Positions 1-64,000 of a stretch of 64,000 bases of DNA are shown in pieces (the first letter of the stretch is position 1; each line of letters begins with the position of its first letter). The translations under genes and the position numbers were made by a program. The stretch is from an uncultured Bacteroidia bacterium (lineage in GTDB: Bacteria; Bacteroidota; Bacteroidia; Bacteroidales; UBA932), in contig CACYWN010000002.1 of assembly GCA_902778105.1 (NCBI GenBank), positions 38,922 through 102,921 of the forward strand, given 5' to 3'. The notes below the pieces were generated by a model that was not told where the DNA came from, did no database searches, and was given only the letters and a program-made list of their open reading frames with translations.

Positions 1-1
1 A

Positions 2-1957
2 TTACTGCGGGTCCGGCCTGGCGGCGTCCAGCCCGTAACGGCGGATGAGGGAGGCGATTTCCGGGTCCAGGTTGCCCCGGTGCACGAACGTCGGATTCAT
101 CCGGCAGGCCTTCAGATAGCTCTCAACGGCACTGCGGTCGTCGCCCCGCCGGCTATGGAGGATGGCAAGCAGGTACAGGACCTTGTCACTCCGCTCCAGG
201 GACTCCAGGATAGCCAGGGCGGAGGCATTGTAATCCAGTGCGCAATAGGCAACCGCGGTATTATAATCCTTGTACGGCCGCAGCAGCGTGACGGCCCGTT
301 CATATTCCCGGTCGCGGAGCGCCTGCAACCCCTGCATGTAGATGCTGTCCACGACGGTCGTGTGGAGGGTGTCCTTCTGCATTCCCTTCCGGTGCAGATG
401 GAAATCGAACCGGACGGTCCTGAGCCGGGGGTAGAGGTTTTCGCGGATATGCCGATAGGAGGGAAGGGCCTGGAGCCGGTGCTCCCGTTCATCCGGATCC
501 GGAAGGGCGGCGAGAAGCGTATACTCGTCCCGGTCTTTCCCGCTGATGGTTCCGTCACTATGGACCAAGGCGTCGAGCATCGTCCAGTTCTCCGGGTTGT
601 TGCGGGATAGGAACCGGATTTGCTCCGGGGCGTTTTCCCGGTAAGTCTCGTCCAGGCCGATGTGGAATCCGGTCCGCCGGACCGAGTCCCGGTAATGACG
701 GAGAAAGCGGTCAAAGAAGATGGAAACGCTCTCTGAACGCCTGAGGGAAAGCTTCCGGTTGCTTTCGTAAGTTCCTTCCGGAGAGCAAGAAGCGGTAACG
801 ATAATGGAATCAATCCCGAATTCCCGGTTGTCTGCCAGGCTCCGCAGGTTTCCTTCGATGCGGGCGATTTCCTCCCGGTTGTTTCCCAGTTCTTCCCGGA
901 TGTCCGCCTGCCCCAGGTCGAAGTCGATGTAACAGGCCGTATGGGCCTGGACCCGGCGCTCGATCACCTGTGTCCTGTACCGGACGGCGTCGTCGCTGAG
1001 GCCGCTGATGGAACTGATGTAGAAGGTCAGCGGATCGGTCCGGGGTACCCGGTAAAGTGCCCGGTCTTCCTCGTAGATCTCACCGGACAGCCGGATGTCT
1101 GCTTTCCGGAGACGGGGCTGGACCCGGATGGACTGCACATAGTCGTAGATGATATCGCCGTTGGGAGAGGCGATGATCGTGTCCAGGCGGAGCCCTTCCG
1201 TCACGATGGGAGCCTTGACGTACTTGCGGAACATCTCGTCCTTCCGTTCCACCTTGCGCCGGTTTCTCCGGACGACCAGCCCGTTGGTATAGTGCTGGAC
1301 CGCTTGTCTTTCCGAGACGCCGTAATGGGACAGGAAATCCTCGTCCGCCACCGTGGTGCTGTCGGTTTTGTAACGGTAGATTTCCGGCAGGTTCCTGCGA
1401 AGGAACACCTCCAGTTGGTAACGGTCGACGAAGTAGGTGGAATCCGCGACGATGGAGTCGAGGAAACGGCGGTATTGCTCGTACCCCTTGAGTTGCGCTT
1501 TCCGGTAGTCCGCTCCGGTAATGAGGACCGGATCCAGCCGCAAACTGTCCTCCAGGACGAAAAGGTCGGGATAGAAACGGAGCTGCCATTTCCGGTCCTG
1601 CATCGACTCCGGAACCACGATCTGGAAGTTCAGGTCCACCCGTCCGCCCCTTTCCGCGACGTTCCGGAAGCGGGCGGTTACCTTGGCGGGCGAAAGAACG
1701 TCGGTGGCGACCATCTCCCCGTTCTCATCCTTGACGGCCCGCATGATCAGGATCTCTTTCCCCTCCGGATCCTCCACAACCATTGTATCTCGCCTAAGTT
1801 CCTGCTCCATCGGGATTTCCGGAAGCTCCCGGTCATCGGCCAGGACGACCTGGGCGCCCAGGGACTGCCGCCGGATCCGGTCCAGCTTGACCTGGGAGCC
1901 GCATCCGGACAGCAGCAGGGCGAGGCAGATGCCGCCGATGATGCTCCTTCCTTCCAT
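2..1957 (-). CDS. OmpA-like domain lipoprotein
   Basis: The protein is 651 residues long. Its signal sequence ends in a lipobox (LLLSGC, Cys19), so it is probably an outer-membrane lipoprotein. Around residues 350-430 lies an OmpA-like segment: IDFDLGQADIREEL, then a hydrophobic strand IIVTASCSPEGT, then NRKLSLRRSESV. This is the layout of peptidoglycan-binding OmpA C-terminal domains. The last ~90 residues (ALRDREYERAVTLL, then YLLAILHSRRGD) look like TPR helices. The ATG at 1957 overlaps the ssb stop as TGATG, suggesting translational coupling; a GTG one codon earlier is also possible. The middle part matches nothing I recognise. The OmpA-like role is inferred from motif pattern. Confidence 0.7.
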   Translation of the reverse strand: MEGRSIIGGICLALLLSGCGSQVKLDRIRRQSLGAQVVLADDRELPEIPMEQELRRDTMVVEDPEGKEILIMRAVKDENGEMVATDVLSPAKVTARFRNVAERGGRVDLNFQIVVPESMQDRKWQLRFYPDLFVLEDSLRLDPVLITGADYRKAQLKGYEQYRRFLDSIVADSTYFVDRYQLEVFLRRNLPEIYRYKTDSTTVADEDFLSHYGVSERQAVQHYTNGLVVRRNRRKVERKDEMFRKYVKAPIVTEGLRLDTIIASPNGDIIYDYVQSIRVQPRLRKADIRLSGEIYEEDRALYRVPRTDPLTFYISSISGLSDDAVRYRTQVIERRVQAHTACYIDFDLGQADIREELGNNREEIARIEGNLRSLADNREFGIDSIIVTASCSPEGTYESNRKLSLRRSESVSIFFDRFLRHYRDSVRRTGFHIGLDETYRENAPEQIRFLSRNNPENWTMLDALVHSDGTISGKDRDEYTLLAALPDPDEREHRLQALPSYRHIRENLYPRLRTVRFDFHLHRKGMQKDTLHTTVVDSIYMQGLQALRDREYERAVTLLRPYKDYNTAVAYCALDYNASALAILESLERSDKVLYLLAILHSRRGDDRSAVESYLKACRMNPTFVHRGNLDPEIASLIRRYGLDAARPDPQ

Positions 1958-2313
1958 CACCGGTACATTTGGGGTTGGATCGGATCATCGTCGGGCGGAA
2001 GGATGGAGACGCGCCGGGCAAAGACTTCCCAGCCGCTCCTTTCGGTCCCGTCGGCCATCGTATACTTGAAGGTGCGGACCCGGCCGTTGACCTGGACGAT
2101 GGTCCCGCGGACGATCTGCCGCAGGTCGGGCATGTTCTTTCCCTCCCAGGCCGTGATGTTGAACCAGGTGGTGTCTACGACGGGATTGCCGTCGCGGTCC
2201 TTGTAAGCGTAATCGGTGGCAAGGGAGAACCGGCACACTTGCGATTCCCCGATCCGGTTGTAGGAGGCGTTTCCTACGATGCCACGGAGTTCGATTCGGT
2301 TGATGAATTCCAT
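1957..2313 (-). CDS. ssb: single-stranded DNA-binding protein
   Basis: This 118-residue OB-fold protein would bind ssDNA during replication, repair and recombination. It shows the SSB signature: start MEFINRIELRGIVG, then DTTWFNITAWEGKN, then VNGRVRTFKYTMADGTER. I chose the ATG at 2313 because the SSB fold begins there; the frame is open upstream to 2379 with no SSB-like sequence. The C-terminus (DDDPIQPQMYR) lacks the usual acidic DDDIPF tail that recruits partner proteins, so this is a short SSB form. It is upstream of, and overlaps, the OmpA-like lipoprotein gene. A truncated paralogue lies at 50114-50359. Confidence 0.9.
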   Translation of the reverse strand: MEFINRIELRGIVGNASYNRIGESQVCRFSLATDYAYKDRDGNPVVDTTWFNITAWEGKNMPDLRQIVRGTIVQVNGRVRTFKYTMADGTERSGWEVFARRVSILPPDDDPIQPQMYR

Positions 2314-2609
2314 TTCTGATGTCTTTTTCGGGTTGAACTGACTGCCGCTCCCGGCGCGCCCGAGAGAGCGGCTGGACAAAGTAAATGGAAAAACGGCCCG
2401 CCTTCTCCCGCGGGGAGAGACCGGTCCTCATCTTTTGCTGTTTCTTGTCCGGATTATCTGTTTTCTGCCCTTCTGCCCCGTCCGGAATCCTGCCTGTAAG
2501 AATGAATCTTGTCCTCCATTCTGCAGGTTGTTTCACGGAAACGTTAAAAACCGTGCTTTTTTTCTTGCGATCCTTGTCCATCCGGGTGAAAACCGCCATC
2601 TTCGGTCGT
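2314..2609. other. intergenic region, ssb / zinc-ribbon gene
   Basis: This spacer separates two divergent genes. A TTACTTTG sequence on the minus strand (2376-2383) is one base off the Bacteroidetes -7 box and could serve ssb. I see no other gene or structure here. An open frame on the plus strand (2385 onward) looks like an accident of composition. Confidence 0.4.
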
Positions 2610-2999
2610 ATGAAGTACTTGTTGGAAGACAGTGAACCCCGTTGCCTGGAATGCGGAGACCCGCTCCCGTACGGCCGCACCGACCGCAAATACTGCAGCG
2701 ACCGTTGCCGGAGCCGCTACCATAACCGGGAACACCTCCGCTGGCGCAGGCGCTTCGCCTGGGTGACCGGCATCCTGGAGCGCAACTACGAAATCCTGGA
2801 CCATCTGGTCCGGATGGGTGTGACCAGCATCTCCAAGACCGATCTTGCGCAGCTGGGCTACAACGGGGAATTCCTGACCGCCTGCCGCAAGACCGGTCAC
2901 CGGATGGTCTGCCACTGCTTCGACATCCGTTTCGAAGAAACCCCCTCCAAGTTCCAGAACCTTTCCCAGGAACCTTTTTCCGGAGAGGATGGGGTTTGA
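2610..2999 (+). CDS. small zinc-ribbon protein
   Basis: The protein has 129 residues. Its N-terminus has a CxxC...CxxxC zinc-ribbon pattern (CLECGDPLP, then KYCSDRCRSRYHN), found in small predicted nucleic-acid-binding proteins. The C-terminal ~80 residues look helical (ILERNYEILDHLVRMG). The frame is open from 2385, but the upstream part looks non-coding and the zinc ribbon starts right after the ATG at 2610. It is transcribed divergently from ssb and ends at the 21-bp hairpin at 3001-3056. The partner or target is unknown. Confidence 0.75.
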   Translation: MKYLLEDSEPRCLECGDPLPYGRTDRKYCSDRCRSRYHNREHLRWRRRFAWVTGILERNYEILDHLVRMGVTSISKTDLAQLGYNGEFLTACRKTGHRMVCHCFDIRFEETPSKFQNLSQEPFSGEDGV

Positions 3000-3000
3000 A

Positions 3001-3056
3001 GGAAGGACATAGGGTTCGGGCTCCGAAAAAAAGTCGCCCGAACCCTATGTCCTTCC
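3001..3056. terminator. perfect 21-bp hairpin between convergent genes
   Basis: Bases 3001-3021 and 3036-3056 are perfect inverted repeats of 21 bp around a 14-base loop rich in A. It sits between two convergent genes, so a bidirectional terminator is the simplest reading. There is no T-run after either arm, which is atypical; the A-run is inside the loop. Confidence 0.7.
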
Positions 3057-3077
3057 CTCAGAATAGAGGTTATTCTC

Positions 3078-4355
3078 TTAAGCGGCTTTCTGCTTCTGCG
3101 GGTCCTTGAAGAGGATCATGAAGAGGATGCCCACGACGAAGGCGTAGCCGGCGAAGATGTACCAGGCGGTGGGCCAGTTGGTGGGGGTGTTGAACACGTC
3201 GCAGGCGTCCACGACGGCGCCGGCGGCGAGGGTGCCGATGGTGGCGCCGAGGCCGTTGGTCATCAGCATGAACAGACCCTGGGCGCTGGAGCGGATGTCC
3301 GTGGTGGTGTTCTGTTCCACGTACAGGGAGCCGGAGATGTTGAAGAAGTCGAAGGCGACGCCGTAGACGATGCAGCTCAGGACGAAGAGGAGCACGCCCG
3401 GGAAGTCGGGCGATCCGAGACCGAAGAAGCCGAAACGGAACACCCAGGCGAACATGGCGATGAGCATCACTTTCTTGATGCCGAACTTCTTCATGCAGAA
3501 CGGGATCAGCAGGATGCACAGGGTTTCGGAAGCCTGGGAGATGGCGATCAGTGCGTTGGAGTTCTTCACGGCGAAGGTGTTCGCGAGGGACGGATCGGCC
3601 GCGAAGGAGCCGAGGAAGGTGTTCGCGTAGCCGTTCGTGATCTGGAGGGAGGCGCCCAGCAGCATCGAGAAGATGAAGAAGATCGCGAACTGGCGGTTCT
3701 TGAACAGGGAGAAGGCCTTGAGGCCGAAGGCTTCGGCGAAGGACTGCTCGCCGGCGGCCTTGTTCACCGGGCAGGCCGGCATCGTGAGGGCATAGCCGCA
3801 GAGGATGAGCGAAAGGATGCCCGAGGAGATCAGCTGGGTGTAGCTGTCCTGCATGGCCACGCCGCCGATGTGCACGAAGTTGGTGGCGAGCATGGAGCAG
3901 ATGAAGCCGACGGTGCCGAACACGCGGATGGGCGGGAAGTCCTTGACAGGATCCATCCCTTCCCTGGTCAGGGCGTTATAGGAAACCGAGTTCACCAGGG
4001 CGATGGTAGGCATGAAGAACGCCACGCTCAGGCTGTACAGGACGAACAGGGGGGTGAAGGCGACGGCGTCCCCGGCGCTCATGCAGTAGAAGCCGGCTCC
4101 GGCCATGAAGATGCCGGCAAGGCCGTGGCAGAGGGACAGGACCTTCTGCGCTTCCATCTTGCGGTCGGCCAGGATACCCATCAGGGTGGGCATGAAGATG
4201 GAGACGATGCCCTGCATCGCGAAGAACCATTTGATCTGGTTTCCGAGGCCGATGTTGCCGAGGTAGCGGCCGAGGGAAGTCAGGTAGGCGCCCCACACGG
4301 CGAACTCCAGGAAGTTCATCAGGACGAGCCTCAGGGTGATGGGTTTGATTTTCAT
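3078..4355 (-). CDS. nucleoside permease, NupG-type MFS transporter
   Basis: This 425-residue inner-membrane protein has about 12 hydrophobic segments. It matches the nucleoside:H+ symporter branch of the major facilitator superfamily. Signs are the start TLRLVLMNFLEFAVWGAYL, the segment FPPIRVFGTVGFI, and SSAQGLFMLMTNGLG in the C-terminal half. It should import nucleosides by proton symport; the exact substrate cannot be read from sequence. It is transcribed on its own, divergently from tgt, with a TACATTTG box at 4391-4398 on its strand. Confidence 0.85.
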   Translation of the reverse strand: MKIKPITLRLVLMNFLEFAVWGAYLTSLGRYLGNIGLGNQIKWFFAMQGIVSIFMPTLMGILADRKMEAQKVLSLCHGLAGIFMAGAGFYCMSAGDAVAFTPLFVLYSLSVAFFMPTIALVNSVSYNALTREGMDPVKDFPPIRVFGTVGFICSMLATNFVHIGGVAMQDSYTQLISSGILSLILCGYALTMPACPVNKAAGEQSFAEAFGLKAFSLFKNRQFAIFFIFSMLLGASLQITNGYANTFLGSFAADPSLANTFAVKNSNALIAISQASETLCILLIPFCMKKFGIKKVMLIAMFAWVFRFGFFGLGSPDFPGVLLFVLSCIVYGVAFDFFNISGSLYVEQNTTTDIRSSAQGLFMLMTNGLGATIGTLAAGAVVDACDVFNTPTNWPTAWYIFAGYAFVVGILFMILFKDPQKQKAA

Positions 4356-4390
4356 CGCACTTATGGTTTGGTTATTGTTTCAACATCACA

Positions 4391-4418
4391 CAAATGTACA
4401 AAAAAATCCGTAACTTTG
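4391..4418. promoter_or_regulatory. divergent -7 boxes, nucleoside permease / tgt
   Basis: On the minus strand 4391-4398 reads TACATTTG, facing the permease. On the plus strand 4411-4418 reads TAACTTTG, 19 bases before the tgt ATG. Both fit the Bacteroidetes -7 consensus TAnnTTTG. No clear -33 TTTG is visible for either. Confidence 0.6.
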
Positions 4419-4437
4419 ACGGATTAAAGGAAAATAG

Positions 4438-5580
4438 ATGTTCAATTATAAACTGACTGCCCAGGATCCCCAGTCCGCCGCCCGCGCGGGCGTGATCTCG
4501 ACCGACCACGGCGAGATCCGTACGCCCATTTTCATGCCGGTGGGGACGGTCGGATCCGTCAAAGGCGTCTATCACAGGGATTTGGAGGAGGATATCCGGG
4601 CGGAGATCATTCTCGGAAACACCTATCACCTCTACTTGCGTCCCGGACTGGACACCCTCCGCAAGGCCGGTGGCCTGCACCGGTTCGAGCATTGGGACCG
4701 GCCCATCCTGACCGACAGCGGCGGCTTCCAGGTCTTTTCCCTGGCCCCTATCCGGAAGCTGACGCCGGAAGGATGCCGTTTCGCCTCCCACATCGACGGT
4801 TCCCGGCATATCTTCACCCCGGAGAACAATGTGGAGACCCAGCGGATCATCGGCGCCGACATCGTGATGGCCCTCGACGAATGCTGCCCGGGGGATGCAG
4901 ACCTCCGCTATGCGGCCAAGTCGCTGAAACTCACCCAGGGCTGGCTGGAGCGCTTCGCCCGTCATTTCGACGAGACGGAACCCCTTTACGGCTACGGCCA
5001 GACCATGTTTCCCATCATCCAGGGCTGCGTGTATCCGGACCTGCGGCGGCAGGCGGTGGAGCATGCGCTCACCCTGGACAATGACAACCGCGGCGGCTAT
5101 GCCGTCGGCGGCCTGGCGGTAGGGGAGCCTACGGAGAAGATGTATGAGATGCTGGAGATCACCTGTCCGCTCCTCCCGGAGAACAAGCCCCGTTATCTGA
5201 TGGGCGTGGGTACCCCGGCGAACATCCTTGAGGGTATCGCCCGCGGCATCGACATGTTCGACTGCGTGATGCCCACCCGCAACGGACGGAACGGCATGCT
5301 CTTTACCTGGAACGGTATCATGAACATGCGCAACGCCAAATGGACCGACGACTTCACGGAACTGGACCCGGAAGGCACTTCCTTCGTCGACCACTATTAC
5401 ACCCGTGCCTATCTCCACCATCTGTTTATCGCAAAGGAAATGTTCGCTGCGATGGTGGCGTCGGAGCACAACCTGGCCTTTTACCTGGACCTTGTCCGGA
5501 CGGCCCGCCGCCATATCGAGGCGGGGGACTTCGCTGCCTGGAAGGATGCGACGGTCCGCAAGCTGATGCAACGCCTATGA
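4438..5580 (+). CDS. tgt: tRNA-guanine transglycosylase
   Basis: The enzyme (380 residues) exchanges guanine-34 for a queuine precursor in GUN-anticodon tRNAs. Family motifs are clear: TDSGGFQVFS near residue 93 (catalytic Asp), GGLAVGEP, and FDCVMPTRNGRNG near residue 275 (nucleophile Asp). Where many bacterial Tgt proteins carry a CxCxxC zinc site, this one reads DPEGTSFVDHYYTRAYL and has no cysteines. I believe this is shared with other Bacteroidetes Tgt proteins, but that needs an alignment. It is the first gene of tgt-lptF/G-dut-murF and overlaps the next gene by ATGA. Confidence 0.95.
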   Translation: MFNYKLTAQDPQSAARAGVISTDHGEIRTPIFMPVGTVGSVKGVYHRDLEEDIRAEIILGNTYHLYLRPGLDTLRKAGGLHRFEHWDRPILTDSGGFQVFSLAPIRKLTPEGCRFASHIDGSRHIFTPENNVETQRIIGADIVMALDECCPGDADLRYAAKSLKLTQGWLERFARHFDETEPLYGYGQTMFPIIQGCVYPDLRRQAVEHALTLDNDNRGGYAVGGLAVGEPTEKMYEMLEITCPLLPENKPRYLMGVGTPANILEGIARGIDMFDCVMPTRNGRNGMLFTWNGIMNMRNAKWTDDFTELDPEGTSFVDHYYTRAYLHHLFIAKEMFAAMVASEHNLAFYLDLVRTARRHIEAGDFAAWKDATVRKLMQRL

Positions 5581-6665
5581 TCGGAGTCAAGAAACTCGAC
5601 TGGTATATCATCGGGAAGTTCATGGGGTCCTTCTTCGTGGCCCTGGCGCTTCTGACGGTCATCGTGATCATCTTCGACGTGAGCGAGAAGATCGACGATT
5701 TCGTCCAGAAGGAGGCGCCCCTCAAGGCCATCATCGTGGACTATTACCTGAACTTCATCCCGTACTTCATGAACATGTACAGCCCGATGGTCGTTTTCCT
5801 GACGGTCATCCTGTTCACGTCCAAGATGGCGCAGAATTCCGAGATCGTCGCGATCCTGTCGTGCGGCGTGAGTTTTCACCGGATGATGGTCCCGTACCTC
5901 GTTTCGGCGGCCCTGGTCGCCCTCCTGTCCCTCGGACTGGGTCTGTGGGTAATCCCGCGGGCGAACGTGACCCGGGTGGCCTTCGAGCAGAAGTACAACC
6001 CGCGCGCCAAGGTCAAGTTCGGTCACGACATGCATTACAAGCTGGAGGACAACAAGTACGTGTACATCGAGTCTTTCAGCGGCTGGAACAATACCGCCTA
6101 CAACTTCACCCTCGAGCAGATCTCCGACGAGCATCTGGTCTCGAAGCTCTCCGCCGAATCGGCCCAGTGGGACAGCCTGTCGGGGAAATGGAAGCTGAGG
6201 AACTGGTTCATCCGCGAGTACGGCGAAGGCCTGCAGGACCGGATCCGGACCGGGAAACAGCTGGATACGACCCTCAGCCTCACCATCGACGACTTCTATT
6301 ACAACGAATACACCATCGAGCGCCTGGACAAGAAACAGCTCGACCAGCTCATCGACACCCAGGTCGCCCGCGGTGACGCGACGGTGATGAACGCCCAGAT
6401 GGAGAAGCACCGGCGCTACTCGATGCCCCTGTCGGCCATCATCCTCACGGTCATCGGTGTCGCCCTGTGCTCCAAGAAGAAGCGGGGCGGCATGGGATGG
6501 AATATCGCCATGGGCCTTGCCCTCGGCTTCTCGTACGTCCTTTTCGAGCAGTTCAGCAAGATGTTCGTCGTCACGGGAACCTTGCCGGCCGGCATCGCCA
6601 CTTGGATCCCGAACATCCTGTATGCGATCATCGCGGCCACCCTGTATGCCCTTGCCCCCAAGTAA
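5577..6665 (+). CDS. LptF/LptG family LPS export permease
   Basis: This 362-residue protein belongs to the YjgP/YjgQ family. These are inner-membrane subunits of the ABC complex that moves lipopolysaccharide to the outer membrane. It starts [20 protein letters not shown], has three N-terminal membrane segments, a periplasmic domain of about 180 residues (100-285), and three C-terminal membrane segments. The ATG at 5577 overlaps the tgt stop, and the reading frame upstream of it is tgt in another frame. The sequence does not decide between LptF and LptG. Confidence 0.9.
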
Positions 6666-6666
6666 C

Positions 6667-7098
6667 ATGAAAGTGAAGATTGTCAACAAGTCCGGCCAGC
6701 CTCTGCCGGCCTATGCCACCGCGCTTTCCGCCGGAATGGACCTCCGGGCCGACCTGGAAGCCCCCGTCATCCTGGAACCCCTCGAACGGATCCTGGTGCC
6801 GACAGGCCTTTCCATCGCCCTTCCGGCCGGATTCGAGGCGCAGGTGCGCCCCCGCAGCGGCCTCGCCGCCAAGCACGGCGTCACCGTGCTCAACACCCCC
6901 GGCACCATCGACGCCGACTACCGGGGCGAAATCAAGGTCATCCTCGTGAACCTGTCCCATACCCCTTTCACCATCGCTCCCGGCGAGCGGATCGCCCAGC
7001 TGGTCGTCGCGCGTCATGAACGGGTGGAATGGGAGGAAGCGGAATCCCTGGACGAAACGGCCCGCGGTGAGGGCGGATTCGGAAGTACTGGAAGATAA
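6667..7098 (+). CDS. dut: dUTP diphosphatase
   Basis: The protein (143 residues) hydrolyses dUTP to dUMP, keeping uracil out of DNA and feeding dTMP synthesis. All five trimeric dUTPase motifs are present in order: [37 protein letters not shown], and the C-terminal [10 protein letters not shown]. Length is normal. It begins one base after the lptF/G stop, so it is in the same operon. Confidence 0.97.
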
Positions 7099-7102
7099 TA
7101 CT

Positions 7103-8398
7103 ATGGAAATCAACGAACTGTATGCTCTTTTCCTGGCCTCCAAGGGGGTGAACACGGATACCCGTACCCTGGAACCGGGACAGATCTTCGTCGCCCTCCA
7201 AGGGGAAACTTTCGACGGAAACACCTATGCCCTGAAAGCGCTGGAGAGCGGCGCGACGTATGCTGTCGTCAATGAGTACGTGGAGGGCGAAGATCCCCGC
7301 CTGATCAAGGTACCGGACACCCTTCGCACCCTGAAGGAACTGGCCGCTTACCATCGGCGTCAGCTGGACATTCCCGTCATCGGCCTGACCGGTACCAACG
7401 GGAAGACGACCACGAAGGAACTCATCCGCGAGGTCCTGTCCACCCATTATCGGGTCGCTGCGACCAAAGGCAACCTGAACAATGACATCGGCGTTCCCCT
7501 GACGGTCCTTTCCATCGGTCCCGATGCGGAAATCGCCGTCGTGGAAATGGGTGCCAGCCATCCGGACGACATCGCTGCCTTGACCTGGGTGAGCCAGCCC
7601 GACTACGGCCTCATCACCAATGTGGGCAAGGCCCATCTGCTCGGGTTCGGCAGCTTTGAAGGGGTCAAGAAGGCCAAAGGGCAATTGTACGACTGGCTGT
7701 CGGAGCACGACGGACAGGCCTTTGTCAATGTGGACGACGAGAACCTGTACGGCATGGCCGTCTCCCGGCCGTTGTCCATCATCCCGTACGGGGTGGCCGG
7801 CGAGGACGCAGTCATCCTGCCCACATCGGCCGACCAGCCTTATCTGCGGATGGAAATCGGTGGACAAGAGCTTGATACACACCTTGTCGGGGCTTACAAT
7901 TCCGCCAACGTGATGGGCGCTCTCGCCGTCGGCCGCCAGTTCGGCATCTCCCTGGAAGAGGGGATGGCCGCCATCGCCGCCTATGTGCCCTCCAACAACC
8001 GCTCGCAGATGACCCGGACGGAGCGCAATGTCGTCATCGAGGATGCCTATAATGCCAATCCCTCGTCGATGGCCGCCGCCCTGGACAATTTCGCCGCCCT
8101 GGCGGATCCGTGCAAGATCGTCATGCTGGGCGATATGCGCGAGCTGGGGGAGGATTCCGTGCAGGAGCATATCGGCATCGTGAAGAAACTGGATACCTGC
8201 GGCTTGACCCATGCCTGCCTGGTAGGGGAGGAATTCCGGAAAGCACTGCAGGAAGCCGGCACGCCTGCCTATGTCAAGTGGTTCGCCACGTCAGACGATC
8301 TGGCCGCAGCGTTGGCCGAACGTCCCTTGACGGGTGCGACAGTCCTCGTCAAAGGCTCCAACAGCATGCGGATGGGGAAAGTCCTTCCTACGCTTTAG
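7103..8398 (+). CDS. murF: UDP-N-acetylmuramoyl-tripeptide--D-Ala-D-Ala ligase
   Basis: MurF adds D-Ala-D-Ala to the UDP-MurNAc tripeptide, the last cytoplasmic step in building the peptidoglycan precursor. The 431-residue protein has an N-terminal domain with NTDTRTLEPGQIFVALQG. A central ATPase domain follows with P-loop GLTGTNGKTTTKE, plus GNLNNDIGVPLT, EMGASHPDDI and NVGKAHLLGFGS. The C-terminal domain contains EDAYNANPSSM and GDMRELGEDS. It is the last gene of the tgt operon and overlaps the convergent PAP2 gene by 11 bases. Confidence 0.96.
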   Translation: MEINELYALFLASKGVNTDTRTLEPGQIFVALQGETFDGNTYALKALESGATYAVVNEYVEGEDPRLIKVPDTLRTLKELAAYHRRQLDIPVIGLTGTNGKTTTKELIREVLSTHYRVAATKGNLNNDIGVPLTVLSIGPDAEIAVVEMGASHPDDIAALTWVSQPDYGLITNVGKAHLLGFGSFEGVKKAKGQLYDWLSEHDGQAFVNVDDENLYGMAVSRPLSIIPYGVAGEDAVILPTSADQPYLRMEIGGQELDTHLVGAYNSANVMGALAVGRQFGISLEEGMAAIAAYVPSNNRSQMTRTERNVVIEDAYNANPSSMAAALDNFAALADPCKIVMLGDMRELGEDSVQEHIGIVKKLDTCGLTHACLVGEEFRKALQEAGTPAYVKWFATSDDLAAALAERPLTGATVLVKGSNSMRMGKVLPTL

Positions 8399-8984
8399 CC
8401 GGTTCCAGCCAGCGGCGGATGGCTCCGCGGCCCAGGGCTGCGGTGAACAGGCCCGCCGCAATCCCGAACAGGGTTCCCACCAGGATGTCTCCGAAATAGT
8501 GCGCCGCCATCATCACGCGGCTTACCGCGACCAGGAACGCCCAGAGGAAGGCGCCCCAGGTATAAACCTTATAATCATGTGAGGGATCGTTGAGCCGGAA
8601 TCCCAGGGAGGAGCAGACCGCGAATCCGAAGGCGTTGCTCGCGTGTCCGGAGAAGAAACCGAAGAAACTGTAGCGGGTCAGCGGCCAGTGGAGCCCGTGC
8701 TGGAGCATCCAGGTGGAATAGCATGGCCGCAGACGTCCGATACCGTCCTTGATATGGGAGGAGACCTGGTCGCACAGGATCACCGTCAGGATGCAGGTCA
8801 GGATGACCACCAGCCCTTTTTTCCACCCCAGGCGGTAGATCATCATCCCCATGATGGCTCCATAGGCCGGAAACCAGATCCGGATGTCCGAGAGGAACAT
8901 CCAGAACGGGTCCGTGAAGGCGGAATGGAAGCCGTTGAGCCAGAGGGTGATGTCCTGGTCTATGCCGATGAGCCTTTCCAGCAT
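8388..8984 (-). CDS. PAP2-family membrane phosphatase
   Basis: This 198-residue membrane protein carries the three phosphatase motifs: KDGIGRLRP, FSGHASNAF (PSGH type) and SRVMMAAHYFGD. Family members remove phosphate from lipids such as phosphatidate or undecaprenyl pyrophosphate. The nearby murF and the lipid phosphatase fold make a role in carrier-lipid recycling plausible but unproven. It starts one base after the obgE stop and is probably co-transcribed with it. Confidence 0.88.
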   Translation of the reverse strand: MLERLIGIDQDITLWLNGFHSAFTDPFWMFLSDIRIWFPAYGAIMGMMIYRLGWKKGLVVILTCILTVILCDQVSSHIKDGIGRLRPCYSTWMLQHGLHWPLTRYSFFGFFSGHASNAFGFAVCSSLGFRLNDPSHDYKVYTWGAFLWAFLVAVSRVMMAAHYFGDILVGTLFGIAAGLFTAALGRGAIRRWLEPAKA

Positions 8985-8985
8985 G

Positions 8986-9978
8986 CTACTTGTTCAGGGC
9001 TTTCCAGAGTTCTTCCTTGAGCTCGCTGAGACCCGTCTGCGCGACGGAGGAGATGAACACGTGCGGAATGCCTTCCGGAAGCTTTTTCTCGATCTTCTTC
9101 CGCTCCTTTTCGTCGATGAGGTCGGTTTTCGTGACCGCCAGGACGCGGTCCTTCACCAGCAGTTCGGGGTTGTATTCCCTGAGCTCGTTGAGGAGGATTT
9201 CGTAGCATTTGGCTACGTCCGGCTCGTCGGCGGCGACCATGAACAGCAGGACGGAGTTCCGTTCTATGTGCCGCAGGAACCGCATGCCGATGCCGCGGCC
9301 TTCGTGGGCGCCCTCGATGATGCCGGGGATATCGGCCATCACGAAGGACCGGTCGTCATAATACCGGACGATGCCCAGGTTGGGCTCCAGGGTGGTGAAG
9401 GCGTAATTGGCAATCTTGGGCTTCGCCGAGGTGATGGCGGCAAGGAGGGTGGACTTGCCCGCATTCGGGAAACCGACCAGGCCGACATCGGCCAGCACCT
9501 TCAGCTCCAGGATGTACCAGCCTTCGACGCCTTCCTCACCGGGCTGTGCATAGCGCGGGGTCTGGTTGGTGGGGGACTTGAAATGGTCGTTTCCCCAGCC
9601 GCCGCGGCCGCCCTCGCACAGGATGTACTCCTGACCGGGCTCCACGATTTCGGTGATGACTTCGTCGGTCTCCGCATCCTTGACGGTGACGCCGAGGGGC
9701 ACTTCCAGGACGATGTCCGCCCCGTTCTTCCCCCGGCGGAGAGCCGCTCCGCCCGGATCGCCGTTCTCGGCCCGCACGACTTTCCGGTAACGCAGGTGGA
9801 TGAGGGTCCAGAACTGCGGGTTCGCCCGGAGGATGATGTGTCCGCCACGTCCGCCGTCACCGCCGTCCGGGCCGCCCTTGGGTACATATTTCGCCCTGTG
9901 CAGATGCATGGATCCGGCTCCGCCGTGTCCGCTCGCACAGAAGATTTTCACATAGTCTATGAAATTCGATTCGGCCAT
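8986..9978 (-). CDS. obgE: Obg GTPase
   Basis: ObgE (330 residues) is a ribosome-associated GTPase in 50S assembly and stress control. The glycine-rich Obg fold fills residues 1-155 ([20 protein letters not shown], then [11 protein letters not shown]). The G domain follows, with G1 [10 protein letters not shown]3 [14 protein letters not shown] and G4 TKTD. The open frame continues far upstream antisense to the Ig-repeat gene, but the Obg fold begins at the ATG at 9978. A minus-strand TATCTTTG box (9996-10003) lies 17 bases upstream. Confidence 0.96.
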
Positions 9979-9995
9979 GATGATCCGCTTTCCTG

Positions 9996-10052
9996 CAAAG
10001 ATACCGTTTTTTTCGGAAAGGGTAGAAGAATCAAAAAATAATCCTAAATTTG
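9996..10052. promoter_or_regulatory. divergent -7 boxes, obgE / lipoprotein operon
   Basis: 9996-10003 reads TATCTTTG on the minus strand, facing obgE. 10045-10052 reads TAAATTTG on the plus strand, 35 bases before the ATG of the Ig-repeat lipoprotein. Both match TAnnTTTG. The plus-strand box is the only good candidate for the three-gene lipoprotein operon. Confidence 0.6.
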
Positions 10053-10087
10053 TAGTAACTGCAATTTGATAACCTATCTTTTTAATA

Positions 10088-13000
10088 ATGAAAAGAATCC
10101 TGCTTTTCTTATTTCCGCTTCTCCTCTTTGCGGCGACAGTATCGTGTTCGCAGTTAGGGGAGAAGGAGATTGCCGTGGAGTCTGTCACCCTGAGCCAGCC
10201 CACCGCCGAGATGCTGATCGGGGAGACCATCAAGCTGGTGGCGACCGTCCTGCCGGCCAATGCTTCGGACAAATCCGTCAACTGGGCCTCGTCCAAACAG
10301 TCCGTGGCGACGGTGACGCCCTTCGGCGAAGTCAAGGCCCTGGAGGTGGGAACGTCCACCATTACGGCGTCCTGCAGCGGTAAGTCCGCCACGTGCGTGG
10401 TCACGGTGTCCAAGGGGGCCGTCCAGGTCGTCTCCGTTTCGCTGGACCGGTCGGAATGCAAGTTGTCGGTGGGCGATGAGATTGTTCTCACGGCAACCGT
10501 AGCCCCGGACAATGCCACGGACAAGGCGGTCAGCTGGCAAAGTTCGAATCCCCTGGTCGCGAGCGTCGACCAGGGAGGAAGGGTGAAAGGCCTTTCGGAA
10601 GGAAAAGCCACCGTCACGGCGACGGCAGGCGGCCAGTCGGCCAGCTGCGAGGTGACGGTTTCCCAGGATGTGGTTCCCGTCGCTTCGGTCGGACTGGACC
10701 GGACATCGGTCACCCTGGAAGAAAAGCAGCGCACCCAGCTGATCGCGACGGTCAGTCCGGGTGACGCCACGGACAAGACTGTCACGTGGTCTACTTCCGA
10801 TCCTTCCGTCGCGACGGTGGACCAGGAAGGCTGGGTGACGGCGGTCAAGGAAGGAAGTGCCACTGTCACGGCGAAAGCCGGCGCCCAGTCCGCGAAATGC
10901 AGCGTCACCGTCCAGAACAAGGTGATCCCGGTTACATCCATCTCCATCAGCAAGTCCAGCCTGCAGCTGACGAAGGGACAGTCGGAGACCCTGACGGCGA
11001 CGGTCAGCCCCTCCGATGCCACGGACAAGACTGTCACGTGGAGCAGTTCGGACGCTACGGTCGCCAGCGTGACCAAGGATGGCAAGGTGACGGGTCTCAA
11101 GGGAGGCAGTGTCACCGTGACGGCGAAGGCCGGTGAAAAATCGGCGCAGTGCAGTGTCACCGTGACCGTTCCAGTCGAGGATGTCTCCCTGGACCGCGCC
11201 AGCGTGACCCTGGAGGAAAAGCAGACCACGACACTGGTCGCGACGGTCAGTCCTTCCGATGCCACGGACAAGACGGTCACCTGGTCCTCTTCGGACAGCG
11301 ATGTGGCGACCGTGGACCAGAACGGCAAGGTGACGGCGGTGAAGGAAGGCGTCGCGACGGTCGAGGCTGAGGTGGGCGGAAAGTCTGCGACTTGTTCCGT
11401 CACGGTCAGCAAGGCCGTGGTGCCTGTATCCTCCATCAGCCTGGATGTGAGCCGTCTGGACCTGGTGGTCGGCGGTACGGCCACCCTGACGGCCACGGTT
11501 GCGCCGGAGGACGCCACGGACAAGACGGTCACCTGGAGCAGTACGGATGCGACGGTCGTCAGCGTGGACCAGAAGGGCAAGGTAACGGCCCTGAAGGGCG
11601 GTACGGCGACGATTACGGCCAAGGCCGGCGAAAAATCGGCCAATGCCCTGGTCGACGTGATGGAAGTGACGCCCGCCACCCTGGAGGTGGACGGAGAAGG
11701 GGAAAGCTTCGATGTCACCGTCATCACGACCCGCTCCTATCACGTGAGTTCCAAGCCGGATTGGATCACGGAGAAATCCGTGGAGAAGCAGGTCCATCAT
11801 TTCGAGGCGGTTCCCAACGACAAGACGGAGGAAAGGACCGGCATCATTGTCTTCTGCGACGATGTGGGGTCCTGCATCCCCTGCGAAGTGAAGCAGAAGG
11901 GCAATTTCGGACTGGCCGTAACCCCCGGGGAACTCACTTTTGAGCTGGAAGGCGGTGAGGGCTCTTTCAGCGTCGTCACGGCACTGGGCTGGACGGCCTC
12001 TTCCAACGCCTCCTGGTGCCGGGTCTCTCCCGGAAGCGGCACCGGCCAAGGAACCGTAAAGGTGACGGTCGATGCGTACCGGGTGGTTGGCGACCGCAAT
12101 GCCGTTATCACGGTCAAAGCCGGAGATGTCGTCCGTACGGTCAGCATCTCCCAGCACGGGGTCATTCCGTTCTCCGTTTCTCCCGCTTCGGTGGACCTGG
12201 GAGAAGAGGGCGGCAGTTTTGAGGTATCGGTGTCCGGTTCCTACGGATATCACGTCAGCGGAATGCCCGAATGGATCAGCCAGACCTCCGTCAAGGACAG
12301 GGTCCATACGTTCCAGGCGACGGCCAATTCCGCGCTGGAAGTACGCAGCGGGGTGGTTACTTTCTGCGATGACGAAGGGACATGCCTGTCCGTCTTCGTA
12401 CAGCAGGCCGCCCACGTCCGCGGACCGGATGAAGTGGACTGGACCAAGGAGTTCTACCACCGTTCCCTGTTCATGCGCTTCACCGCTACCTGGTGCGGGT
12501 GGTGTCCCCGGATGGCCTCTGCCGTGAAGCTGGCCCAGCAGCAGGATCCGGGCAAGATCGAGGCGATCAGCCTGCATGGAGGCGGAAGCAAACTGGTATT
12601 CCAGGCCGGCAGTACCCTGGAGACCACCTATGGCATAAACGGTTATCCGAGCGGCGTGTTGGACGGCCGGAAGCAGATAGCCAACTATGCGATGGAAACG
12701 ACGGCCGGCTACATTTCCGAGGGTCTCAGGCAGCGGGAAGCGGCCTATCCTACCGTTTCCGCAATCGGATGGACCTCTTCCTTCTCCGGCCAGAAACTGT
12801 CCATCGAAACCCATGTCTTCATCAAGGAGCCGGGCAATTACAAGTATACGGTCCTGCTGGTGGAGGACGGCATCGTCGGCTACCAGGCCGACTTTGAAGT
12901 CGGCGACCATCAGGACTACCGCCACGACGGGGTCGTCCGTGTAGCTGTGACGGATATTTCCGGCGAAACATTCACCACCACATCGTCCAATTCGGTGCAA

Positions 13001-13237
13001 ACCAGGAAATTCTCCATCAACCTGCCTTCCTCCTACAAGAAGGAGAATCTGCGGATCCTCGTCTATGTGCAGCGGGCCTACGGCTCCCTGTCCAAGATCG
13101 AAGCATCCGATTACGACGGCTATTTCGTGGACAACTGCGCTTCGGGCAAGGCCGGCGGCATCATGCGTCCCGCCGTCATCTCCGAGGCCGGCGGTGGAAA
13201 CGAGGACTTCATCGATGGTAAACCCATTAACTGGTAA
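10088..13237 (+). CDS. lipoprotein: six Ig-like repeats, three BACON-like domains, Omp28/thioredoxin-like end
   Basis: This is a 1049-residue predicted surface lipoprotein (lipobox TVSC, Cys20). Residues ~30-526 hold six Big_2 immunoglobulin-like repeats of 80-85 residues, each with an ATV.P.[DN]ATDK.V.W core. Three BACON-like domains follow (~527-605, ~606-692, ~693-775), with WITEKS- and WISQTS-type strands. The end (~785-1049) is an Omp28/thioredoxin-like domain: [15 protein letters not shown], with the CGWC redox pair at Cys803/Cys806, and [13 protein letters not shown]. The layout suggests a rigid stalk displaying a thiol-redox or binding domain. It is first of three lipoprotein genes, with a 4-base gap to the next. 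The substrate is unknown. Confidence 0.85.
10167..11665 (+). repeat. six in-frame tandem Big_2 repeats, ~250 bp each
   Basis: The six units start near 10175, 10427, 10679, 10934, 11174 and 11429. They share phrases such as GCCACGGACAAGACGGTCAC and the paired AAGGTGACGG segments. Units 3, 4, 5 and 6 are the most alike, which suggests recent expansion or gene conversion. This is coding repeat sequence, not a CRISPR array. Confidence 0.8.
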
Positions 13238-13241
13238 GGCT

Positions 13242-16200
13242 ATGAGAAAGATTGGACATTTACCCGGAATGTTGCTGGCTCTTGGCCTCTGTGCCTGCCA
13301 GAACCTGTTGGAAGAGGACCTTCTCCAGGATGCCCGGATGCACCCCGGAGAGACGATCCTGAAGGCGACCATAGAATCCGGTTCCCCGACAAGGACTTCG
13401 CTTTCTTCCGAAGGGAACGGCGTCAATAAGGTCCTGTGGAGCGAGGGTGACGTAATCGGCGTCTTTGTCGATGACGCTGCGGATGCCAGCGTCTTCCGGC
13501 TGGTCGACGGAGCCGGGACCCGGAATGGAATATTCTCCGGCTCCGGCCAAGGCAGCCGGTATGTCGCGGCCTATCCTTATGGACAGATCAAATCCCTGGA
13601 AGGGGATGTCCTGACGCTCGAGCTTCCGGTCGAACAGGAATCTGCCGATGGAAACGTCGGTTCCGGATCACTCCCGATGGTTGCCGTCGGAGTCTCCACG
13701 GACTTATCCTTCCGGAATGTGGCTTCGGTCCTGAAACTTTCCCTGAAGGGACACCAACTCGTTACCAGGTTGGTTTTCAGGCCGAAGGATCCATCCATCA
13801 AGGTCAGCGGCCCGATGAGCGTTTCCCTGGCCCGTCCCGACGATCCGGTGGTCACGATGTCTCCCGACGGCGTGGACAGTGTCGCCGTCAATGTCGGCGG
13901 CGTGCTGTTGGACAAAGACAAGGAGACAGTCTTCTATATCGGGCTTCCTGCCCAGACCTACCAGGGCGGTTTCACGGTGCGGATCTATACCTCCACCGGA
14001 TATATGGACAAAACCTATGGCGCGGACTTCACGATGGAGCGTTCCAAGGTACATGCGGCCGGAGTGGTCACGGTCAAACTGGACAGCGGCGTGGAAGTCA
14101 GCGAGTCCCTGGAGGGGCAAGGTACGGAGAAGGACCCGCTCAAGATAGCTTCCCTCGGTGATTTGCTCTTGATGCAGACCTCGGTGAATGCGGGTCAGAC
14201 CATCCGGACTTCCGTCGGGGGGCAGGTGGAAGCTGCCATGGCATCCTATATCCTCGTCCAGGATATCGACCTGGGCGGTCTCTACAATGAAAATACTGGA
14301 AAGAGCTGGACGCCGATCGGGAATTATTCCAACCTTTTCCGGGGAACCTTCGATGGAGGCGGCCATGAAATCGCTCATCTGTATATCCATGTCGAAGAGG
14401 ATTGCCAGGGCTTGTTCGGGGCTGTGGAAAGCAGTACGATCCGGAATCTGACCATTTCCGGCGATGTGACCGCCCATGGTTATTGCGGTGTTTTGGCCGG
14501 GGATATGGGAAGGAAAACCACGGTGGACGGCGTCGTTACGAAGGGTACTGTCAAGGGCGAGAATCATGTGGGCGGACTCATGGGTCACGCCTATCATGTG
14601 ACGATGACATTCTGTAGGAACGAGGCTGATCTTCGGGATTGCGAGTACTATTGTGGCGGACTCGTCGGATTGACCGAGTTCAGCTGGATCCAGCATTGTA
14701 CGAACAGGGGGAAAGTGGATGGAAATCAGCTGAGTGGAGGATTGGCGGGATACCTGAATGGGGCGAGGATTGTCGACTGTACCAATACGGGCGATGTGAC
14801 CGGCACTTGGAGGATCGGCGGCCTGGGAGGTTACTTCTGGCAGGGAGGAAAGATCCTCAACAGCATCAATTACGGGAATGTGAAGGGTTTGCAAGGTTCC
14901 CAATATGTCGGGGGCCTCGGCGGATTCGTGTCCAGCCGTGCCATTTCCTATCAGAAGGAAGCGACCATCGCCAACTGTATCCATCTGGGGACGGTTGAAA
15001 TAACGGATGGGACCTACTGCGGGTGGCTGGCCGGTTTCATCGGACTGGCCGACGGTGAGACGCCCATTGGCGATGAACCGGCTTCCGGAGCCTGGGTGAA
15101 GAACTGCTATTGGCTGCAGGACGGACCGATCTCCCTTCCGGAGGTGGGCGGCGGCCCCGGCATCGCGGAAAACAATTTCGCGCTGACCGAGGCGCAGCTG
15201 AAGGGAGAGCCCTATAATGGAACACTGTATGTGACGGCTGACGGCACCGGATTCAATCGGCTGATCGACGCCCTCAATGCCGGTGCCGTGTATTGGGGCA
15301 ATGTCTGGGAGAATGGTTTCGGCTCCGGATGGGAGGGGAATCCACCCCTTTCCGGCTGGGTCTATCCTGGCCCCGGCTCGTACCCCGCCCTGACGGACCT
15401 GGAGGCGCAGATGCCCGGCAATTCCAAACCGATCTTCCGGATTTCGGCGGATTCGTTTGAAATGGATGCCGTGGGTGGTACGTTCCAGGTGGAGGTGACT
15501 TCCAGCCAGGACTATACGGTCAGCCAGCTGCCGGAATGGATAACGGAGGTATCGTCGGAATCTCCCGCCAATCAGCCCCATACGCGTATCTTTACGTATT
15601 CGGTGGCCGTCAACAGGTCGGCTTCGGAGCGTAAGGAATCCATCACGTTCACCAATGCGTCAGGAACGGTCCTCACGGTTAAATTGACCCAGAAAGCGCC
15701 GTATCTGACCATTTCCGTGACCGAGCTCCTTTTCCCGGATGCCGGTGGTTCGAAACGGATTCCGGTGTCGTCCAGCGTCGCCTGGAAAGTGACGTCGGAG
15801 GCGGACTGGTTCTCGGTGACCCCGGCCAGCGGTACCGGCGACGGAGCCCTGTCGGTCCTTGCCGAAGCGAATGGAAACGCCTCCGCCCGGGGAGGGTCCA
15901 TCGTCTTATCCGCGGTGGATTTCCCCTATGAGTATGTCATCAACCTGGTCCAGTCCGGGTATGCCGGGGAGGAAACCGGTGATTGGAAGCAGCTTCCGTT
16001 CGTGCATCAATCCGTCGCCATGCGGTTTACGGCTACGTGGTGCGGCTGGTGTCCGTACATGAACCGCTCCATCCTCCGGGCCCAGGAACTGTATCCGGGC
16101 AAGATCCAGCATCTGGCCCTTCACGGAGGCGGAAGCGACCTGCAGTTCGATCCGACGGGTACCTTGATGAACCTGTTCCGGACCAATGCCTTCCCTACGG

Positions 16201-16793
16201 GCGTCATGGATGGACGCATCAAGGTGAATAACTCCACGGATATCGAATCCGTCGCCGCGAATTTCATCGAAGCCAGCAAGCAGACGGAACAGACCTATGG
16301 CACCGTGTCCGGCCTGGCACTCCGCTCCGTTTCCTCCGGCCAGCAGGTAACCATCGATGTCGACGGCTACTTCAAGCAGGCGGGAGACTACAAGATTACC
16401 GTCCTGCTGGTGGAGGACGGCATCATCCACCCTCAGGAGAATGGGGGCGACGATTATGTGCACGACAATGTGGTCCGGGTAACGGCAACCGGCATCCTGG
16501 GCGATGCCTTCACGGTCGGCAGCGATTTCACGCAGAAGTCCTTCCACTATTCCGTGACGGTTCCCTCGGGTTACAAGATCGAGAACATGCGGGTTTTCGC
16601 CTATGTCCATAAAGCATTCGGATCCGCCCCTGTCATCCAGACGGAAGACTACGGGAATTACTACATTGACAACTGTGCGACGGCTCCGGTCGGAAGTGTA
16701 CTGAAACTGGCTCTGGTCGGTGGCGGTGGCGGAGGAGGCACCGGTGGCGGTGACAATGAGGGAATTACACCCGGTGATGACATCAACCTGTAA
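13242..16793 (+). CDS. lipoprotein: Mfa-like, GLUG repeats, BACON domains, Omp28/thioredoxin-like end
   Basis: This 1183-residue lipoprotein (lipobox LCAC, Cys19) starts with a fimbrillin/Mfa-like region (SPTRTSLSS, then LWSEGDVIGVFVDD). About five GLUG-type repeats follow at residues ~440-590 (for example GGLVGLTEFSWIQHCTNRG). Two BACON-like domains cover ~730-905. The final domain is Omp28/thioredoxin-like: [15 protein letters not shown], with CGWC at Cys934/Cys937, and HGGGSDLQF, closely similar to the end of the preceding gene. A glycine run precedes the C-terminus. The ATG at 13242 follows the previous stop by 4 bases; the open frame upstream of it overlaps that gene. Confidence 0.85.
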   Translation: MRKIGHLPGMLLALGLCACQNLLEEDLLQDARMHPGETILKATIESGSPTRTSLSSEGNGVNKVLWSEGDVIGVFVDDAADASVFRLVDGAGTRNGIFSGSGQGSRYVAAYPYGQIKSLEGDVLTLELPVEQESADGNVGSGSLPMVAVGVSTDLSFRNVASVLKLSLKGHQLVTRLVFRPKDPSIKVSGPMSVSLARPDDPVVTMSPDGVDSVAVNVGGVLLDKDKETVFYIGLPAQTYQGGFTVRIYTSTGYMDKTYGADFTMERSKVHAAGVVTVKLDSGVEVSESLEGQGTEKDPLKIASLGDLLLMQTSVNAGQTIRTSVGGQVEAAMASYILVQDIDLGGLYNENTGKSWTPIGNYSNLFRGTFDGGGHEIAHLYIHVEEDCQGLFGAVESSTIRNLTISGDVTAHGYCGVLAGDMGRKTTVDGVVTKGTVKGENHVGGLMGHAYHVTMTFCRNEADLRDCEYYCGGLVGLTEFSWIQHCTNRGKVDGNQLSGGLAGYLNGARIVDCTNTGDVTGTWRIGGLGGYFWQGGKILNSINYGNVKGLQGSQYVGGLGGFVSSRAISYQKEATIANCIHLGTVEITDGTYCGWLAGFIGLADGETPIGDEPASGAWVKNCYWLQDGPISLPEVGGGPGIAENNFALTEAQLKGEPYNGTLYVTADGTGFNRLIDALNAGAVYWGNVWENGFGSGWEGNPPLSGWVYPGPGSYPALTDLEAQMPGNSKPIFRISADSFEMDAVGGTFQVEVTSSQDYTVSQLPEWITEVSSESPANQPHTRIFTYSVAVNRSASERKESITFTNASGTVLTVKLTQKAPYLTISVTELLFPDAGGSKRIPVSSSVAWKVTSEADWFSVTPASGTGDGALSVLAEANGNASARGGSIVLSAVDFPYEYVINLVQSGYAGEETGDWKQLPFVHQSVAMRFTATWCGWCPYMNRSILRAQELYPGKIQHLALHGGGSDLQFDPTGTLMNLFRTNAFPTGVMDGRIKVNNSTDIESVAANFIEASKQTEQTYGTVSGLALRSVSSGQQVTIDVDGYFKQAGDYKITVLLVEDGIIHPQENGGDDYVHDNVVRVTATGILGDAFTVGSDFTQKSFHYSVTVPSGYKIENMRVFAYVHKAFGSAPVIQTEDYGNYYIDNCATAPVGSVLKLALVGGGGGGGTGGGDNEGITPGDDINL

Positions 16794-16811
16794 AGAAGAG
16801 GAGGAAAGAGT

Positions 16812-19800
16812 ATGAAACACAGCAAATTCTACTTTGTCACGTTCCTGCTTCTCGCTGCAGGATGCCAGCAGATCGCCGAGGAAGATTTCCTTCGGGATGA
16901 ATGCGCGACCGACGCCCCTCAGCGGCTCATCACGGCGTACCTGGAAGGGCATGATGAGACCAGGACCGAACTGAGCGGTCCGGACGCAGACGGCATCTAC
17001 TATCCCTATTGGTCGGAGGGCGATGAAGTGGCGGTCTGGGCGGACGGCATCCATGTGGCCGACAAATACACGCTGGCGGATGGTTCCGGAACCGGGAAGG
17101 CCTCTTTCAAGGGCACCTTGTCCGGTAGCCGTATGGTAGGCCTGTATCCCTATTCGGACAGGACGCAGGAAGGACTGGACGGAGACGTCCTGACCTTGGA
17201 ACTTCCTTCCACGCAGTCCTATGCGGCAGGATCCTTCGGACAGGGAGCCTATCCGATGCTGGCTGTCAGCGAGTCGGATGCCTTCACCTTCAAGAATCTG
17301 TGCGCCGTCCTGAAACTTTCCCTGACAGGGGAGGAAGCGGTCAACGAAATCCTTTTCAGGGCCCATGACAGCGGAATGCCGGTCAGCGGCAAGGCGACGG
17401 TCCGGACGGATTTCCGGACGGATCCGGAACTGGTGATGTCGGCGGGCGGTTCCCCGGAGGTGACGCTGTCCTGCGGGTTCGTCCCGCTGGACAAGACGGT
17501 TCCGACGGAGTTTTTCATTGTCATCCCCGCAGGAACGTACAAGGGTGGTTTCACCGTGGAGATCAAGACTTTCACGGGAACCGTCACCAAGAGCACGACG
17601 GCGGATATCACCTTCCTGCGGTCGCAACTCCGGGCCATCCCCGCATTCGAATGCGTAGGGACGGGGGAGATCGATATCGACAACATCCCTTACAACCAGA
17701 TCTGGTATGCCGACCAGTACAACCGGGTTTTCAATTTTTCCGCCGATCAGTTCGATGTTCCCATCGTCTCCGTCAAGTATGAGAACGGCTGGGGGGTCAT
17801 CACCTTCGATGGACCGGTTACGGAAGTGGGCCGTTATGCCTTTTCCAACACCTATCTGACGGATGTCGTCCTTCCGAACTGTGTGGAAACGATCCGCCGC
17901 AATGCGTTCTTGAATTCCGGCATCCAGTCGTTCCGGACCCCGGACGCCTTGAAGACCGTAGAATATCAGGCATTCAGTGGAAATAACCTGACCCGGATCT
18001 ACGGAAAATGGGCCTCGGAAGACGAGAAGGCCCTGGTCATGCCGGATGGGACGATGGTCGCCTTCGCCAACCAGGCGGTGGAAGGGTCCCTGGTCGTCCC
18101 TGACGGGGTCAGGAGTCTCCAGGATTATCTTTTCTATGGCAATCAGTCGATCAGGGAAGTCATCCTTCCCTCCGGTGTCGAGTCCATCGGGGGCTATTGC
18201 TTCTACAGCTCTTCCCTGGAGCGCATCACCCTTCCCGGAAGTCTCCAGAAAGTCGGCTCCTTCGCTTTTTCCTACTGCCCTCAACTGGCCGGGTTCAAAG
18301 GGGACAGCCCGCTCATCATGGACGGACGTGCGCTCGTCTCCAATGGAAGCATGTTCGCCTATGCGGGAAAGGGTATGGCCGATTATGTGATTCCGGAAGG
18401 GGTAACGGAAATAAGCAGTAACGTCTTCGTCAATTGGGAGGACCTCCATTCCCTGACTTTCCCGTCCACGCTCGGCAATCTTTATTCGGGATTCCTTTCG
18501 AACTGTCCCAACCTGGAATTCTTCTATGGCGAAGGTGCCAGCGCCGACCATCACTGTCTCATCCTTTATGGGGAGTACCTGGCTGCGGCTACGTCCATCT
18601 GTCCTGCGGATTACCGGGTTCCGGACGGCGTCCAGCGCATTTTCCAGCGTGTATTCCAGGGAAATGCCTCCATCGAACGGCTGACCCTTCCGGATGAGGT
18701 CTATTTCATCCATTATTATGCGTTCTCAGACATGCCCAACCTCAAGAGCCTGACATTGTCTTCGGGCCTGACGCAGCTGGCCGGGGACTGCTTCAGCGGG
18801 TCCAAGGCCCTTGAGGAACTGTACCTTCGCTCCTATGCACCCCCGTCCTATGCGGAATCCGAGAGCGATTGGGCCAAGTGGGGGGCTGACAACCTGGTCA
18901 TCTATGTCCCGGAGGGCTTCCAGGATCAGTACAAGTCCACATCCCCCTGGTCCAAATACGCCGACCGGATCCAAGGCTATGTCTACGATGACCTGGAGAA
19001 GCCGGACTACTACATCTCCGCCGATTATTCCCAGGATGGAGAGGTGACGGTCCTGCAGCAGGCAAGTGACGGTAACGGCATCGAGCTGGTGCTGATGGGC
19101 GACGCGTTCTCTGACAGGCAGATAGCCGATGGAACCTATGATGCCGTGATGGGGAAGATGGCGGACGCCTTCTTCTCCGAGGAACCGTATGCGTCCTTCC
19201 GTCATCTGTTCAACGTCCGTTCGGTGAAGGTCGTTTCCTCCACGGAAGGGTATGAGCATGGCGGCCAGGCGCTGGGCGGCTGGTTCGGCGACGGAACGTC
19301 GGTGGGCGGTAACGACAGCCGGTGCATGGAGTATGCGCAGAAGGCCGTTTCGTCTGAAAAGATGGATCAGACCCTCATCATCGTTGCCATGAACTCGTCC
19401 AGGTATGCAGGTACCTGTTATATGTACTATCCTTCCGGCGGCGACTACGGCAACGGCCTGTCCGTCGCTTACTTCCCGATCGGGGAGACGGACGAGGGCC
19501 TCGCGCAGCTGGTCCATCATGAGGCCGGTGGCCACGGGTTTGCCAAACTGGCCGACGAGTATGCCTATGAGAACATGGGTACGATCCCGCAGTCCGAAAT
19601 TGACAATCGGGAGGCCAGTGTCCCTTACGGATGGTGGCGGAACTGCGACTTCACCGACGATCCCGAACTGGTGAAATGGCACCATTTCCTCGCCGACAGC
19701 CGGTACAGGTTCGACGGTCTCGGTGTATTCGAAGGCGGATTCACCTACTGGAAGGGCGTCTGGCGGCCTACCGAGAACAGTATCATGCGCTATAACACGG

Positions 19801-20054
19801 GCGGGTTCAACGCCCCTTCCCGTGAGGCAATCTGGTATCGTATGCACAAACTGGCCTATGGCGACGACTGGGAGTATGACTACGAGGAGTTCGTGGCCTA
19901 TGATGCGAAGAATCGCAAGACCTCGGCCAACGCCGCTCCCCGCGGGAATGCGGTGGAGCGCCTGGCCAAGCCGACGCACCCGCCCGTAGTCATTCCGAGA
20001 CGGTGGAATGAACCGGCCCGGGAGCCATCGGGAATGGTGAGGGGTACCCGATAA
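16812..20054 (+). CDS. lipoprotein: Mfa-like, leucine-rich repeats, M64-type metallopeptidase
   Basis: This 1080-residue lipoprotein (lipobox LAAGC, Cys18) has a fimbrillin-like N-terminus (ETRTELSGPDADG, then YWSEGDEVAVWADG). BspA-type leucine-rich repeats follow at ~335-700 (for example ITLPGSLQKVGSFAFSYCPQL). The C-terminal peptidase domain (~750-1040) resembles the M64 'IgA peptidase' family. It has ELVLMGDAFSD and the zinc motif HHEAGGHGFAKLADEY at His903-Tyr917. The spacing is HExxGH, one residue more than classic HExxH. It probably digests host or dietary protein at the cell surface; actual cleavage of IgA is not implied. It is the third gene of the operon, 18 bases after the second. 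Confidence 0.85.
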   Translation: MKHSKFYFVTFLLLAAGCQQIAEEDFLRDECATDAPQRLITAYLEGHDETRTELSGPDADGIYYPYWSEGDEVAVWADGIHVADKYTLADGSGTGKASFKGTLSGSRMVGLYPYSDRTQEGLDGDVLTLELPSTQSYAAGSFGQGAYPMLAVSESDAFTFKNLCAVLKLSLTGEEAVNEILFRAHDSGMPVSGKATVRTDFRTDPELVMSAGGSPEVTLSCGFVPLDKTVPTEFFIVIPAGTYKGGFTVEIKTFTGTVTKSTTADITFLRSQLRAIPAFECVGTGEIDIDNIPYNQIWYADQYNRVFNFSADQFDVPIVSVKYENGWGVITFDGPVTEVGRYAFSNTYLTDVVLPNCVETIRRNAFLNSGIQSFRTPDALKTVEYQAFSGNNLTRIYGKWASEDEKALVMPDGTMVAFANQAVEGSLVVPDGVRSLQDYLFYGNQSIREVILPSGVESIGGYCFYSSSLERITLPGSLQKVGSFAFSYCPQLAGFKGDSPLIMDGRALVSNGSMFAYAGKGMADYVIPEGVTEISSNVFVNWEDLHSLTFPSTLGNLYSGFLSNCPNLEFFYGEGASADHHCLILYGEYLAAATSICPADYRVPDGVQRIFQRVFQGNASIERLTLPDEVYFIHYYAFSDMPNLKSLTLSSGLTQLAGDCFSGSKALEELYLRSYAPPSYAESESDWAKWGADNLVIYVPEGFQDQYKSTSPWSKYADRIQGYVYDDLEKPDYYISADYSQDGEVTVLQQASDGNGIELVLMGDAFSDRQIADGTYDAVMGKMADAFFSEEPYASFRHLFNVRSVKVVSSTEGYEHGGQALGGWFGDGTSVGGNDSRCMEYAQKAVSSEKMDQTLIIVAMNSSRYAGTCYMYYPSGGDYGNGLSVAYFPIGETDEGLAQLVHHEAGGHGFAKLADEYAYENMGTIPQSEIDNREASVPYGWWRNCDFTDDPELVKWHHFLADSRYRFDGLGVFEGGFTYWKGVWRPTENSIMRYNTGGFNAPSREAIWYRMHKLAYGDDWEYDYEEFVAYDAKNRKTSANAAPRGNAVERLAKPTHPPVVIPRRWNEPAREPSGMVRGTR

Positions 20055-20106
20055 GGATCCCTTTCCGGTCAATTTGCATATAGCAATCCTTTATTCCGGC
20101 TTTTCC

Positions 20107-20140
20107 TTGCAGGGGAATTGCCGGAATTTCCTTATATTTG
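20107..20140 (+). promoter_or_regulatory. promoter of the GH2-GH43 gene
   Basis: TATATTTG at 20133-20140 matches the -7 consensus, with TTG at 20107-20109 upstream (23-base spacing, a little long). It lies 24 bases before the ATG, so the glycosidase gene probably has its own promoter rather than read-through from the lipoprotein operon. Confidence 0.6.
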
Positions 20141-20164
20141 AGAAAACTGCATAGCAATAACAGA

Positions 20165-23100
20165 ATGAGATCCAAGACCTTGTTGCTGGCCGCCATCCTA
20201 TTGGCGGTCTTCTCTGCGGGAAAAGCCTCCGCGCAGACTTCTTTCGGGAACAGTTCATTGTTCAATGACGGCTGGACTTTTGTCCGGGGCGACGTCGAAG
20301 GAGCGGAAGCTCCGGTTTTCGACGACTCCAAGTGGATGCGTGTTCAGCTTCCGCACGATTGGTCCGTGAAGGGGACGCTGTCGCCTGACAACGCTTCCTG
20401 CACCGGTTATCTTCCTGCGGGAATCGGCTGGTATCGCAAGCATTTCAATGCCCGCCGTCTGCCCGAAGGGAAGACGTTCATCTATTTCGAGGGTGTATAC
20501 AACCGTTCCTCCGTCTACCTGAACGGACATCTACTCGGGGAGCGCCCCAGTGGCTACGCCTCTTTCCTGTATGACCTGACTCCCTACCTGAACCGTACCG
20601 GGGACAATGTCCTGGCCGTTCGCGTGGACCATAGCCGGATCGCCGATTCCCGTTTCTATACCGGCTCGGGTATCTACCGGAATGTGTGGCTGGTATCTTC
20701 CGGTGAAACGCACTTCGCCCTGTGGGGCGTCGGTTATGCCACCCGCAGTATGAACGCAAAGCAGGCGGTGGTGACAGTGGACACCCAGGTCGAAGGGCCG
20801 ATTCCCGCTTCCGTGAAGCTGGCTTTGACCCTGAAGGATGCCGCCGGCAAGGTGGTCGCCAAATCGACGACGAAGGCCGCGGCGAAGCAGAACGTGGACC
20901 TGAAGGTGAAGGCTCCCCACTGCTGGGACTTGGATGATCCGTACCTGTATACGCTCGAGGCGGTCCTGACCTCCGGAAAGGAGGAACTGGACCGGACCGA
21001 GGTGAAGGTCGGACTGCGCACCCTGGCCTTCGATGCCAATACGGGATTCACCCTCAACGGGGTCAACCGCAAGGTCAAGGGTGTGTGCCTGCACCATGAC
21101 GCCGGTGTCCTCGGCGCGGTGGTCCCGGAGGAAGTATGGGAGAGAAGGCTTCGGAACCTCAAGGCCATCGGTGCCAATGCCATCCGGACGGCCCATAATC
21201 CCCAGACGCCTGTCTTCTATGATGTGTGCGACCGGCTCGGCCTGCTGGTGATGGACGAGGCTTTCGACGAGTGGGAGTACAACAAGAAGAAGTGGGTGGA
21301 AGGCTGGAACCTGGGTACGCCGGCGATGGACGGTACCGCTGATTTCTTCAATGAGTGGGGCGAGCGGGACGTGACCGACATGGTGCGTCGCGACCGGAAC
21401 CATCCGTCCATCTTCCTGTGGAGCATCGGCAACGAGGTGGATTATCCCAACGACCCGTATTCCCATCCCATCCTGGACGGTGGCAACTTCGAGTTCAACC
21501 AGCCGATGTCCGGCGGTTACAAACCCGATGCTCCCGATGCCATGCGGATCGGCGAGATCGCCAAGCGGCTGGCCGCTTGTGTGCGGGCGGCGGATCCTTC
21601 CCGCCCCGTGACAGGTGCCCTGGCGGGGGTGGTGATGTCCAACCAGACAGCCTACCCGGAGGCCGTGGACGTGGTCGGCTACAATTATACGGAAAGCCGT
21701 TATGCCAAGGACCATGCAACTTATCCCGACCGGATCATTTACGGTTCCGAGAACGGATCCGGCTATGATGCCTGGAAAGCCGTACGGGACAATGACTTTA
21801 TCTTCGGACAGTTCATCTGGACCGGTATCGACTACCTGGGTGAGTCCAACGCCTGGCCTTCCCGCGGCTTCTATAGCGGTTTGCTGGATTTTGCCGGCAA
21901 CGTCAAGCCCCGCGGCCGGATGCGCGCTGCGATGTGGTGCGAAGAGCCCGTCTGCTACATCGGCACCTATCCCAAACCGCAGCCTCGTCCCGGCCGCCGC
22001 TGGCCGATGGGCGACAGCAGTGATGCCTGGGATACCTGGAACTATGAGGACGGACAGATGATCCGCGTCGTCTGTTACACCAATGCGGCCAAGGCCCGGC
22101 TGCTGCTCGACGGGAAGGAAGTGGGCGAAATGACCCCCTTCAACGACGCCACCGGCATTATCGGCTGGGACGTCCCCTACAAGGCCGGAGTCCTGAAGGC
22201 GGAAGGCTTTGACGCTTCCGGCAAGAAAGTGTCCGAGTACGAGATCCGTCCTGCCCAGCGTCCGGCGGCCCTGAAGGCGGTTGCGGACCGGAATGAACTG
22301 GATGCCGGCGGCCTGGTCCACGTTGCCGTCGAGGTGGTGGATGACAATGGCAATTTCGTCCCGCTCGGGGACAACGAGATCACCTGTACGGTGGAAGGCC
22401 CCGCCCAGCTGCTGGGCCTGGAATCCGCCAACAACACGGACATGGGCAACTGGAACGACAATGTCCAGCGGGCCTATCGCGGCCGTCTGCTGGCCTATGT
22501 CAAGACGGGCGCCAATCCCGGAAAGGTCAAGGTGCGTTTTTCGACCCCGTACATCAAGGGTGCTGAAGTGGAGCTTGTAACCCATAAGTATGCCAAGACC
22601 GAAGAGATCCGGTTGAGCGATCCGTTCATCCTGGCCGACAAGGCTTCCGGCATGTACTATATGACCGGAACCGGCGGCATGCTGTGGAAGAGCCCCGACC
22701 TCAAGGTGTGGGACGGCCCGTTCCAGGTGGCCCGGACCGATCCGGATTCCTGGATGGGTCCGCGTCCGATGATCTGGGCTGCGGAAATCCACGAGCATAA
22801 CGGAAAGTATTACTATTTCGCCACGTTCACGAACCAGGCCGAGATCATCCAGTCCTACCGTGGCAACGACATCAACCGCCGCGCCTGCCACGTCCTGGTC
22901 GGCGACAGCCCGGAAGGGCCTTTCTATCCGATGAAGGACGAGACCTACCTGCCGGCTGACCAACCTACCCTGGACGCCACCCTCTGGTTTGAAGACGGAA
23001 AACCGTATCTGATCTTCTGCCACGAATGGCTGCAGAACTGGAACGGTACGGTGGAGGCGATTCCGCTCAAGCCGGACTTCTCCGGAACCTATCCGGAAGG

Positions 23101-23494
23101 CCGGAAGCTCCTGTTCCGGGCGTTCGACGCTCCTTGGAGCAAGGAAAAGTATGAGGATGGCACCATCGGCCCGAACAAGGTCACGGACGGCCCTTACGCC
23201 TTCCGGACGGGAACCGGCAAACTGGGCATGATCTGGACCAGCTGGGTGTACAATGACTACACGCAGGGTGTCGCCTATTCCACGAGCGGAAAGCTCGAGG
23301 GACCTTGGGTTCAAGAGAAGGATCCCATCACGCCTCCCAATTATGGGCACGGCATGATCTTCACGACCTTCGACGGCAAGCGCATCCTGTGCTGCCACTC
23401 CCACCGTCCTGCCGACTTCATGCGGATTCCCGCCTACTTCCTGGTGGACGATTCCGGCGACAAACTGAAGGTGCTCGGGCGTTACTACCCGTAG
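20165..23494 (+). CDS. secreted GH2-GH43 fusion glycosidase
   Basis: The protein has 1109 residues with a cleavable signal peptide (FSAGKASAQ). Residues ~25-800 are a glycoside hydrolase family 2 protein of the beta-galactosidase type: sugar-binding segment NDGWTFVRGDVEG, acid/base Glu424 in SIGNEVDY, and nucleophile Glu529 in YGSENGSG. Residues ~815-1109 form a GH43 five-bladed propeller: catalytic Asp819 in LSDPFILADK, DATLWFEDGKPYLIF, and VTDGPYAF. The usual GH43 acid Glu position (EGP) here reads Asp1008 (DGP), which I believe occurs in some subfamilies. Together they could remove galactose and arabinose or xylose from a plant or host glycan. It meets a convergent gene after 3 bases. Confidence 0.88.
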   Translation: MRSKTLLLAAILLAVFSAGKASAQTSFGNSSLFNDGWTFVRGDVEGAEAPVFDDSKWMRVQLPHDWSVKGTLSPDNASCTGYLPAGIGWYRKHFNARRLPEGKTFIYFEGVYNRSSVYLNGHLLGERPSGYASFLYDLTPYLNRTGDNVLAVRVDHSRIADSRFYTGSGIYRNVWLVSSGETHFALWGVGYATRSMNAKQAVVTVDTQVEGPIPASVKLALTLKDAAGKVVAKSTTKAAAKQNVDLKVKAPHCWDLDDPYLYTLEAVLTSGKEELDRTEVKVGLRTLAFDANTGFTLNGVNRKVKGVCLHHDAGVLGAVVPEEVWERRLRNLKAIGANAIRTAHNPQTPVFYDVCDRLGLLVMDEAFDEWEYNKKKWVEGWNLGTPAMDGTADFFNEWGERDVTDMVRRDRNHPSIFLWSIGNEVDYPNDPYSHPILDGGNFEFNQPMSGGYKPDAPDAMRIGEIAKRLAACVRAADPSRPVTGALAGVVMSNQTAYPEAVDVVGYNYTESRYAKDHATYPDRIIYGSENGSGYDAWKAVRDNDFIFGQFIWTGIDYLGESNAWPSRGFYSGLLDFAGNVKPRGRMRAAMWCEEPVCYIGTYPKPQPRPGRRWPMGDSSDAWDTWNYEDGQMIRVVCYTNAAKARLLLDGKEVGEMTPFNDATGIIGWDVPYKAGVLKAEGFDASGKKVSEYEIRPAQRPAALKAVADRNELDAGGLVHVAVEVVDDNGNFVPLGDNEITCTVEGPAQLLGLESANNTDMGNWNDNVQRAYRGRLLAYVKTGANPGKVKVRFSTPYIKGAEVELVTHKYAKTEEIRLSDPFILADKASGMYYMTGTGGMLWKSPDLKVWDGPFQVARTDPDSWMGPRPMIWAAEIHEHNGKYYYFATFTNQAEIIQSYRGNDINRRACHVLVGDSPEGPFYPMKDETYLPADQPTLDATLWFEDGKPYLIFCHEWLQNWNGTVEAIPLKPDFSGTYPEGRKLLFRAFDAPWSKEKYEDGTIGPNKVTDGPYAFRTGTGKLGMIWTSWVYNDYTQGVAYSTSGKLEGPWVQEKDPITPPNYGHGMIFTTFDGKRILCCHSHRPADFMRIPAYFLVDDSGDKLKVLGRYYP

Positions 23495-23497
23495 TCG

Positions 23498-26344
23498 TCA
23501 GAGAACGGTCCATCCCTTGTCGGTGGCCGACTGGAGTTCCCCGTCCGTGAGTTTTCCCTTGTTCTCCGAACCCAGGGTCACGGTGCGGGGAACTTCCGTC
23601 TGTGCCAGGCCGTCCAGGATGTTGAGAAGGGATTCGCGGGAGAGGGCGGTACAGTCAGACACGTCGAAGGAGATGCCGATTCCCCGGAAGCCGCCGAAAT
23701 CCGTGAGCCGCTGCTGACCGTTAAGTACGTTCGTTGCCGCGGTGAGGGACGACGCTTCGATGGCCGGCAAGTTGCGCAGCGCACCCCTTCCGTAGTAGCA
23801 TTCAAAACATTCGGTGAGCGAGGTGGCCCCGCTGAAATCGATGGAGGGAAGGCTTGTCAGGGCGTAGCAGTTCCGGAAAAAGGCATACCAGCTGGTCGCT
23901 TGGGGGAAGGAGATGTCCCTGACGAGGGACAGTTTCTGGCAACCGTCGAAAATCTGGCTTACCGACGTGGCGTTGGGTGCGTTCAGGGCAGGGGATTCCA
24001 CCAGTGCGGAACAGCCGAGGAAGATCGAGGAACCGGATATCATCGAACTGACATCCAGCGAGGCTACCCGCCGGAGGGACGTACAGCCGCTGAACATGTT
24101 CTCGAAGTTGGTGCAGGAGGAGGTGGTGATGTCCGTCCCGATCTCCTGCAGGGCCGTGCATCCTTCGAACATATGATAGCAGGACTTCATCGAACTCCAG
24201 TTCCAGTCGGGAACGGAAGCCAGGCGCGTGCATCCGGCAAACATATAATGATGGGAGGATGCTTTTACAAAGTTGAAAGCGGGTATTTCCACCAGGGAAG
24301 TACAGCTATGGAACATCCGGTCGAAGTCGGTTCCGGAGGATGTGTCGAAGCCGTCCACCCGGACTAGCCGCGAGCAGCCGGAGAACATCTCGGAGAAGTT
24401 GCTGACTTTCTCCGTCCGGTAGGGCCACGTCTCCGTCAGGGATGTGCAGGAGAAGAACATCGCATGCATGTTCGTAGCGGACGATGTGTCCAGTTCCGGG
24501 CAGGCGGTCAGTGCCTTGCAGCCTGAGAACGTCGCATAAAAAGTCGTTCCCCGCCGGGTGTCCAGCAGCGGAAGCCCTTCCAGGAGGACGCAGTTCTGGA
24601 ACATCTCCCGGAACACAGTCCCTGCCGCCGTGTTAAGGAGCGGAATGCCCCGGAGGCTGGAACAGCCGGAGAACATGGCGGTGAAGTTCGTCCCCCTGCC
24701 TGTGTCTATGGGGTATACTTCCTGCAGGGAGGTACAGTTGCTGAAGGCGGCGTTGAAGTCGGTTCCGGCCGAGGTGACGAGGGCCGGGATTTCCCGGAGT
24801 GACGTGCATCCTTTGCAGAAGGAAGAAAAATCCTTTCCCTTGGGCATTTCATAGGCTTGTAGTTCCTGTAGGGAGGAGCAGCCGTTGAACATGGAGGAGA
24901 AGTCCGTGCCCTTGGCCAGGATGAGATCCGGGGCTGTGGTCAGGCTGGCACATCCGTTGAACATCGATGTGAACGCAGTCCCTGACCCCGTGTCCATCCG
25001 TGGGACGGAACGGAGTTTCCGGCATCCGAAGAACATCGAGGAAAAATCGGTGCAGGGTTTGGTGTCGAGTTCATCCGGAAGGTCTGTCAGCGACGAGCAG
25101 TTGTAGAAGGCCCATGACCATGTTGTCACTTTCCCGGAAGGAATCTTGCAGTAGATGCCGGTAAGGCCTGAACATCCTTGGAACATCCGTTGGAAAGTCG
25201 TGCGGGTGGCGAGAATGTCCGGCAACCGGGTGACGGTTTTCAACTGGGCGTTCCGGGCGAAGGAATAGGAATGCCGGGCGTTGGTCAGTTCGGGTACCAG
25301 GACGCTGAAGGTCCCGTCCTCATTCACGGGAACATCGCAGATTTTGTAGATGGTGGTTCCGCTGACAACCCCTTTGAAGTAATAGACGCTGAAGTTTCCG
25401 CTGGCCGTTCCCTCAAAGAGATACATGCTCCGGCAGCCCGTCCCGAGGGTCAGGATCTGCCCGGCCTTCAGTTCCAAGCCTTCCAAAGGGATGGTATAAG
25501 TGAAATCCACTCCGCTGAAAGTCAGTCTGATGGTGATGACGGCTCCGGCGGGAAGGACCTGCGGAACAAGCATCAGGGTGCATTCCGTTCCGGCATAGCC
25601 GGACTCCGCCGTCACACCGGTCTTGTCTTCCGACAGGATGGTATAGTCCGCCGTCCGGTCCGCCAGTTCCCAGGTCCCGGTCCAGGGGTCCAGGAATCCT
25701 TCCGCCACAACGCCGCTGAGGGTGACTGAATGGACGGTGCAGTTCGGGAAAACGGTGCCGGGAACGATCTGGAGACCGGCCAGTGCATGGGAGAACACCA
25801 GGGGAGTGGGTCCCTTGTCCAGACGCCCCATCTCCGGGGAGATGGCGGTTACGAGGTCCGGTTGCAGGGTAATGTCGTCCGGAGCCGCATAGTGGAGGAG
25901 ACCTCCGTCCGTCCATGAAAGACCGGCACCACCGTCCGGTGCCCAGCAAAAGAACCGGTTCCCGGCGTCCTTGGGAAGATTGAAGTATTGAAGGTCACCT
26001 ACTTCGTACAGGTCGTCACCGGAAGGTGTGGCCCGTCCTGACCAGCCCTCGTCGGACCGGTAGGAAAAGCCGTCATACATTCCGCTGACCGGCGTCCCCT
26101 TTGTGGCAGCTTCCGCTTCGGGAAAACCGTCTGCGGACATCGGGCGGAGGAAGGCTTCGACGGTAATCGTCTTGCCCCCGGAGGTTGTGGCGGACAATTC
26201 CGTCGCGGTCGATCGGGTGGCGGAGACGGGGGACAGGGTCGCCGAGAAGGTGAGCCGGTCCGGCTCCCGAGGCTCCAGGAAGGCTTCTTCCGCCGTGCAG
26301 GAAGCCAGGACGGTCATGATGGAAAGGAAAGCAGTACGTTTCAT
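23498..26344 (-). CDS. fimbrillin-like lipoprotein with ~19 BspA/DUF285-type repeats
   Basis: This 948-residue lipoprotein (lipobox VLASC, Cys16) has a fimbrillin-like N-terminal half (LTFSATLSPVSATRS, then LVFSHALAGLQI). Residues ~380-830 hold about 19 repeats of ~24 residues with the core MFxGCxSL, the DUF285/BspA-like leucine-rich type. The repeats would form a long solenoid on the surface, and adhesion is the usual inferred role for such proteins. It is the last gene of an operon that begins with a 61-residue peptide gene (27586) and an Mfa-like lipoprotein (27404). Confidence 0.8.
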   Translation of the reverse strand: MKRTAFLSIMTVLASCTAEEAFLEPREPDRLTFSATLSPVSATRSTATELSATTSGGKTITVEAFLRPMSADGFPEAEAATKGTPVSGMYDGFSYRSDEGWSGRATPSGDDLYEVGDLQYFNLPKDAGNRFFCWAPDGGAGLSWTDGGLLHYAAPDDITLQPDLVTAISPEMGRLDKGPTPLVFSHALAGLQIVPGTVFPNCTVHSVTLSGVVAEGFLDPWTGTWELADRTADYTILSEDKTGVTAESGYAGTECTLMLVPQVLPAGAVITIRLTFSGVDFTYTIPLEGLELKAGQILTLGTGCRSMYLFEGTASGNFSVYYFKGVVSGTTIYKICDVPVNEDGTFSVLVPELTNARHSYSFARNAQLKTVTRLPDILATRTTFQRMFQGCSGLTGIYCKIPSGKVTTWSWAFYNCSSLTDLPDELDTKPCTDFSSMFFGCRKLRSVPRMDTGSGTAFTSMFNGCASLTTAPDLILAKGTDFSSMFNGCSSLQELQAYEMPKGKDFSSFCKGCTSLREIPALVTSAGTDFNAAFSNCTSLQEVYPIDTGRGTNFTAMFSGCSSLRGIPLLNTAAGTVFREMFQNCVLLEGLPLLDTRRGTTFYATFSGCKALTACPELDTSSATNMHAMFFSCTSLTETWPYRTEKVSNFSEMFSGCSRLVRVDGFDTSSGTDFDRMFHSCTSLVEIPAFNFVKASSHHYMFAGCTRLASVPDWNWSSMKSCYHMFEGCTALQEIGTDITTSSCTNFENMFSGCTSLRRVASLDVSSMISGSSIFLGCSALVESPALNAPNATSVSQIFDGCQKLSLVRDISFPQATSWYAFFRNCYALTSLPSIDFSGATSLTECFECYYGRGALRNLPAIEASSLTAATNVLNGQQRLTDFGGFRGIGISFDVSDCTALSRESLLNILDGLAQTEVPRTVTLGSENKGKLTDGELQSATDKGWTVL
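23880..25200 (-). repeat. ~19 in-frame DUF285-type repeats, ~72 bp period
   Basis: On the coding strand, units of about 24 codons carry MF[SFNQ]GC[ST]SL-like cores, from FQRMFQGCSGL to YAFFRNCYAL. The period is near 69-72 bp with few indels. Such an array can change repeat number by slippage or recombination. Confidence 0.75.
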
Positions 26345-26357
26345 AAATATGGATTCA

Positions 26358-27404
26358 TTATCGGTTGAACGGACTTTCCGCTTCTCTTTCCGCCTGCTCT
26401 TCGGACCAGGGAATGAAGCGGTCGATGGTGAAGGTTATGTCCGGCGCTCCCGGCATCACGATGCCGGAAATCCGGGCTTTCGTGCCGGCCGGGATGGTAA
26501 GGGGATTCCCATCCTTTTTGTTGAGGATCAAGGTCTTCGTTCCGAATACCGTGTCAAAGATGACCCTTAGCCCACTCAGTTCCAGCGGAAGGCAGAGCAG
26601 GGTGAAGGTGACCGGATGGTCGCGGGTCAGGGTCTGGTCCATGGGAACGGTGATAGCGGCCGATCCTTCTCCGACTACGACCGTGGAATGGTCCGTCAGG
26701 CTGCCGGTTCCGGTATCCTGCTCCATTCTCAAGGAAAAGGTGCCCGATACCGAACCTCCGGCGGATTCGAGCCGGCATCCGGCCAGGTAGACAGGATTCT
26801 TGTCTTCCAGGGACAAGGTGAATTCCAGCGCCGTGAACGCCGGTTGGAAGACCAGGTGGACGTCGGATTGTTCTTCGACGTCTTTTGCTGCGGCGAGCAG
26901 GATGATTCTGTCCGCGGATGGGACGCCGGTCCCGTCGTTCCAGACCAGCGTTTGGGTAGATGGAATTGCGCCGGAATAGACATCGTATTCCAGCGATGTC
27001 CTTTCCACGAGGGAAGGGGAGGGGTAGACCGCGTAAAAGTCGTGGTTCCCTGTTCCCCAGGCCAGTCCCTTGTCCCCGCTGCGCTCGATGGAAGCGTGGT
27101 TGGCCTCGTTGCCGGAATGGACGGAAGAAATCCGGTAATCGGCTTCAGGAGTCCCTTGTCCGTCTGCGGGGAGGGCTTGCCGGGAGCAGATGCGGATCAG
27201 GTCACCGCGTTGCCAGTCGATCCGTTCGATTCCGTCCGATGCGGTTTCTCCGGAGAACGAAGCCCGGGTGAAAGGGTTGCCCCCGCGGGTATCGACGGTG
27301 AAATGGACCATCCCGTCGCGGAACAGTCCTGCCTTCCCGCAGGAAGAAAGGAGAAGGGCGGCCCAGCAGACGGCGGCCGCACGCAGGAAAAAGGTTTGGT
27401 TCAT
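26358..27404 (-). CDS. Mfa/fimbrillin-like lipoprotein
   Basis: The protein has 348 residues with a lipobox (LLLSSC, Cys22). It looks like the fimbrillin-A/Mfa-like fold of Bacteroidales surface fibres: NPFTRASFSG, IDWQRGDLIRICS, HDFYAVYPSPS and HLVFQPAFTALEFTLSL are typical positions. The ATG at 27404 overlaps the stop of the upstream 61-residue gene by ATGA, and the frame upstream of it is not coding. With the next gene it likely forms a surface-fibre or adhesin set. Confidence 0.75.
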   Translation of the reverse strand: MNQTFFLRAAAVCWAALLLSSCGKAGLFRDGMVHFTVDTRGGNPFTRASFSGETASDGIERIDWQRGDLIRICSRQALPADGQGTPEADYRISSVHSGNEANHASIERSGDKGLAWGTGNHDFYAVYPSPSLVERTSLEYDVYSGAIPSTQTLVWNDGTGVPSADRIILLAAAKDVEEQSDVHLVFQPAFTALEFTLSLEDKNPVYLAGCRLESAGGSVSGTFSLRMEQDTGTGSLTDHSTVVVGEGSAAITVPMDQTLTRDHPVTFTLLCLPLELSGLRVIFDTVFGTKTLILNKKDGNPLTIPAGTKARISGIVMPGAPDITFTIDRFIPWSEEQAEREAESPFNR

Positions 27405-27586
27405 AAGGTTTCCTCCCATTGAAAATCGAAGGGGTTCCCTTCGGCAGTAAAATCGTAATCTTCCGTCTGGATTCCCGCGGACTCCACTTCCACGTCGGTG
27501 GCGATGTCCGATCCGGCGCAGAAACTGCGTTCCAGGACCAGGGTTACTTCGGAAAGGATCGCGGGTGCGATGTATTTCATATCCAT
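27401..27586 (-). CDS. small peptide gene opening a fimbrillin-like operon
   Basis: This gene encodes 61 residues, starting MDMKYIAPAILSEVTLVLER and ending in an acidic tail (FQWEETL). There is no signal peptide. Its stop overlaps the next ATG (ATGA) and a strong promoter lies 89 bases upstream, so translation is likely. It resembles the 44-residue gene at 49594-49728, which sits in the same position before another fimbrillin-like lipoprotein. Both have Y[IL]APA[IL] near the start and a single Cys about 17 residues later. Function is unknown. Confidence 0.65.
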   Translation of the reverse strand: MDMKYIAPAILSEVTLVLERSFCAGSDIATDVEVESAGIQTEDYDFTAEGNPFDFQWEETL

Positions 27587-27674
27587 GGCTGCTGATGGAC
27601 CAGTCGGCCCCGGGAAGGATGTCCGGTCCCGATTCCCTTCCCGGAAGCCAGGGTGGCACATGGGATCGGACGTG

Positions 27675-27705
27675 CAAACTTAGGAAGCCGCCTGCGTCGG
27701 GGCAA
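27675..27705 (-). promoter_or_regulatory. promoter of the 27.6-23.5 kb fimbrillin-like operon
   Basis: Read on the minus strand, TAAGTTTG (27675-27682) follows TTG (27703-27705) with exactly 20 bases between, an almost ideal Bacteroidetes promoter. The 5' leader would be roughly 80 bases. Confidence 0.7.
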
Positions 27706-27812
27706 GATACGTACGTAGACGTTTTTCGGTTTCTTGCCCGGATTGACGGTTTCTTGCTGTCGTTTTTTCCGTTTCTTACGGTCCGTAAGAATTTTGCTTG
27801 TCGATTTATGCT

Positions 27813-27820
27813 TATATTTG
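27813..27820 (+). promoter_or_regulatory. -7 box of the mscS-type gene
   Basis: TATATTTG lies 16 bases before the ATG at 27837. A TTTG occurs at 27793-27796, 16 bases upstream of the box, slightly closer than usual. Confidence 0.6.
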
Positions 27821-27836
27821 CATGGATTAACGACAT

Positions 27837-30434
27837 ATGAAAAAGAAAAGGCTTATCTCCCTGGTATTGACCCTGCTCGCCCTGGTCCCCGCCTACGCGG
27901 TGCTGAACGAGAAGGATTTGGCGCAGACGCTGTCCGTACTGCGGTATGAACTCCGGTCCGCCTGGCTGGCTTCGGAGGAGCGTGCCGAACGGACGCAAGG
28001 ACGCGGTGCGCGGCAGCACGCCCAGCTCGTGCAGATGATGCAGCGCAGCAACGAACTGTCCCTGATGCTGTATTCGCAGAAACAGGACTATACCTTTGAC
28101 ATGACGTATGCCCTGAACGAAGTGTCACGCCAGTACGACGAGTTCAACGCGCGGAAGCTTCCGTTCGACGACATCATCACGCGGCTGGACATCGACATCG
28201 ACCGGTACGACCGGCTGATCCATACCCTCAAGCGCCTGCCCCCGGCACAACTCATGGCCTATCGTGACAGCACCGGACAGCTGGTGTACATGGATGCGGC
28301 CCTCTGGCGGGACCGGCGTGATTCGCTGCGCCGGGTCCGGGGGGAAACGGCTACCCGCCGGGTGATGGACACGACGGGCCGGACGCGTCCTTTCATGCTG
28401 GATTCGCTGGGACGGCAAGATCGTGACAGTTGTCTCTTCTATGCAGAGAACCTGCTGAGAATCTGCAAGATGCAAAAAGAGCAGCTGGTGCGGGACAGTA
28501 CGCATTATGCGGAAACCGCCGCGCTCCTGAAATCGACCTACGACTATGCCCAGCAGCGCTACAAGACTGTCCAGAACCGTATCTTCATCGAAGGTCAGAC
28601 GGCTTACGGCACTCTCCTGAAGGGTTTTCCCCGCTATTGGCAGCAGGCCGTCACTGACGCACGGGACAAGTACAGTCCCAGGGCGCTCGGCGATGTCAAC
28701 AGCCAGTGGCGCGGACCCATGGTTACCGCTTTTTCCCTGTTCCTGCTGGTTTATCTGGTGATTTCGGCCGTCCTGGCCATCGCGCTGGTTGCGCTCCTGA
28801 CCCGGAAGGTCCCGTTCTTCAAACACGAGCGGTTCACGGGGCACCGGTTCGAGATGACCCTCATCACGGGGGTGGTCATCTTTGCCGTTTCCATCATGGT
28901 TGCCAGCTGGGCGTCCCGGCAGAATTTCTTCGCGATGGCCTCGAAACTCCTCGTGGAATTCGCCTGGATGCTTGCCGCCATCCTCATCTCCCTGGTCATC
29001 CGGCTGAAGGGGGAGGAGATCCGGAAGGGGATCCGCCTGTATTTCCCCATCCTGCTGTTGAGTTTCATCATCATCTCCCTGCGGATCGCCTTCGTCCCGA
29101 ACAGCCTGCTGAACATCCTCTTCCCGCCGCTCCTCCTCTTGTTCACGGTCTTCCAGGGCTGGACCCTGTTCCGGAACAGGAAGGACCTGCCGGCCTGGGA
29201 TGTCGCATACGGATGGATTTCGATGCTGGTCCTCGTGGTTACGACCGTCATCGCGTTCCGCGGCTTCGTGCTGCTCGGAATCCAGCTGCTCATCTGGTGG
29301 ATCTTCCTCCTGACCTTGCTGCAGACCATTACGGCCGTGTACGACCTCGTCCACATCTACTATGTACGTCATATCCGGGATTTGAAAAGCAAGTATATCG
29401 AGGCGCATCCGACCCTGCCGAATGAAACTGACGAGGACCTGATCGCCGTGACCTGGCCGCATTCGTTCCTCAAGCAGGCCCTGCTGCCGGTCGCCATCGT
29501 CCTTTCCATACCGTTCAGCCTGTTCATGGCTTCCAGCGTATTCGACCTGGGCGGAGTGTTCGACCAATATTACCGGTACCCGTTCCTGAACCTGGAAGGT
29601 TACATCAGCCTGTCCTTCTACAAAATCATCCTGGTGGTCGTCCTGTTTTTCCTGTTCCGCTATCTGGTGTACGCGGGGAAGGCGGTTTACCGCCTGCTCA
29701 AGGTCAAGTCCATCCTGAAGGGCTCCACCGGCCGCCTGTTCCATGAGAACCAGGCGAACTTCACCCTGGCGGAGAACATCATCGCCATCTCCCTCTGGGG
29801 CATCTATGTCATCACGATCTTCATCCTGCTGAAGATTCCGACGGCCGCCATCAAGGTCATCGGTGCCGGCCTCGCGACCGGTCTGGGGTTTGCCATGAAG
29901 GATATCCTGAACAACTTCTTCTATGGCGTCCAGCTCATGTCCGGCCGTGTCCGCGTGGGCGACTTCATCGAATGCGACGGCATCCGCGGCAAGGTGGACA
30001 GCATCAATTACCAGAGCACGCAGATTGTAGCCTCCGACGGATCGGTGATGGCTTTCCCGAACGCCACCCTGTTCAACAAGAACTTCAAGAACCTCACGAA
30101 GAATCACTCCTACGAGCTCCTGTCCTTCGACGTGGGTGTCAAGTACGGGGTGGACGTGGACAAGGTGCGCGCCATCATCCAGGAAGCCCTGGTGCCGCTG
30201 GAGAAAAAAGATGCCTATGGCCGCGAGATCGTGGATCCGAAATACGGGATCCAGGTGCGATTCAAGGATTTCGGGGACAACAGCGTGAACCTTTCGGTGT
30301 ACCAGTATATCACCGTAGACGAGCACTATACCTATCCGGCCAGGGCGAAGGAATTGATCTACAATGCTTTGAATGCCAACGGCATCGAGATTCCTTTCCC
30401 GCAGCGTGACCTTTACATCAAGGCAATGCCCTAA
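27837..30434 (+). CDS. large MscS-family mechanosensitive channel
   Basis: The protein has 865 residues. A signal peptide (LVPAYA) leads into a periplasmic, probably coiled, domain of about 270 residues. Some ten hydrophobic segments follow between ~295 and ~690. The MscS core comes next: pore helix VIGAGLATGLGFAMKDILNN, then the beta domain with RVGDFIECDGIRGKV and MAFPNATLFNKNFKNLT. This is the extended KefA/YbdG-like form. It should release solutes during hypo-osmotic shock. Its stop overlaps the convergent mutY stop by 4 bases. Confidence 0.9.
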   Translation: MKKKRLISLVLTLLALVPAYAVLNEKDLAQTLSVLRYELRSAWLASEERAERTQGRGARQHAQLVQMMQRSNELSLMLYSQKQDYTFDMTYALNEVSRQYDEFNARKLPFDDIITRLDIDIDRYDRLIHTLKRLPPAQLMAYRDSTGQLVYMDAALWRDRRDSLRRVRGETATRRVMDTTGRTRPFMLDSLGRQDRDSCLFYAENLLRICKMQKEQLVRDSTHYAETAALLKSTYDYAQQRYKTVQNRIFIEGQTAYGTLLKGFPRYWQQAVTDARDKYSPRALGDVNSQWRGPMVTAFSLFLLVYLVISAVLAIALVALLTRKVPFFKHERFTGHRFEMTLITGVVIFAVSIMVASWASRQNFFAMASKLLVEFAWMLAAILISLVIRLKGEEIRKGIRLYFPILLLSFIIISLRIAFVPNSLLNILFPPLLLLFTVFQGWTLFRNRKDLPAWDVAYGWISMLVLVVTTVIAFRGFVLLGIQLLIWWIFLLTLLQTITAVYDLVHIYYVRHIRDLKSKYIEAHPTLPNETDEDLIAVTWPHSFLKQALLPVAIVLSIPFSLFMASSVFDLGGVFDQYYRYPFLNLEGYISLSFYKIILVVVLFFLFRYLVYAGKAVYRLLKVKSILKGSTGRLFHENQANFTLAENIIAISLWGIYVITIFILLKIPTAAIKVIGAGLATGLGFAMKDILNNFFYGVQLMSGRVRVGDFIECDGIRGKVDSINYQSTQIVASDGSVMAFPNATLFNKNFKNLTKNHSYELLSFDVGVKYGVDVDKVRAIIQEALVPLEKKDAYGREIVDPKYGIQVRFKDFGDNSVNLSVYQYITVDEHYTYPARAKELIYNALNANGIEIPFPQRDLYIKAMP

Positions 30435-31405
30435 AGTTTTCCCAGAAGCCGTTCAACGAGGCGGGGCTTGGCGTAGGAGTCAAGCTCCGCTTCTTCGATC
30501 CAGACATAGCCGTCGGGGAGGGGAGGGCGGGCGGACGGCTCCCAGACATGGAAGTCCGTGTATAGGGTACGGTGGGTGAGCTGGTGCTTGAAGCCTTGCA
30601 CGACCAGTCGTGCCTCCGGGGGGACTGAATCGGTCAGGAGCGGTTCCCACAGTCCCTGCCAGATGTCACCCGGGCCGCGGCGGTGGATGGCGACGTATCC
30701 GTCGACCCGCACATAGACATAGGTCAGATGGCGCTCTATCGGCTTGGCGGAGGCTTGCTTGACAGGCAAGAGTTCGGTCCTTCCCGTTTGGAAAGCCTGG
30801 CAGGACCCCTGCAGCGGGCAGGTCATACAGGCGGGATTCGCCGGCGTGCAGCAGGTGGCTCCGAAATCCATCATCCCCTGGTTGAAGGCGGCGGGCTCTT
30901 CCTCGGGCAGCAGCCGCTGGGCCAGTTCCGTGAACTCCTTTTTTGCGGCCGTGGTGCCGACCGGCGTAGCAATGCCGAAATACCGGGCGAGCACCCGGTA
31001 CACGTTTCCGTCCACCACGGCGGCGGGAAGCCCGAATGCGATGGAACCGATGGCGGCAGCCGTGTAGTCGCCCACGCCTTTCAGGGCGCGGATTCCTTCC
31101 AGGGTCCCGGGAAAGCCGCCCAGGGCTACGATCTGCCTGGCTGCGGCATGGAGGTTCCTGGCCCTTGAATAATACCCCAGCCCCTGCCAGAGCCGGAGTA
31201 CTTCGTCTTCGGGAGCCGATGCCAGCGCTTCCACGGTGGGAAAGTGCTCCATGAACCTTTCCCAATAGGACCACCCCTGGGCGACCCGCGTCTGCTGGAG
31301 GATGATTTCGCTCAGCCAGACGGCATAGGGGTCGCGGGTCCTCCGCCATGGGAGGTCCCGGCCGTTTTCGGCATACCAGTGCAGGATGGTTTCGGAAAAG
31401 GTCAT
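30431..31405 (-). CDS. mutY: A/G-specific adenine glycosylase
   Basis: MutY (324 residues) removes adenine mispaired with 8-oxoguanine. Visible features are DLPWRRTRDPYAVWLSEIIL, QQTRV, the helix-hairpin-helix LKGVGDYTAAAIGSIAFG with catalytic Asp in VVDGNVYRVLAR, the Fe-S ligands C-x6-C-x2-C-x5-C (CTPANPACMTCPLQGSC), and a C-terminal NUDIX-like domain (IWQGLWEPLL, then VVQGFKHQLTHRTL). I chose the ATG at 31405, which matches the family start; the upstream in-frame ATG at 31435 would add ten unusual residues. Confidence 0.95.
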   Translation of the reverse strand: MTFSETILHWYAENGRDLPWRRTRDPYAVWLSEIILQQTRVAQGWSYWERFMEHFPTVEALASAPEDEVLRLWQGLGYYSRARNLHAAARQIVALGGFPGTLEGIRALKGVGDYTAAAIGSIAFGLPAAVVDGNVYRVLARYFGIATPVGTTAAKKEFTELAQRLLPEEEPAAFNQGMMDFGATCCTPANPACMTCPLQGSCQAFQTGRTELLPVKQASAKPIERHLTYVYVRVDGYVAIHRRGPGDIWQGLWEPLLTDSVPPEARLVVQGFKHQLTHRTLYTDFHVWEPSARPPLPDGYVWIEEAELDSYAKPRLVERLLGKL

Positions 31406-31413
31406 TTCGGATG

Positions 31414-31450
31414 CAAATGTAGTGAAATTCGGCAATTATTGCTATCTTGC
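31414..31450. promoter_or_regulatory. divergent -7 boxes, mutY / DUF389 gene
   Basis: 31414-31421 reads TACATTTG on the minus strand, just upstream of mutY. 31443-31450 reads TATCTTGC on the plus strand, a weaker match, 21 bases before the DUF389 ATG. Confidence 0.45.
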
Positions 31451-31471
31451 CCCTGTATAAACGAATGGACT

Positions 31472-32632
31472 ATGGAGTGGAACAAGGAATACATCAGGCG
31501 TTCAATCCGCTACTACGCAAATATTTACGACCATATCGACACGGAAAGTGCCGCTGAGCGCATCAAGGCGGGCATCTGGTTCCGGGGACCGAATGTATGG
31601 ATCCTGGCCTTTTCCATCATCATCGCCTCCGTGGGGCTCAACGTGAATTCCACGGCGGTCGTCATCGGTGCGATGCTGATCTCTCCGCTGATGGGGCCGA
31701 TTATCGGAGTCGGGCTCGCCATGGGAACCAATGACCTGGACCTGCTTAAGCTTGCAGCCAAGAACCTGCTGGTCATGGTCCTGATCTCGTTGGCGGCCTC
31801 GACGCTCTTTTTCCTGCTTTCCCCGCTCAACCTGGTCAATCCCACGGAACTGGAGGCCCGGACCAGCCCGACCATCTATGATGTGCTCATCGCCTTGTTC
31901 GGCGGCCTGGCCGGTATCCTGGAGAACAGCCGGAAGGAGCGGGGAACCGCCATCGCCGGCGTCGCCATCGCCACCGCGCTGATGCCGCCGCTATGCACGG
32001 CCGGTTACGGTCTGTCCTGCCTGGATTTCCATTTCTTTTTCGGGGCGATGTACCTTTTCATCATCAACACGGTATTCATCACCCTGGCAACGTATGTGAT
32101 GGTCAAGTACTTGCGGTTTAAGACGGTATCCGGGCTGGATCCGGCGCTCTCGGCCAGGCGCCGCCGTTTCATCACCACCATCATCGCCGTCGTGGCCATT
32201 CCCAGCCTGTATTCCGCCATCGTGATGGTCCGGGATACCGATTTCGAGCGGAATGTCGAATCATTCGTCCGGGAGAACCGGCTGGTTTCCCGTTCCTACA
32301 TCTCCGATTACCGGATCTACAAGGACCATGGACGCAAGGTGGAGGTTTTCCTGACAGGAGAACCGATGACCTATGAGGTGCAGACCGCCCTCTTTGCCTC
32401 TGCGGAAGCCCATAGGATCAAGACGGACCAGCTGGTCATCCGGGAACATTCCCTGGGGATGACCGGAGAGGAAATGAACGAGATGGTCCGGGAAATCTAC
32501 GACCGGACGGACCGGATCCTCCTGGAGAAGGAGAGCCAGTTGAATGAACTTCAGACGAAAGTGGATTCCCTGGCCCGCCGGGTCGAATCCCTCGTCATGA
32601 ATCCCAACATTACGATCGCCCCGGTTCCTTAG
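31472..32632 (+). CDS. DUF389 membrane protein
   Basis: The protein has 386 residues. After a short N-terminal helix, the DUF389 core starts with WILAFSIIIASVGLNVNSTA, then VIGAMLISPLMGPIIGVGLA and GVAIATALMPPLCTAGYGL. There are about six membrane segments up to residue ~250, then a soluble C-terminal domain ending in a coiled coil (LLEKESQLNELQTKVDSL). The family's function is unsettled. It converges on, and overlaps by 4 bases, the Na/Pi symporter gene. Confidence 0.88.
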   Translation: MEWNKEYIRRSIRYYANIYDHIDTESAAERIKAGIWFRGPNVWILAFSIIIASVGLNVNSTAVVIGAMLISPLMGPIIGVGLAMGTNDLDLLKLAAKNLLVMVLISLAASTLFFLLSPLNLVNPTELEARTSPTIYDVLIALFGGLAGILENSRKERGTAIAGVAIATALMPPLCTAGYGLSCLDFHFFFGAMYLFIINTVFITLATYVMVKYLRFKTVSGLDPALSARRRRFITTIIAVVAIPSLYSAIVMVRDTDFERNVESFVRENRLVSRSYISDYRIYKDHGRKVEVFLTGEPMTYEVQTALFASAEAHRIKTDQLVIREHSLGMTGEEMNEMVREIYDRTDRILLEKESQLNELQTKVDSLARRVESLVMNPNITIAPVP

Positions 32633-34290
32633 TCGGTCTGTTTGGGCGTGTCCAGGCGGGCTTCCACGACGTTCATCACGTAGTCGCCGCACTTCTCGCA
32701 TTCGTTCACGATGTCCATGTAGATCGTTCCGCTGGAGAAGCTGTAGGCATGCTTGTCCACGTTCATCGAATTCTGTTCGCGGAGCAGCAGCCGGGTATTG
32801 TTGATCTCAGCCTCGATGAAATTCGACGCACCGGCCCCTTCCTTCCGGTCTTTCAGGATGGCATTCATCCGTTCCAGGGCCTGGTCGATCAGGGTGAACA
32901 TGCTGCGCACTCCTTCGTTCTGCTCTTCCGTGAAGGGCTCGTTCTTGCGTTTCATCGCCCGGGCCAGGTTGTAGCAGCTGTCCCCGATAGACTCCAACTC
33001 GCTGATCTCGCGGAGCATCTGCCGAATCTTGGCCTTGGTGTCATCCGACAGGTGGGCGTCGCTCACCTTGCCCAGATACAGGCCGATTTCGTTCTCCATA
33101 TTGTCGGAGATCCCTTCGTATTTCTCGATCCGCTGGAAGATTTCCTCCTGTCCGTCCTTGGCATTGAACAGGTCCTTGACCATCCCGAACATGCGCTGCA
33201 TCCGGTCTCCGAAGACTTCGATTTCCTTCTGGGCCTGGAGCACGGAGATTTCCGGCGTCTTCATGATACCGCTTTGGATGTATTGCAGGCGGGATTCTTC
33301 ATCCACATTCTCCCTGTGGGGGATGATCTTGCATACGAGCTTCTCAATCTGCGGAATGAACCAGATGAGGATCAGCGTGTTGGTTACGTTGAACATCGTA
33401 TGGAAGGCGGCGAGCACGAACGAGATGCGGGCGGGATCCAGCGGTCCTTCGGGATCCACGCTCACCAGCCGGCAGGCCAGCCGGACGAACGGGAAGAAGA
33501 CGCAGAGCACCCAGCATACGCCGAAGAGGTTGAAAACGAGGTGCGCCAGGGCAGCCCTCCGCGCCTGGGTATTGCCGTTCATCGCCGCCAGGTTCGCGGT
33601 AACGGTCGTACCGATATTCTCGCCCATCACCAGCGCGATTCCCTGGAAGATGGTCAGGACGCCGCTGGAGCAGAGGACCATCGTGATGGCCATCAGGGCG
33701 GCCGAGGACTGGGCGATGGCCGTCAGGATGGCGCCGATCAGGAGGAACAGCAGGATGGTCAGGTAGCTTCCGGAGTCGAAGCCGGCGAAAAAGTTGACGA
33801 CGCCCTCGTTGTGGGCAAGGTCCATTTCCCGTCCGGTCAGGTTCAGGGTTCCCAGGGCAAAGAACATGAAGGACAGTCCGAACAGGAAGTCGCCCAGGTA
33901 GCGGTGTTTCTTGATATTGATGAGGATGATGGCGGCCAGGAAGGTGGGCCAGACCAGCATCGTGATGTTGAAGGAGAAGCCGGCGGACATGATCCAGGCC
34001 GACAGGGTGGTCCCGATATTGGCACCCATGATGACGGAAATGGCCTGGGCGAGGGTCAGCAGGCCGGCGTTGACGAAGGATACCGTCATCACGGTCGTTG
34101 CGGCGGAGGACTGGACGGATACGGCCACCGTCATGCCGGTGAGGACGCCCGTAAACCGGTTGGTCGTCATGGCGCCCAGGATGTGGCGGAGCTGCGGGCC
34201 GGCCATCTTCTGGAGGGCCTCGCTCATCACTTTCATGCCGTACATCAGGAGCGCGATGCACCCGAGAAGCTTGAATATCGTTGCTATCAT
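32629..34290 (-). CDS. Na+/phosphate cotransporter, PhoU-like tail
   Basis: This 553-residue protein belongs to the NptA/PNaS family. Two inverted transport repeats carry the signature QSSA motifs (VQSSAATTVMTVSFVNAG and AQSSAALMAITMVLCSSG), each followed by a GANIGTT or GENIGTT motif. A PhoU-like helical domain occupies ~355-550. It would import phosphate with sodium. It is last in the minus-strand operon DUF1538-PII-PII-nucleoside kinase-this gene, 14 bases after the kinase. Confidence 0.9.
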   Translation of the reverse strand: MIATIFKLLGCIALLMYGMKVMSEALQKMAGPQLRHILGAMTTNRFTGVLTGMTVAVSVQSSAATTVMTVSFVNAGLLTLAQAISVIMGANIGTTLSAWIMSAGFSFNITMLVWPTFLAAIILINIKKHRYLGDFLFGLSFMFFALGTLNLTGREMDLAHNEGVVNFFAGFDSGSYLTILLFLLIGAILTAIAQSSAALMAITMVLCSSGVLTIFQGIALVMGENIGTTVTANLAAMNGNTQARRAALAHLVFNLFGVCWVLCVFFPFVRLACRLVSVDPEGPLDPARISFVLAAFHTMFNVTNTLILIWFIPQIEKLVCKIIPHRENVDEESRLQYIQSGIMKTPEISVLQAQKEIEVFGDRMQRMFGMVKDLFNAKDGQEEIFQRIEKYEGISDNMENEIGLYLGKVSDAHLSDDTKAKIRQMLREISELESIGDSCYNLARAMKRKNEPFTEEQNEGVRSMFTLIDQALERMNAILKDRKEGAGASNFIEAEINNTRLLLREQNSMNVDKHAYSFSSGTIYMDIVNECEKCGDYVMNVVEARLDTPKQTD

Positions 34291-34304
34291 ACGTTGTGAC
34301 TACA

Positions 34305-35972
34305 TTACTTGAAACTGGAACCGCCGACGAATTCACGCAGCAGGGAGGTGGCCGGAATCTCCTTGTCGGGGACCGGGGTGAAATAGTGGATGAACTTGAG
34401 CAGGCGGTGCGCCTCCGAGAATTCGGGACAGTTCTGGGGCACGCTCCTCAGGATGGGCTCGGCGTGGTTCTTGAGTACCGCGAATTCGATCAGGTACGCC
34501 GAATTGAACATGACGTCGGCCATCTCCTGGTACGGGTAGATCCACTGCTCTTCCGCCTTGCGGACGTTGGGCCACTGGCTGATGGACTCCCTGGCCGTAA
34601 AGGCCCCCTTGTTGTAGTCCCGTACAATCCGGCGGAGGAGCCGGTTGTCGCTCGTAGGGATACAGTTGTGGTTGTCCAGCAGGATGCCGGTCAGGGTGTT
34701 GATGAAAATCCGGAATTTCGCCGGCTCGGGAATCTCCGTGGTCAGGCGCGGATTCAGGGCGTGGATCCCCTCGATCAGGAGGACGCAGCCGGGACCGAGC
34801 CTGATCTTCTTGCCGTTGTATTCCCGCAGCCCGGTGACGAAATTGAATTCGGGGACAGACACCTCCTCTCCCGCGAGCATCTTCATGATGTCGCTTTCCA
34901 TCAGGTCATGGTCCACCGTGTCGAAGTTGTCGAAATCGAAACTGCCGTCCGGGAACCGGGGGGTGTCCGCCCGGTTGACGAAATAGTCGTCGGTGGACAT
35001 GGACAGAGGCTTCAGTCCGCAGGCTTTCAGCTGGATGGACAGGCGTCTGCAGAAAGTGGTTTTACCGGAGGAGGAAGGACCGGTGATTAGGACGACCTTC
35101 ACCGGGTTGTCGCTGCGGTAGCGCCGGTCGATCTCTTCGGCGATCTGGACGATTTTCTTTTCCTGGAGGGCCTCGGCGATCTGGATCAGTTCCGAAGCAT
35201 GGCCTTCCAGGATGGAATAGTTGACGTCACCCACCGTGTTGAGGCCCATGATGATGTTCCAGCGGAGATTCTCCTCGAACATCCCGTAAGTCTTGGGCTG
35301 GTCCATGAACGGGGCCAGGACGGAGGGGTCGTGCCGGTCGGGAACCCTGAGGAGGATCCCGTCGTGGTAGGGTTGGAGCCCCCAGACAGTCAGGTAACCG
35401 GTGGAGGGGACCAGTTTGCCGTAGTAGTAATCCGACGTGTCGTCCAGGGTGTAGTAGTCGGTGTAGGCTTCTCCGCTGGTCTCCAGCAGGCGGACCTTGT
35501 CGTCATAGCCGGATTTCCGGAACTCCTTGATGGCCCTATCAGTCTGGACGTCATAGCGATGGAAGGGCATGTCCTTCTGCACGATCTCCTTCATCCTGCC
35601 CTCCAGCAGCTTGAGGTCGTCACAGGTGAGGCCGGCCCCGTCGGCTTTCCGCAAATGGCAGAAATAACCGCCGGAAATCGGGTGCTCCATGAAAAGCCTG
35701 CTGTCAGGGAAAACGTCGGTTGCCGCCTTGAAGAGGAGGAAGCACAAGGAACGGAAATAAACCCGCCAGCCGCTGGATTCCCGGACATCCAGGAATTCGA
35801 TGTCCTTGTTCTGGTAGACCTTGAACTTGAGGCCCTGGGAGACATTGTTCACTTTGGCGGAGACGATGGGGTAGGGGCGGTCGAATTCGAAATCCGCCAG
35901 CATCTGGACCAGGGATGTCCCTTCCGGGAATTTCCGGGTCGTGTGGGTGTTCTTGCAGTAAACCTGGAGCAT
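34305..35972 (-). CDS. uridine kinase-like nucleoside kinase with TGS/ThrRS-like N-terminus
   Basis: The protein has 555 residues. Residues 1-60 resemble a TGS domain (TRKFPEGTSLVQML). Residues ~60-210 resemble the threonyl-tRNA synthetase editing region (MEHPISGGYFCHLR, then FHRYDVQTDRAIKEF). From ~285 there is a uridine kinase-type P-loop domain: ITGPSSSGKTTFCRRL, STDDYFVNR, and LIEGIHALNP. The family phosphorylates nucleosides; the precise substrate is unknown. Its neighbours are two PII-like proteins and a phosphate transporter. Confidence 0.85.
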   Translation of the reverse strand: MLQVYCKNTHTTRKFPEGTSLVQMLADFEFDRPYPIVSAKVNNVSQGLKFKVYQNKDIEFLDVRESSGWRVYFRSLCFLLFKAATDVFPDSRLFMEHPISGGYFCHLRKADGAGLTCDDLKLLEGRMKEIVQKDMPFHRYDVQTDRAIKEFRKSGYDDKVRLLETSGEAYTDYYTLDDTSDYYYGKLVPSTGYLTVWGLQPYHDGILLRVPDRHDPSVLAPFMDQPKTYGMFEENLRWNIIMGLNTVGDVNYSILEGHASELIQIAEALQEKKIVQIAEEIDRRYRSDNPVKVVLITGPSSSGKTTFCRRLSIQLKACGLKPLSMSTDDYFVNRADTPRFPDGSFDFDNFDTVDHDLMESDIMKMLAGEEVSVPEFNFVTGLREYNGKKIRLGPGCVLLIEGIHALNPRLTTEIPEPAKFRIFINTLTGILLDNHNCIPTSDNRLLRRIVRDYNKGAFTARESISQWPNVRKAEEQWIYPYQEMADVMFNSAYLIEFAVLKNHAEPILRSVPQNCPEFSEAHRLLKFIHYFTPVPDKEIPATSLLREFVGGSSFK

Positions 35973-35976
35973 CGGA

Positions 35977-36294
35977 CTATTCCATAATGGTGGTTGTTCG
36001 GTTCACAGGGATGGAAAAAGTGATTCCCTGGGCATCCGTGGCCGGGCCGCATTCCTTGTATACGGCTTTGACGACGTCATCCTTGATGGATTTCGGCACC
36101 AGGATCAGCAGGGTCTCCTTGTCCGGTTGGATCGTGATGTTGAAAAACTCTTCCGACTCCGGATTCGCCGTGCCGCGGGCGCGCAGGATGGTGCCTCCCT
36201 TGGCCCCGGCCGACCGGGCCGCCTCCATGACATTGGTGGAAAAACCTGCATTCACGATGCAGACCACGAGTTCGTAGTTGAAGTTCTCTGCCAT
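35977..36294 (-). CDS. PII-like regulatory protein (second of two)
   Basis: This 105-residue protein has a PII/GlnB-like alternating fold: ELVVCIVNAGFSTNVMEAAR, GAKGGTILRARG (T-loop region), and ETLLILVPKSIKDDVVKAVY. It starts one base after the preceding PII-like gene. PII proteins sense nucleotides or 2-oxoglutarate and bind transporters, so the DUF1538 membrane protein in the same operon is the likely partner. There is no classical Tyr51 uridylylation site. Confidence 0.75.
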   Translation of the reverse strand: MAENFNYELVVCIVNAGFSTNVMEAARSAGAKGGTILRARGTANPESEEFFNITIQPDKETLLILVPKSIKDDVVKAVYKECGPATDAQGITFSIPVNRTTTIME

Positions 36295-36295
36295 A

Positions 36296-36667
36296 CTATG
36301 CTTTCTCCTTGACTGTTCTTCTGTCGTTGCTCAGGAAACCGTACACGAGCGTCCCGATGACGCTGGAAAGGGGAACGGTGAAGGCGATTCCCTTGTATTT
36401 CTTCCCTTTTTGGAACGTGCTGTCCAGCATGTCGATGAGCCGTCCGGCCTCGTCGGAACGGACGACGCTGACAAGCAGTGATTTGGGACGGTCTGTAAGT
36501 CCCAGGTAATTCAGGATGAGGTGGGTGGTTCCCTGGGCGGGAACCGTGAGCTGCAGGTTGGCCTGGTGGGACTGGATGATGCTGGAATAATAGGCCGCCT
36601 TGTCATTGTGGACGATGGCCAGCAGGAGTTCCAGCTTCATCGGGGCGATATTCCGGGACTGTTCCAT
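36296..36667 (-). CDS. PII-like regulatory protein (first of two)
   Basis: This 123-residue protein starts at the ATG at 36667, one base after the DUF1538 stop. It has a PII-like pattern: LELLLAIVHNDKAAYYSSII, LILNYLGLTDRPKSLLVSVV, and a C-terminal YKGIAFTVPLSSVIGTL. It is diverged from its neighbour and from classical GlnB, and lacks the T-loop glycine run. The assignment rests on fold pattern and position. Confidence 0.65.
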   Translation of the reverse strand: MEQSRNIAPMKLELLLAIVHNDKAAYYSSIIQSHQANLQLTVPAQGTTHLILNYLGLTDRPKSLLVSVVRSDEAGRLIDMLDSTFQKGKKYKGIAFTVPLSSVIGTLVYGFLSNDRRTVKEKA

Positions 36668-36668
36668 G

Positions 36669-38225
36669 TTATTCAAAATAGATGATCTGGTCGTCGGCCG
36701 AGGCGAGAATCCTGCGGATGGCGGCATTGTCGCGGCTGCGTACCCGCAGGACGGACCGGAACCCGAGGGTCTGGATCGTAATGAGCGGAGTCATGGCGAC
36801 CATGGCCACGACGCCGAAGGCGAAATCCAGCACGGCGTTCTCCCCCTGCAGCGTACAGCAGGCGCCGATCACCAGCGGCAGGATGAAACTGGAGGTCAGC
36901 GGACCGCTTGCGACACCGCCGGAGTCGAACGCAATGGCCGTATACAGCTTCGGAACGAAGAACGAGAGCCCCAGTGAAAGCAGGTAGCCGGGAATCAGGT
37001 AATACAGCAGCGAGAAACCGTAACGGACCCGGATGACGGACAGGCCGATGGAGACGCCCACGCCTATGGACAGGGCGATCATCATCTGCCGCTTGGACAC
37101 TTCGCCGCCGGTAATTCCCTCAACCTGGGTGTTCAGGACGTGGACGGCAGGCTCGGCGAGGACTACGACCATTCCCAGGATGAAAGCAAAGCCGATCAGG
37201 AGTCCCGGGTTGAAGGCGGCAAGCTGGCGGCCGATCTGGAAGCCGACGGGCATGAAGCCCATCGCCACGGCGGCGAGGAAAAGCACGAGACCGGCAAAGG
37301 CATACAGGATGCCGAACAGGATCTGGATGATCTTGGATTTGGGAAGCTTCAGGATGACGGCCTGGAGGATGAAAAAGAACACGACGACCAGGACCAGGGA
37401 GCGGCCTACTTCAACCATCTTTTCGCCGAGCAGGGGGCCCAGGCCCTGGGAGAGGATGGTTTCCATCGAGTAGTCCGGAATGGAGTAGGACAGGTCTCCG
37501 CGGGCGGTCATCGAAAGGATGAGGACGGCCAGGACGGGGCCCACGGAACAAAGGGCAATCAGGCCGAAGCTGTTTTCGCTGGCGTTCCTGCCGCCTACGG
37601 TCAGGGCGATACCGACACCGAGGGCCATGATGAAGGGGACGGTAATCGGTCCCGTGGTCACGCCGCCGGAATCGAATGAAAGCGGGAGGAAGGAACCTTT
37701 CCCATTCTGGATCACCAGGGCGGAGATACAGAACAGGAGCATGTAGCAGAACAGCAGGATGGAGGTCAGGTCCAGGTGGAAAACGATCTTGAGGACGGCC
37801 AGGAACAGGAAGATCCCCACGCCGACTCCGACCGTGACGATCAGGAGGGTGCCGTTCATCACGGCGCTCACCTGCCCGGCGAGGACGGTCAGGTCCGGTT
37901 CCGCGACGGTGATGAGGATGCCCATCATGAAACTGACGGAGAGCAGGATGCCCAGTTTCCTGGACTTGGTCAGTCCTTCCCCGATGTATTGGCCCATCGG
38001 CGTCATCGCCATGTCGGCCCCCAGGTTGAACAGGCCGATCCCGACAATGAGAAGGACGGCGGCGCAGGCAAAGACAACCAGTTCCCGTTGGGAGATATCG
38101 ACCCAGGGGGTGATGGAAAGGAGAAATACCAGGATGCTGACAGGAACGACCGAAATGAGGGATTCCTTGAGCTTCTCACGCAAGGATTTCCATAATTCGG
38201 GAAGAATGGAAGATTTCGTTTCCAT
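36669..38225 (-). CDS. DUF1538 membrane transporter
   Basis: The protein has 518 residues and about 12 membrane segments. It contains an internal duplication: each half carries FDSGGV[TA][TS]GP (FDSGGVTTGPITVPFIMALG and FDSGGVASGPLTSSFILPLV). DUF1538 proteins are predicted permeases, and a two-subunit pair (UmpAB) has been reported as a Na+/H+ antiporter. Here both halves are fused, followed by two PII-like genes. This suggests a cation or proton-coupled transporter gated by PII. The -7 box lies only about 5 bases before the ATG, implying a very short leader. Confidence 0.8.
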   Translation of the reverse strand: METKSSILPELWKSLREKLKESLISVVPVSILVFLLSITPWVDISQRELVVFACAAVLLIVGIGLFNLGADMAMTPMGQYIGEGLTKSRKLGILLSVSFMMGILITVAEPDLTVLAGQVSAVMNGTLLIVTVGVGVGIFLFLAVLKIVFHLDLTSILLFCYMLLFCISALVIQNGKGSFLPLSFDSGGVTTGPITVPFIMALGVGIALTVGGRNASENSFGLIALCSVGPVLAVLILSMTARGDLSYSIPDYSMETILSQGLGPLLGEKMVEVGRSLVLVVVFFFILQAVILKLPKSKIIQILFGILYAFAGLVLFLAAVAMGFMPVGFQIGRQLAAFNPGLLIGFAFILGMVVVLAEPAVHVLNTQVEGITGGEVSKRQMMIALSIGVGVSIGLSVIRVRYGFSLLYYLIPGYLLSLGLSFFVPKLYTAIAFDSGGVASGPLTSSFILPLVIGACCTLQGENAVLDFAFGVVAMVAMTPLITIQTLGFRSVLRVRSRDNAAIRRILASADDQIIYFE

Positions 38226-38229
38226 ACGA

Positions 38230-38276
38230 CAAAGATAAAAAAAACTATTGAATCAGCCGCGGAATTTGTATCTTTG
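38230..38276. promoter_or_regulatory. divergent promoters, DUF1538 operon / AraC gene
   Basis: 38230-38237 reads TATCTTTG on the minus strand. On the plus strand, TATCTTTG at 38269-38276 follows TTG at 38248-38250 with an 18-base spacer. The AraC-type regulator may control one or both directions; that is inference from position. Confidence 0.6.
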
Positions 38277-38302
38277 TGTATGCCGAATTGAATCTAATTC
38301 GT

Positions 38303-39130
38303 ATGAAACGTATCATTCCGTATTGGGAAAGAGAGTCTGACTGGCTCAAAGGACCCTTCTTTATCAAGCGTGTCGAGTCGGGAACTCCTGTGGGGAGCAC
38401 CGAGATCCCCCGCGCCAACCTGCCGGAATACTCTTTCCTGTTCATGCTGGAAGGAGAAGTGCTGGCGGACGTGGACGGAAAATCCTATCTGTGCAGGGGA
38501 GGCCAGTTCCTGCTTATCCCGGACCATACGCCTTTCGCCGTCCACCATTACAAGGACCTCGTGGGTTATACGGGTATGTTCACCCTGTCCTTCCTGAAAG
38601 ATGTTTCCTATGGTTGCATTACCTGCGGAAAGCCGGTGCTCCACACCTTCTGGTTTGACGAGGCGGCCTTTGTCGGGGAAATCCTCGACCGCGTGACCGC
38701 CGCCCTGGCCCGTGGCGACAGCGGCTATATCCTCCGTGCGATGGACCTGATCCTGTATGGTCTCCAATCCCCGGCGAAGGAAAAGGCCCATCCGCTGGTC
38801 AGCCGTTTCCTGGAGATGCTGTTCGACCGGGACCGGACGATGGATTCCGTCTCGGGCTATGCCGCCCGGCTGGGCATATCCCCCAGCTATCTGAACAAGC
38901 TGGTCCGGACCCAGACCCGCCACAGCGCCATGGACTGGGTCGAAATTGCCCGAATCAACTGGGCGAAAACCTTGCTGAAAGAGAATACCGACCTGTCCGT
39001 CTCCGAAGTCTCCTATGCCCTGGGGATTGACGATCCCTCCTACTTCACCCGCTTTTTCCGCAAGGTGACGGGCTCTACGCCATCCGAGTTCCGGAAACAG
39101 GTGAACAGGATCATTCGGCCTGGGGAATAA
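38303..39130 (+). CDS. AraC-family transcriptional regulator
   Basis: This 275-residue protein has an N-terminal cupin-like sensor (FLFMLEGEVLADVDGKSYLC) and two C-terminal helix-turn-helix motifs (YAARLGISPSYLNKLVR and VSYALGIDDPSYFTRFFRK, ending in TPSEFRK). The ATG at 38303 follows a good promoter. The effector is unknown. Its last 20 bases overlap the convergent amidase-like gene. Confidence 0.88.
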   Translation: MKRIIPYWERESDWLKGPFFIKRVESGTPVGSTEIPRANLPEYSFLFMLEGEVLADVDGKSYLCRGGQFLLIPDHTPFAVHHYKDLVGYTGMFTLSFLKDVSYGCITCGKPVLHTFWFDEAAFVGEILDRVTAALARGDSGYILRAMDLILYGLQSPAKEKAHPLVSRFLEMLFDRDRTMDSVSGYAARLGISPSYLNKLVRTQTRHSAMDWVEIARINWAKTLLKENTDLSVSEVSYALGIDDPSYFTRFFRKVTGSTPSEFRKQVNRIIRPGE

Positions 39131-42098
39131 GGTATTTCATCGAAATCCGCAGGACCGACTCCAGCGCTCCTTCCGTCGTGAGCGTTTCGATCGGGAAGCC
39201 GAAGGCGACCGCGCGGTGGGTGCCGTCATCGAAGACCGTAGCCGCGGGAATCTGCGTACCGGCATAGCGCAGGATCGTCTGCGCCTTGTCGCTGGCCGGT
39301 CCGATTCCGTCGGGATTCTCCACGCGGTAGATGCGGTCGCTGAACAGTCGGTTGTAGTTCATCGGATCGGAGAACCGGATCGGGGCCCCGGCTTTCGGGA
39401 CGACGATGCCTGAAATGTCTCCGAAATTTGTAATCCATTTGTATCCAAGTACTTCCTGGATAAAAGTACGGGTTTTTTCGCGTAGGGGAGTGTTGACAGG
39501 ACCGGGATACACCTGGTCCCAGGCATCGGTGCCGATGTAAGATCCCGAAATAAGGATGGATCCCCCGGCGGAAGCATATTTCCGAAGGGCTTCCTGCAGG
39601 GTTGGCGGGAAGACGGTGTACCGGTCGGGAACGGCTCCCCGGCCGATCTTCGTGGTCACCTGTTTTCCGCAGATGATGTCCACGGCCGGATAGGCCGAGG
39701 CATCCAGGGCGGAGAAGGCATCGACGCTGGTCGAACTGACCGCGTAACCGGCATCCAGCAGGGCACGCCCGTGCACGGACGGAAAATCGAACGTGTTTCC
39801 GGCGATGATCCGGCCGGCCCGGTTGGTGAACGACCCGCCGAATCCCGGGTTGTCGTCATCGGTCCAGGGTTTGGTGCGGTCGAACTCGTTCACCTCGCCC
39901 ACGAAGTTGATTTCCCGGATGTACGGGACGCCGCTGTCCATATTGTCCATGAAGCCTCCATAGGAGGGCGTATCGAACCATGCCGGCGCGGAGATCCGGG
40001 TGAAATTGTTGACAATCAGAACCTTCTTGGCATCATCTCCGGGCGTTGCCGCGGTCAGGGTCTCGGACGGGAAACTCTTTCCCCCCTCGTTGTAAGCGAC
40101 GATGCGGAAACTGTACAGGCGGTTCCGATGGAGGGGAACCGTGGTGGTTATGCGGTTGCCTTCGACGGTAACATCTTCCAGGCGTACGCCTTCATTGAAG
40201 GCACCGTCACCTTCCCGGGTGTACAGGATGTATCCGGTCGGTTTGGCCGTCGGCTCGTCCTTGTCAACGGCCGCTTCCCAGCTCAGGACCGCCTTCGTCC
40301 CCCTGACTTCGGCGGAGAATGCTTTCACCGGCAGCGGCTGGACGGCATAGGCGCACCCGTATCGGGCGCTGAGATACTTCAGGATCCCCTTGTAGACAGC
40401 GCGGGAGACCGTAAACCGGAAGGTGGGATCCAGCCCGTATTTCATGTCAGCGAAATTCTGGTGGGAAAGGAGTTCCAGCAGCATGGCGGGGACCGATGGC
40501 GTCCTGGATTCATTGTAGGAGCGGTCCCAGGTTTTGCGCCGCGTCCATTTGGGTTCGAACTGTTTCCGGATGTCATCCACGACCTGGGTCTGGACGATAT
40601 CGGTCAGCAGGCGCCCGTTCATCCGGGATTCCCCGTTCGGCAGCAGGTCGCTGTTATCGCTCAGGAGGGTATAGATGCCCAGGGTGCCGACGATGGAGTC
40701 GTTCGGTGTAACGCCCGCGTCGCTGTGAAAAGCGAAGGAGAGATCGAAGGGAACCTTTCGTCCCTGGGCATCGGGATTGGCCCGGGAACCTCCGCTCATA
40801 TGGCTGACCCAGCGGCCGCGTGAAGCATAGTCGCGGGTGTAGTCATTCTCCCATTCATCGAAAAGGTGCATGTCGATCCCGGCCCACTGCAGGGAATAGA
40901 GGGCCCCTTCGGCAAAGGCGGGGAAGCCGGAGATGTCGCCGCCGCGCTCGACTTTCCCCATTCCGCCGCCGAAACGGACGGCATCGGCACTGAGGATACC
41001 GCCGGCGTGGTCCCCGGAGGTCATGCGGACGAACCCGGAGTCACCTTTCTCGAACGGGAATGTTCCCAGATACACCCATGTCCCCCCGGCCATCCGCTGG
41101 TTTACGTGAAACTCCGTTTCTCCGCCGAGATGGTGGACGGAGTAGCAGGCATCCGTCGTGCTGTTGGCAAATGACTTGTAGGAGACATACACGGCGTATT
41201 CACCGCGTTCGGGAATTGCCGGGCGCCAGGTTACGGAAGGTTTCCGGAGCGGATCTGCGTCGGCGTCCAGTTCGCACATCCTGGCGGTTCCGGACTGGAA
41301 CGGATTCTCGTATTCGCCGTACACGGGCTTGGTGTCCGCGAATCCCGTTCCGGCATCGGCCCAGAGTCCGGTTTCCTTATATTGTCCGCTTCTGCGCATC
41401 TTCCCATTCCGTGCCCCTGTAAAGGAAGGGTCGTTGTCGCAGATGACTTCCCAGGACTGGACATCCCTTTCCCGGGGGGTCATCACATAGGCTCCGGCAT
41501 TCTCCAGCATGGGAATGAGGAACGGCAGAACGTAACTTTGGGTATACATGTCCTCCACGGTGCGGTGGATGGGGGCGCGCTGCCATTCCCAACGCTCGGT
41601 CTCGGCTTCATAATACAGGCCGTGGCTTTGCCACAGGGCGATATGGCGTCCGGAGAGTCCCTTGGTCCAGGTATCGGATGAACGGACCAGGGGAACGGTC
41701 TTTCCTTTGGGATCGGAAACCCGGAACGACGTGGCCATCGGTTTGCCAGAATTGTTCACTTTCGGCATCGGAAGGGATTCCAGCGGGGTATTCTTGGCCG
41801 TGATATTCCCTAAGGTATAAGCCCGGTACGGCGAGGGCATCAGGGCCCGGAGCTGGTCCTTGATCCATTCCACATCAGCTTCCCGCAACGGAAAGTCAGC
41901 CAGTTCGGGACTGAACTGGAAATCGAGGGCCGTTCCCCGCTTGGTCACCTTGGTCAGTTTCAGGTAACTGTTGACCGATGTACGCCGCTGCAGGCGGGCG
42001 CGCAGGGAGTCGGTGGCCTGTTTGAATTCACGGACGGTCTGTGCCTGGGCGGACAGGGCGGTGAGGATGAGGGTGGAAAGGAGAAGGAACTTGCGCAT
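39111..42098 (-). CDS. secreted amidase-like protein with golvesin-like and FN3 domains
   Basis: The protein has 995 residues with a signal peptide (LTALSAQAQ). A golvesin/xanthan-lyase-type domain (~300-390: YAVYVSYKSFANSTTDACYS, then LSADAVRFGGG) is inserted in an N-acetylmuramoyl-L-alanine-amidase-like domain (DLSFAFHSDAG, then PAMLLELLSHQNFADM). An FN3-like domain follows (~575-665) and a C-terminal Rossmann-like region (~670-995). Such Bacteroidales proteins are often misnamed xanthan lyase. A cell-wall hydrolase role is plausible. It is the last gene of msbA-CBM9-VanZ-amidase, 2 bases after the VanZ-like stop. Confidence 0.75.
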   Translation of the reverse strand: MRKFLLLSTLILTALSAQAQTVREFKQATDSLRARLQRRTSVNSYLKLTKVTKRGTALDFQFSPELADFPLREADVEWIKDQLRALMPSPYRAYTLGNITAKNTPLESLPMPKVNNSGKPMATSFRVSDPKGKTVPLVRSSDTWTKGLSGRHIALWQSHGLYYEAETERWEWQRAPIHRTVEDMYTQSYVLPFLIPMLENAGAYVMTPRERDVQSWEVICDNDPSFTGARNGKMRRSGQYKETGLWADAGTGFADTKPVYGEYENPFQSGTARMCELDADADPLRKPSVTWRPAIPERGEYAVYVSYKSFANSTTDACYSVHHLGGETEFHVNQRMAGGTWVYLGTFPFEKGDSGFVRMTSGDHAGGILSADAVRFGGGMGKVERGGDISGFPAFAEGALYSLQWAGIDMHLFDEWENDYTRDYASRGRWVSHMSGGSRANPDAQGRKVPFDLSFAFHSDAGVTPNDSIVGTLGIYTLLSDNSDLLPNGESRMNGRLLTDIVQTQVVDDIRKQFEPKWTRRKTWDRSYNESRTPSVPAMLLELLSHQNFADMKYGLDPTFRFTVSRAVYKGILKYLSARYGCAYAVQPLPVKAFSAEVRGTKAVLSWEAAVDKDEPTAKPTGYILYTREGDGAFNEGVRLEDVTVEGNRITTTVPLHRNRLYSFRIVAYNEGGKSFPSETLTAATPGDDAKKVLIVNNFTRISAPAWFDTPSYGGFMDNMDSGVPYIREINFVGEVNEFDRTKPWTDDDNPGFGGSFTNRAGRIIAGNTFDFPSVHGRALLDAGYAVSSTSVDAFSALDASAYPAVDIICGKQVTTKIGRGAVPDRYTVFPPTLQEALRKYASAGGSILISGSYIGTDAWDQVYPGPVNTPLREKTRTFIQEVLGYKWITNFGDISGIVVPKAGAPIRFSDPMNYNRLFSDRIYRVENPDGIGPASDKAQTILRYAGTQIPAATVFDDGTHRAVAFGFPIETLTTEGALESVLRISMKYLIPQAE

Positions 42099-42100
42099 AG

Positions 42101-42499
42101 TTATCGCTGTTTCCGGAGGTCAAGGATGAATACGAGGAGGGAACTGATTCCGAGGGCGATCAGGTCGGCCCGGAAGTCATTCGGGTCGCCGCTGCGGTAG
42201 TTGGTCAGGAAGGCCTGCCCCACTTCGGTTCCTGCAGCTAGAAGGACGCCAGCGAGAAAGGCCACCCCTGTCCAGAGGACGGAAGACCAGAACTTTTCCG
42301 TATACCGGTCGAAGGCGAAATAGGCCAGGATGGGGAAGGGGAGGAACATCAGGAAATGGACGATCTTGTCGGTCGGGATTCCCCAGATGTAGCGTTTGAC
42401 ATCCGGCATCGCGTCGAAATGGCCGAAGCACAGCCAGAGGAGGGCGGCCAGATACACGGCCAGCAGGATACGGGCGACGGTCAGCTGGCGCCGGGTCAT
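42101..42499 (-). CDS. VanZ-like membrane protein
   Basis: This 132-residue protein has four hydrophobic segments. It contains TDKIVHFLMFLPFPILAYFA and an acidic loop after the third segment (GTEVGQAFLTNYRSGDPNDF), both typical of VanZ-like proteins. The function outside teicoplanin resistance is unclear. Its ATG overlaps the stop of the CBM9-like gene by 4 bases. Confidence 0.8.
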   Translation of the reverse strand: MTRRQLTVARILLAVYLAALLWLCFGHFDAMPDVKRYIWGIPTDKIVHFLMFLPFPILAYFAFDRYTEKFWSSVLWTGVAFLAGVLLAAGTEVGQAFLTNYRSGDPNDFRADLIALGISSLLVFILDLRKQR

Positions 42500-43152
42500 G
42501 GCTCGACAGGCTCGCCAACACGGAGGAGCAGTTCGCCGAAGAACTCCGGCCGGTGGAAGTCAGGGGAGGGAGTGCTGATGGGGCTCCAGCTCAGGAAATG
42601 CGGGTGGGCGGTCTTGTCGCCGCATTTGTAGATGTTGGCACGGAGTTTCTCCGGCAGGTTGTCCGGGTCCACGCCGATCAGGGTGAACGGGATCAGGACC
42701 GTGACGCGCCAGTTCCAGATACCGCCGTCGAATTCCTGCGGCCCTTCATACTGGGCGATGCGGAGGATTTCCTCCATCTCTTCCGCCGGCCTTCTGACCC
42801 GGTCGGCACGGCCGGTCCCGCGGGCGGCAAGGACCTTGCCGAGGGGGTTGATCTCGAAGTTGTAATACTCACTTCCGTCCGGATTCTCCACGAAGAATTC
42901 GACGCAACTGTCCTCCCACTGCGAACCGTTGTCCTCCAGGTTCAGGGCGCGGAGGTCCAGTCCGCTGACGCGGAAATCAACGATAAGGGCATCCTCGGTG
43001 CGGGCGATGCGGCCGGCGCAGAGCGGGGCGTAGGGGAATTCGGAAGGCCAGTTGACCTGGTCCACCAGGAAACGGGTACCCTCGAGCTCGAGGGCGGTAT
43101 CGAGGTCGACTTCCTCGAAGTCGGCGATGAAGGGGACTTGTATCGTTCTCAT
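42496..43152 (-). CDS. CBM9-like domain protein
   Basis: The protein has 218 residues, without a signal peptide. It is a single carbohydrate-binding family 9-like beta-sandwich: DNGSQWEDSCVEFFVENPDG, YYNFEINPLGKVLAARG, and WNWRVTVLIPFTLIG. Bacteroidales encode many stand-alone forms of unknown ligand. It overlaps msbA and the VanZ-like gene by 4 bases on each side, indicating tight coupling. Confidence 0.8.
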   Translation of the reverse strand: MRTIQVPFIADFEEVDLDTALELEGTRFLVDQVNWPSEFPYAPLCAGRIARTEDALIVDFRVSGLDLRALNLEDNGSQWEDSCVEFFVENPDGSEYYNFEINPLGKVLAARGTGRADRVRRPAEEMEEILRIAQYEGPQEFDGGIWNWRVTVLIPFTLIGVDPDNLPEKLRANIYKCGDKTAHPHFLSWSPISTPSPDFHRPEFFGELLLRVGEPVEP

Positions 43153-44999
43153 AAGGCTTGCATGTCGTTCAGTTTCTTGTAATAGCCGTCCAGGGCGATG
43201 AGCTCCTCGTGCCTTCCGCGCTCGACGACCTTGCCTTCGTGCATCACGATGATCTCGTCGGCATTCTTGATGGTCGACAGGCGGTGGGCGATGGCGATGG
43301 TGGTCCGGCTGGTCATCAGGCGGTCCAGGGCGTCCTGCACGATGCGCTCGGATTCGGTGTCCAGCGAGGCGGTGGCTTCGTCCAGGATCAGGATGGGCGG
43401 ATTCTTGAGGATGGCCCGGGCGATGGAAAGGCGCTGGCGCTGGCCGCCGGAAAGCTTGGTGCCCCGGTCGCCGATGTTGGTCTGGTAGCCTTCCGGCTTC
43501 TCCATGATGAAGTCATGGGCGTTGGCGATCTTCGCCGCGGCGATGACCTCCTCCTCCGTCGCCCCTTCCACGCCGAAGGCGATGTTGTTGAAGATGGTGT
43601 CGTTGAACAGGATCGGGTCCTGGTTGACATTGCCCATCAGGGCGCGGAGCTCCTTGATCTTCAGCTCCTTGATATCTTTCCCGTCGATGGTGATCCGCCC
43701 GCCGTCCGCGTCGTAGAAGCGCGGGATCAGGTCCACGAGCGTGGACTTTCCGGCGCCGGATTCCCCGACGATGGCGACCATCTTGCCGCGCGGGATGTCC
43801 AGGCTGACTCCTTTCAGGATCTGCCTCCCGCCCTCATAGGAGAATGTGACATCCTCGAAGGCGATCCGGTCCTTGAACTCCTTGATTTCCTGTGGATGGG
43901 CCGGTTCCTTGATGGGATTCTCCGCTTCCAGGATCCGGTTGATGCGCTCCATCGAGGCCAGTCCCTTGGGAATGCCGTAGGTGGCGCGGGACAATTCCTT
44001 GATGGGCTCGATGACCGAGTAGAGGATGATCATGAAGAAAATGAACTGGGAGGCGTCCATGAAGGTGCCGCCGAACAGGCCTTTTCCGCGGATGATCAGC
44101 CAACCGCCGAAGGCGAGGACTGCCATGATCATCACGGTGCCCAGGAACTCGCTCATCGGATGGGCGAGGGCCTGACGGGTGTTCACCCGGTTGATTTTCC
44201 GGCGCATCCGGTCGGTGACGTTCTCGAAGCGGGCCGACATCTTCTTCTCGGCATTGAAGGCCTTGATGATGCGGAGGCCCCCCAGGGTCTCCTCCACCTG
44301 GGACATCGTATCGCTCCAGAGGGTCTGGGCTTCCAGCGACTGGCGCTTGAGCTGCTTGCCGATCACGCCCATCACCCAGATGAAGGCCGGAACGAAGGTG
44401 AGCATCACCAGCATCATTTCCGGGCTCAGGAAGATGAGGATGCCGAAGTAGAACAGGATGAGGATCGGGTCCTTGATCAGCATCTCGATGGAGGAGGTGA
44501 TGGAGGTTTCCACCTCGGAGACGTCGCCGCTCATCCGGGCGATGATGTCCCCCTTTCGCTCCTGCGAGAAGAAGCCGATGGGAAGGAGCAGGATCTTGTT
44601 GTAGATCCGGTTCCGGATGTCCTTGACGATGCCGGTGCGGATGGGAATCATCACGGCCGCCGACCCGAAATAGCAGGAGGTCTTGAGGGCGGTGAAAAGG
44701 ACCATGATCCCGCACAGCAGGAGGAGGGCCGTGACGGCTCCGTGGGCGGCGGAGAAGTCGGAAACCAGCCAGTAGGCGTTGTTCACGAGGATGTCCTTGA
44801 ACTTCATCCCTTCGGTTCCCCAGGGGATGAACGCATATTGGACGGTGTCCAGCTTGAACAGGATGTTCAGGAGCGGAACGATGACGGCGAAGGAGAAGAT
44901 ATTGAAGATGGCGGACAGCATGTTGAGGATCACCGCCCCCGCCAGGTAGCGTTTGTAGGGGGAGGCGTACTGCCGCATCATCTTGAAGAAATCGTGCAT
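43149..44999 (-). CDS. MsbA-like ABC exporter
   Basis: This 616-residue half-transporter has six membrane segments (to ~330) and an ATPase domain: Walker A GESGAGKSTLVDL, signature LSGGQRQRLSIARA, Walker B ILILDEATASLD. It is closest to MsbA-type lipid exporters, so flipping of lipid A or another lipid is likely. The ATG at 44999 fits the family start (MHDFFKMMRQYASPYKRYL). It has its own promoter and heads a four-gene operon. Confidence 0.88.
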   Translation of the reverse strand: MHDFFKMMRQYASPYKRYLAGAVILNMLSAIFNIFSFAVIVPLLNILFKLDTVQYAFIPWGTEGMKFKDILVNNAYWLVSDFSAAHGAVTALLLLCGIMVLFTALKTSCYFGSAAVMIPIRTGIVKDIRNRIYNKILLLPIGFFSQERKGDIIARMSGDVSEVETSITSSIEMLIKDPILILFYFGILIFLSPEMMLVMLTFVPAFIWVMGVIGKQLKRQSLEAQTLWSDTMSQVEETLGGLRIIKAFNAEKKMSARFENVTDRMRRKINRVNTRQALAHPMSEFLGTVMIMAVLAFGGWLIIRGKGLFGGTFMDASQFIFFMIILYSVIEPIKELSRATYGIPKGLASMERINRILEAENPIKEPAHPQEIKEFKDRIAFEDVTFSYEGGRQILKGVSLDIPRGKMVAIVGESGAGKSTLVDLIPRFYDADGGRITIDGKDIKELKIKELRALMGNVNQDPILFNDTIFNNIAFGVEGATEEEVIAAAKIANAHDFIMEKPEGYQTNIGDRGTKLSGGQRQRLSIARAILKNPPILILDEATASLDTESERIVQDALDRLMTSRTTIAIAHRLSTIKNADEIIVMHEGKVVERGRHEELIALDGYYKKLNDMQAL

Positions 45000-45022
45000 T
45001 CTGATAGAGAATCTATAAAAAG

Positions 45023-45054
45023 CAAATTTAATCATAATTCACTATCTTTGCAAA
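45023..45054. promoter_or_regulatory. divergent promoters, msbA / glycosyltransferase
   Basis: On the minus strand TAAATTTG (45023-45030) follows TTTG (45051-45054) with exactly 20 bases between: an ideal Bacteroidetes promoter for msbA. On the plus strand TATCTTTG (45043-45050) serves the gene at 45071. The two overlap, so the polymerases would compete. Confidence 0.7.
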
Positions 45055-45070
45055 GTTAATCTTCACTGCC

Positions 45071-45940
45071 ATGTCCGAGATCGTCTTTATCATTCCTGTC
45101 CGGAACATCGAAATGCTCCACCGTACCCTTTCCATGCTTTCTTTCCAGAAGGGAGGCGGCGTCAGCGCCGTCGTCGTGGATTTCGCCGGTTCCGATGCGG
45201 TCAGCGCCATGGTAGCCGACTTCGAGCATCAGCTGCCCGTCACTATCCGGAAAACGGCCCTGGAAGGCCAGCCGCTCTGGAAATGCTGCCTGGATTCCGC
45301 GCCGGATGCGGAATGGGTGTGCTTCGTCACGCCGGGTGTGGACCTGATGGAAAAGAGCGTGATGCGGATGCGCCGGTGTATCGACAGTCATCCTTCCTTT
45401 GATGCCTTCCGCTGGAATCTGGCGGAACCTGCCCGGAAATGGGGGCTCAAGACCACGCCCGAACGTTTGTTCCTCCGCGTTTTCGAGGAAGGGGACGAGG
45501 CGCCCCTTTCCTCCTTTGTCTTCCGTGCCAAGACCCTCCGGGATGCCTTCAGCGTGGATCCCGAAGCCGCCGGCATGGCCCTGGCCATCATCCTCACCGC
45601 GGCGAGGAATACCGGCATCCGCACGGTCCGTTGGGAGCGCGTCGGCTATAACGCTCCCGCCCCCTCAGCCGATCCTGCCATGGTGGAGAAGGAAGTCCGC
45701 TCCCGCCTGGCCTTTTTCCGCTGGTCCGAACGTTTCTTCGGGGAGGAATATCCCCTCGGCACCGGCGACCGCCTGGACCTCTTCGCCCGCGAACTGGCCC
45801 GCCTGTACCCGAGCTTCACTCCGGACGAACTGAAAGAGGACCTGAACACCTTCGCCGTCGTGAACGGCCCCATCCGCCGGATGCGCGCAGCATCGGCCCT
45901 GAAGGCCGCCCTGAAGGCCCGTCAGGAATCTTTGAAATAA
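45071..45940 (+). CDS. family 2-like glycosyltransferase
   Basis: The protein has 289 residues. The N-terminus looks like a GT-A fold (SEIVFIIPVRNIEMLHRTL, with VVVDFAGSD and WVCFVTPGVDLM), but a clear DxD motif is absent, with PGVD in its place. The C-terminal half is helical and rich in Arg and Ala. The acceptor is unknown; its position opposite msbA suggests surface-glycan work. It could be a non-catalytic relative. Confidence 0.65.
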   Translation: MSEIVFIIPVRNIEMLHRTLSMLSFQKGGGVSAVVVDFAGSDAVSAMVADFEHQLPVTIRKTALEGQPLWKCCLDSAPDAEWVCFVTPGVDLMEKSVMRMRRCIDSHPSFDAFRWNLAEPARKWGLKTTPERLFLRVFEEGDEAPLSSFVFRAKTLRDAFSVDPEAAGMALAIILTAARNTGIRTVRWERVGYNAPAPSADPAMVEKEVRSRLAFFRWSERFFGEEYPLGTGDRLDLFARELARLYPSFTPDELKEDLNTFAVVNGPIRRMRAASALKAALKARQESLK

Positions 45941-45943
45941 ATT

Positions 45944-45975
45944 CTTGCATTTTCGGAAAAGAATACCGATATTTG
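45944..45975 (+). promoter_or_regulatory. tRNA promoter
   Basis: CTTG at 45944-45947, a 20-base spacer, then GATATTTG at 45968-45975, one base off TAnnTTTG. It ends 23 bases before the mature tRNA start. Confidence 0.55.
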
Positions 45976-45998
45976 CATTCCCTTTCAAACAGGGACCT

Positions 45999-46071
45999 CT
46001 GGATGTAGCGCAGTTGGTAGCGCACCTGGTTAGGGACCAGGAGGTCGCTGGTTCAAGTCCAGTCATCCAGA
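45999..46071 (+). tRNA. tRNA-Pro (anticodon AGG)
   Basis: The cloverleaf folds cleanly: acceptor CTGGATG with CATCCAG, D stem GCGC/GCGC, anticodon arm CCTGG-TTAGGGA-CCAGG, variable loop of 5, and T arm GCTGG-TTCAAGT-CCAGT. The anticodon (46032-46034) is AGG, which reads CCU proline. The C1-G72 pair and G36-G37 fit bacterial tRNA-Pro. CCA is not encoded. A34 outside tRNA-Arg is uncommon in bacteria. This gene marks the left edge of the accessory island. Confidence 0.9.
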
Positions 46072-46084
46072 CAACACTGAATCA

Positions 46085-46117
46085 AGCACTTGCGGAAACG
46101 CAGGTGCTTTTTCTTTT
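46085..46117 (+). terminator. terminator after the tRNA
   Basis: A 10-bp stem (46085-46094 with 46099-46108, one G-T pair) with a GAAA loop is followed by TTTTCTTTT. Confidence 0.8.
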
Positions 46118-46161
46118 ATGAATAAAGCCAGGAGAGATGACCTGATTTGTATGGTTTTTGT

Positions 46162-46169
46162 TATATTTG
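46162..46169 (+). promoter_or_regulatory. -7 box, first toxin-antitoxin pair
   Basis: TATATTTG lies 35 bases before the antitoxin ATG. The same box, with similar flanks, occurs at 50401-50408 before the duplicate antitoxin. Confidence 0.6.
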
Positions 46170-46204
46170 CATCTGGAGCAGCCAAATAATGGCTGGATAG
46201 GATT

Positions 46205-46417
46205 ATGAGTTACGAGTATAGCATACGGATTCCTGAGAGCGATCGGGCCATGTTCCGTCAGTGGGCGCGGAAGATGGGCTGGGGAGTGTCGCGGCCGAAG
46301 AAAGTGCTGGACGAGCCAAACGAAGAAACCATTCAGGCCATTAAGGATATTGAAACTGGTGTCGGCTTGGAGCCGCTCGACCTGGATCATTTTGAGGAGT
46401 ATGTGGCATCGCTGTAG
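46205..46417 (+). CDS. antitoxin of a YafQ-type pair
   Basis: This 70-residue protein starts MSYEYSIRIPESDRAMFRQW and ends in an acidic tail (LEPLDLDHFEEYVASL). It has the usual layout of type II antitoxins: an N-terminal dimerisation and DNA-binding part and a C-terminal toxin-wrapping part. The toxin gene begins 3 bases after its stop. A copy with ~86% identity is at 50444-50656. Confidence 0.8.
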   Translation: MSYEYSIRIPESDRAMFRQWARKMGWGVSRPKKVLDEPNEETIQAIKDIETGVGLEPLDLDHFEEYVASL

Positions 46418-46420
46418 GAT

Positions 46421-46702
46421 ATGTGGAATCTCATTCAAACCGGTCAATTCAAAAAGGACCTGAAACGTTATCAGAATCAACCAGCGAAAATTTCGGCTCT
46501 GATGACGGTGCTAAAGGAGTTGAGAGAAACCGGTGCTGTTTCGCCTGGCTATCGCCCGCATTCTCTGTCTGGCAACTGGTCCGGTTATCTGGAATGCCAT
46601 ATCCAAGGTGATTTCCTGCTGATTTGGAAAGATCCCCAAACCCAGGACATCTTTCTGGCTCGCCTAGGTTCCCATTCTGAGCTTTTCGGCAAAAGAATCT
46701 GA
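46421..46702 (+). CDS. YafQ-family mRNA interferase toxin
   Basis: The 93-residue protein has the RelE/YafQ fold: FKKDLKRYQNQPAKI, GYRPHSLSGNWSGYLECHI, GDFLLIWK and LARLGSHSELFG. The histidines in YRPH, ECHI and GSHS and the Asp before FLLIW fall at YafQ active-site positions, so it should be a functional ribosome-dependent endoribonuclease. It is the only toxin in this island that looks intact. Confidence 0.85.
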   Translation: MWNLIQTGQFKKDLKRYQNQPAKISALMTVLKELRETGAVSPGYRPHSLSGNWSGYLECHIQGDFLLIWKDPQTQDIFLARLGSHSELFGKRI

Positions 46703-46731
46703 ACGCTCACTTCGGTGGGCGTTTTTTTTTG
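46703..46731 (+). terminator. terminator of the first toxin-antitoxin pair
   Basis: An 8-bp stem (ACGCTCAC with GTGGGCGT) and TTCG loop are followed by nine T. Its right half is part of the 27-bp direct repeat. Confidence 0.85.
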
Positions 46732-46737
46732 AATTAT
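46711..46737 (+). repeat. 27-bp direct repeat, left copy
   Basis: It is identical over 27 bases to 52005-52031 (starts TTCGGTGGGCG, nine T, ends GAATTAT). Each copy includes the right half of a terminator that follows a toxin gene. The two copies bracket 5.3 kb of accessory DNA. Confidence 0.8.
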
Positions 46738-46781
46738 TTGGATAAGTCTTACGATACAATAGTTCGTTAATTTTATAGATT

Positions 46782-46865
46782 TTACGCCACGGCGCGAACG
46801 CCGTAGAACAAGAGTTCTTTGAAATCAGTGTTATTTAATCGCAAGTTCGCGTGTCTCGCGGACAT
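46782..46865 (-). pseudogene. possible 3' remnant of a FISUMP-type surface gene
   Basis: A minus-strand frame open to the edge of the IS21-like relic ends ...LLFYGVRAVA before TAA. This resembles the ends of the FISUMP modules in the gene at 47460-49574 (IRPVYG and SAVRAVRDK). Only the last ~27 codons remain. This rests on a short match. Confidence 0.35.
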
Positions 46866-46880
46866 TGGAAATTCCGACGC

Positions 46881-47071
46881 AAAGTGACCCCCTTGTTCTC
46901 TTTTCAACGTGCCCCCCTATTCCGATTGAAAGTGACCCCCCGGCCTTGATATCGAAAACCCAAAAAGAAAGCAGGCTGGAGCGGTTTTTACCACTTCAGC
47001 CTGCTTTTCTTGTATGATGAAAGGAAAAAGTACTAGGGGGTCAAATCGAACCGGAATGAGGGGGTCAGTTT
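46881..47071. mobile_element. IS21-like miniature element without transposase
   Basis: The left end has three ~24-bp spaced repeats beginning AAAGTGACCCCC (46881), AACGTGCCCCCC (46906) and AAAGTGACCCCC (46929). The right end has two inverted counterparts (GGGGGTCAAAT at 47036 and GGGGGTCAGTTT at 47060). Multiple short terminal repeats of this kind are typical of IS21-family ends in Bacteroidetes. The inside holds only a large hairpin (46966-47011). It looks like an internal deletion derivative that could be mobilised in trans. Confidence 0.65.
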
Positions 47072-47355
47072 ATAACGGATTCTCCATTTACCTCCTACTC
47101 GATTATGGGGGCTGGTTGGGTCTGCGGGGAGGCTTGATGGAAGCTCCTGATTAATAGCTGCTTACGGGGAGGCGTTCCGCAGGCCCATGGAATAATGCCG
47201 GGGTCTGCGGGGTGCGGTTTTGCAATGGTTTGATTGTCAGTGGATTATCGTGGATATCCCCGCGGGCCTGGTTGACCATCCTTCGCATGGGGCCCGCCGA
47301 TGAACCTGTACGGGCAGTAGGAGGGTGGTGCGGACCTCGTGCGGACCTCGTGCGC
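47072..47355. other. non-coding stretch with an 11-bp tandem repeat
   Basis: I see no convincing gene here. GTGCGGACCTC occurs twice in tandem (47328-47349) with a partial third unit, and GTCTGCGGGG occurs twice between 47110 and 47210. It is probably decayed sequence between the mobile relic and the lipoprotein operon. Confidence 0.5.
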
Positions 47356-47460
47356 TCATCGTACTTTGTTTAGGGACTGCTTGTGAAGAGGCCGTATGTC
47401 GAACAGCCGCACCAGTTGTATGAAAGCATCGTTTTCGTTTTCATTATAGCGATCAATCAT
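47356..47460 (-). CDS. small ORF downstream of the FISUMP lipoprotein
   Basis: This ORF has 34 codons (start MIDRYNENENDAFIQLVRLF). Its ATG overlaps the lipoprotein stop as TGATG, which would couple translation. There is no recognised domain, and the ORF could be chance. Confidence 0.3.
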   Translation of the reverse strand: MIDRYNENENDAFIQLVRLFDIRPLHKQSLNKVR

Positions 47461-49574
47461 CACTTGTCACGTACTGCCCTCACTGCTGATCCATAAATTC
47501 TATAGAAATCCTCTAAAATCCAATCTATATCCCCATCCCCGGAAGGAATTTCAATATACAACCCCTTCGCTTTAGCTGGATTCTCATTACTTACAGTAGA
47601 AGACATATACATTACCCTCTTTCCGGGAAAGCGGGGGCTCAAAACCTCCTTAAGTCCCGCTGCCGGAAGGAAAATACTTGCGCCTGTTTCTGAGTTGACG
47701 CACTGTACCCCGGGAATACCATTCCTGGAAGATTTCTCAATGTGGCACTTATTCATCAACTCCTCCATCTCTTCTTTTGTAGGCATACGCCATTTTCCGC
47801 CCAGCATTACATGGGCGGCGTCATCCTCCGGCTCCAACACTGTTCTTCCATCCGAGACATTATACTTGGTCAATTGACCTGAGACCAAATCCCCCAATTT
47901 ATATGTTTCCCCGTTATAAAGATTCTTGAACTCAGTTTCTCCCCAGGCATAATAATTGCCGTACTCCTCGGGCTTGGATGCACCTAAATTGAACGACGCC
48001 CAATTGACAGAAAGTCCCAGATCGACGGCTTCGGGGACAGGGGCCTGATGGGGTTCGGGGGCAGCGTCCCCATAGACGGGACGAATGGTCTGACCAAGGA
48101 AACGAAAGTCAGAGTTACAAGAAAGAAAATCATTGCCATTGACCGTCAGCAAAGAAAGCGCCTTATCTGTCAAGCCCAGATCAACCATTAGAGAGGAAGA
48201 CCAATAGCTTCCTTTCTTATAGTCACCCTCCGGCAATAATGATGTTCCGTCATAGTACCCTGCCAAAGGAAGAAAGATACTGTGCCCGGTAACGTAACTG
48301 GTCAATCTATGCCCGAAGACCCCATTCTCTTTCGTATAAACAACGGAACAATATTTTAAAAGTTCTTCCCATTCCGCATAGGTCGGCATTCTCCATTTGC
48401 CCCCGAGATTGACATGGGCGGCGTCATCCTCCGGATCAAGAACGGTCTTATTGTCGACAAAGCCCAAGTAGCCCATATCCGGGTTCGTGTTATACTTGAC
48501 TAGAGGAGTATAAGCAGTCAGAACAACTTCTTGAACGAACCACTGATAGGTCCTCATCTCATACCCGTCTTCTTCATAGCCGCTTTTCCATATCAAAGGA
48601 TCCTGACTGACATAATGCGGTTCGGTTTCGCCCCAAGCATAATAGTCTCCAAACTCTTCCGGTTTCGAGGCACCTAAATTGAATGAAGCCCATTTAAGCC
48701 CAGAAGGAAGGCCCAGGTCGATAGCATCCGGCGTAGCAATAGTATTCGGTATGGGTATAAACTCACATCCTTCATCCGCATTGTCAATGCTGCCGAAAAT
48801 AGATCTCTTAATCGTCACAGCCTTGTCGGATGCCATTCTGCTGTATTCGGATTCACGATAAAACTCCAGCTTATACCCGGATGCCAAAGAACCAGGAATG
48901 GCAACACAATAGAACCAGACATTAGTCGGGAATGAATCATTGCCGGATGGAGGAAGAAGGGTGATGACGCGACTGCCATCGGCCACTTCCCGAACAACCG
49001 GCTTCCCATTCTCATCAAAGCCAATCTTCACTGTACCCGAAAGGAATTCTCCACCATATCCTTCAAATGTTACTTTCTTAATGCCTTCTTGAGTAAGACG
49101 AAATCGAATGCCGCCACCCACATTGTAGAATTGGAGCCTGTCGCCACTAGAGTGAGCGACAGAAAGGTTCATCCCCTTCCCAAATGATCCGAATCTGGCG
49201 ACTTGTTCCGAAGGCAGCGTTGTCGTGATTGTCCCGCCTGAAAAGACCGCATCCTTGGAATACGGATAGACAGCCCAAAGCTCCATTCCTTCCGTCCAGG
49301 CATCGTCACCCAACGTACCCTTGAAAGTGGCAGAGGCGGAAGATGCCGTGATATCCGTAGTGAACTTGCCGCTCTTTCCATCGACGAACACCTTTATCTC
49401 GTCACCCGGCTCCCAATAGACATGCGTTTCTCCTTCCACTACAGTCCTGGTATCAGCGGAAGTCTCGGTCCTGGCGGTGATTGTCATCTTGCCGGCGGGG
49501 GTATCGACATTCATTTCCCGGGTACAGGCCACCAGCGCAAGAAGGGCGGCGGCAAAGAACAAACTCTTTTTCAT
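47460..49574 (-). CDS. fimbrillin-like lipoprotein with two FISUMP domains
   Basis: The protein has 704 residues with a lipobox (LLALVAC, Cys17). Residues ~25-280 are Mfa/fimbrillin-like (ADTRTVVEGETHVYWEPGD, LWAVYPYSKDAVFSGG). Two FISUMP-type domains follow (~300-520 and ~530-704), each with DLGL...WASFNLGASKPEE, YYAWGETE and LGGKWRMPT motifs. It is predicted to be exposed on the surface; its ligand is unknown. The ATG at 49574 starts the signal sequence; the frame upstream overlaps the small gene at 49594. Its codon use is more AT-rich than the flanking core genes. Confidence 0.8.
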   Translation of the reverse strand: MKKSLFFAAALLALVACTREMNVDTPAGKMTITARTETSADTRTVVEGETHVYWEPGDEIKVFVDGKSGKFTTDITASSASATFKGTLGDDAWTEGMELWAVYPYSKDAVFSGGTITTTLPSEQVARFGSFGKGMNLSVAHSSGDRLQFYNVGGGIRFRLTQEGIKKVTFEGYGGEFLSGTVKIGFDENGKPVVREVADGSRVITLLPPSGNDSFPTNVWFYCVAIPGSLASGYKLEFYRESEYSRMASDKAVTIKRSIFGSIDNADEGCEFIPIPNTIATPDAIDLGLPSGLKWASFNLGASKPEEFGDYYAWGETEPHYVSQDPLIWKSGYEEDGYEMRTYQWFVQEVVLTAYTPLVKYNTNPDMGYLGFVDNKTVLDPEDDAAHVNLGGKWRMPTYAEWEELLKYCSVVYTKENGVFGHRLTSYVTGHSIFLPLAGYYDGTSLLPEGDYKKGSYWSSSLMVDLGLTDKALSLLTVNGNDFLSCNSDFRFLGQTIRPVYGDAAPEPHQAPVPEAVDLGLSVNWASFNLGASKPEEYGNYYAWGETEFKNLYNGETYKLGDLVSGQLTKYNVSDGRTVLEPEDDAAHVMLGGKWRMPTKEEMEELMNKCHIEKSSRNGIPGVQCVNSETGASIFLPAAGLKEVLSPRFPGKRVMYMSSTVSNENPAKAKGLYIEIPSGDGDIDWILEDFYRIYGSAVRAVRDK

Positions 49575-49593
49575 GATTCCGTCCTCCATCGTC

Positions 49594-49728
49594 TTAATCC
49601 CAATCTTCATAACCGATATCCTCGTTGCCTCCGGGGATTGTACTGTCGCAGATAGCATTCTCGACATGGATAGTAATTATTCGCAGTGCCGGAGCTAGAT
49701 ACTCTTTGCGTAAAGTTTGAGTGTTCAT
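49594..49728 (-). CDS. 44-residue peptide gene opening a fimbrillin-like operon
   Basis: The encoded peptide begins MNTQTLRKEYLAPALRIITI, has one Cys (AICDST), and ends in an acidic EDIGYEDWD. It lies 19 bases before the lipoprotein ATG and behind a good promoter. It resembles the 61-residue gene at 27401-27586 in position, in the YLAPAL/YIAPAI segment, and in the single Cys ahead of an acidic tail. Function is unknown. Confidence 0.6.
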   Translation of the reverse strand: MNTQTLRKEYLAPALRIITIHVENAICDSTIPGGNEDIGYEDWD

Positions 49729-49750
49729 AGGGCTTTGACTCTTAACCGAA

Positions 49751-49781
49751 CAAATATACTAAAAATGCGAAAATTGACAAG
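49751..49781 (-). promoter_or_regulatory. promoter of the peptide/FISUMP lipoprotein operon
   Basis: On the minus strand TATATTTG (49751-49758) follows TTG (49779-49781) with 20 bases between. Spacing is the same as in the 27.7-kb fimbrillin-like operon. Confidence 0.7.
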
Positions 49782-49899
49782 GATGATTTGCAGATACGTA
49801 CAATCCTCAGCCCTCCAGGTGTGCAGTTTTTGTGCATTTTTCTCAAACGGTTATAATAAGGCTTGAGTTATAGGCCGTTATGTGAGAGGAAAAAATGAT

Positions 49900-49907
49900 T
49901 ATATTTG
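49900..49907 (+). promoter_or_regulatory. -7 box of a candidate small RNA
   Basis: TATATTTG on the plus strand, about 7 bases before the predicted RNA start. No plus-strand gene follows before the terminator at 49999. Confidence 0.55.
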
Positions 49908-49913
49908 TAAGAC

Positions 49914-49999
49914 CACTAAGGGAGAGGCGACAATAAGCCACTCAACGGGAAAAATTGGATACTGGCGGCTATCATAGGGATTTGATAGCCGCCTTTTTT
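49914..49999 (+). ncRNA. candidate ~85-nt small RNA
   Basis: A complete small transcription unit is visible. The -7 box is at 49900-49907. About 50 bases without a convincing ORF follow. A textbook intrinsic terminator ends it: a perfect 11-bp stem (49964-49974 with 49983-49993), an 8-base loop and six T. The next plus-strand gene is over 440 bases away. I cannot match it to a known RNA family. It might act as a base-pairing regulator or be a relic of a mobile element. Confidence 0.5.
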
Positions 50000-50061
50000 G
50001 TGATAATCCCTTACATAATCATTCTTGCAATATGACAAATAGTTCTTGTCATTTCAAATGT

Positions 50062-50094
50062 AAAAAAAGCCCCCGGAAAATTCCTTCCGAGGGC
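50062..50094 (-). terminator. terminator of the truncated ssb-like gene
   Basis: On the minus strand GCCCTCGGAA pairs with TTCCGGGGGC and is followed by seven T. Confidence 0.75.
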
Positions 50095-50113
50095 GATTTC
50101 ATGTAAAGGAAGA

Positions 50114-50359
50114 TCAGTTCTCCATCAGCTCGACTTCACTGGCAATGACTTCAAAGACGCTTCTCTCCGTTCCATCAGCTGCAGCGTATCTCTGCATCCT
50201 GACGCGACCGATGACATGGACAGCAGCTCCTTTCTGGAGTTGGTCCAGATTCTTGATGGTGTCGCTCTCCCACGCGACGATGCGGAACCAGGTAGTGCCA
50301 ATGACGTGACATCCATCCTTCACGTAAACGCCCCGATGATTAAAGTGGGTGATTTGCAT
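50114..50359 (-). pseudogene. N-terminally truncated SSB paralogue
   Basis: The 81 codons match the second half of SSB (TTWFRIVAWESDTIKNLDQL, HVIGRVRMQRYAAADGTERS). They align with the chromosomal copy at 1957-2313 from its DTTWFN segment on. About 40 N-terminal residues of the OB fold are missing. The break falls just where the duplicated toxin-antitoxin cassette begins (~50360), so that insertion probably cut the gene. The terminator is retained. Confidence 0.7.
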
Positions 50360-50400
50360 GAATGAAACAAGAAAGAGGGCCTGATCTGTATGGCTTTTGT

Positions 50401-50408
50401 TATATTTG
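50401..50408 (+). promoter_or_regulatory. -7 box, duplicate antitoxin
   Basis: TATATTTG, 36 bases before the ATG. Flanking sequence is closely similar to that at 46162-46169. Confidence 0.6.
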
Positions 50409-50443
50409 CAGCAGGAGCTGCCAAGTAATGGCTGAGTATGATT

Positions 50444-50656
50444 ATGAGTTACGAGTATAGCATATGGATTCCCGAGGGCGATCGGGCCATATTCCGCCAG
50501 TGGACTCGGAAGATGGGCTGGAGAGTGTCTCGGCCGAAGAAGGTGATGGATGAGCCAAACGAGGAAACCATTCAGGCCATTAAAGATATCGAATCGGGTG
50601 TTGTTTTGGAGCCTCTCGACCTGGATCATTTTGTAGAGTATGTTGCATTGCTGTAG
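50444..50656 (+). CDS. duplicate YafQ-type antitoxin without its toxin
   Basis: This 70-residue protein differs from the antitoxin at 46205 at about 10 positions. The ATG at 50444 matches that copy. The expected toxin start is destroyed 3 bases after the stop, so this antitoxin is an orphan. It might still neutralise the toxin of the first pair or repress both promoters. Confidence 0.75.
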   Translation: MSYEYSIWIPEGDRAIFRQWTRKMGWRVSRPKKVMDEPNEETIQAIKDIESGVVLEPLDLDHFVEYVALL

Positions 50657-50689
50657 GGTAGTGGAAGCTCTCAACCCGGTCGATCATAG
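50657..50689 (+). pseudogene. toxin stub after the duplicate antitoxin
   Basis: The bases align with codons 1-11 of the intact toxin (TGGAAGCTC versus TGGAATCTC; CCCGGTCGATC versus ACCGGTCAATTC). The ATG is lost and indels are present. Nothing of the toxin remains beyond this point. Confidence 0.55.
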
Positions 50690-50692
50690 CAA

Positions 50693-50700
50693 GATATTTG
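50693..50700 (+). promoter_or_regulatory. -7-like box of the third antitoxin
   Basis: GATATTTG, one base off TAnnTTTG, 47 bases before the ATG at 50748 and right after the toxin stub. Confidence 0.45.
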
Positions 50701-50747
50701 CAGATAACGCAAAAAGATGTTTTTTTGCATCAGATAGATATAAGGTC

Positions 50748-50939
50748 ATGACACAGATTGTGCTTTCTATTCCGAACGGCGAGGTCCCTTTTCTCTCCTC
50801 CTTGGCAGAGAAGATGGGATGGAATATGCAGACTCGCGAAAGTTTGGTCGAGAAGTTCATCGCGTCCTGCCCTACGGATGTTGACATCTCGGACGAAGAG
50901 ATCCAGGCAGAGGTCAATGCGGTAAGGTATGGACGATGA
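50748..50939 (+). CDS. small antitoxin-like protein paired with a broken PIN toxin
   Basis: The protein has 63 residues (MTQIVLSIPNGEVPFLSSLA, then KMGWNMQTRE, with an acidic end DISDEEIQAEV). Its stop overlaps the ATG of a PIN-domain toxin stub (50936), the usual VapBC-like arrangement. I do not recognise the exact family. The open frame extends further upstream without similarity. Confidence 0.65.
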   Translation: MTQIVLSIPNGEVPFLSSLAEKMGWNMQTRESLVEKFIASCPTDVDISDEEIQAEVNAVRYGR

Positions 50940-51001
50940 AAGTTATTCTCGATACCAATTGGAAAATCCACTCGAAGGTGGTCCCCTCTTTCCGCACATA
51001 A
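50936..51001 (+). pseudogene. PIN-domain toxin stub cut off by a mobile relic
   Basis: The frame starts MKVILDTN, the canonical PIN start with the first catalytic Asp. It then runs into unrelated residues and stops after 21 codons. The switch happens at ~50961, where sequence related to the IS21-like element begins. Confidence 0.7.
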
Positions 51002-51079
51002 CTGACTCCCGTTAATCTTTCCTTTCATCTGAACCTGAAATGCAGGCTGTAGGGACCAAAAACCGCTCCAGCCTGCATT
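50961..51079 (-). mobile_element. degenerate second copy of the IS21-like miniature element end
   Basis: Read on the minus strand, the hairpin (51039-51079) followed by GATGAAAGGAAA and two degenerate GGG-GTCA motifs matches, in order, the hairpin and right end of the element at 46881-47071. Shared stretches include GCAGGCTGGAGCGGTTTTT. It is inverted relative to the first copy. The other end is not recognisable. Confidence 0.5.
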
Positions 51080-51242
51080 CTATTGATGGTTTCGTTCTCA
51101 CACAGTGTGTCCCTACCCAGGTAAGGTCGGTTGTGTGAATAATTCCCCCAAAAACGTTATGGGGAGGGGGTGTTCTGGTACGTGTTTTTGCGTGTGCAGT
51201 ATAGGACGCGCATTTAATCCAGATAAAAAGATGGCATAATGA
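51080..51242. other. non-coding stretch before the fourth antitoxin
   Basis: No convincing gene is seen on either strand. It contains a C-run and G-run that could pair (around 51145-51172) and is probably decayed sequence from the mobile relic. Confidence 0.4.
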
Positions 51243-51272
51243 TTGCAAAACGATGAAAAGTAATTATATTTG
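51243..51272 (+). promoter_or_regulatory. promoter of the RelB-like/PIN pair
   Basis: TTG at 51243-51245, a 19-base spacer, then TATATTTG at 51265-51272. The ATG follows 17 bases later. Confidence 0.65.
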
Positions 51273-51288
51273 CAAAAAACGGAGAACT

Positions 51289-51582
51289 ATGTCACAGACA
51301 GCGATGACTATTCGGATGGATTCCGACTTGAAAATGCAGTTTGATGCCCTTTGTGATGAATTCGGGATGAGCACCAATACTGCTTTTAATATCTTTGCCC
51401 GAACCGTTGTTCGCAAGCGGCAGATACCTTTTATTATTGAAGCGCCCACGAAGGAGGATGTCGCTGCCAAGGGAAAGGCCGCATTTGACGAGATTCGGGG
51501 CATGGTGATGCGCGGAGAGATTCCAAGCATGACTCTTGATGAGATCAATGAGGAGATCAGGCTTGCGCGGGAGGGAAAGTAA
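51289..51582 (+). CDS. RelB/DinJ-family antitoxin
   Basis: This 97-residue protein has a ribbon-helix-helix N-terminus (TAMTIRMDSDLKMQFDALCD, then FGMSTNTAFNIFARTVV) and a C-terminal tail with VMRGEIPSMTLDEINEEI. The ATG at 51289 is the family start; 12 codons upstream are also open. Its stop overlaps the toxin ATG (TAATG). RelB/DinJ antitoxins usually pair with RelE-type toxins, but here the partner is a PIN protein, a combination also seen in other Bacteroidetes and Firmicutes. Confidence 0.85.
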   Translation: MSQTAMTIRMDSDLKMQFDALCDEFGMSTNTAFNIFARTVVRKRQIPFIIEAPTKEDVAAKGKAAFDEIRGMVMRGEIPSMTLDEINEEIRLAREGK

Positions 51583-51986
51583 TGCTGTATGCTGTAATTG
51601 ACACGAATGTATTGGTGTCGGCTTTGCTTTCCAGTCATGACGATTCAAGTACTGTCGTCGTCCGTAACCATATTCTGAATGGAACGATTGTCCCGTTATA
51701 CAACGAGGAGATATACCAGGAATACCTGGACGTCCTGCACCGTCCTAAATTCCAATTCCCCACAGGCAAGATTGATGACATTCTTGATGCCGTTACCAGG
51801 AATGAATTGATTTTGGGGCGTACATGAACAGAAGAAGTGATCCCAGATCCGAAAGATGTGGTGTTTTATGAGGTCGCCTTATCGAAGGAGGGATCCTATC
51901 TTGTAACAGGAAATACCAAGCACTTCCCGAAAACTCCGATTGTGGTAACGCCATCAGAATTGCTGGAGATCATCAAGAATTTGTAA
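51582..51986 (+). pseudogene. PIN-domain toxin with an in-frame TGA
   Basis: The frame runs for 134 codons and is interrupted only by TGA at 51825-51827 (codon 82). The first part has AVIDTNVLVSALLSSHDD (catalytic Asp) and NEEIYQEYLDVLHRPKF. After the TGA the same frame continues EEVIPDPKDVVFYEVALS, then SYLVTGNTKHFP, the C-terminal PIN half with its acidic residues. There is no frameshift. A single nonsense mutation has most likely inactivated the toxin. Confidence 0.8.
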
Positions 51987-51993
51987 CTTTCAA

Positions 51994-52024
51994 GCGCTCA
52001 CCAGTTCGGTGGGCGTTTTTTTTT
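51994..52024 (+). terminator. terminator after the PIN toxin
   Basis: CGCTCACC pairs with GGTGGGCG and is followed by nine T. It is almost the same terminator as at 46703-46731. Confidence 0.8.
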
Positions 52025-52031
52025 GAATTAT
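52005..52031 (+). repeat. 27-bp direct repeat, right copy
   Basis: Identical to 46711-46737. It marks the right edge of the accessory stretch; ordinary genes resume at 52043. Confidence 0.8.
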
Positions 52032-52042
52032 CGGGAAAGAAC

Positions 52043-53386
52043 TCATTGGTCGGAATCCTCTCCGAATTGTTTGTAAAAGGATTCTACGCTTTCTTTGAAT
52101 GCCGGAACATATTCCCTGGTGTCTTCATTGGACTGGAGAAACCGGAGGATTTCCCCTGACTTGTACTGCTTGCGCATCGCCTTCACATAGTTCCGGCATT
52201 CCTGCTTGGTATCCTCGTAGTCGTCCAACAGCCATCTGCCCCGCATCTTTCTCATCTTGATACAACGGTGGCTCACCGGGCTGTCTGCCCAACCCTCTAT
52301 CCTTATCTCAATGTCCGCGAGCGCATGGTCCTGGTCGACCAGGATGACATCCTTGACCTTGAAAAGCGGCCCGCCATCCTGACCGGATACGAAATAGCGC
52401 AGCCATTCGCTGTCACCGATGTATCCATAAGATCCGTCCGGCGCCGAAAAAGCCTCATCCACAGCCCTGAAATAATCCGGCGTCATGAACCGCTCCGTAT
52501 CTACGGTCAGGAAGTGGTCGGGGATATAGCTGCAAAGCTCAAGCGCTGTCCCGGACAGTTCCCGGGTGACATCCCTGCCCCCTGTGAAGAATCGTTTCCC
52601 CTCCGGTGAAAGGAAGGTTATCACCTCGTCATAGGGCACGGTGAACGAAGGGGAGGCTGCCGATTCGGGAGCAATCTCGCCCTGAGAGTAGGTGAACACG
52701 AGGCCCTCCGCTGAAGGGCAGGGATAGGCCCGGGGAAGGGGAATGGTATAGCCGTCAACCTGCAGTTCATCGAGCAGGTCTTCCGGGTTGACCCCGAAAT
52801 ATTCGCAGAGACCTTTCCGGATCATGGGCTGGAAACGGGAAAGATCCGGCTCGCCTCCGAAGAAATCGATGAATATCTCGCCTTTCTGCTTGTCGAAGGT
52901 GATTGCATCGCGGTAGAAGTCATCTCTCATCATCCCGCTTTCGTGATAGTTGAAGGTCTGGTCGAAAACCAGCAGCCTGTCGTTTTCATAGCCTTTCTTG
53001 AGGGAATAGTCCAGGGAAAGGAAATACTCGGCATCTCCGGACTCTTCATACCCGTCCGTCGCCAACTCATGAATCCTCTTTATGGTATTGGAGAAGAAGT
53101 ATTCGGTAAGGACTTGGGAGTCCTTCCAGTCACCGCTGAAAGGAGGATAGGCGATATTTTCCCCCTCGCCATTGAGGGAACTTTCGATGACGTAGGAAAG
53201 AAGGAAACGGATCGATCCCACAACACCTTCCGTGGAGACGGGAAGGTCGATGTTGAATCGGGCGGAGAAATGGTCTCCGAACGCTGTCCGGCTGAATGTT
53301 TCGGTCCTGACCGTCTGGGCCGGCAGATTGTCCGGCCCCAAAAACAACGTTCCAAGGCAGGTGAGAAGTAACAGGCAAGATTTCAT
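52043..53386 (-). CDS. secreted DUF3298/RsiV-like protein
   Basis: The protein has 447 residues with a signal peptide (GPDNLPAQT) and no lipobox. The region ~195-270 (LCEYFGVNPEDLLDEL, then FTYSQGEIAPESAASPSFTV) is typical of DUF3298 proteins, where the segment before the final strand reads YxxGEIAPxxxG. The C-terminal ~120 residues look like an NTF2-like or SnoaL-like domain (IRIEGWADSPVSHRCIKMRK). Function is unknown. I chose the ATG at 53386 over 53395 because the signal peptide starts there. Confidence 0.7.
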   Translation of the reverse strand: MKSCLLLLTCLGTLFLGPDNLPAQTVRTETFSRTAFGDHFSARFNIDLPVSTEGVVGSIRFLLSYVIESSLNGEGENIAYPPFSGDWKDSQVLTEYFFSNTIKRIHELATDGYEESGDAEYFLSLDYSLKKGYENDRLLVFDQTFNYHESGMMRDDFYRDAITFDKQKGEIFIDFFGGEPDLSRFQPMIRKGLCEYFGVNPEDLLDELQVDGYTIPLPRAYPCPSAEGLVFTYSQGEIAPESAASPSFTVPYDEVITFLSPEGKRFFTGGRDVTRELSGTALELCSYIPDHFLTVDTERFMTPDYFRAVDEAFSAPDGSYGYIGDSEWLRYFVSGQDGGPLFKVKDVILVDQDHALADIEIRIEGWADSPVSHRCIKMRKMRGRWLLDDYEDTKQECRNYVKAMRKQYKSGEILRFLQSNEDTREYVPAFKESVESFYKQFGEDSDQ

Positions 53387-53420
53387 GGGGTGCATAACAA
53401 CGTTAAAACAGGTTGGATGA

Positions 53421-53428
53421 CAAATATA
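53421..53428 (-). promoter_or_regulatory. -7 box of the DUF3298-like gene
   Basis: TATATTTG on the minus strand, 35 bases before the ATG. No matching -33 is seen. Confidence 0.55.
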
Positions 53429-53571
53429 ACTCTTTTACACTGGATTTGTGGATACACTGATAATGTCCTTCATCTCGACGACAAAAACAAGGATATCTGT
53501 CGTCGGGAAGAGCCCCTTGGCTCCGGCTGTGCCACCCTTTGGCCATATCACGGGTTATCTTCGCCTCCGAT

Positions 53572-53757
53572 ATGACCACCTATTACTGCCATAGCCTTGA
53601 GGAAGCCCTGAGACGGGCGAAGAAAGCCGGGAAGCGCCCCGGTTGCTTCTATGGTGGGATCGTCTTACGGTCGGGAAAGAAGGGCTTTGCCATCTATCGG
53701 GACGGGAAAGTGATAGAACAGTATTCGGTTATCGGAGGCAGCCCGCCCGTTTGCTAA
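53572..53757 (+). CDS. small hypothetical protein
   Basis: The protein has 61 residues (MTTYYCHSLEEALRRAKKAG, then YGGIVLRSGKKGFAIYRDG). It has an amphipathic helix followed by what looks like a beta hairpin. A TATCTTCG sequence (53556-53563) resembles a -7 box. The coherent fold pattern suggests it is real, but I know no family. Confidence 0.5.
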   Translation: MTTYYCHSLEEALRRAKKAGKRPGCFYGGIVLRSGKKGFAIYRDGKVIEQYSVIGGSPPVC

Positions 53758-53803
53758 TCTGACCGGGAATGGTTATCTTGCAGCCTGTTAATGAATCTGC
53801 CCC

Positions 53804-55054
53804 TTGAAAGCCTCGAACAAACAACTCCTCTGGTGGCTCGGTGCGCTGGCGCTGGGAACCGTTCTGGGACTTCTGCATAGCGGCGCCGTTGATGCCGTGT
53901 GCGGGTTTGTCGCCACTGTCTATACCCGGCTGTTCCAGTTCCTTGCGGTCCCTACAGTGGCGCTTGCGATCATGACGACGCTCATCCTGTTCGGGAAGCA
54001 GCGGAGTACCCGGAAGGTGTTCGTCCATACGGTGACCTACACCCTTCTGACCACTTTCGCGGCCGCGCTTGTCGGGATGGGCATGTACCTGCTGATTGCA
54101 CCGGAGAACTTGCCGGCTGAACTGGTTTCCTCGGCCGGGCGGGTGGATGCCGGAGGAACTACCTTCCGGGACCATATCATTTCAGTCATTCCCAACAACG
54201 TCGTCCAGCCTTTCCTTTCCGGAAACGTCCTGTCCATCCTCCTGATTGCCATCGCCTTCGGCCTTGCCCTGGCATGGATGCCCGACAGCGATGGAAAAGG
54301 TGTTGTGGTGAAAGGGATCCAAGGCCTCCAGGAACTGTTTTTCACCTTGATCAAGGCGCTCATCTGGACCCTTCCCCTGGGTATCACCGCCTTTGCTGCG
54401 CAGCTCTCCGCCCAGCTCAGCGGGGGCGTCGCCCTCGGCTCCCTCGGCAAGTATGCGGCCGTCATCCTGGCGGGGAACATCCTGCAGTTCTTTGTCGTCC
54501 TACCCTTGTTCCTGCTCGCCCGGAGGATCAATCCGCTGAAGGTTTTCAAGGCGATGAGCCCTGCCGTGGTGATGGCGCTTTTCACGAAGAGCTCTGCTGC
54601 CACTCTCCCTGTCACCTTGTCATCGGCGGAAAACCGGCTGGGGGTGGATCCCAAGGTGTCCCGTTTCGTCCTTCCCATCTGCACGACCATCAACATGAAC
54701 GGCTGCGCGGCCTTCATCCTGGTGACGTCCCTGTTCGTCATGCAGAACGGCGGAATGTCCCTCGGCATCGGAACCATGCTTCTATGGGTTGTCGTATCCG
54801 TATTTGCGGCTGTCGGTAACGCCGGTGTGCCCATGGGTTGCTTCTTCCTGACGGTCTCTCTCATGACGGGCCTGGGCGCTCCTGTCGAGGTCCTGGGCCT
54901 GATCCTTCCGATCTATACCATCATCGACATGGTGGAAACGGCCGAAAACGTCTGGTCAGACTCCTGCGTCTGCGCCATGACGGACCGGGACTGCGCTTAT
55001 CTCCGCTCCAGCCCGGCCAGGCGGTCCGCCCAGCGTTCCGGCCAGAACCCGTAA
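53804..55054 (+). CDS. dicarboxylate/amino-acid:cation symporter
   Basis: This 416-residue DAACS-family (GltP/DctA-like) transporter carries FTKSSAATLPVTLSS (the SSAATLP hairpin), ICTTINMNGCAAFI (NMDGT-type motif), VGNAGVPMG, and IDMVETAENVWSD with the conserved TxxN. It should import aspartate, glutamate or C4-dicarboxylates with Na+ or H+. The only sensible start is TTG at 53804, which begins KASNKQLLWWLGALALG; the nearby ATG at 53791 is out of frame. A TATCTTGC box lies at 53774-53781. Its end overlaps the opposite gene by 58 bases. Confidence 0.88.
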   Translation: MKASNKQLLWWLGALALGTVLGLLHSGAVDAVCGFVATVYTRLFQFLAVPTVALAIMTTLILFGKQRSTRKVFVHTVTYTLLTTFAAALVGMGMYLLIAPENLPAELVSSAGRVDAGGTTFRDHIISVIPNNVVQPFLSGNVLSILLIAIAFGLALAWMPDSDGKGVVVKGIQGLQELFFTLIKALIWTLPLGITAFAAQLSAQLSGGVALGSLGKYAAVILAGNILQFFVVLPLFLLARRINPLKVFKAMSPAVVMALFTKSSAATLPVTLSSAENRLGVDPKVSRFVLPICTTINMNGCAAFILVTSLFVMQNGGMSLGIGTMLLWVVVSVFAAVGNAGVPMGCFFLTVSLMTGLGAPVEVLGLILPIYTIIDMVETAENVWSDSCVCAMTDRDCAYLRSSPARRSAQRSGQNP

Positions 55055-55389
55055 TAGGACCTGCGCCGGCCGGGATGCCACCAGGCCGCCCAGAGGAGGG
55101 AGGGGAGGCCGATCACAAGGAGGTACAGCGGCCCCAGCAGAAGGGATTGGCGGCAGTGGCCGTATTCATGCCGGATGATCCGTATGTCGTCGCTTCGCTT
55201 TACGTAGATGAAATGTCCCAGGGAGATGCCGCCGGACATGGACGGGGAGCAAAGGACGCGGACGGTATCCGGGATACCCGGAATTCCACGGACGCGGCGT
55301 TTGTCCTTCATGAACAGGCCGAAGACCAGGCCGGCCAGGTCCTGGGGCAGCTGCCAAAGATGGGACAGGACGGAGAGGGTCCGGTTCAT
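54997..55389 (-). CDS. small membrane protein with HExxH motif
   Basis: The protein has 130 residues. The motif IIRHEYGHCRQSLLLGPLYL places an HExxH zinc motif just before a membrane segment (LLVIGLPSLLWAAWW). The rest is basic. It may be a minimal membrane metallopeptidase, but the third zinc ligand is unclear. It overlaps the M28-like gene by 4 bases (same strand, downstream) and the symporter gene on the other strand. Confidence 0.65.
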   Translation of the reverse strand: MNRTLSVLSHLWQLPQDLAGLVFGLFMKDKRRVRGIPGIPDTVRVLCSPSMSGGISLGHFIYVKRSDDIRIIRHEYGHCRQSLLLGPLYLLVIGLPSLLWAAWWHPGRRRSYYGFWPERWADRLAGLERR

Positions 55390-56375
55390 ATCACCCGTAC
55401 CAGGTAATAGAACATCGCCAGCACTCGGCGGCGGAGGATCCCGTAATCCAGGGACTCCAGATTGTCGTCAACCTTGTTGTTGCGGAGGGTGATGCCGGAA
55501 GTGAACATCACGGAAGGGATGCCGTTGTCCAGGAAAGGCTTCTGGTCCGAGATGCTGCGGTAGAAAACTCGTGTGAAATCCTTGCTTCCATAGTAGTCGA
55601 ACGCGATGTCGAGACTCACTTCCGGGCTCATGTTGGCGATGAGGAGCGCATCCCGCCGTCCGCTTCTCTCCTCGGAAAGCATCATCAGGAAATCCGGCCG
55701 GTCCTTGTGCAGCGGGGCTTCGGTGCCGCCCACCTGGTCGATGTTGACCATCCGGTCGATGACGCCCGGGGTGATGACCTGCCCGGTCCGGGGGTTGGTC
55801 AGCCGTCCGCCGGCGATCTCGTTCCAAAGATGGAAAGAGCCCCCGAGGCTCTGCTCCTTGGCATCGAAGGCGACGAAGATGATGGAGTGCGCGTAGGTCT
55901 TTCCCAGCGATTTCAGATGCTGGAACATCCGGGCCAGCGTCAGGAGCGAGGAAACGCCGGATGCGTTGCTGTCGGCACCGGGATACAGGGTCCCGGAAAG
56001 GGTGCCGAGATGGTCGTAGTGGGCGCCGACGACGACATACCGGTCGCCGCTGCCGGGAAGGATTCCGACGACGTTGTGGGCCTTTGCGCCCGTCATGGTC
56101 CGGAATCCGTGGTAGTAACTGCCGCCGGCGGGAAGGAGTCCGGCCGATTCGAACAGCTGTCCGATGAGAGCCTGGCTCCGGACCGACCCGACCGTACCCG
56201 TGGCCCGGCCGGTACACAGGCTGTCGGTCAGCAGTCCGACCTGGTAACGGAGGTCCTTCTCGGCGGCCAGCGGTGCGGCGTTCGAGGCGCTGATGAAGTA
56301 ACCCTGGGACTGGGCCGCCGCGGTCAGGCAGGACACGAGCAGGAGAACTCCGATATGGAAAAATTTCGCTTTCAT
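55386..56375 (-). CDS. M28-like secreted peptidase, key residues altered
   Basis: The protein has 329 residues with a signal peptide (LTAAAQSQG). M28 aminopeptidase landmarks are present: YVVVGAHYDHLG, YPGADSNASGVSSLL (bridging Asp), IIFVAFDAKEQSLGGS and MVNIDQVGG. However, the usual catalytic Glu before the metal Glu (GEE or AEE) is Lys here (AKE), and the last histidine ligand region reads LRNNKVDDNLES without His. It may be inactive or use altered chemistry. Some Bacteroidetes relatives may share this. I chose the ATG at 56375, which begins the signal peptide. Confidence 0.8.
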   Translation of the reverse strand: MKAKFFHIGVLLLVSCLTAAAQSQGYFISASNAAPLAAEKDLRYQVGLLTDSLCTGRATGTVGSVRSQALIGQLFESAGLLPAGGSYYHGFRTMTGAKAHNVVGILPGSGDRYVVVGAHYDHLGTLSGTLYPGADSNASGVSSLLTLARMFQHLKSLGKTYAHSIIFVAFDAKEQSLGGSFHLWNEIAGGRLTNPRTGQVITPGVIDRMVNIDQVGGTEAPLHKDRPDFLMMLSEERSGRRDALLIANMSPEVSLDIAFDYYGSKDFTRVFYRSISDQKPFLDNGIPSVMFTSGITLRNNKVDDNLESLDYGILRRRVLAMFYYLVRVI

Positions 56376-56400
56376 CCGTAGAACGGGCACGATAAATGCT

Positions 56401-56408
56401 TATCTTTG
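56401..56408 (+). promoter_or_regulatory. -7 box of the TPR gene
   Basis: TATCTTTG, 52 bases before the ATG at 56461. Confidence 0.55.
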
Positions 56409-56460
56409 CATAATTGGTGCGAAATTAGCCATTTCAGCCGTGATTTGAAAATTTTTCTAG

Positions 56461-58470
56461 ATGAAGTGTCCTCAGAAAGTCATCCTGCTGCTGGTCGCCG
56501 TGCTGCTCGGCGTCCTTCCGGCGCGTGCGCAGTATGACAAGGATGTCTTTATGTTCCGCGGACGGAACGCTTTGGCGGAAGGCCACCTGGCCGAGGCTGT
56601 ATCCCATTTCAACGTCCTTGCCCAGCTGGATTCCACCGACTACTGGACTTTCTTCTACCGGGGCATCGCCAAGTACAACCTGGGCGATATCCGCGGTGCG
56701 CGGGCGGATTTCAACACCGCCGTCCGCCTGAATCCTGTCTTTACCTCCGGATACCATTACAGGGCCATTACGGCGAGTCGTTTCGGGGACTATGAGGATG
56801 CCCTGAAAGACCTGGAAAAGGCGATTTCGCTCCGTCCGGGTTCCTCCGGCCTGTATTTCACCCGGGGTGTCACCTACTTCCTCAGCCAGCAGTTCGAACC
56901 GGCCGTCAGGGATTTCGACAAGTACATCCGTCAGGAGCCCAAGGATCCGTCGGCCTATCTGAACCGGGGCGCTTCGTACCTGTTCCTGGGGGATACCCTC
57001 AAGGCGGTCGCCGACTACAACAAGGCCATCAAGATCGACCGTTTCGAACCCGAAGGCTACATCCGTCGGGGACGCCTCCTGGCCGCCCGGGGCGACTATG
57101 ACGCGGCCGTCAAGGATATGGACAAGGCCATCGAACTGGACAGCACCAACACCCTCGCCTATTTCAACCGGGCCATCCTCCACTCCGAGCAGAACCATCT
57201 GAACGAGGCGATGGCGGACCTCAACGCCGTTCTCAAACGCGAACCCGGCAATGCCCTGACCCTGTATAACCGCAGCCTCATCTCGGCCCAGGTCGGCGAC
57301 TTCGCATCGGCCCTTTCCGACATGGACCGCGTCATCAACATCAACCCGGGCAACGTCCTGGCCTATTTCAACCGGGCCGGCTTCTTTCTGGAAATGGGGC
57401 GTTGGGAGGATGCCCTCGCCGACTATAACAAGGCCATCGAACTGTATCCGGACTTTGCGAAGGCCTATATGAACCGCGCCTATGCCGAACTGCAGCTGGG
57501 GATGAACCGTGCATCGAGGGAAGACTACAAGACCGGCCGCCGGAAGGTCGCCGAATACCGGGCCAAGAACGCCGCCGGCGCCGCCGAGTTTGCCGACACC
57601 ACCCGGAAATACAGCAGCCTGCTGGCCCTGGACGCCGATTTCGCCAAACACGACTTCGATGACGAGATGCTCCAGCACCGCGATGTGGACATCAACCTGA
57701 AGCCGCTGTACAAATTCGTCCTGGCTTCCGGACGTGACGATACCAACTATGCCCTGGAGCACCGGTACGAGAACCCTCTCCTGGAGCGTTTCTACGGGAC
57801 GCTTCCGCTTCCTGTGGTGATTACGGCAGACGGCTCTTCCGTCCCGGCTCCTTCCCGGGAGACCCTGGACCAGGTCCTGTACGGCGGGATGCAGGAGGGG
57901 CCTTCCCGCGAGTTCCTGCTGGCGCTTTCCGAAATCGACCAGAAGCAGTATAACGCCGCCCAGACCCATTACGACCGTGCCATCGAAGGGGACGGGGACC
58001 GGTATGAGATCTATTACAAGGCTTTCTACCTGATGAACCGGGCGGTCCTTCGGGCGGAGATGATCGACTTTATCGCCTCCATGGAGTCCAATGTCCAGAC
58101 CCTCACCATGGACGACAAGGGAAACACCCGTGCGCGGGTGCGTGAGCAGGTGACCAGCCATTACGACTATTCCGAGGCGCTCTCCGATCTGGAACAGGCC
58201 GCCTCCGTCCTCCCGAACATGCCTTATATCCAGTTCAACCTGGGCAATCTGTACTGCCTGTCCCAGCAGCTGGTGAACGCCATCGAGTGTTACGGGAAGG
58301 CCATCGCGCAGTATCCCTATATGGGCGATGCCTACTTCAACAGGGGACTGGTACTCATCTATCTGAAAGACAAGGAAAAGGGTTGCATCGACCTGTCCCG
58401 TGCCGGCGAGCTGGGCATCGGGGACGCCTACAACGTGATTTCCCGGTATTGCGAGGAGGAGAGGAACTGA
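56461..58470 (+). CDS. secreted TPR-repeat protein
   Basis: The protein has 669 residues with a signal peptide (GVLPARAQ). About ten tetratricopeptide repeats run from ~25 to ~355 (for example AYFNRAGFFLEMGRWEDALA, then DYNKAIELYP), with two or three more at the C-terminus (~560-665). The middle (~360-555) is not repeated. TPR arrays are protein-binding scaffolds; its partner is unknown. Its stop overlaps the next gene as TGATG. Confidence 0.88.
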   Translation: MKCPQKVILLLVAVLLGVLPARAQYDKDVFMFRGRNALAEGHLAEAVSHFNVLAQLDSTDYWTFFYRGIAKYNLGDIRGARADFNTAVRLNPVFTSGYHYRAITASRFGDYEDALKDLEKAISLRPGSSGLYFTRGVTYFLSQQFEPAVRDFDKYIRQEPKDPSAYLNRGASYLFLGDTLKAVADYNKAIKIDRFEPEGYIRRGRLLAARGDYDAAVKDMDKAIELDSTNTLAYFNRAILHSEQNHLNEAMADLNAVLKREPGNALTLYNRSLISAQVGDFASALSDMDRVININPGNVLAYFNRAGFFLEMGRWEDALADYNKAIELYPDFAKAYMNRAYAELQLGMNRASREDYKTGRRKVAEYRAKNAAGAAEFADTTRKYSSLLALDADFAKHDFDDEMLQHRDVDINLKPLYKFVLASGRDDTNYALEHRYENPLLERFYGTLPLPVVITADGSSVPAPSRETLDQVLYGGMQEGPSREFLLALSEIDQKQYNAAQTHYDRAIEGDGDRYEIYYKAFYLMNRAVLRAEMIDFIASMESNVQTLTMDDKGNTRARVREQVTSHYDYSEALSDLEQAASVLPNMPYIQFNLGNLYCLSQQLVNAIECYGKAIAQYPYMGDAYFNRGLVLIYLKDKEKGCIDLSRAGELGIGDAYNVISRYCEEERN

Positions 58471-59279
58471 TGCGCTTCCTGAGCTTTTCCAGCGGCAGCT
58501 GCGGCAACTGTTATCTTTTGCTCCGGGACGAGCCGGGGAGCGCCCCTTCGGGCATCCTGATCGACGCCGGCGTGAGCATCCGCCGGATGAAAAAGATCCT
58601 GGAAAGCCTTTCCCTGGATTTCGACTGTTTCCAGGCGGTGCTGGTCACCCACGACCACGGCGACCATATCCGCAACCTGGGCTCCATCTGCAAACGCCTC
58701 TCCAAGCCGGTGTACGCCACGCCCCTCCTGCAGGATGCGCTTACGCGCAATCCCTTCACCCGGCTGGAAATCGGCGGCTGCCGGCGGGACCTGTTGACGG
58801 ACGCATGGAACCGCGTGGCGGAAGGGATTGAGGTCCAGTATTTTGAAGTCCCGCACGACGCTACCCAGACCGTTGGTTATGCCATCCGTTGCGACGGGCA
58901 TCTGTTCGTCCTGATGACCGACCTGGGCCACGTGACGGACGAGGCGATGTATTGGGCCTCCCAGGCCGATACGGTCGTGGTGGAGTCCAATTTCGACGTG
59001 GACATGCTCCTGGGCGGCTCCTATCCGCATTATCTCAAGATGCGGATCTGCCAGGGCTCCGGCCATCTTTCCAACGATGCCTGCGGGGACGCCATCCGCC
59101 GCTTCATGCATCCCGGCCTCAGGAATCTTTTCCTATGCCATCTGAGCGGCAACAACAATACCCCGCGCCTGGCTTATGAACACGCAAGCGAGGTGCTCCG
59201 TGAACTGGGCGTAGAGCCCGGTACGGTGCACCTCCGCATCCTGGAGCGCGGCATCCCTTCGCCGCTGCTTGCCTTGTAG
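58470..59279 (+). CDS. YycJ/WalJ-like MBL-fold hydrolase
   Basis: This 269-residue protein of the metallo-beta-lactamase fold starts MRFLSFSSGSCGNCYLLL. It has the zinc motif THDHGDHI, the later ligand segments VPHDATQTVGY and LCHLSGNNN, and a VLMTDLGHVTDEA strand. YycJ-like proteins are predicted single-strand exonucleases or phosphodiesterases acting in DNA repair or cell-wall control. The ATG at 58470 is coupled to the TPR stop; the longer open frame upstream is inside that gene. Confidence 0.88.
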   Translation: MRFLSFSSGSCGNCYLLLRDEPGSAPSGILIDAGVSIRRMKKILESLSLDFDCFQAVLVTHDHGDHIRNLGSICKRLSKPVYATPLLQDALTRNPFTRLEIGGCRRDLLTDAWNRVAEGIEVQYFEVPHDATQTVGYAIRCDGHLFVLMTDLGHVTDEAMYWASQADTVVVESNFDVDMLLGGSYPHYLKMRICQGSGHLSNDACGDAIRRFMHPGLRNLFLCHLSGNNNTPRLAYEHASEVLRELGVEPGTVHLRILERGIPSPLLAL

Positions 59280-59281
59280 GA

Positions 59282-59908
59282 TTACCGTTCGTCCACGATC
59301 TGGACGCCGGGATAGTCGGCTTCCCGGAAGGTCACGTCCTGGTCCGTGACGTCAAAGCCCAGGTCCCGCATGGTGATCGTGATGCCGTACATCTTGGTAC
59401 TCAGGCTTATGGGGAGGTAAGAATCCTTGGCGACGACGAGATCCATGTTCTTGGGATCATCCTTGTTCGTGTTGGTGCGGCTCTTCTTGCAGCGGAGATA
59501 CCAGGCCTTGTCCGTTTCCTTGGAGATGGAAACGTCATACCCCTCGGTGGCGCTCTGGAACATCTTCATGTTCTCCTCCTCCTGGGATTTCTTGCTGGCG
59601 TCGCGTTTCTTGATCTTGATGACTTTTTCCTTGACATGGTAGTCCCACTCCGTATCGCCGTCGACATACGTGATCATGTGCTCGCCTTTCACGTCCATCT
59701 CCATCCGCAGCTTGTCACCATAGCTTTTGACGGAGGACGAGAAGGTGCCCAGCAGGGGAATCTTCATATCCATGGTCATGGCGATGCCTTCGCTGGACTC
59801 GTACTTTTCCATGACTTCATCCATCCGGGCGACAATCTCTTCAGCGGTCTGGGCGAAGGCCGTCACCGCCAGGGATAGGAAAAGAAGAAGGGTAGAAATC
59901 CGTTTCAT
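59282..59908 (-). CDS. LolA-like outer-membrane lipoprotein carrier
   Basis: The protein has 208 residues with a signal peptide (LAVTAFAQ). The pattern EEIVARMDEVMEKYESSEGI, SYGDKLRMEMDVKGEHMITY and a C-terminal strand ending LGFDVTDQDVTF fits the LolA/LolB half-barrel used to carry lipoproteins or lipids in the periplasm. An insert of charged residues (IKIKKRDASKKSQEEEN) is unusual. It is the last gene of recQ-MATE-this gene. Confidence 0.7.
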   Translation of the reverse strand: MKRISTLLLFLSLAVTAFAQTAEEIVARMDEVMEKYESSEGIAMTMDMKIPLLGTFSSSVKSYGDKLRMEMDVKGEHMITYVDGDTEWDYHVKEKVIKIKKRDASKKSQEEENMKMFQSATEGYDVSISKETDKAWYLRCKKSRTNTNKDDPKNMDLVVAKDSYLPISLSTKMYGITITMRDLGFDVTDQDVTFREADYPGVQIVDER

Positions 59909-59925
59909 ATCTGAAATATTAGGGT

Positions 59926-61311
59926 TTAATGCGTTGGATGGAGCCATCTGCCCCGGCCCAGACGGATCAGGAAGATGGTGCCGCGGAAGGTGAGTTCACC
60001 GGCCATCGCGATCCAGAAGCCGATGAGCCCGTACGCCTTGACCAGGAAGATGGCCGGAATGATGCGCACGATCCACATGGAAGTGAAGTTCATGACGCTT
60101 GGCCACTTGGTGTCGCCGGCACCTACGAAGGCACCGTACGCGACGATGGAGGCCGCGTAGCCCAGTTCGGCGAAGGCCTCGATCCTCAGGCAGCGGGCGC
60201 CGAGGCCGATGACTTCGCCCTCGGGTGTGAGGAGGCCCATCAGCTGTGGGGCGAAAGCGTACATCAGGATGGCGAGGATGCCCATGATACCCATAGCCGT
60301 GAGGGTGGTGATCCAGGCGAACCGCCTGGCCAGTTCTTTCCGGTTCGCTCCGACGGACTGGCCCACGAGGGCCGTCGATGCGTCGGCAATGCCGTAGCCC
60401 GGCATGTAGCAGAAACTCTCCGCCGTGATGGCGAAGGAGTTCGCCGCGATGGCAATGGTGCCGAGGGGAGCCACGATGATGGTCGACGCGATATACCCCC
60501 CGCGGATCAGGATATTCTGCAGGGCCATCGGTCCGCCGATGCCCAGCGCCTTGTTCAGGACGGCCTTCGTCGGACGGAACAATCCTTTATCCTGCAGCAG
60601 GTTGAGCTCGGGAGAACGGACGGTGACGAAATACAGCATCGCCGCTGCGGTGATGATTTCCGCCAGACCCGTTCCCAGGGCCGCCCCCACGACGCCCATT
60701 TTCAGGACATAGATGAACAGATAGTTGAAAGCCACGTCCATCAGGCACATCCCGATGTTCAGGTAGCTGGGAACCTTCATGTTTCCGCTCACCTGCAGCA
60801 TGGACGCGCACATCCAGTCGATCTGCATGAACGGCATGCAGGCGGCGACGATGAAGAAATACTTCGTCGCGTCGGAGGCGATTTCATCCGTACCGCCCAG
60901 CCAGTAGGGGAGCGGCCCCGCAATGGCCATGCCGACGAGGGCGATGAATCCGCTGAAGACGAGGGCACTGACGAGCCCCTGCCGCAGCACCTCCCTGGCG
61001 GCCTTGAAGTTGTTGGCGCCGATCAGGTGCGCCACCTGGACGGAGAATCCGCTGCCGCAGGCCCCGCAGAAACCGCCGAGCAGCCACATGCAGGTGGACA
61101 CGAGGCCGATGGACGCGCCCGCCGCCGCTCCAAGGTGACCTACCATCGACGTGTCGATGTACTGCATCAGGACGGACGAGAGCTGCGCGATGATGGCCGG
61201 ATAACTGAGCATGAGGCACAGTTTCAGCTGCTGCATGCCTGTCAGGGAACCGCCGCCCCGGATCTGCCCGAGCAAATAGTCTTTTGTCCCAGTCATCGGA
61301 TCAATACTCAT
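59926..61311 (-). CDS. MATE-family efflux transporter
   Basis: This 461-residue protein has 12 membrane segments. It matches multidrug/Na+ (or H+) antiporters: PAIIAQLSSVLMQYIDTSMV, then VGHLGAAAGASIGL, the second-half counterpart IGGPMALQNILIRGGYIAST, and GIADASTALVGQSVGANR. The substrate is unknown. The ATG at 61311 overlaps the end of recQ; the ATG at 61296, 5 bases after the recQ stop, is an equally possible start. Confidence 0.88.
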   Translation of the reverse strand: MSIDPMTGTKDYLLGQIRGGGSLTGMQQLKLCLMLSYPAIIAQLSSVLMQYIDTSMVGHLGAAAGASIGLVSTCMWLLGGFCGACGSGFSVQVAHLIGANNFKAAREVLRQGLVSALVFSGFIALVGMAIAGPLPYWLGGTDEIASDATKYFFIVAACMPFMQIDWMCASMLQVSGNMKVPSYLNIGMCLMDVAFNYLFIYVLKMGVVGAALGTGLAEIITAAAMLYFVTVRSPELNLLQDKGLFRPTKAVLNKALGIGGPMALQNILIRGGYIASTIIVAPLGTIAIAANSFAITAESFCYMPGYGIADASTALVGQSVGANRKELARRFAWITTLTAMGIMGILAILMYAFAPQLMGLLTPEGEVIGLGARCLRIEAFAELGYAASIVAYGAFVGAGDTKWPSVMNFTSMWIVRIIPAIFLVKAYGLIGFWIAMAGELTFRGTIFLIRLGRGRWLHPTH

Positions 61312-63157
61312 AAGGTGGTACTTCGCCCCGGTCGATAAGGTCGCGGAGCACATCCATCCAGCCTGTGTCGGCCGTCCCGAAAGCCGTCCGGACGTCGTCC
61401 AGGGTATAAGGCGCCTTGACGGATGCTTTCAGCCGGGAGGCCAGGTCGCGGAGGTCCCTCGCTTTTCCGCGGCAGATGTCGCAGTGCCCGCAGTCCCCGC
61501 TTTCCTCCTGTCCGAAATAGCGCAGAAGGAAGCGGGAACGGCATTCTTCCTGTTCGGCGGCATAGGAAAGCATCGTCTCCACCCGTTCATGGAAGGCGCT
61601 CCTGAGCATCTCGTACCGTTTGGGAGAGAGGTTCACGTTCCCTTTGTGCAAGCGGTCGTGGAGGATGTAGATGACATCGGCCCGGTCGGCAGGGATGTAT
61701 TTGATGACGTGGTTGACGGACAGTCCGTACAGGAGCTGGCGAAGCTGGGATACGGTTGTGCCGCATTTCCCCGCGATGTATTCCTCGTCAATCGAGACCG
61801 GATAGGAAAACAGGCCGGTGTAGCTTCGCATCAGGGTTTCCAGCAGGGAGACCATCCTCGCATCCGGGAGTTCGGTCCCGTAAAGGTCCGTCCGGTCGAC
61901 GGTAATCTGCACCCGCGTCTGGATCTCCAGGTCCTCGTTGAAGGTCCAATGTCCTTCCCGCTCGATATACTTGATGGCATAGAAGACCGCCGCCTGCTGG
62001 AGGTGGAAGTGCCGGCAGAAAGCGGCCAGGTCAAATTTGAGCTGGCGCCCTTTTCCGGTGTCATAGGGTATCTCGTGGAAGATGTGGACCTTGTGGTAGA
62101 TGTCCTCGATGTATTCCAGGGAAGGGAAGGAAGCCTTTTCGATCTGGCTGAGGCGTCGGCGGTCCCCGTCGTTCCAGAGGAGGACGGCGTAGGATGGGGC
62201 TCCGTCGCGCCCGGCGCGTCCGGCTTCCTGGAAATAGGCTTCCGGCGAATCCGGCAGGTCGAAATGCACGACAAAGCGGACATCGGCCTTGTCGATGCCC
62301 ATCCCGAAGGCGTTGGTGCACACCATCACCCGGATCCGTCCCGCCTTCCAGTCCTCCTGCCGGAGGGCTCTGGCGGCGGTTGACAGGCCCGCATGATAGT
62401 AGGATGCGGAGATGCCGGCGACGTGGAGCATCTGGGCCGTTTCCTCGGCTTTCTTCCGGTTGCGGACGTACACGATGCCGGTGCCGGGAACGCCGTTGCA
62501 GACGGAAAGGAGCTGGCCGGCCTTGTCTTCACAGTTCCGCACGATGTAGGATAGGTTGGGCCGCTCGAAGCCGGATTTCAGAAGGTTTTTCTCCTTGAAT
62601 TCCAGGCGTGCCATAATGTCTTCCGCTACAACCGGGGTGGCGGTGGCGGTCAGGGCGATGACCGGGGCGTCCACCATCCTCCGGAGCTGCCCGACCTGCA
62701 GGTATTCCGGTCGGAAGTCATAGCCCCACTGCGAGATGCAGTGTGCCTCGTCCACGACGATGAAGGAGATGTCCAGGACGGGGAGATAACGCTGGAAAAG
62801 GCGTGTCTGGAGCCTTTCGGGGGAGAGGTAGAGGAATTTGTAGTCGCCATAGGCGGCGTTGTTCAGGGCCAGGTCCACTTCGTGCCGGTTCATTCCGGCG
62901 TGGACCGCGATCGCCCGGATGCCCCGGGCGGAGAGGTTCTGCACCTGGTCCTTCATCAGGGCGATGAGGGGGGTGACGACGAGGGCGATTCCGTCCTTCA
63001 TCAGGGCAGGAACCTGGAAGCATACGGATTTCCCGCCTCCAGTGGGCAGGATCCCCAGGACGTCCCGGCCGGCAAGCGCTTCGTCGATGATGCGTTCCTG
63101 CATGGGCCGGAATCCCTCGTATCCCCAATATGTTTTCAAGACCTCCTTCGGCGTCAT
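61301..63157 (-). CDS. recQ: ATP-dependent DNA helicase RecQ
   Basis: RecQ (618 residues) is a 3'-5' helicase in recombinational repair. It has helicase motifs in order: FRPMQERIIDEALAGRDVLG, I GILPTGGGKSVC, II VVDEAHCISQWGYDFRPEY (DEAH), III ALTATATP, V TNAFGMGIDKADVRFVVH, and VI QEAGRAGRDG. The RecQ-Ct zinc site (CRSRFLLRYFG, then CGHCDIC) is present. There is no clear HRDC domain at the C-terminus, as in short RecQ forms. Confidence 0.95.
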   Translation of the reverse strand: MTPKEVLKTYWGYEGFRPMQERIIDEALAGRDVLGILPTGGGKSVCFQVPALMKDGIALVVTPLIALMKDQVQNLSARGIRAIAVHAGMNRHEVDLALNNAAYGDYKFLYLSPERLQTRLFQRYLPVLDISFIVVDEAHCISQWGYDFRPEYLQVGQLRRMVDAPVIALTATATPVVAEDIMARLEFKEKNLLKSGFERPNLSYIVRNCEDKAGQLLSVCNGVPGTGIVYVRNRKKAEETAQMLHVAGISASYYHAGLSTAARALRQEDWKAGRIRVMVCTNAFGMGIDKADVRFVVHFDLPDSPEAYFQEAGRAGRDGAPSYAVLLWNDGDRRRLSQIEKASFPSLEYIEDIYHKVHIFHEIPYDTGKGRQLKFDLAAFCRHFHLQQAAVFYAIKYIEREGHWTFNEDLEIQTRVQITVDRTDLYGTELPDARMVSLLETLMRSYTGLFSYPVSIDEEYIAGKCGTTVSQLRQLLYGLSVNHVIKYIPADRADVIYILHDRLHKGNVNLSPKRYEMLRSAFHERVETMLSYAAEQEECRSRFLLRYFGQEESGDCGHCDICRGKARDLRDLASRLKASVKAPYTLDDVRTAFGTADTGWMDVLRDLIDRGEVPPYEY

Positions 63158-63200
63158 GGCGCGAAGGTACGTATTTTTTACAAAAAGATAAGTGGCTTCA

Positions 63201-63231
63201 TTGGAAAAGTTCTGAATTATTAATAAATTTG
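63201..63231 (+). promoter_or_regulatory. pckA promoter
   Basis: TTG (63201-63203), a 20-base spacer, then TAAATTTG (63224-63231). The ATG follows 36 bases later. Confidence 0.65.
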
Positions 63232-63267
63232 CAGAATTGAAGAAATAATCTTTAAACCCGTATAATT

Positions 63268-64000
63268 ATGGCAAACATCAGTCTGGCCAAGTATGGTATC
63301 AAAGGGGTCAAGGAAATCCTCTACAACCCTACCTACGAGGTCCTTTACAACGAGGAGACCAAGCCCGGTCTCGAGGGGTATGACAAGGGTCAGGTGACCG
63401 AGCTCGGCGCCATCAACGTCATGACCGGCATCTACACCGGCCGTTCCCCCAAGGACAAGTACATCGTGTACGACGAGACCACCAAGGAAGGCGCCCCGGG
63501 CGAAATCTGGTGGACCACCGAAGGTTATCCGAACGACAACCACAAGATGTCCGTGAAGACCTGGAAGGCCGTCAAGAAGCTCGCCCAGCAGCAGCTCAGC
63601 GGCAAGCGCCTCTTCGTCGTGGACGGTTTCTGCGGCACCCACGCCGACACCCGCATGAAGGTCCGCTTCATCATGGAGGTCGCCTGGCAGGCCCACTTCG
63701 TCACGAACATGTTCATCCGTCCGAAGAACCAGAAGGAATTCGACCAGGAACCCGACTTCGTGGTGTACTGCGCTTCCAAGGCCAAGGTTGACAACTATGA
63801 GGAACTCGGCCTCCGCAGCGATACCTGCGTCGCCTTCAACGTCACTTCCCGTGAGCAGGTGATCCTCAATACCTGGTACGGTGGCGAGATGAAGAAGGGC
63901 ATGTTCTCCATGATGAACTACTACCTCCCGCTCAAGGGCATCGCCGCGATGCACTGCTCCGCCAACACGGACATGAACGGTGAGAACACCGCCATCTTCT
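63268..64000 (+). CDS. pckA: phosphoenolpyruvate carboxykinase (ATP), 5' part
   Basis: The gene runs off the window after 244 codons (of ~535 in the family). The protein starts [20 protein letters not shown]. It contains [45 protein letters not shown] and [20 protein letters not shown], all typical of ATP-type PEPCK. In anaerobic Bacteroidales it often fixes CO2 from PEP to oxaloacetate on the route to succinate, the reverse of gluconeogenesis. That role is from family knowledge. Confidence 0.95.

Follow-up and report, generated by a model that had tools for sequence, protein, structure and literature searches.

Four toxin-antitoxin units with one whole and three broken toxins downstream of a tRNA-Pro gene in an uncultured Bacteroidia bacterium

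Gene content downstream of tRNA-Pro

The window, that is, the whole stretch of 64,000 nucleotides analysed from an uncultured Bacteroidia bacterium, contains four antitoxin genes (AT1 to AT4) on one strand downstream of tRNA-Pro. A whole toxin is found beside AT1 only, and all four antitoxin frames are open. This layout had been described in the first-pass annotation and was verified here. Four type II toxin-antitoxin (TA) units of three kinds lie in the interval from tRNA-Pro to the symporter gene at 53804. In three of them (units 2, 3, and 4) the toxin is broken and the antitoxin frame is open; AT2, AT3, and AT4 are orphans, with no working cognate toxin adjoining. The features are as follows.

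45999-46072, + strand: tRNA-Pro(AGG), found with ARAGORN; left edge of the variable interval
46162-46169, + strand: TAnnTTTG motif, 43 nt upstream of AT1
46205-46417, + strand: AT1, antitoxin of the intact pair; relatives of 97% (G217) and 86% (G067)
46421-46702, + strand: full-length YafQ-family toxin; PF15738, E 1.7e-28, profile 5-88 of 88
46868-47085, no strand given: IS21-family end sequence, ~218 bp, aligned with an istA/istB element end; outer limits by eye
47460-49667, - strand: lipoprotein-like gene, between units 1 and 2
50114-50359, - strand: fragment of ssb (single-strand binding protein); PF00436 positions 47-104 of 104, E 4.9e-10
50358-50681, + strand: diverged copy of 46118-46445 (leader, AT2, first YafQ codons); 85.7% over 328 nt
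50401-50408, + strand: TAnnTTTG motif, 43 nt upstream of AT2
50444-50656, + strand: AT2, orphan antitoxin; protein 86% identical to AT1
50660-50681, + strand: remnant of YafQ, at most about 11 codons; limits approximate, start region altered
50748-50939, + strand: AT3, orphan antitoxin of a PIN pair; relatives of 81-89% in 8 genomes
50936-50959, + strand: PIN toxin stub of 8 codons, cut at 50959/50960
50960-51105, - strand: IS21-family element end; 89% match to the end by istA/istB in G149; inner limit approximate
51265-51272, + strand: TAnnTTTG motif, 24 nt upstream of AT4
51289-51582, + strand: AT4, RelB/DinJ-family antitoxin; TIGR02384 E 3.2e-14, PF04221 E 4.7e-11
51582-51827, + strand: PIN_3 toxin, first part; PF13470 E 5.8e-11, 105 bits against a model of whole relatives
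51828-51986, + strand: PIN_3 toxin, second part, same frame past a TGA; 93 bits against the same model

The toxin of unit 1 belongs to the YafQ family, with 99.2 bits against PF15738 (gathering score 30). It also exceeds the RelE_StbE cut-off (57.1 bits, cut-off 27.9), stays under that of NCBIfam TIGR00053 (64.1 bits, cut-off 87.25), and matches the solved YafQ chains 9lew, 4ml2, and 4q2u. YafQ toxins cleave mRNA in a ribosome-dependent manner and arrest growth, and the AT1-YafQ pair could still work. As in DinJ-YafQ and RelBE-type modules, the antitoxin gene is followed after 3 nt by the YafQ-family toxin gene; however, AT1 gives only a sub-threshold hint of RelB (E 0.21), and a DinJ identity is unsupported. 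The parts of AT1 recur separately, the C-terminal part ahead of YafQ genes and the N-terminal part in other antitoxins. The TAnnTTTG motif, which we take to be the Bacteroidetes -7 type promoter motif, is found 10-80 nt upstream of 1.8% of window positions. Within the ~218-bp element at 46868-47085 no transposase was seen, and 46870-47075 is matched in 23 of 180 genomes, counting the present one.

Units 1 and 2 are copies of one module, with leaders 82.6% identical over 86 nt and genes 88.1% identical, which modifies the reading of the first-pass annotation. The same annotation had seen an 11-codon toxin stub in unit 2. YafQ homology does extend over about 11 codons, but since the start-codon region differs and small gaps are present, it is residual homology and no readable short toxin. 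The ssb fragment beside AT2 is ~91% identical to the sequence adjoining the antitoxin of G217. The four units do not make up a single array, since ~3.7 kb lies between units 1 and 2 and contains the lipoprotein-like gene and the ssb fragment.

For AT3, Pfam gave no match up to E = 1 and VapB15 only a weak hint (E 0.062); its assignment as an antitoxin rests on relatives located, in six genomes, ahead of intact PIN genes. No TAnnTTTG motif is found within 110 nt upstream of AT3. The PIN gene behind it, for which the first-pass annotation had placed the cut near 50961, stops exactly at the first base of the IS21-family end (50960), so that no PIN domain is left. Matching segments begin exactly at 50960 in 6 of 27 matches, and 50955-51225 or part of it is matched in 22 of 180 genomes, own included. 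In G149:C29, istB (PF01695, E 1.3e-58) and Mu-transpos_C_2 (PF22483, E 3.5e-18) stand beside the matching end. This adjoining of the terminal sequence to istA/istB in another genome places 50960-51105 in the IS21 family. Elsewhere, the unit 3 module was seen as the six whole pairs, as one orphan (G156), and as one copy cut by a contig end (G076). The orphan AT3 of G156 lies directly before an antitoxin-like frame and a frame that is toxin-like by eye.

AT4 belongs to the RelB/DinJ family with 52.9 bits against TIGR02384 (curated cut-off 45.65). The PIN_3 frame behind it, 51582-51986, is interrupted by a single TGA at 51825-51827, in agreement with the earlier description. The parts on either side of the TGA were searched separately, and the second part matches PF13470 at positions 88-115 (E 0.0014) with 19.9 bits, below the gathering score of 27. 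As in PIN-toxin modules (VapBC-like; PIN_3/TIGR00305), the antitoxin stop overlaps the toxin start in units 3 and 4, and these two units have whole relatives. Unlike in those modules, unit 4 joins a RelB/DinJ antitoxin to a PIN toxin, and both PIN genes of the window are broken.

The interval in related genomes

The locus was compared with the four relatives that have the best left-flank-gene match among 101 genus genomes, sampled from a larger group in which closer genomes may exist. The tRNA-Pro is kept in all four. Searching the 17.5-19.5 kb extracted around it with the TA proteins (tblastn, E up to 0.01) gave no hit. The case that would have spoken against the first-pass annotation, whole toxins at each of the four sites, was not seen in these relatives. 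In G064 and G003 the tRNA is followed by an inverted gene block that lies right of the symporter in the window (about 55.0-59.3 kb), and in G069 and G017 by other genes. The site is a variable place rather than an ancestral four-pair array, and with four relatives showing no TA match around the tRNA, an ancestral array with later loss is not the default reading. Use of the tRNA as an attachment site was also considered. The tRNA 3' end does not recur in the window, the closest sequence being one 14-mer with one mismatch at 16629, and integration at the tRNA is unsupported.

All three module types have relatives elsewhere in the genus. The AT1/YafQ module is whole in G067. In G217, a related ssb-antitoxin unit has an open antitoxin and a YafQ gene with residues 1-44 deleted, a break that differs from that of unit 2. 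Each species of the genus is represented here by a single draft genome.

Order of loss in the unit-4 family

Classing in both directions covered the unit-4 family; toxin-first searches also matched YafQ in 51 and PIN3 in 26 of 250 genomes. Among the 84 antitoxin rows of the unit-4 family, 58 were classed. The 26 left out are eight broken or partial antitoxins (G156:C65, two in G119:C20, G160:C22, two in G216:C20, G162:C18, G123:C45), five with another C-terminal part (G025, G067:C7, G163:C110, two in G211), five at contig ends (G074, two in G106, G012, G145:C41), and eight whose loci were not extracted (G141, G212, G090:C9, G189, G072:C4, G152, G099, G017:C139).

The toxin is whole beside 44 of the 58 antitoxins and broken or absent beside 14, the window included; two toxins were classed whole as judgement calls (G064:C1, whose match stops at position 120 of the 138 in the model, and G106:C103, reaching the contig end at position 133), and G202, with zero toxin trace, was classed absent. 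Single breaks fall in toxins only, 14 of 14 (p = 6e-4 if single breaks fall by gene length). Among the loci extracted, no whole toxin without an antitoxin was seen, with two whole PIN frames lying at the start of their contigs (G011:C96, G082:C95) set aside and with weak rows of other PIN types left out of the count (e.g., G138:C59:67201, G082:C6, G167, G009:C3, G038:C27, G041, G158). Antitoxin remnants occur without a toxin match (G160:C22, G216:C20) and with a toxin remnant (G119:C20, G156:C65, and by eye G162:C18).

Within the unit-4 family, the toxin was lost before the antitoxin, repeatedly. This order follows from the logic of TA systems, in which the antitoxin must outlive the toxin. 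Together with the deletion in G217, the 14 cases bear out the earlier proposal that toxins are lost and antitoxins remain, again and again.

Explanations for the open antitoxins

The cluster is probably the product of ordinary toxin-first decay of TA units, a further instance of the known decay to orphan antitoxins. The four units of three kinds would sit at different stages of decay in a variable interval, and three of them would have lost the toxin first, each by its own route. Unit 2 would have been truncated within the first toxin codons, with the AT3 unit close behind; unit 3 would have been broken right after codon 8 at an IS21-family end that arrived as an insertion, with the remaining toxin gone; and unit 4 would have acquired a single stop codon. 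The order and timing of these events are what we infer from the present arrangement, in which AT3 may be read from the AT2 promoter. The antitoxins would still be open because they must outlive their toxins and have had too little time to break. Since antitoxins outlive toxins anyway, no special keeping would be needed.

Whether the orphans are under constraint bears on this explanation. With codon-model scale factors that were high (about 5), a sign of saturation that makes all dN/dS values rough, and with a four-sequence AT1-type tree compatible with several topologies and a saturated G067 branch, likelihood gave the AT2 branch a dN/dS of 0.17-1.03, compared with about 0.02 in the rest of the tree (p 0.0016-0.0031, three topologies); dN/dS = 1 was also rejected for AT2 in two of the three (p 4e-4). 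Codons unique to AT2 hold 7 nonsynonymous and 7 synonymous changes versus 2 and 7 (p = 0.23). The signal is weak: AT2 may tend to relaxed constraint by likelihood, while the simple count is not significant. In G209, where AT3 still has its partner, this antitoxin served as a control and showed an equally raised value (3.6, p = 7e-4). With 15-20 neutral substitutions, the AT2 frame would remain open in 40-50% of cases, so its openness is expected by chance. The window AT3 and AT4 branches are constrained (0.066 and 0.012). The 14 orphan AT4 terminal branches, two of them near-zero in length (0.000, 0.003) and uninformative, jointly gave 0.051 versus 0.064 elsewhere, with dN/dS = 1 rejected by about 98 log units. 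Drift of orphan antitoxins as a class was thus ruled out for the unit-4 family, in which their terminal branches are constrained like paired ones. The constraint on AT3, AT4, and the unit-4 orphans fits recent toxin loss and retention equally well.

The first-pass annotation had suggested that the orphans are perhaps kept as anti-addiction devices. A model of this kind is published (PMC2654758). The orphans would neutralise the toxins of incoming mobile elements, and AT2 would also act on the YafQ at 46421. The promoter-like motif kept by AT2 and AT4, the constraint just described, and the module relatives in other genus genomes are consistent with such retention. However, AT2 leans toward relaxed constraint by likelihood and its open frame is expected by chance, antitoxin remnants also exist, as a decay series predicts, and toxin-first loss works without any later benefit. 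The suggestion is left unsupported, and we consider it unlikely. A further reading, in which AT2 and AT3 would share an operon of antitoxins only, read from the AT2 promoter, and could make up, with AT4, a broad immunity set against addiction modules of the YafQ and PIN types in the genus, draws on the missing motif of AT3, the 91 nt gap, and the YafQ remnant between the two genes; it is quite unlikely, and the G156 arrangement would be a possible second case. Conversion of the orphans to plain repressors, such as AT2 acting on the AT1-YafQ promoter, could draw on the leader common to AT1 and AT2 and on the AT1 N-terminal part common to other antitoxins. This has a very low probability, as conservation of the leader does not exceed that of the gene, and the N-terminal half of AT2 carries replacements where AT1, G217, and G067 agree with one another. 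Draft-assembly artefacts might be suspected in a 48-contig draft that is 84% complete, above all in unit 4, where the break is one codon. Errors should strike antitoxins too, though, and among the 58 classed modules single breaks are confined to toxins; breaks 2 and 3 exceed single-base events, break 3 coincides with the first IS base, and G217 carries its own, different break. Artefact is accordingly a most improbable source of the three breaks.

In Klebsiella pneumoniae (PMC7192599) and E. coli (PMC10790755), open antitoxins without a working toxin, like AT2 to AT4, are described as common in the population. Both reports put forward anti-addiction and regulation, and PMC7192599 also decay. 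The E. coli report also describes abundant orphan toxins, whereas the unit-4 family has none among the extracted loci away from contig starts. In contrast to the orphans described in those reports, the breaks here were read at the sequence level and in a Bacteroidales genus.

The locus illustrates, at the sequence level, which part of an addiction module goes first, and three routes of toxin loss lie side by side in it. The one-genus count, 14 of 58 with breaks in the toxin only and zero in the antitoxin only among extracted loci, could serve as a baseline. Claims that orphan antitoxins are retained for a benefit must do better than this baseline, in which toxin-first decay and time suffice.

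Anatomy of the locus and its four units

The window comes from a 2.66-Mb draft genome in 48 contigs. The first-pass annotation had read the locus as four antitoxin genes in one orientation with a whole toxin behind the first only, and this reading is correct. The features are as follows:

45999-46072, tRNA-Pro, 5' of all four antitoxin genes
46205-46417, + strand, AT1, antitoxin of unit 1
50444-50656, + strand, AT2, antitoxin of unit 2
50748-50939, + strand, AT3, antitoxin of unit 3
51289-51582, + strand, AT4, antitoxin of unit 4

The whole toxin behind AT1 is a YafQ-family protein (PF15738, E 1.7e-28) and aligns with solved YafQ chains across most of its length. Near relatives of AT1 are in two genomes of the same genus, G217 (Bacteroidales bacterium UBA3289; 97%) and G067 (Bacteroidales bacterium RGIG4450, roe deer omasum; 86%). 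Residues 34-70 of AT1 were found again 5' of YafQ genes in many genomes, and residues 1-35 in other genomes. Since the two parts recur in different genomes, they seem to have been shuffled and to have separate histories.

Unit 2 is a diverged copy of unit 1, with positions 50358-50681 being 85.7% identical to 46118-46445 over 328 nt, leader included. Its toxin homology runs about 11 codons into YafQ and then ends, with an altered start-codon region and small gaps. The antitoxin-YafQ pair of this kind is whole in G067. In G217, an ssb gene about 91% identical to that of the window lies beside an AT2-related antitoxin, and YafQ residues 1-44 are gone. The deletions in the window and in G217 differ, so the toxin of such a module was lost in two genomes, by two routes. 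The window's ssb fragment aligns with PF00436 in the C-terminal part alone.

The PIN gene of unit 3 keeps 8 codons, its last base being 50959; the next base, 50960, is the first of an IS21-family end. Six of 27 matches to this end start exactly at 50960. The end is assigned to the IS21 family because the same sequence (89% identical) lies on G149:C29, after istB (PF01695, E 1.3e-58) and the C-terminal domain of a Mu-type transposase (PF22483). A search of 250 genomes found relatives of AT3 (81-89% identity) in eight others, plus three weak matches. In six of these genomes (G014, G119, G164, G172, G209, and G248), the relative precedes a whole PIN gene; the contig ends behind the relative in G076, and the toxin is missing in G156, where another antitoxin-like frame comes next. 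On G156:C73 (locus L104, 4824-5300), the orphan AT3 is followed directly by the antitoxin-like frame and then by a frame judged toxin-like by eye. A second element with the same IS21-family end sequence lies 3' of unit 1 (46868-47085, limits set by eye) and disrupts no toxin-antitoxin gene. It is short, lacks a transposase, and has a match in 23 of 180 genomes (its own included), some at contig starts.

AT4 is a RelB/DinJ antitoxin, and the PIN_3 frame behind it holds a single TGA (51825-51827). When its two parts were searched separately against PF13470, the first matched well and the second fell below the gathering score; a model built from whole relatives matches both parts (105 and 93 bits). 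Clusters of intact modules exist as well: L083 (G136:C43) and L081 (G039:C18) each hold two whole RelB-PIN pairs in tandem, about 1 kb apart.

A TAnnTTTG motif, a promoter-like motif of the Bacteroidetes -7 type, lies 43 nt upstream of AT1, 43 nt upstream of AT2, and 24 nt upstream of AT4; 1.8% of window positions have one 10-80 nt upstream. None lies within 110 nt upstream of AT3. AT3 may depend on the AT2 promoter, since AT2 has the motif and AT3 lacks its own.

The tRNA-Pro-to-symporter interval in related genomes

The left-flank gene had its best matches among 101 genus genomes in G069 (90%), G017 (84%), G064 (71%), and G003 (68%). All four carry the tRNA-Pro, and the 17.5-19.5 kb fetched around it in each gave no match to the toxin-antitoxin proteins. 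The tRNA and the symporter gene are separated by 7.7 kb in the window, by 13.8 kb in G069, and by 5.4 kb in G064; no symporter was found in the stretches fetched from G017 and G003. In G064 (L025, 2761-5663) and G003 (L026), the genes situated at about 55.0-59.3 kb in the window form an inverted block adjoining the tRNA-Pro. The interval is therefore variable and rearranged. A repeat of the tRNA 3' end, such as integrase action would leave behind, was not found in the window.

Part of the same ssb gene, its 3' part with flank, occurs in this interval in G069 as in the window (L023, 15234-15381; about 91% identical to window 50063-50213). An ssb-bearing element may thus have been present here earlier. 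The minus-strand lipoprotein-like gene of the window (47460-49667) has two repeated C-terminal domains of the Lcl_C / Fib_succ_major type, at sub-threshold scores, and similar genes are present in the fetched stretches of G069, G017, and G064.

Toxin-first loss in the unit-4 family

The unit-4 family was searched in 250 genus genomes; 68 matched the antitoxin and 56 matched a whole toxin relative. Family models were used to score the stop-to-stop frames of each fetched locus, and five toxins in doubt were judged by eye. This classed 58 antitoxins, that of the window included; 26 further rows were unclassed, and some of the classings are judgement calls. The toxin is whole beside 44 of the 58 and broken or absent beside 14. 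Two cases at contig starts aside, no whole toxin without an antitoxin was found among the fetched unit-4-type loci. All 14 single breaks lie in the toxin (p = 6e-4 if breaks followed gene length). Both genes are broken at two places at least (G119:C20 and G156:C65), and probably at G162:C18; remnants of the antitoxin lie at G160:C22 and G216:C20, where no toxin was matched. The toxin loss with antitoxins staying open that was first proposed for this locus is therefore real and recurrent, in 14 of 58 cases here and in G217. The direction is expected, because losing the antitoxin first leaves the cell exposed to the toxin.

Among 19 broken toxins of three families, 11 have their first break within the first 17 codons, where an even spread of breaks over 118 codons would place about 3 (nominal p 1e-5; hand-read and chosen post hoc). 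These are window 50660-50681 and 50936-50959, L217, L229, L210, L241, L099, L116, L102, L226, and L104, with G090 as a possible twelfth. The excess is likely biased by the way deletions and absent toxins were counted.

Constraint on the orphan antitoxins

A two-rate codon model of the 58 unit-4 antitoxins compared the 14 orphan terminal branches with the rest. The dN/dS was 0.051 on the orphan branches versus 0.064 elsewhere, and it was 0.044-0.093 in 20 sets of 14 paired branches drawn at random. On the orphan branches, dN/dS = 1 was rejected by about 98 log units. Because the orphan value lies within the paired range and 1 is rejected, these antitoxins have not drifted along most of the branch, the model being blind to when on the branch the toxin went. 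In the window, AT3 (0.066) and AT4 (0.012) are both constrained.

For AT2, dN/dS was 0.17 to 1.03 depending on topology, versus about 0.02 elsewhere (p 0.0016-0.0031). Counting against relaxation, dN/dS = 1 was rejected for AT2 as well under two of the three topologies, a simple tally of its unique codons gave p = 0.23, and dN/dS was raised equally in a paired control, the AT3 relative of G209. Nonsense changes make up 4.6% of substitutions, so AT2 had about a 40-50% chance of staying open after 15-20 neutral changes; 19 sites are unique to AT2. Its open frame is therefore no evidence of keeping. The proposal that orphan antitoxins were retained for a purpose, perhaps as anti-addiction devices, is not supported.

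Both Klebsiella (PMC7192599) and E. coli (PMC10790755) are reported to carry orphan antitoxins in abundance. Both papers propose anti-addiction, a model from PMC2654758, and new regulation, and PMC7192599 also proposes decay. Orphan toxins are reported as abundant too in E. coli (PMC10790755), unlike in the unit-4 family counted here. The four-unit pattern is real, recurrent, and of the expected direction, and it is an instance of the already known orphan-antitoxin kind.
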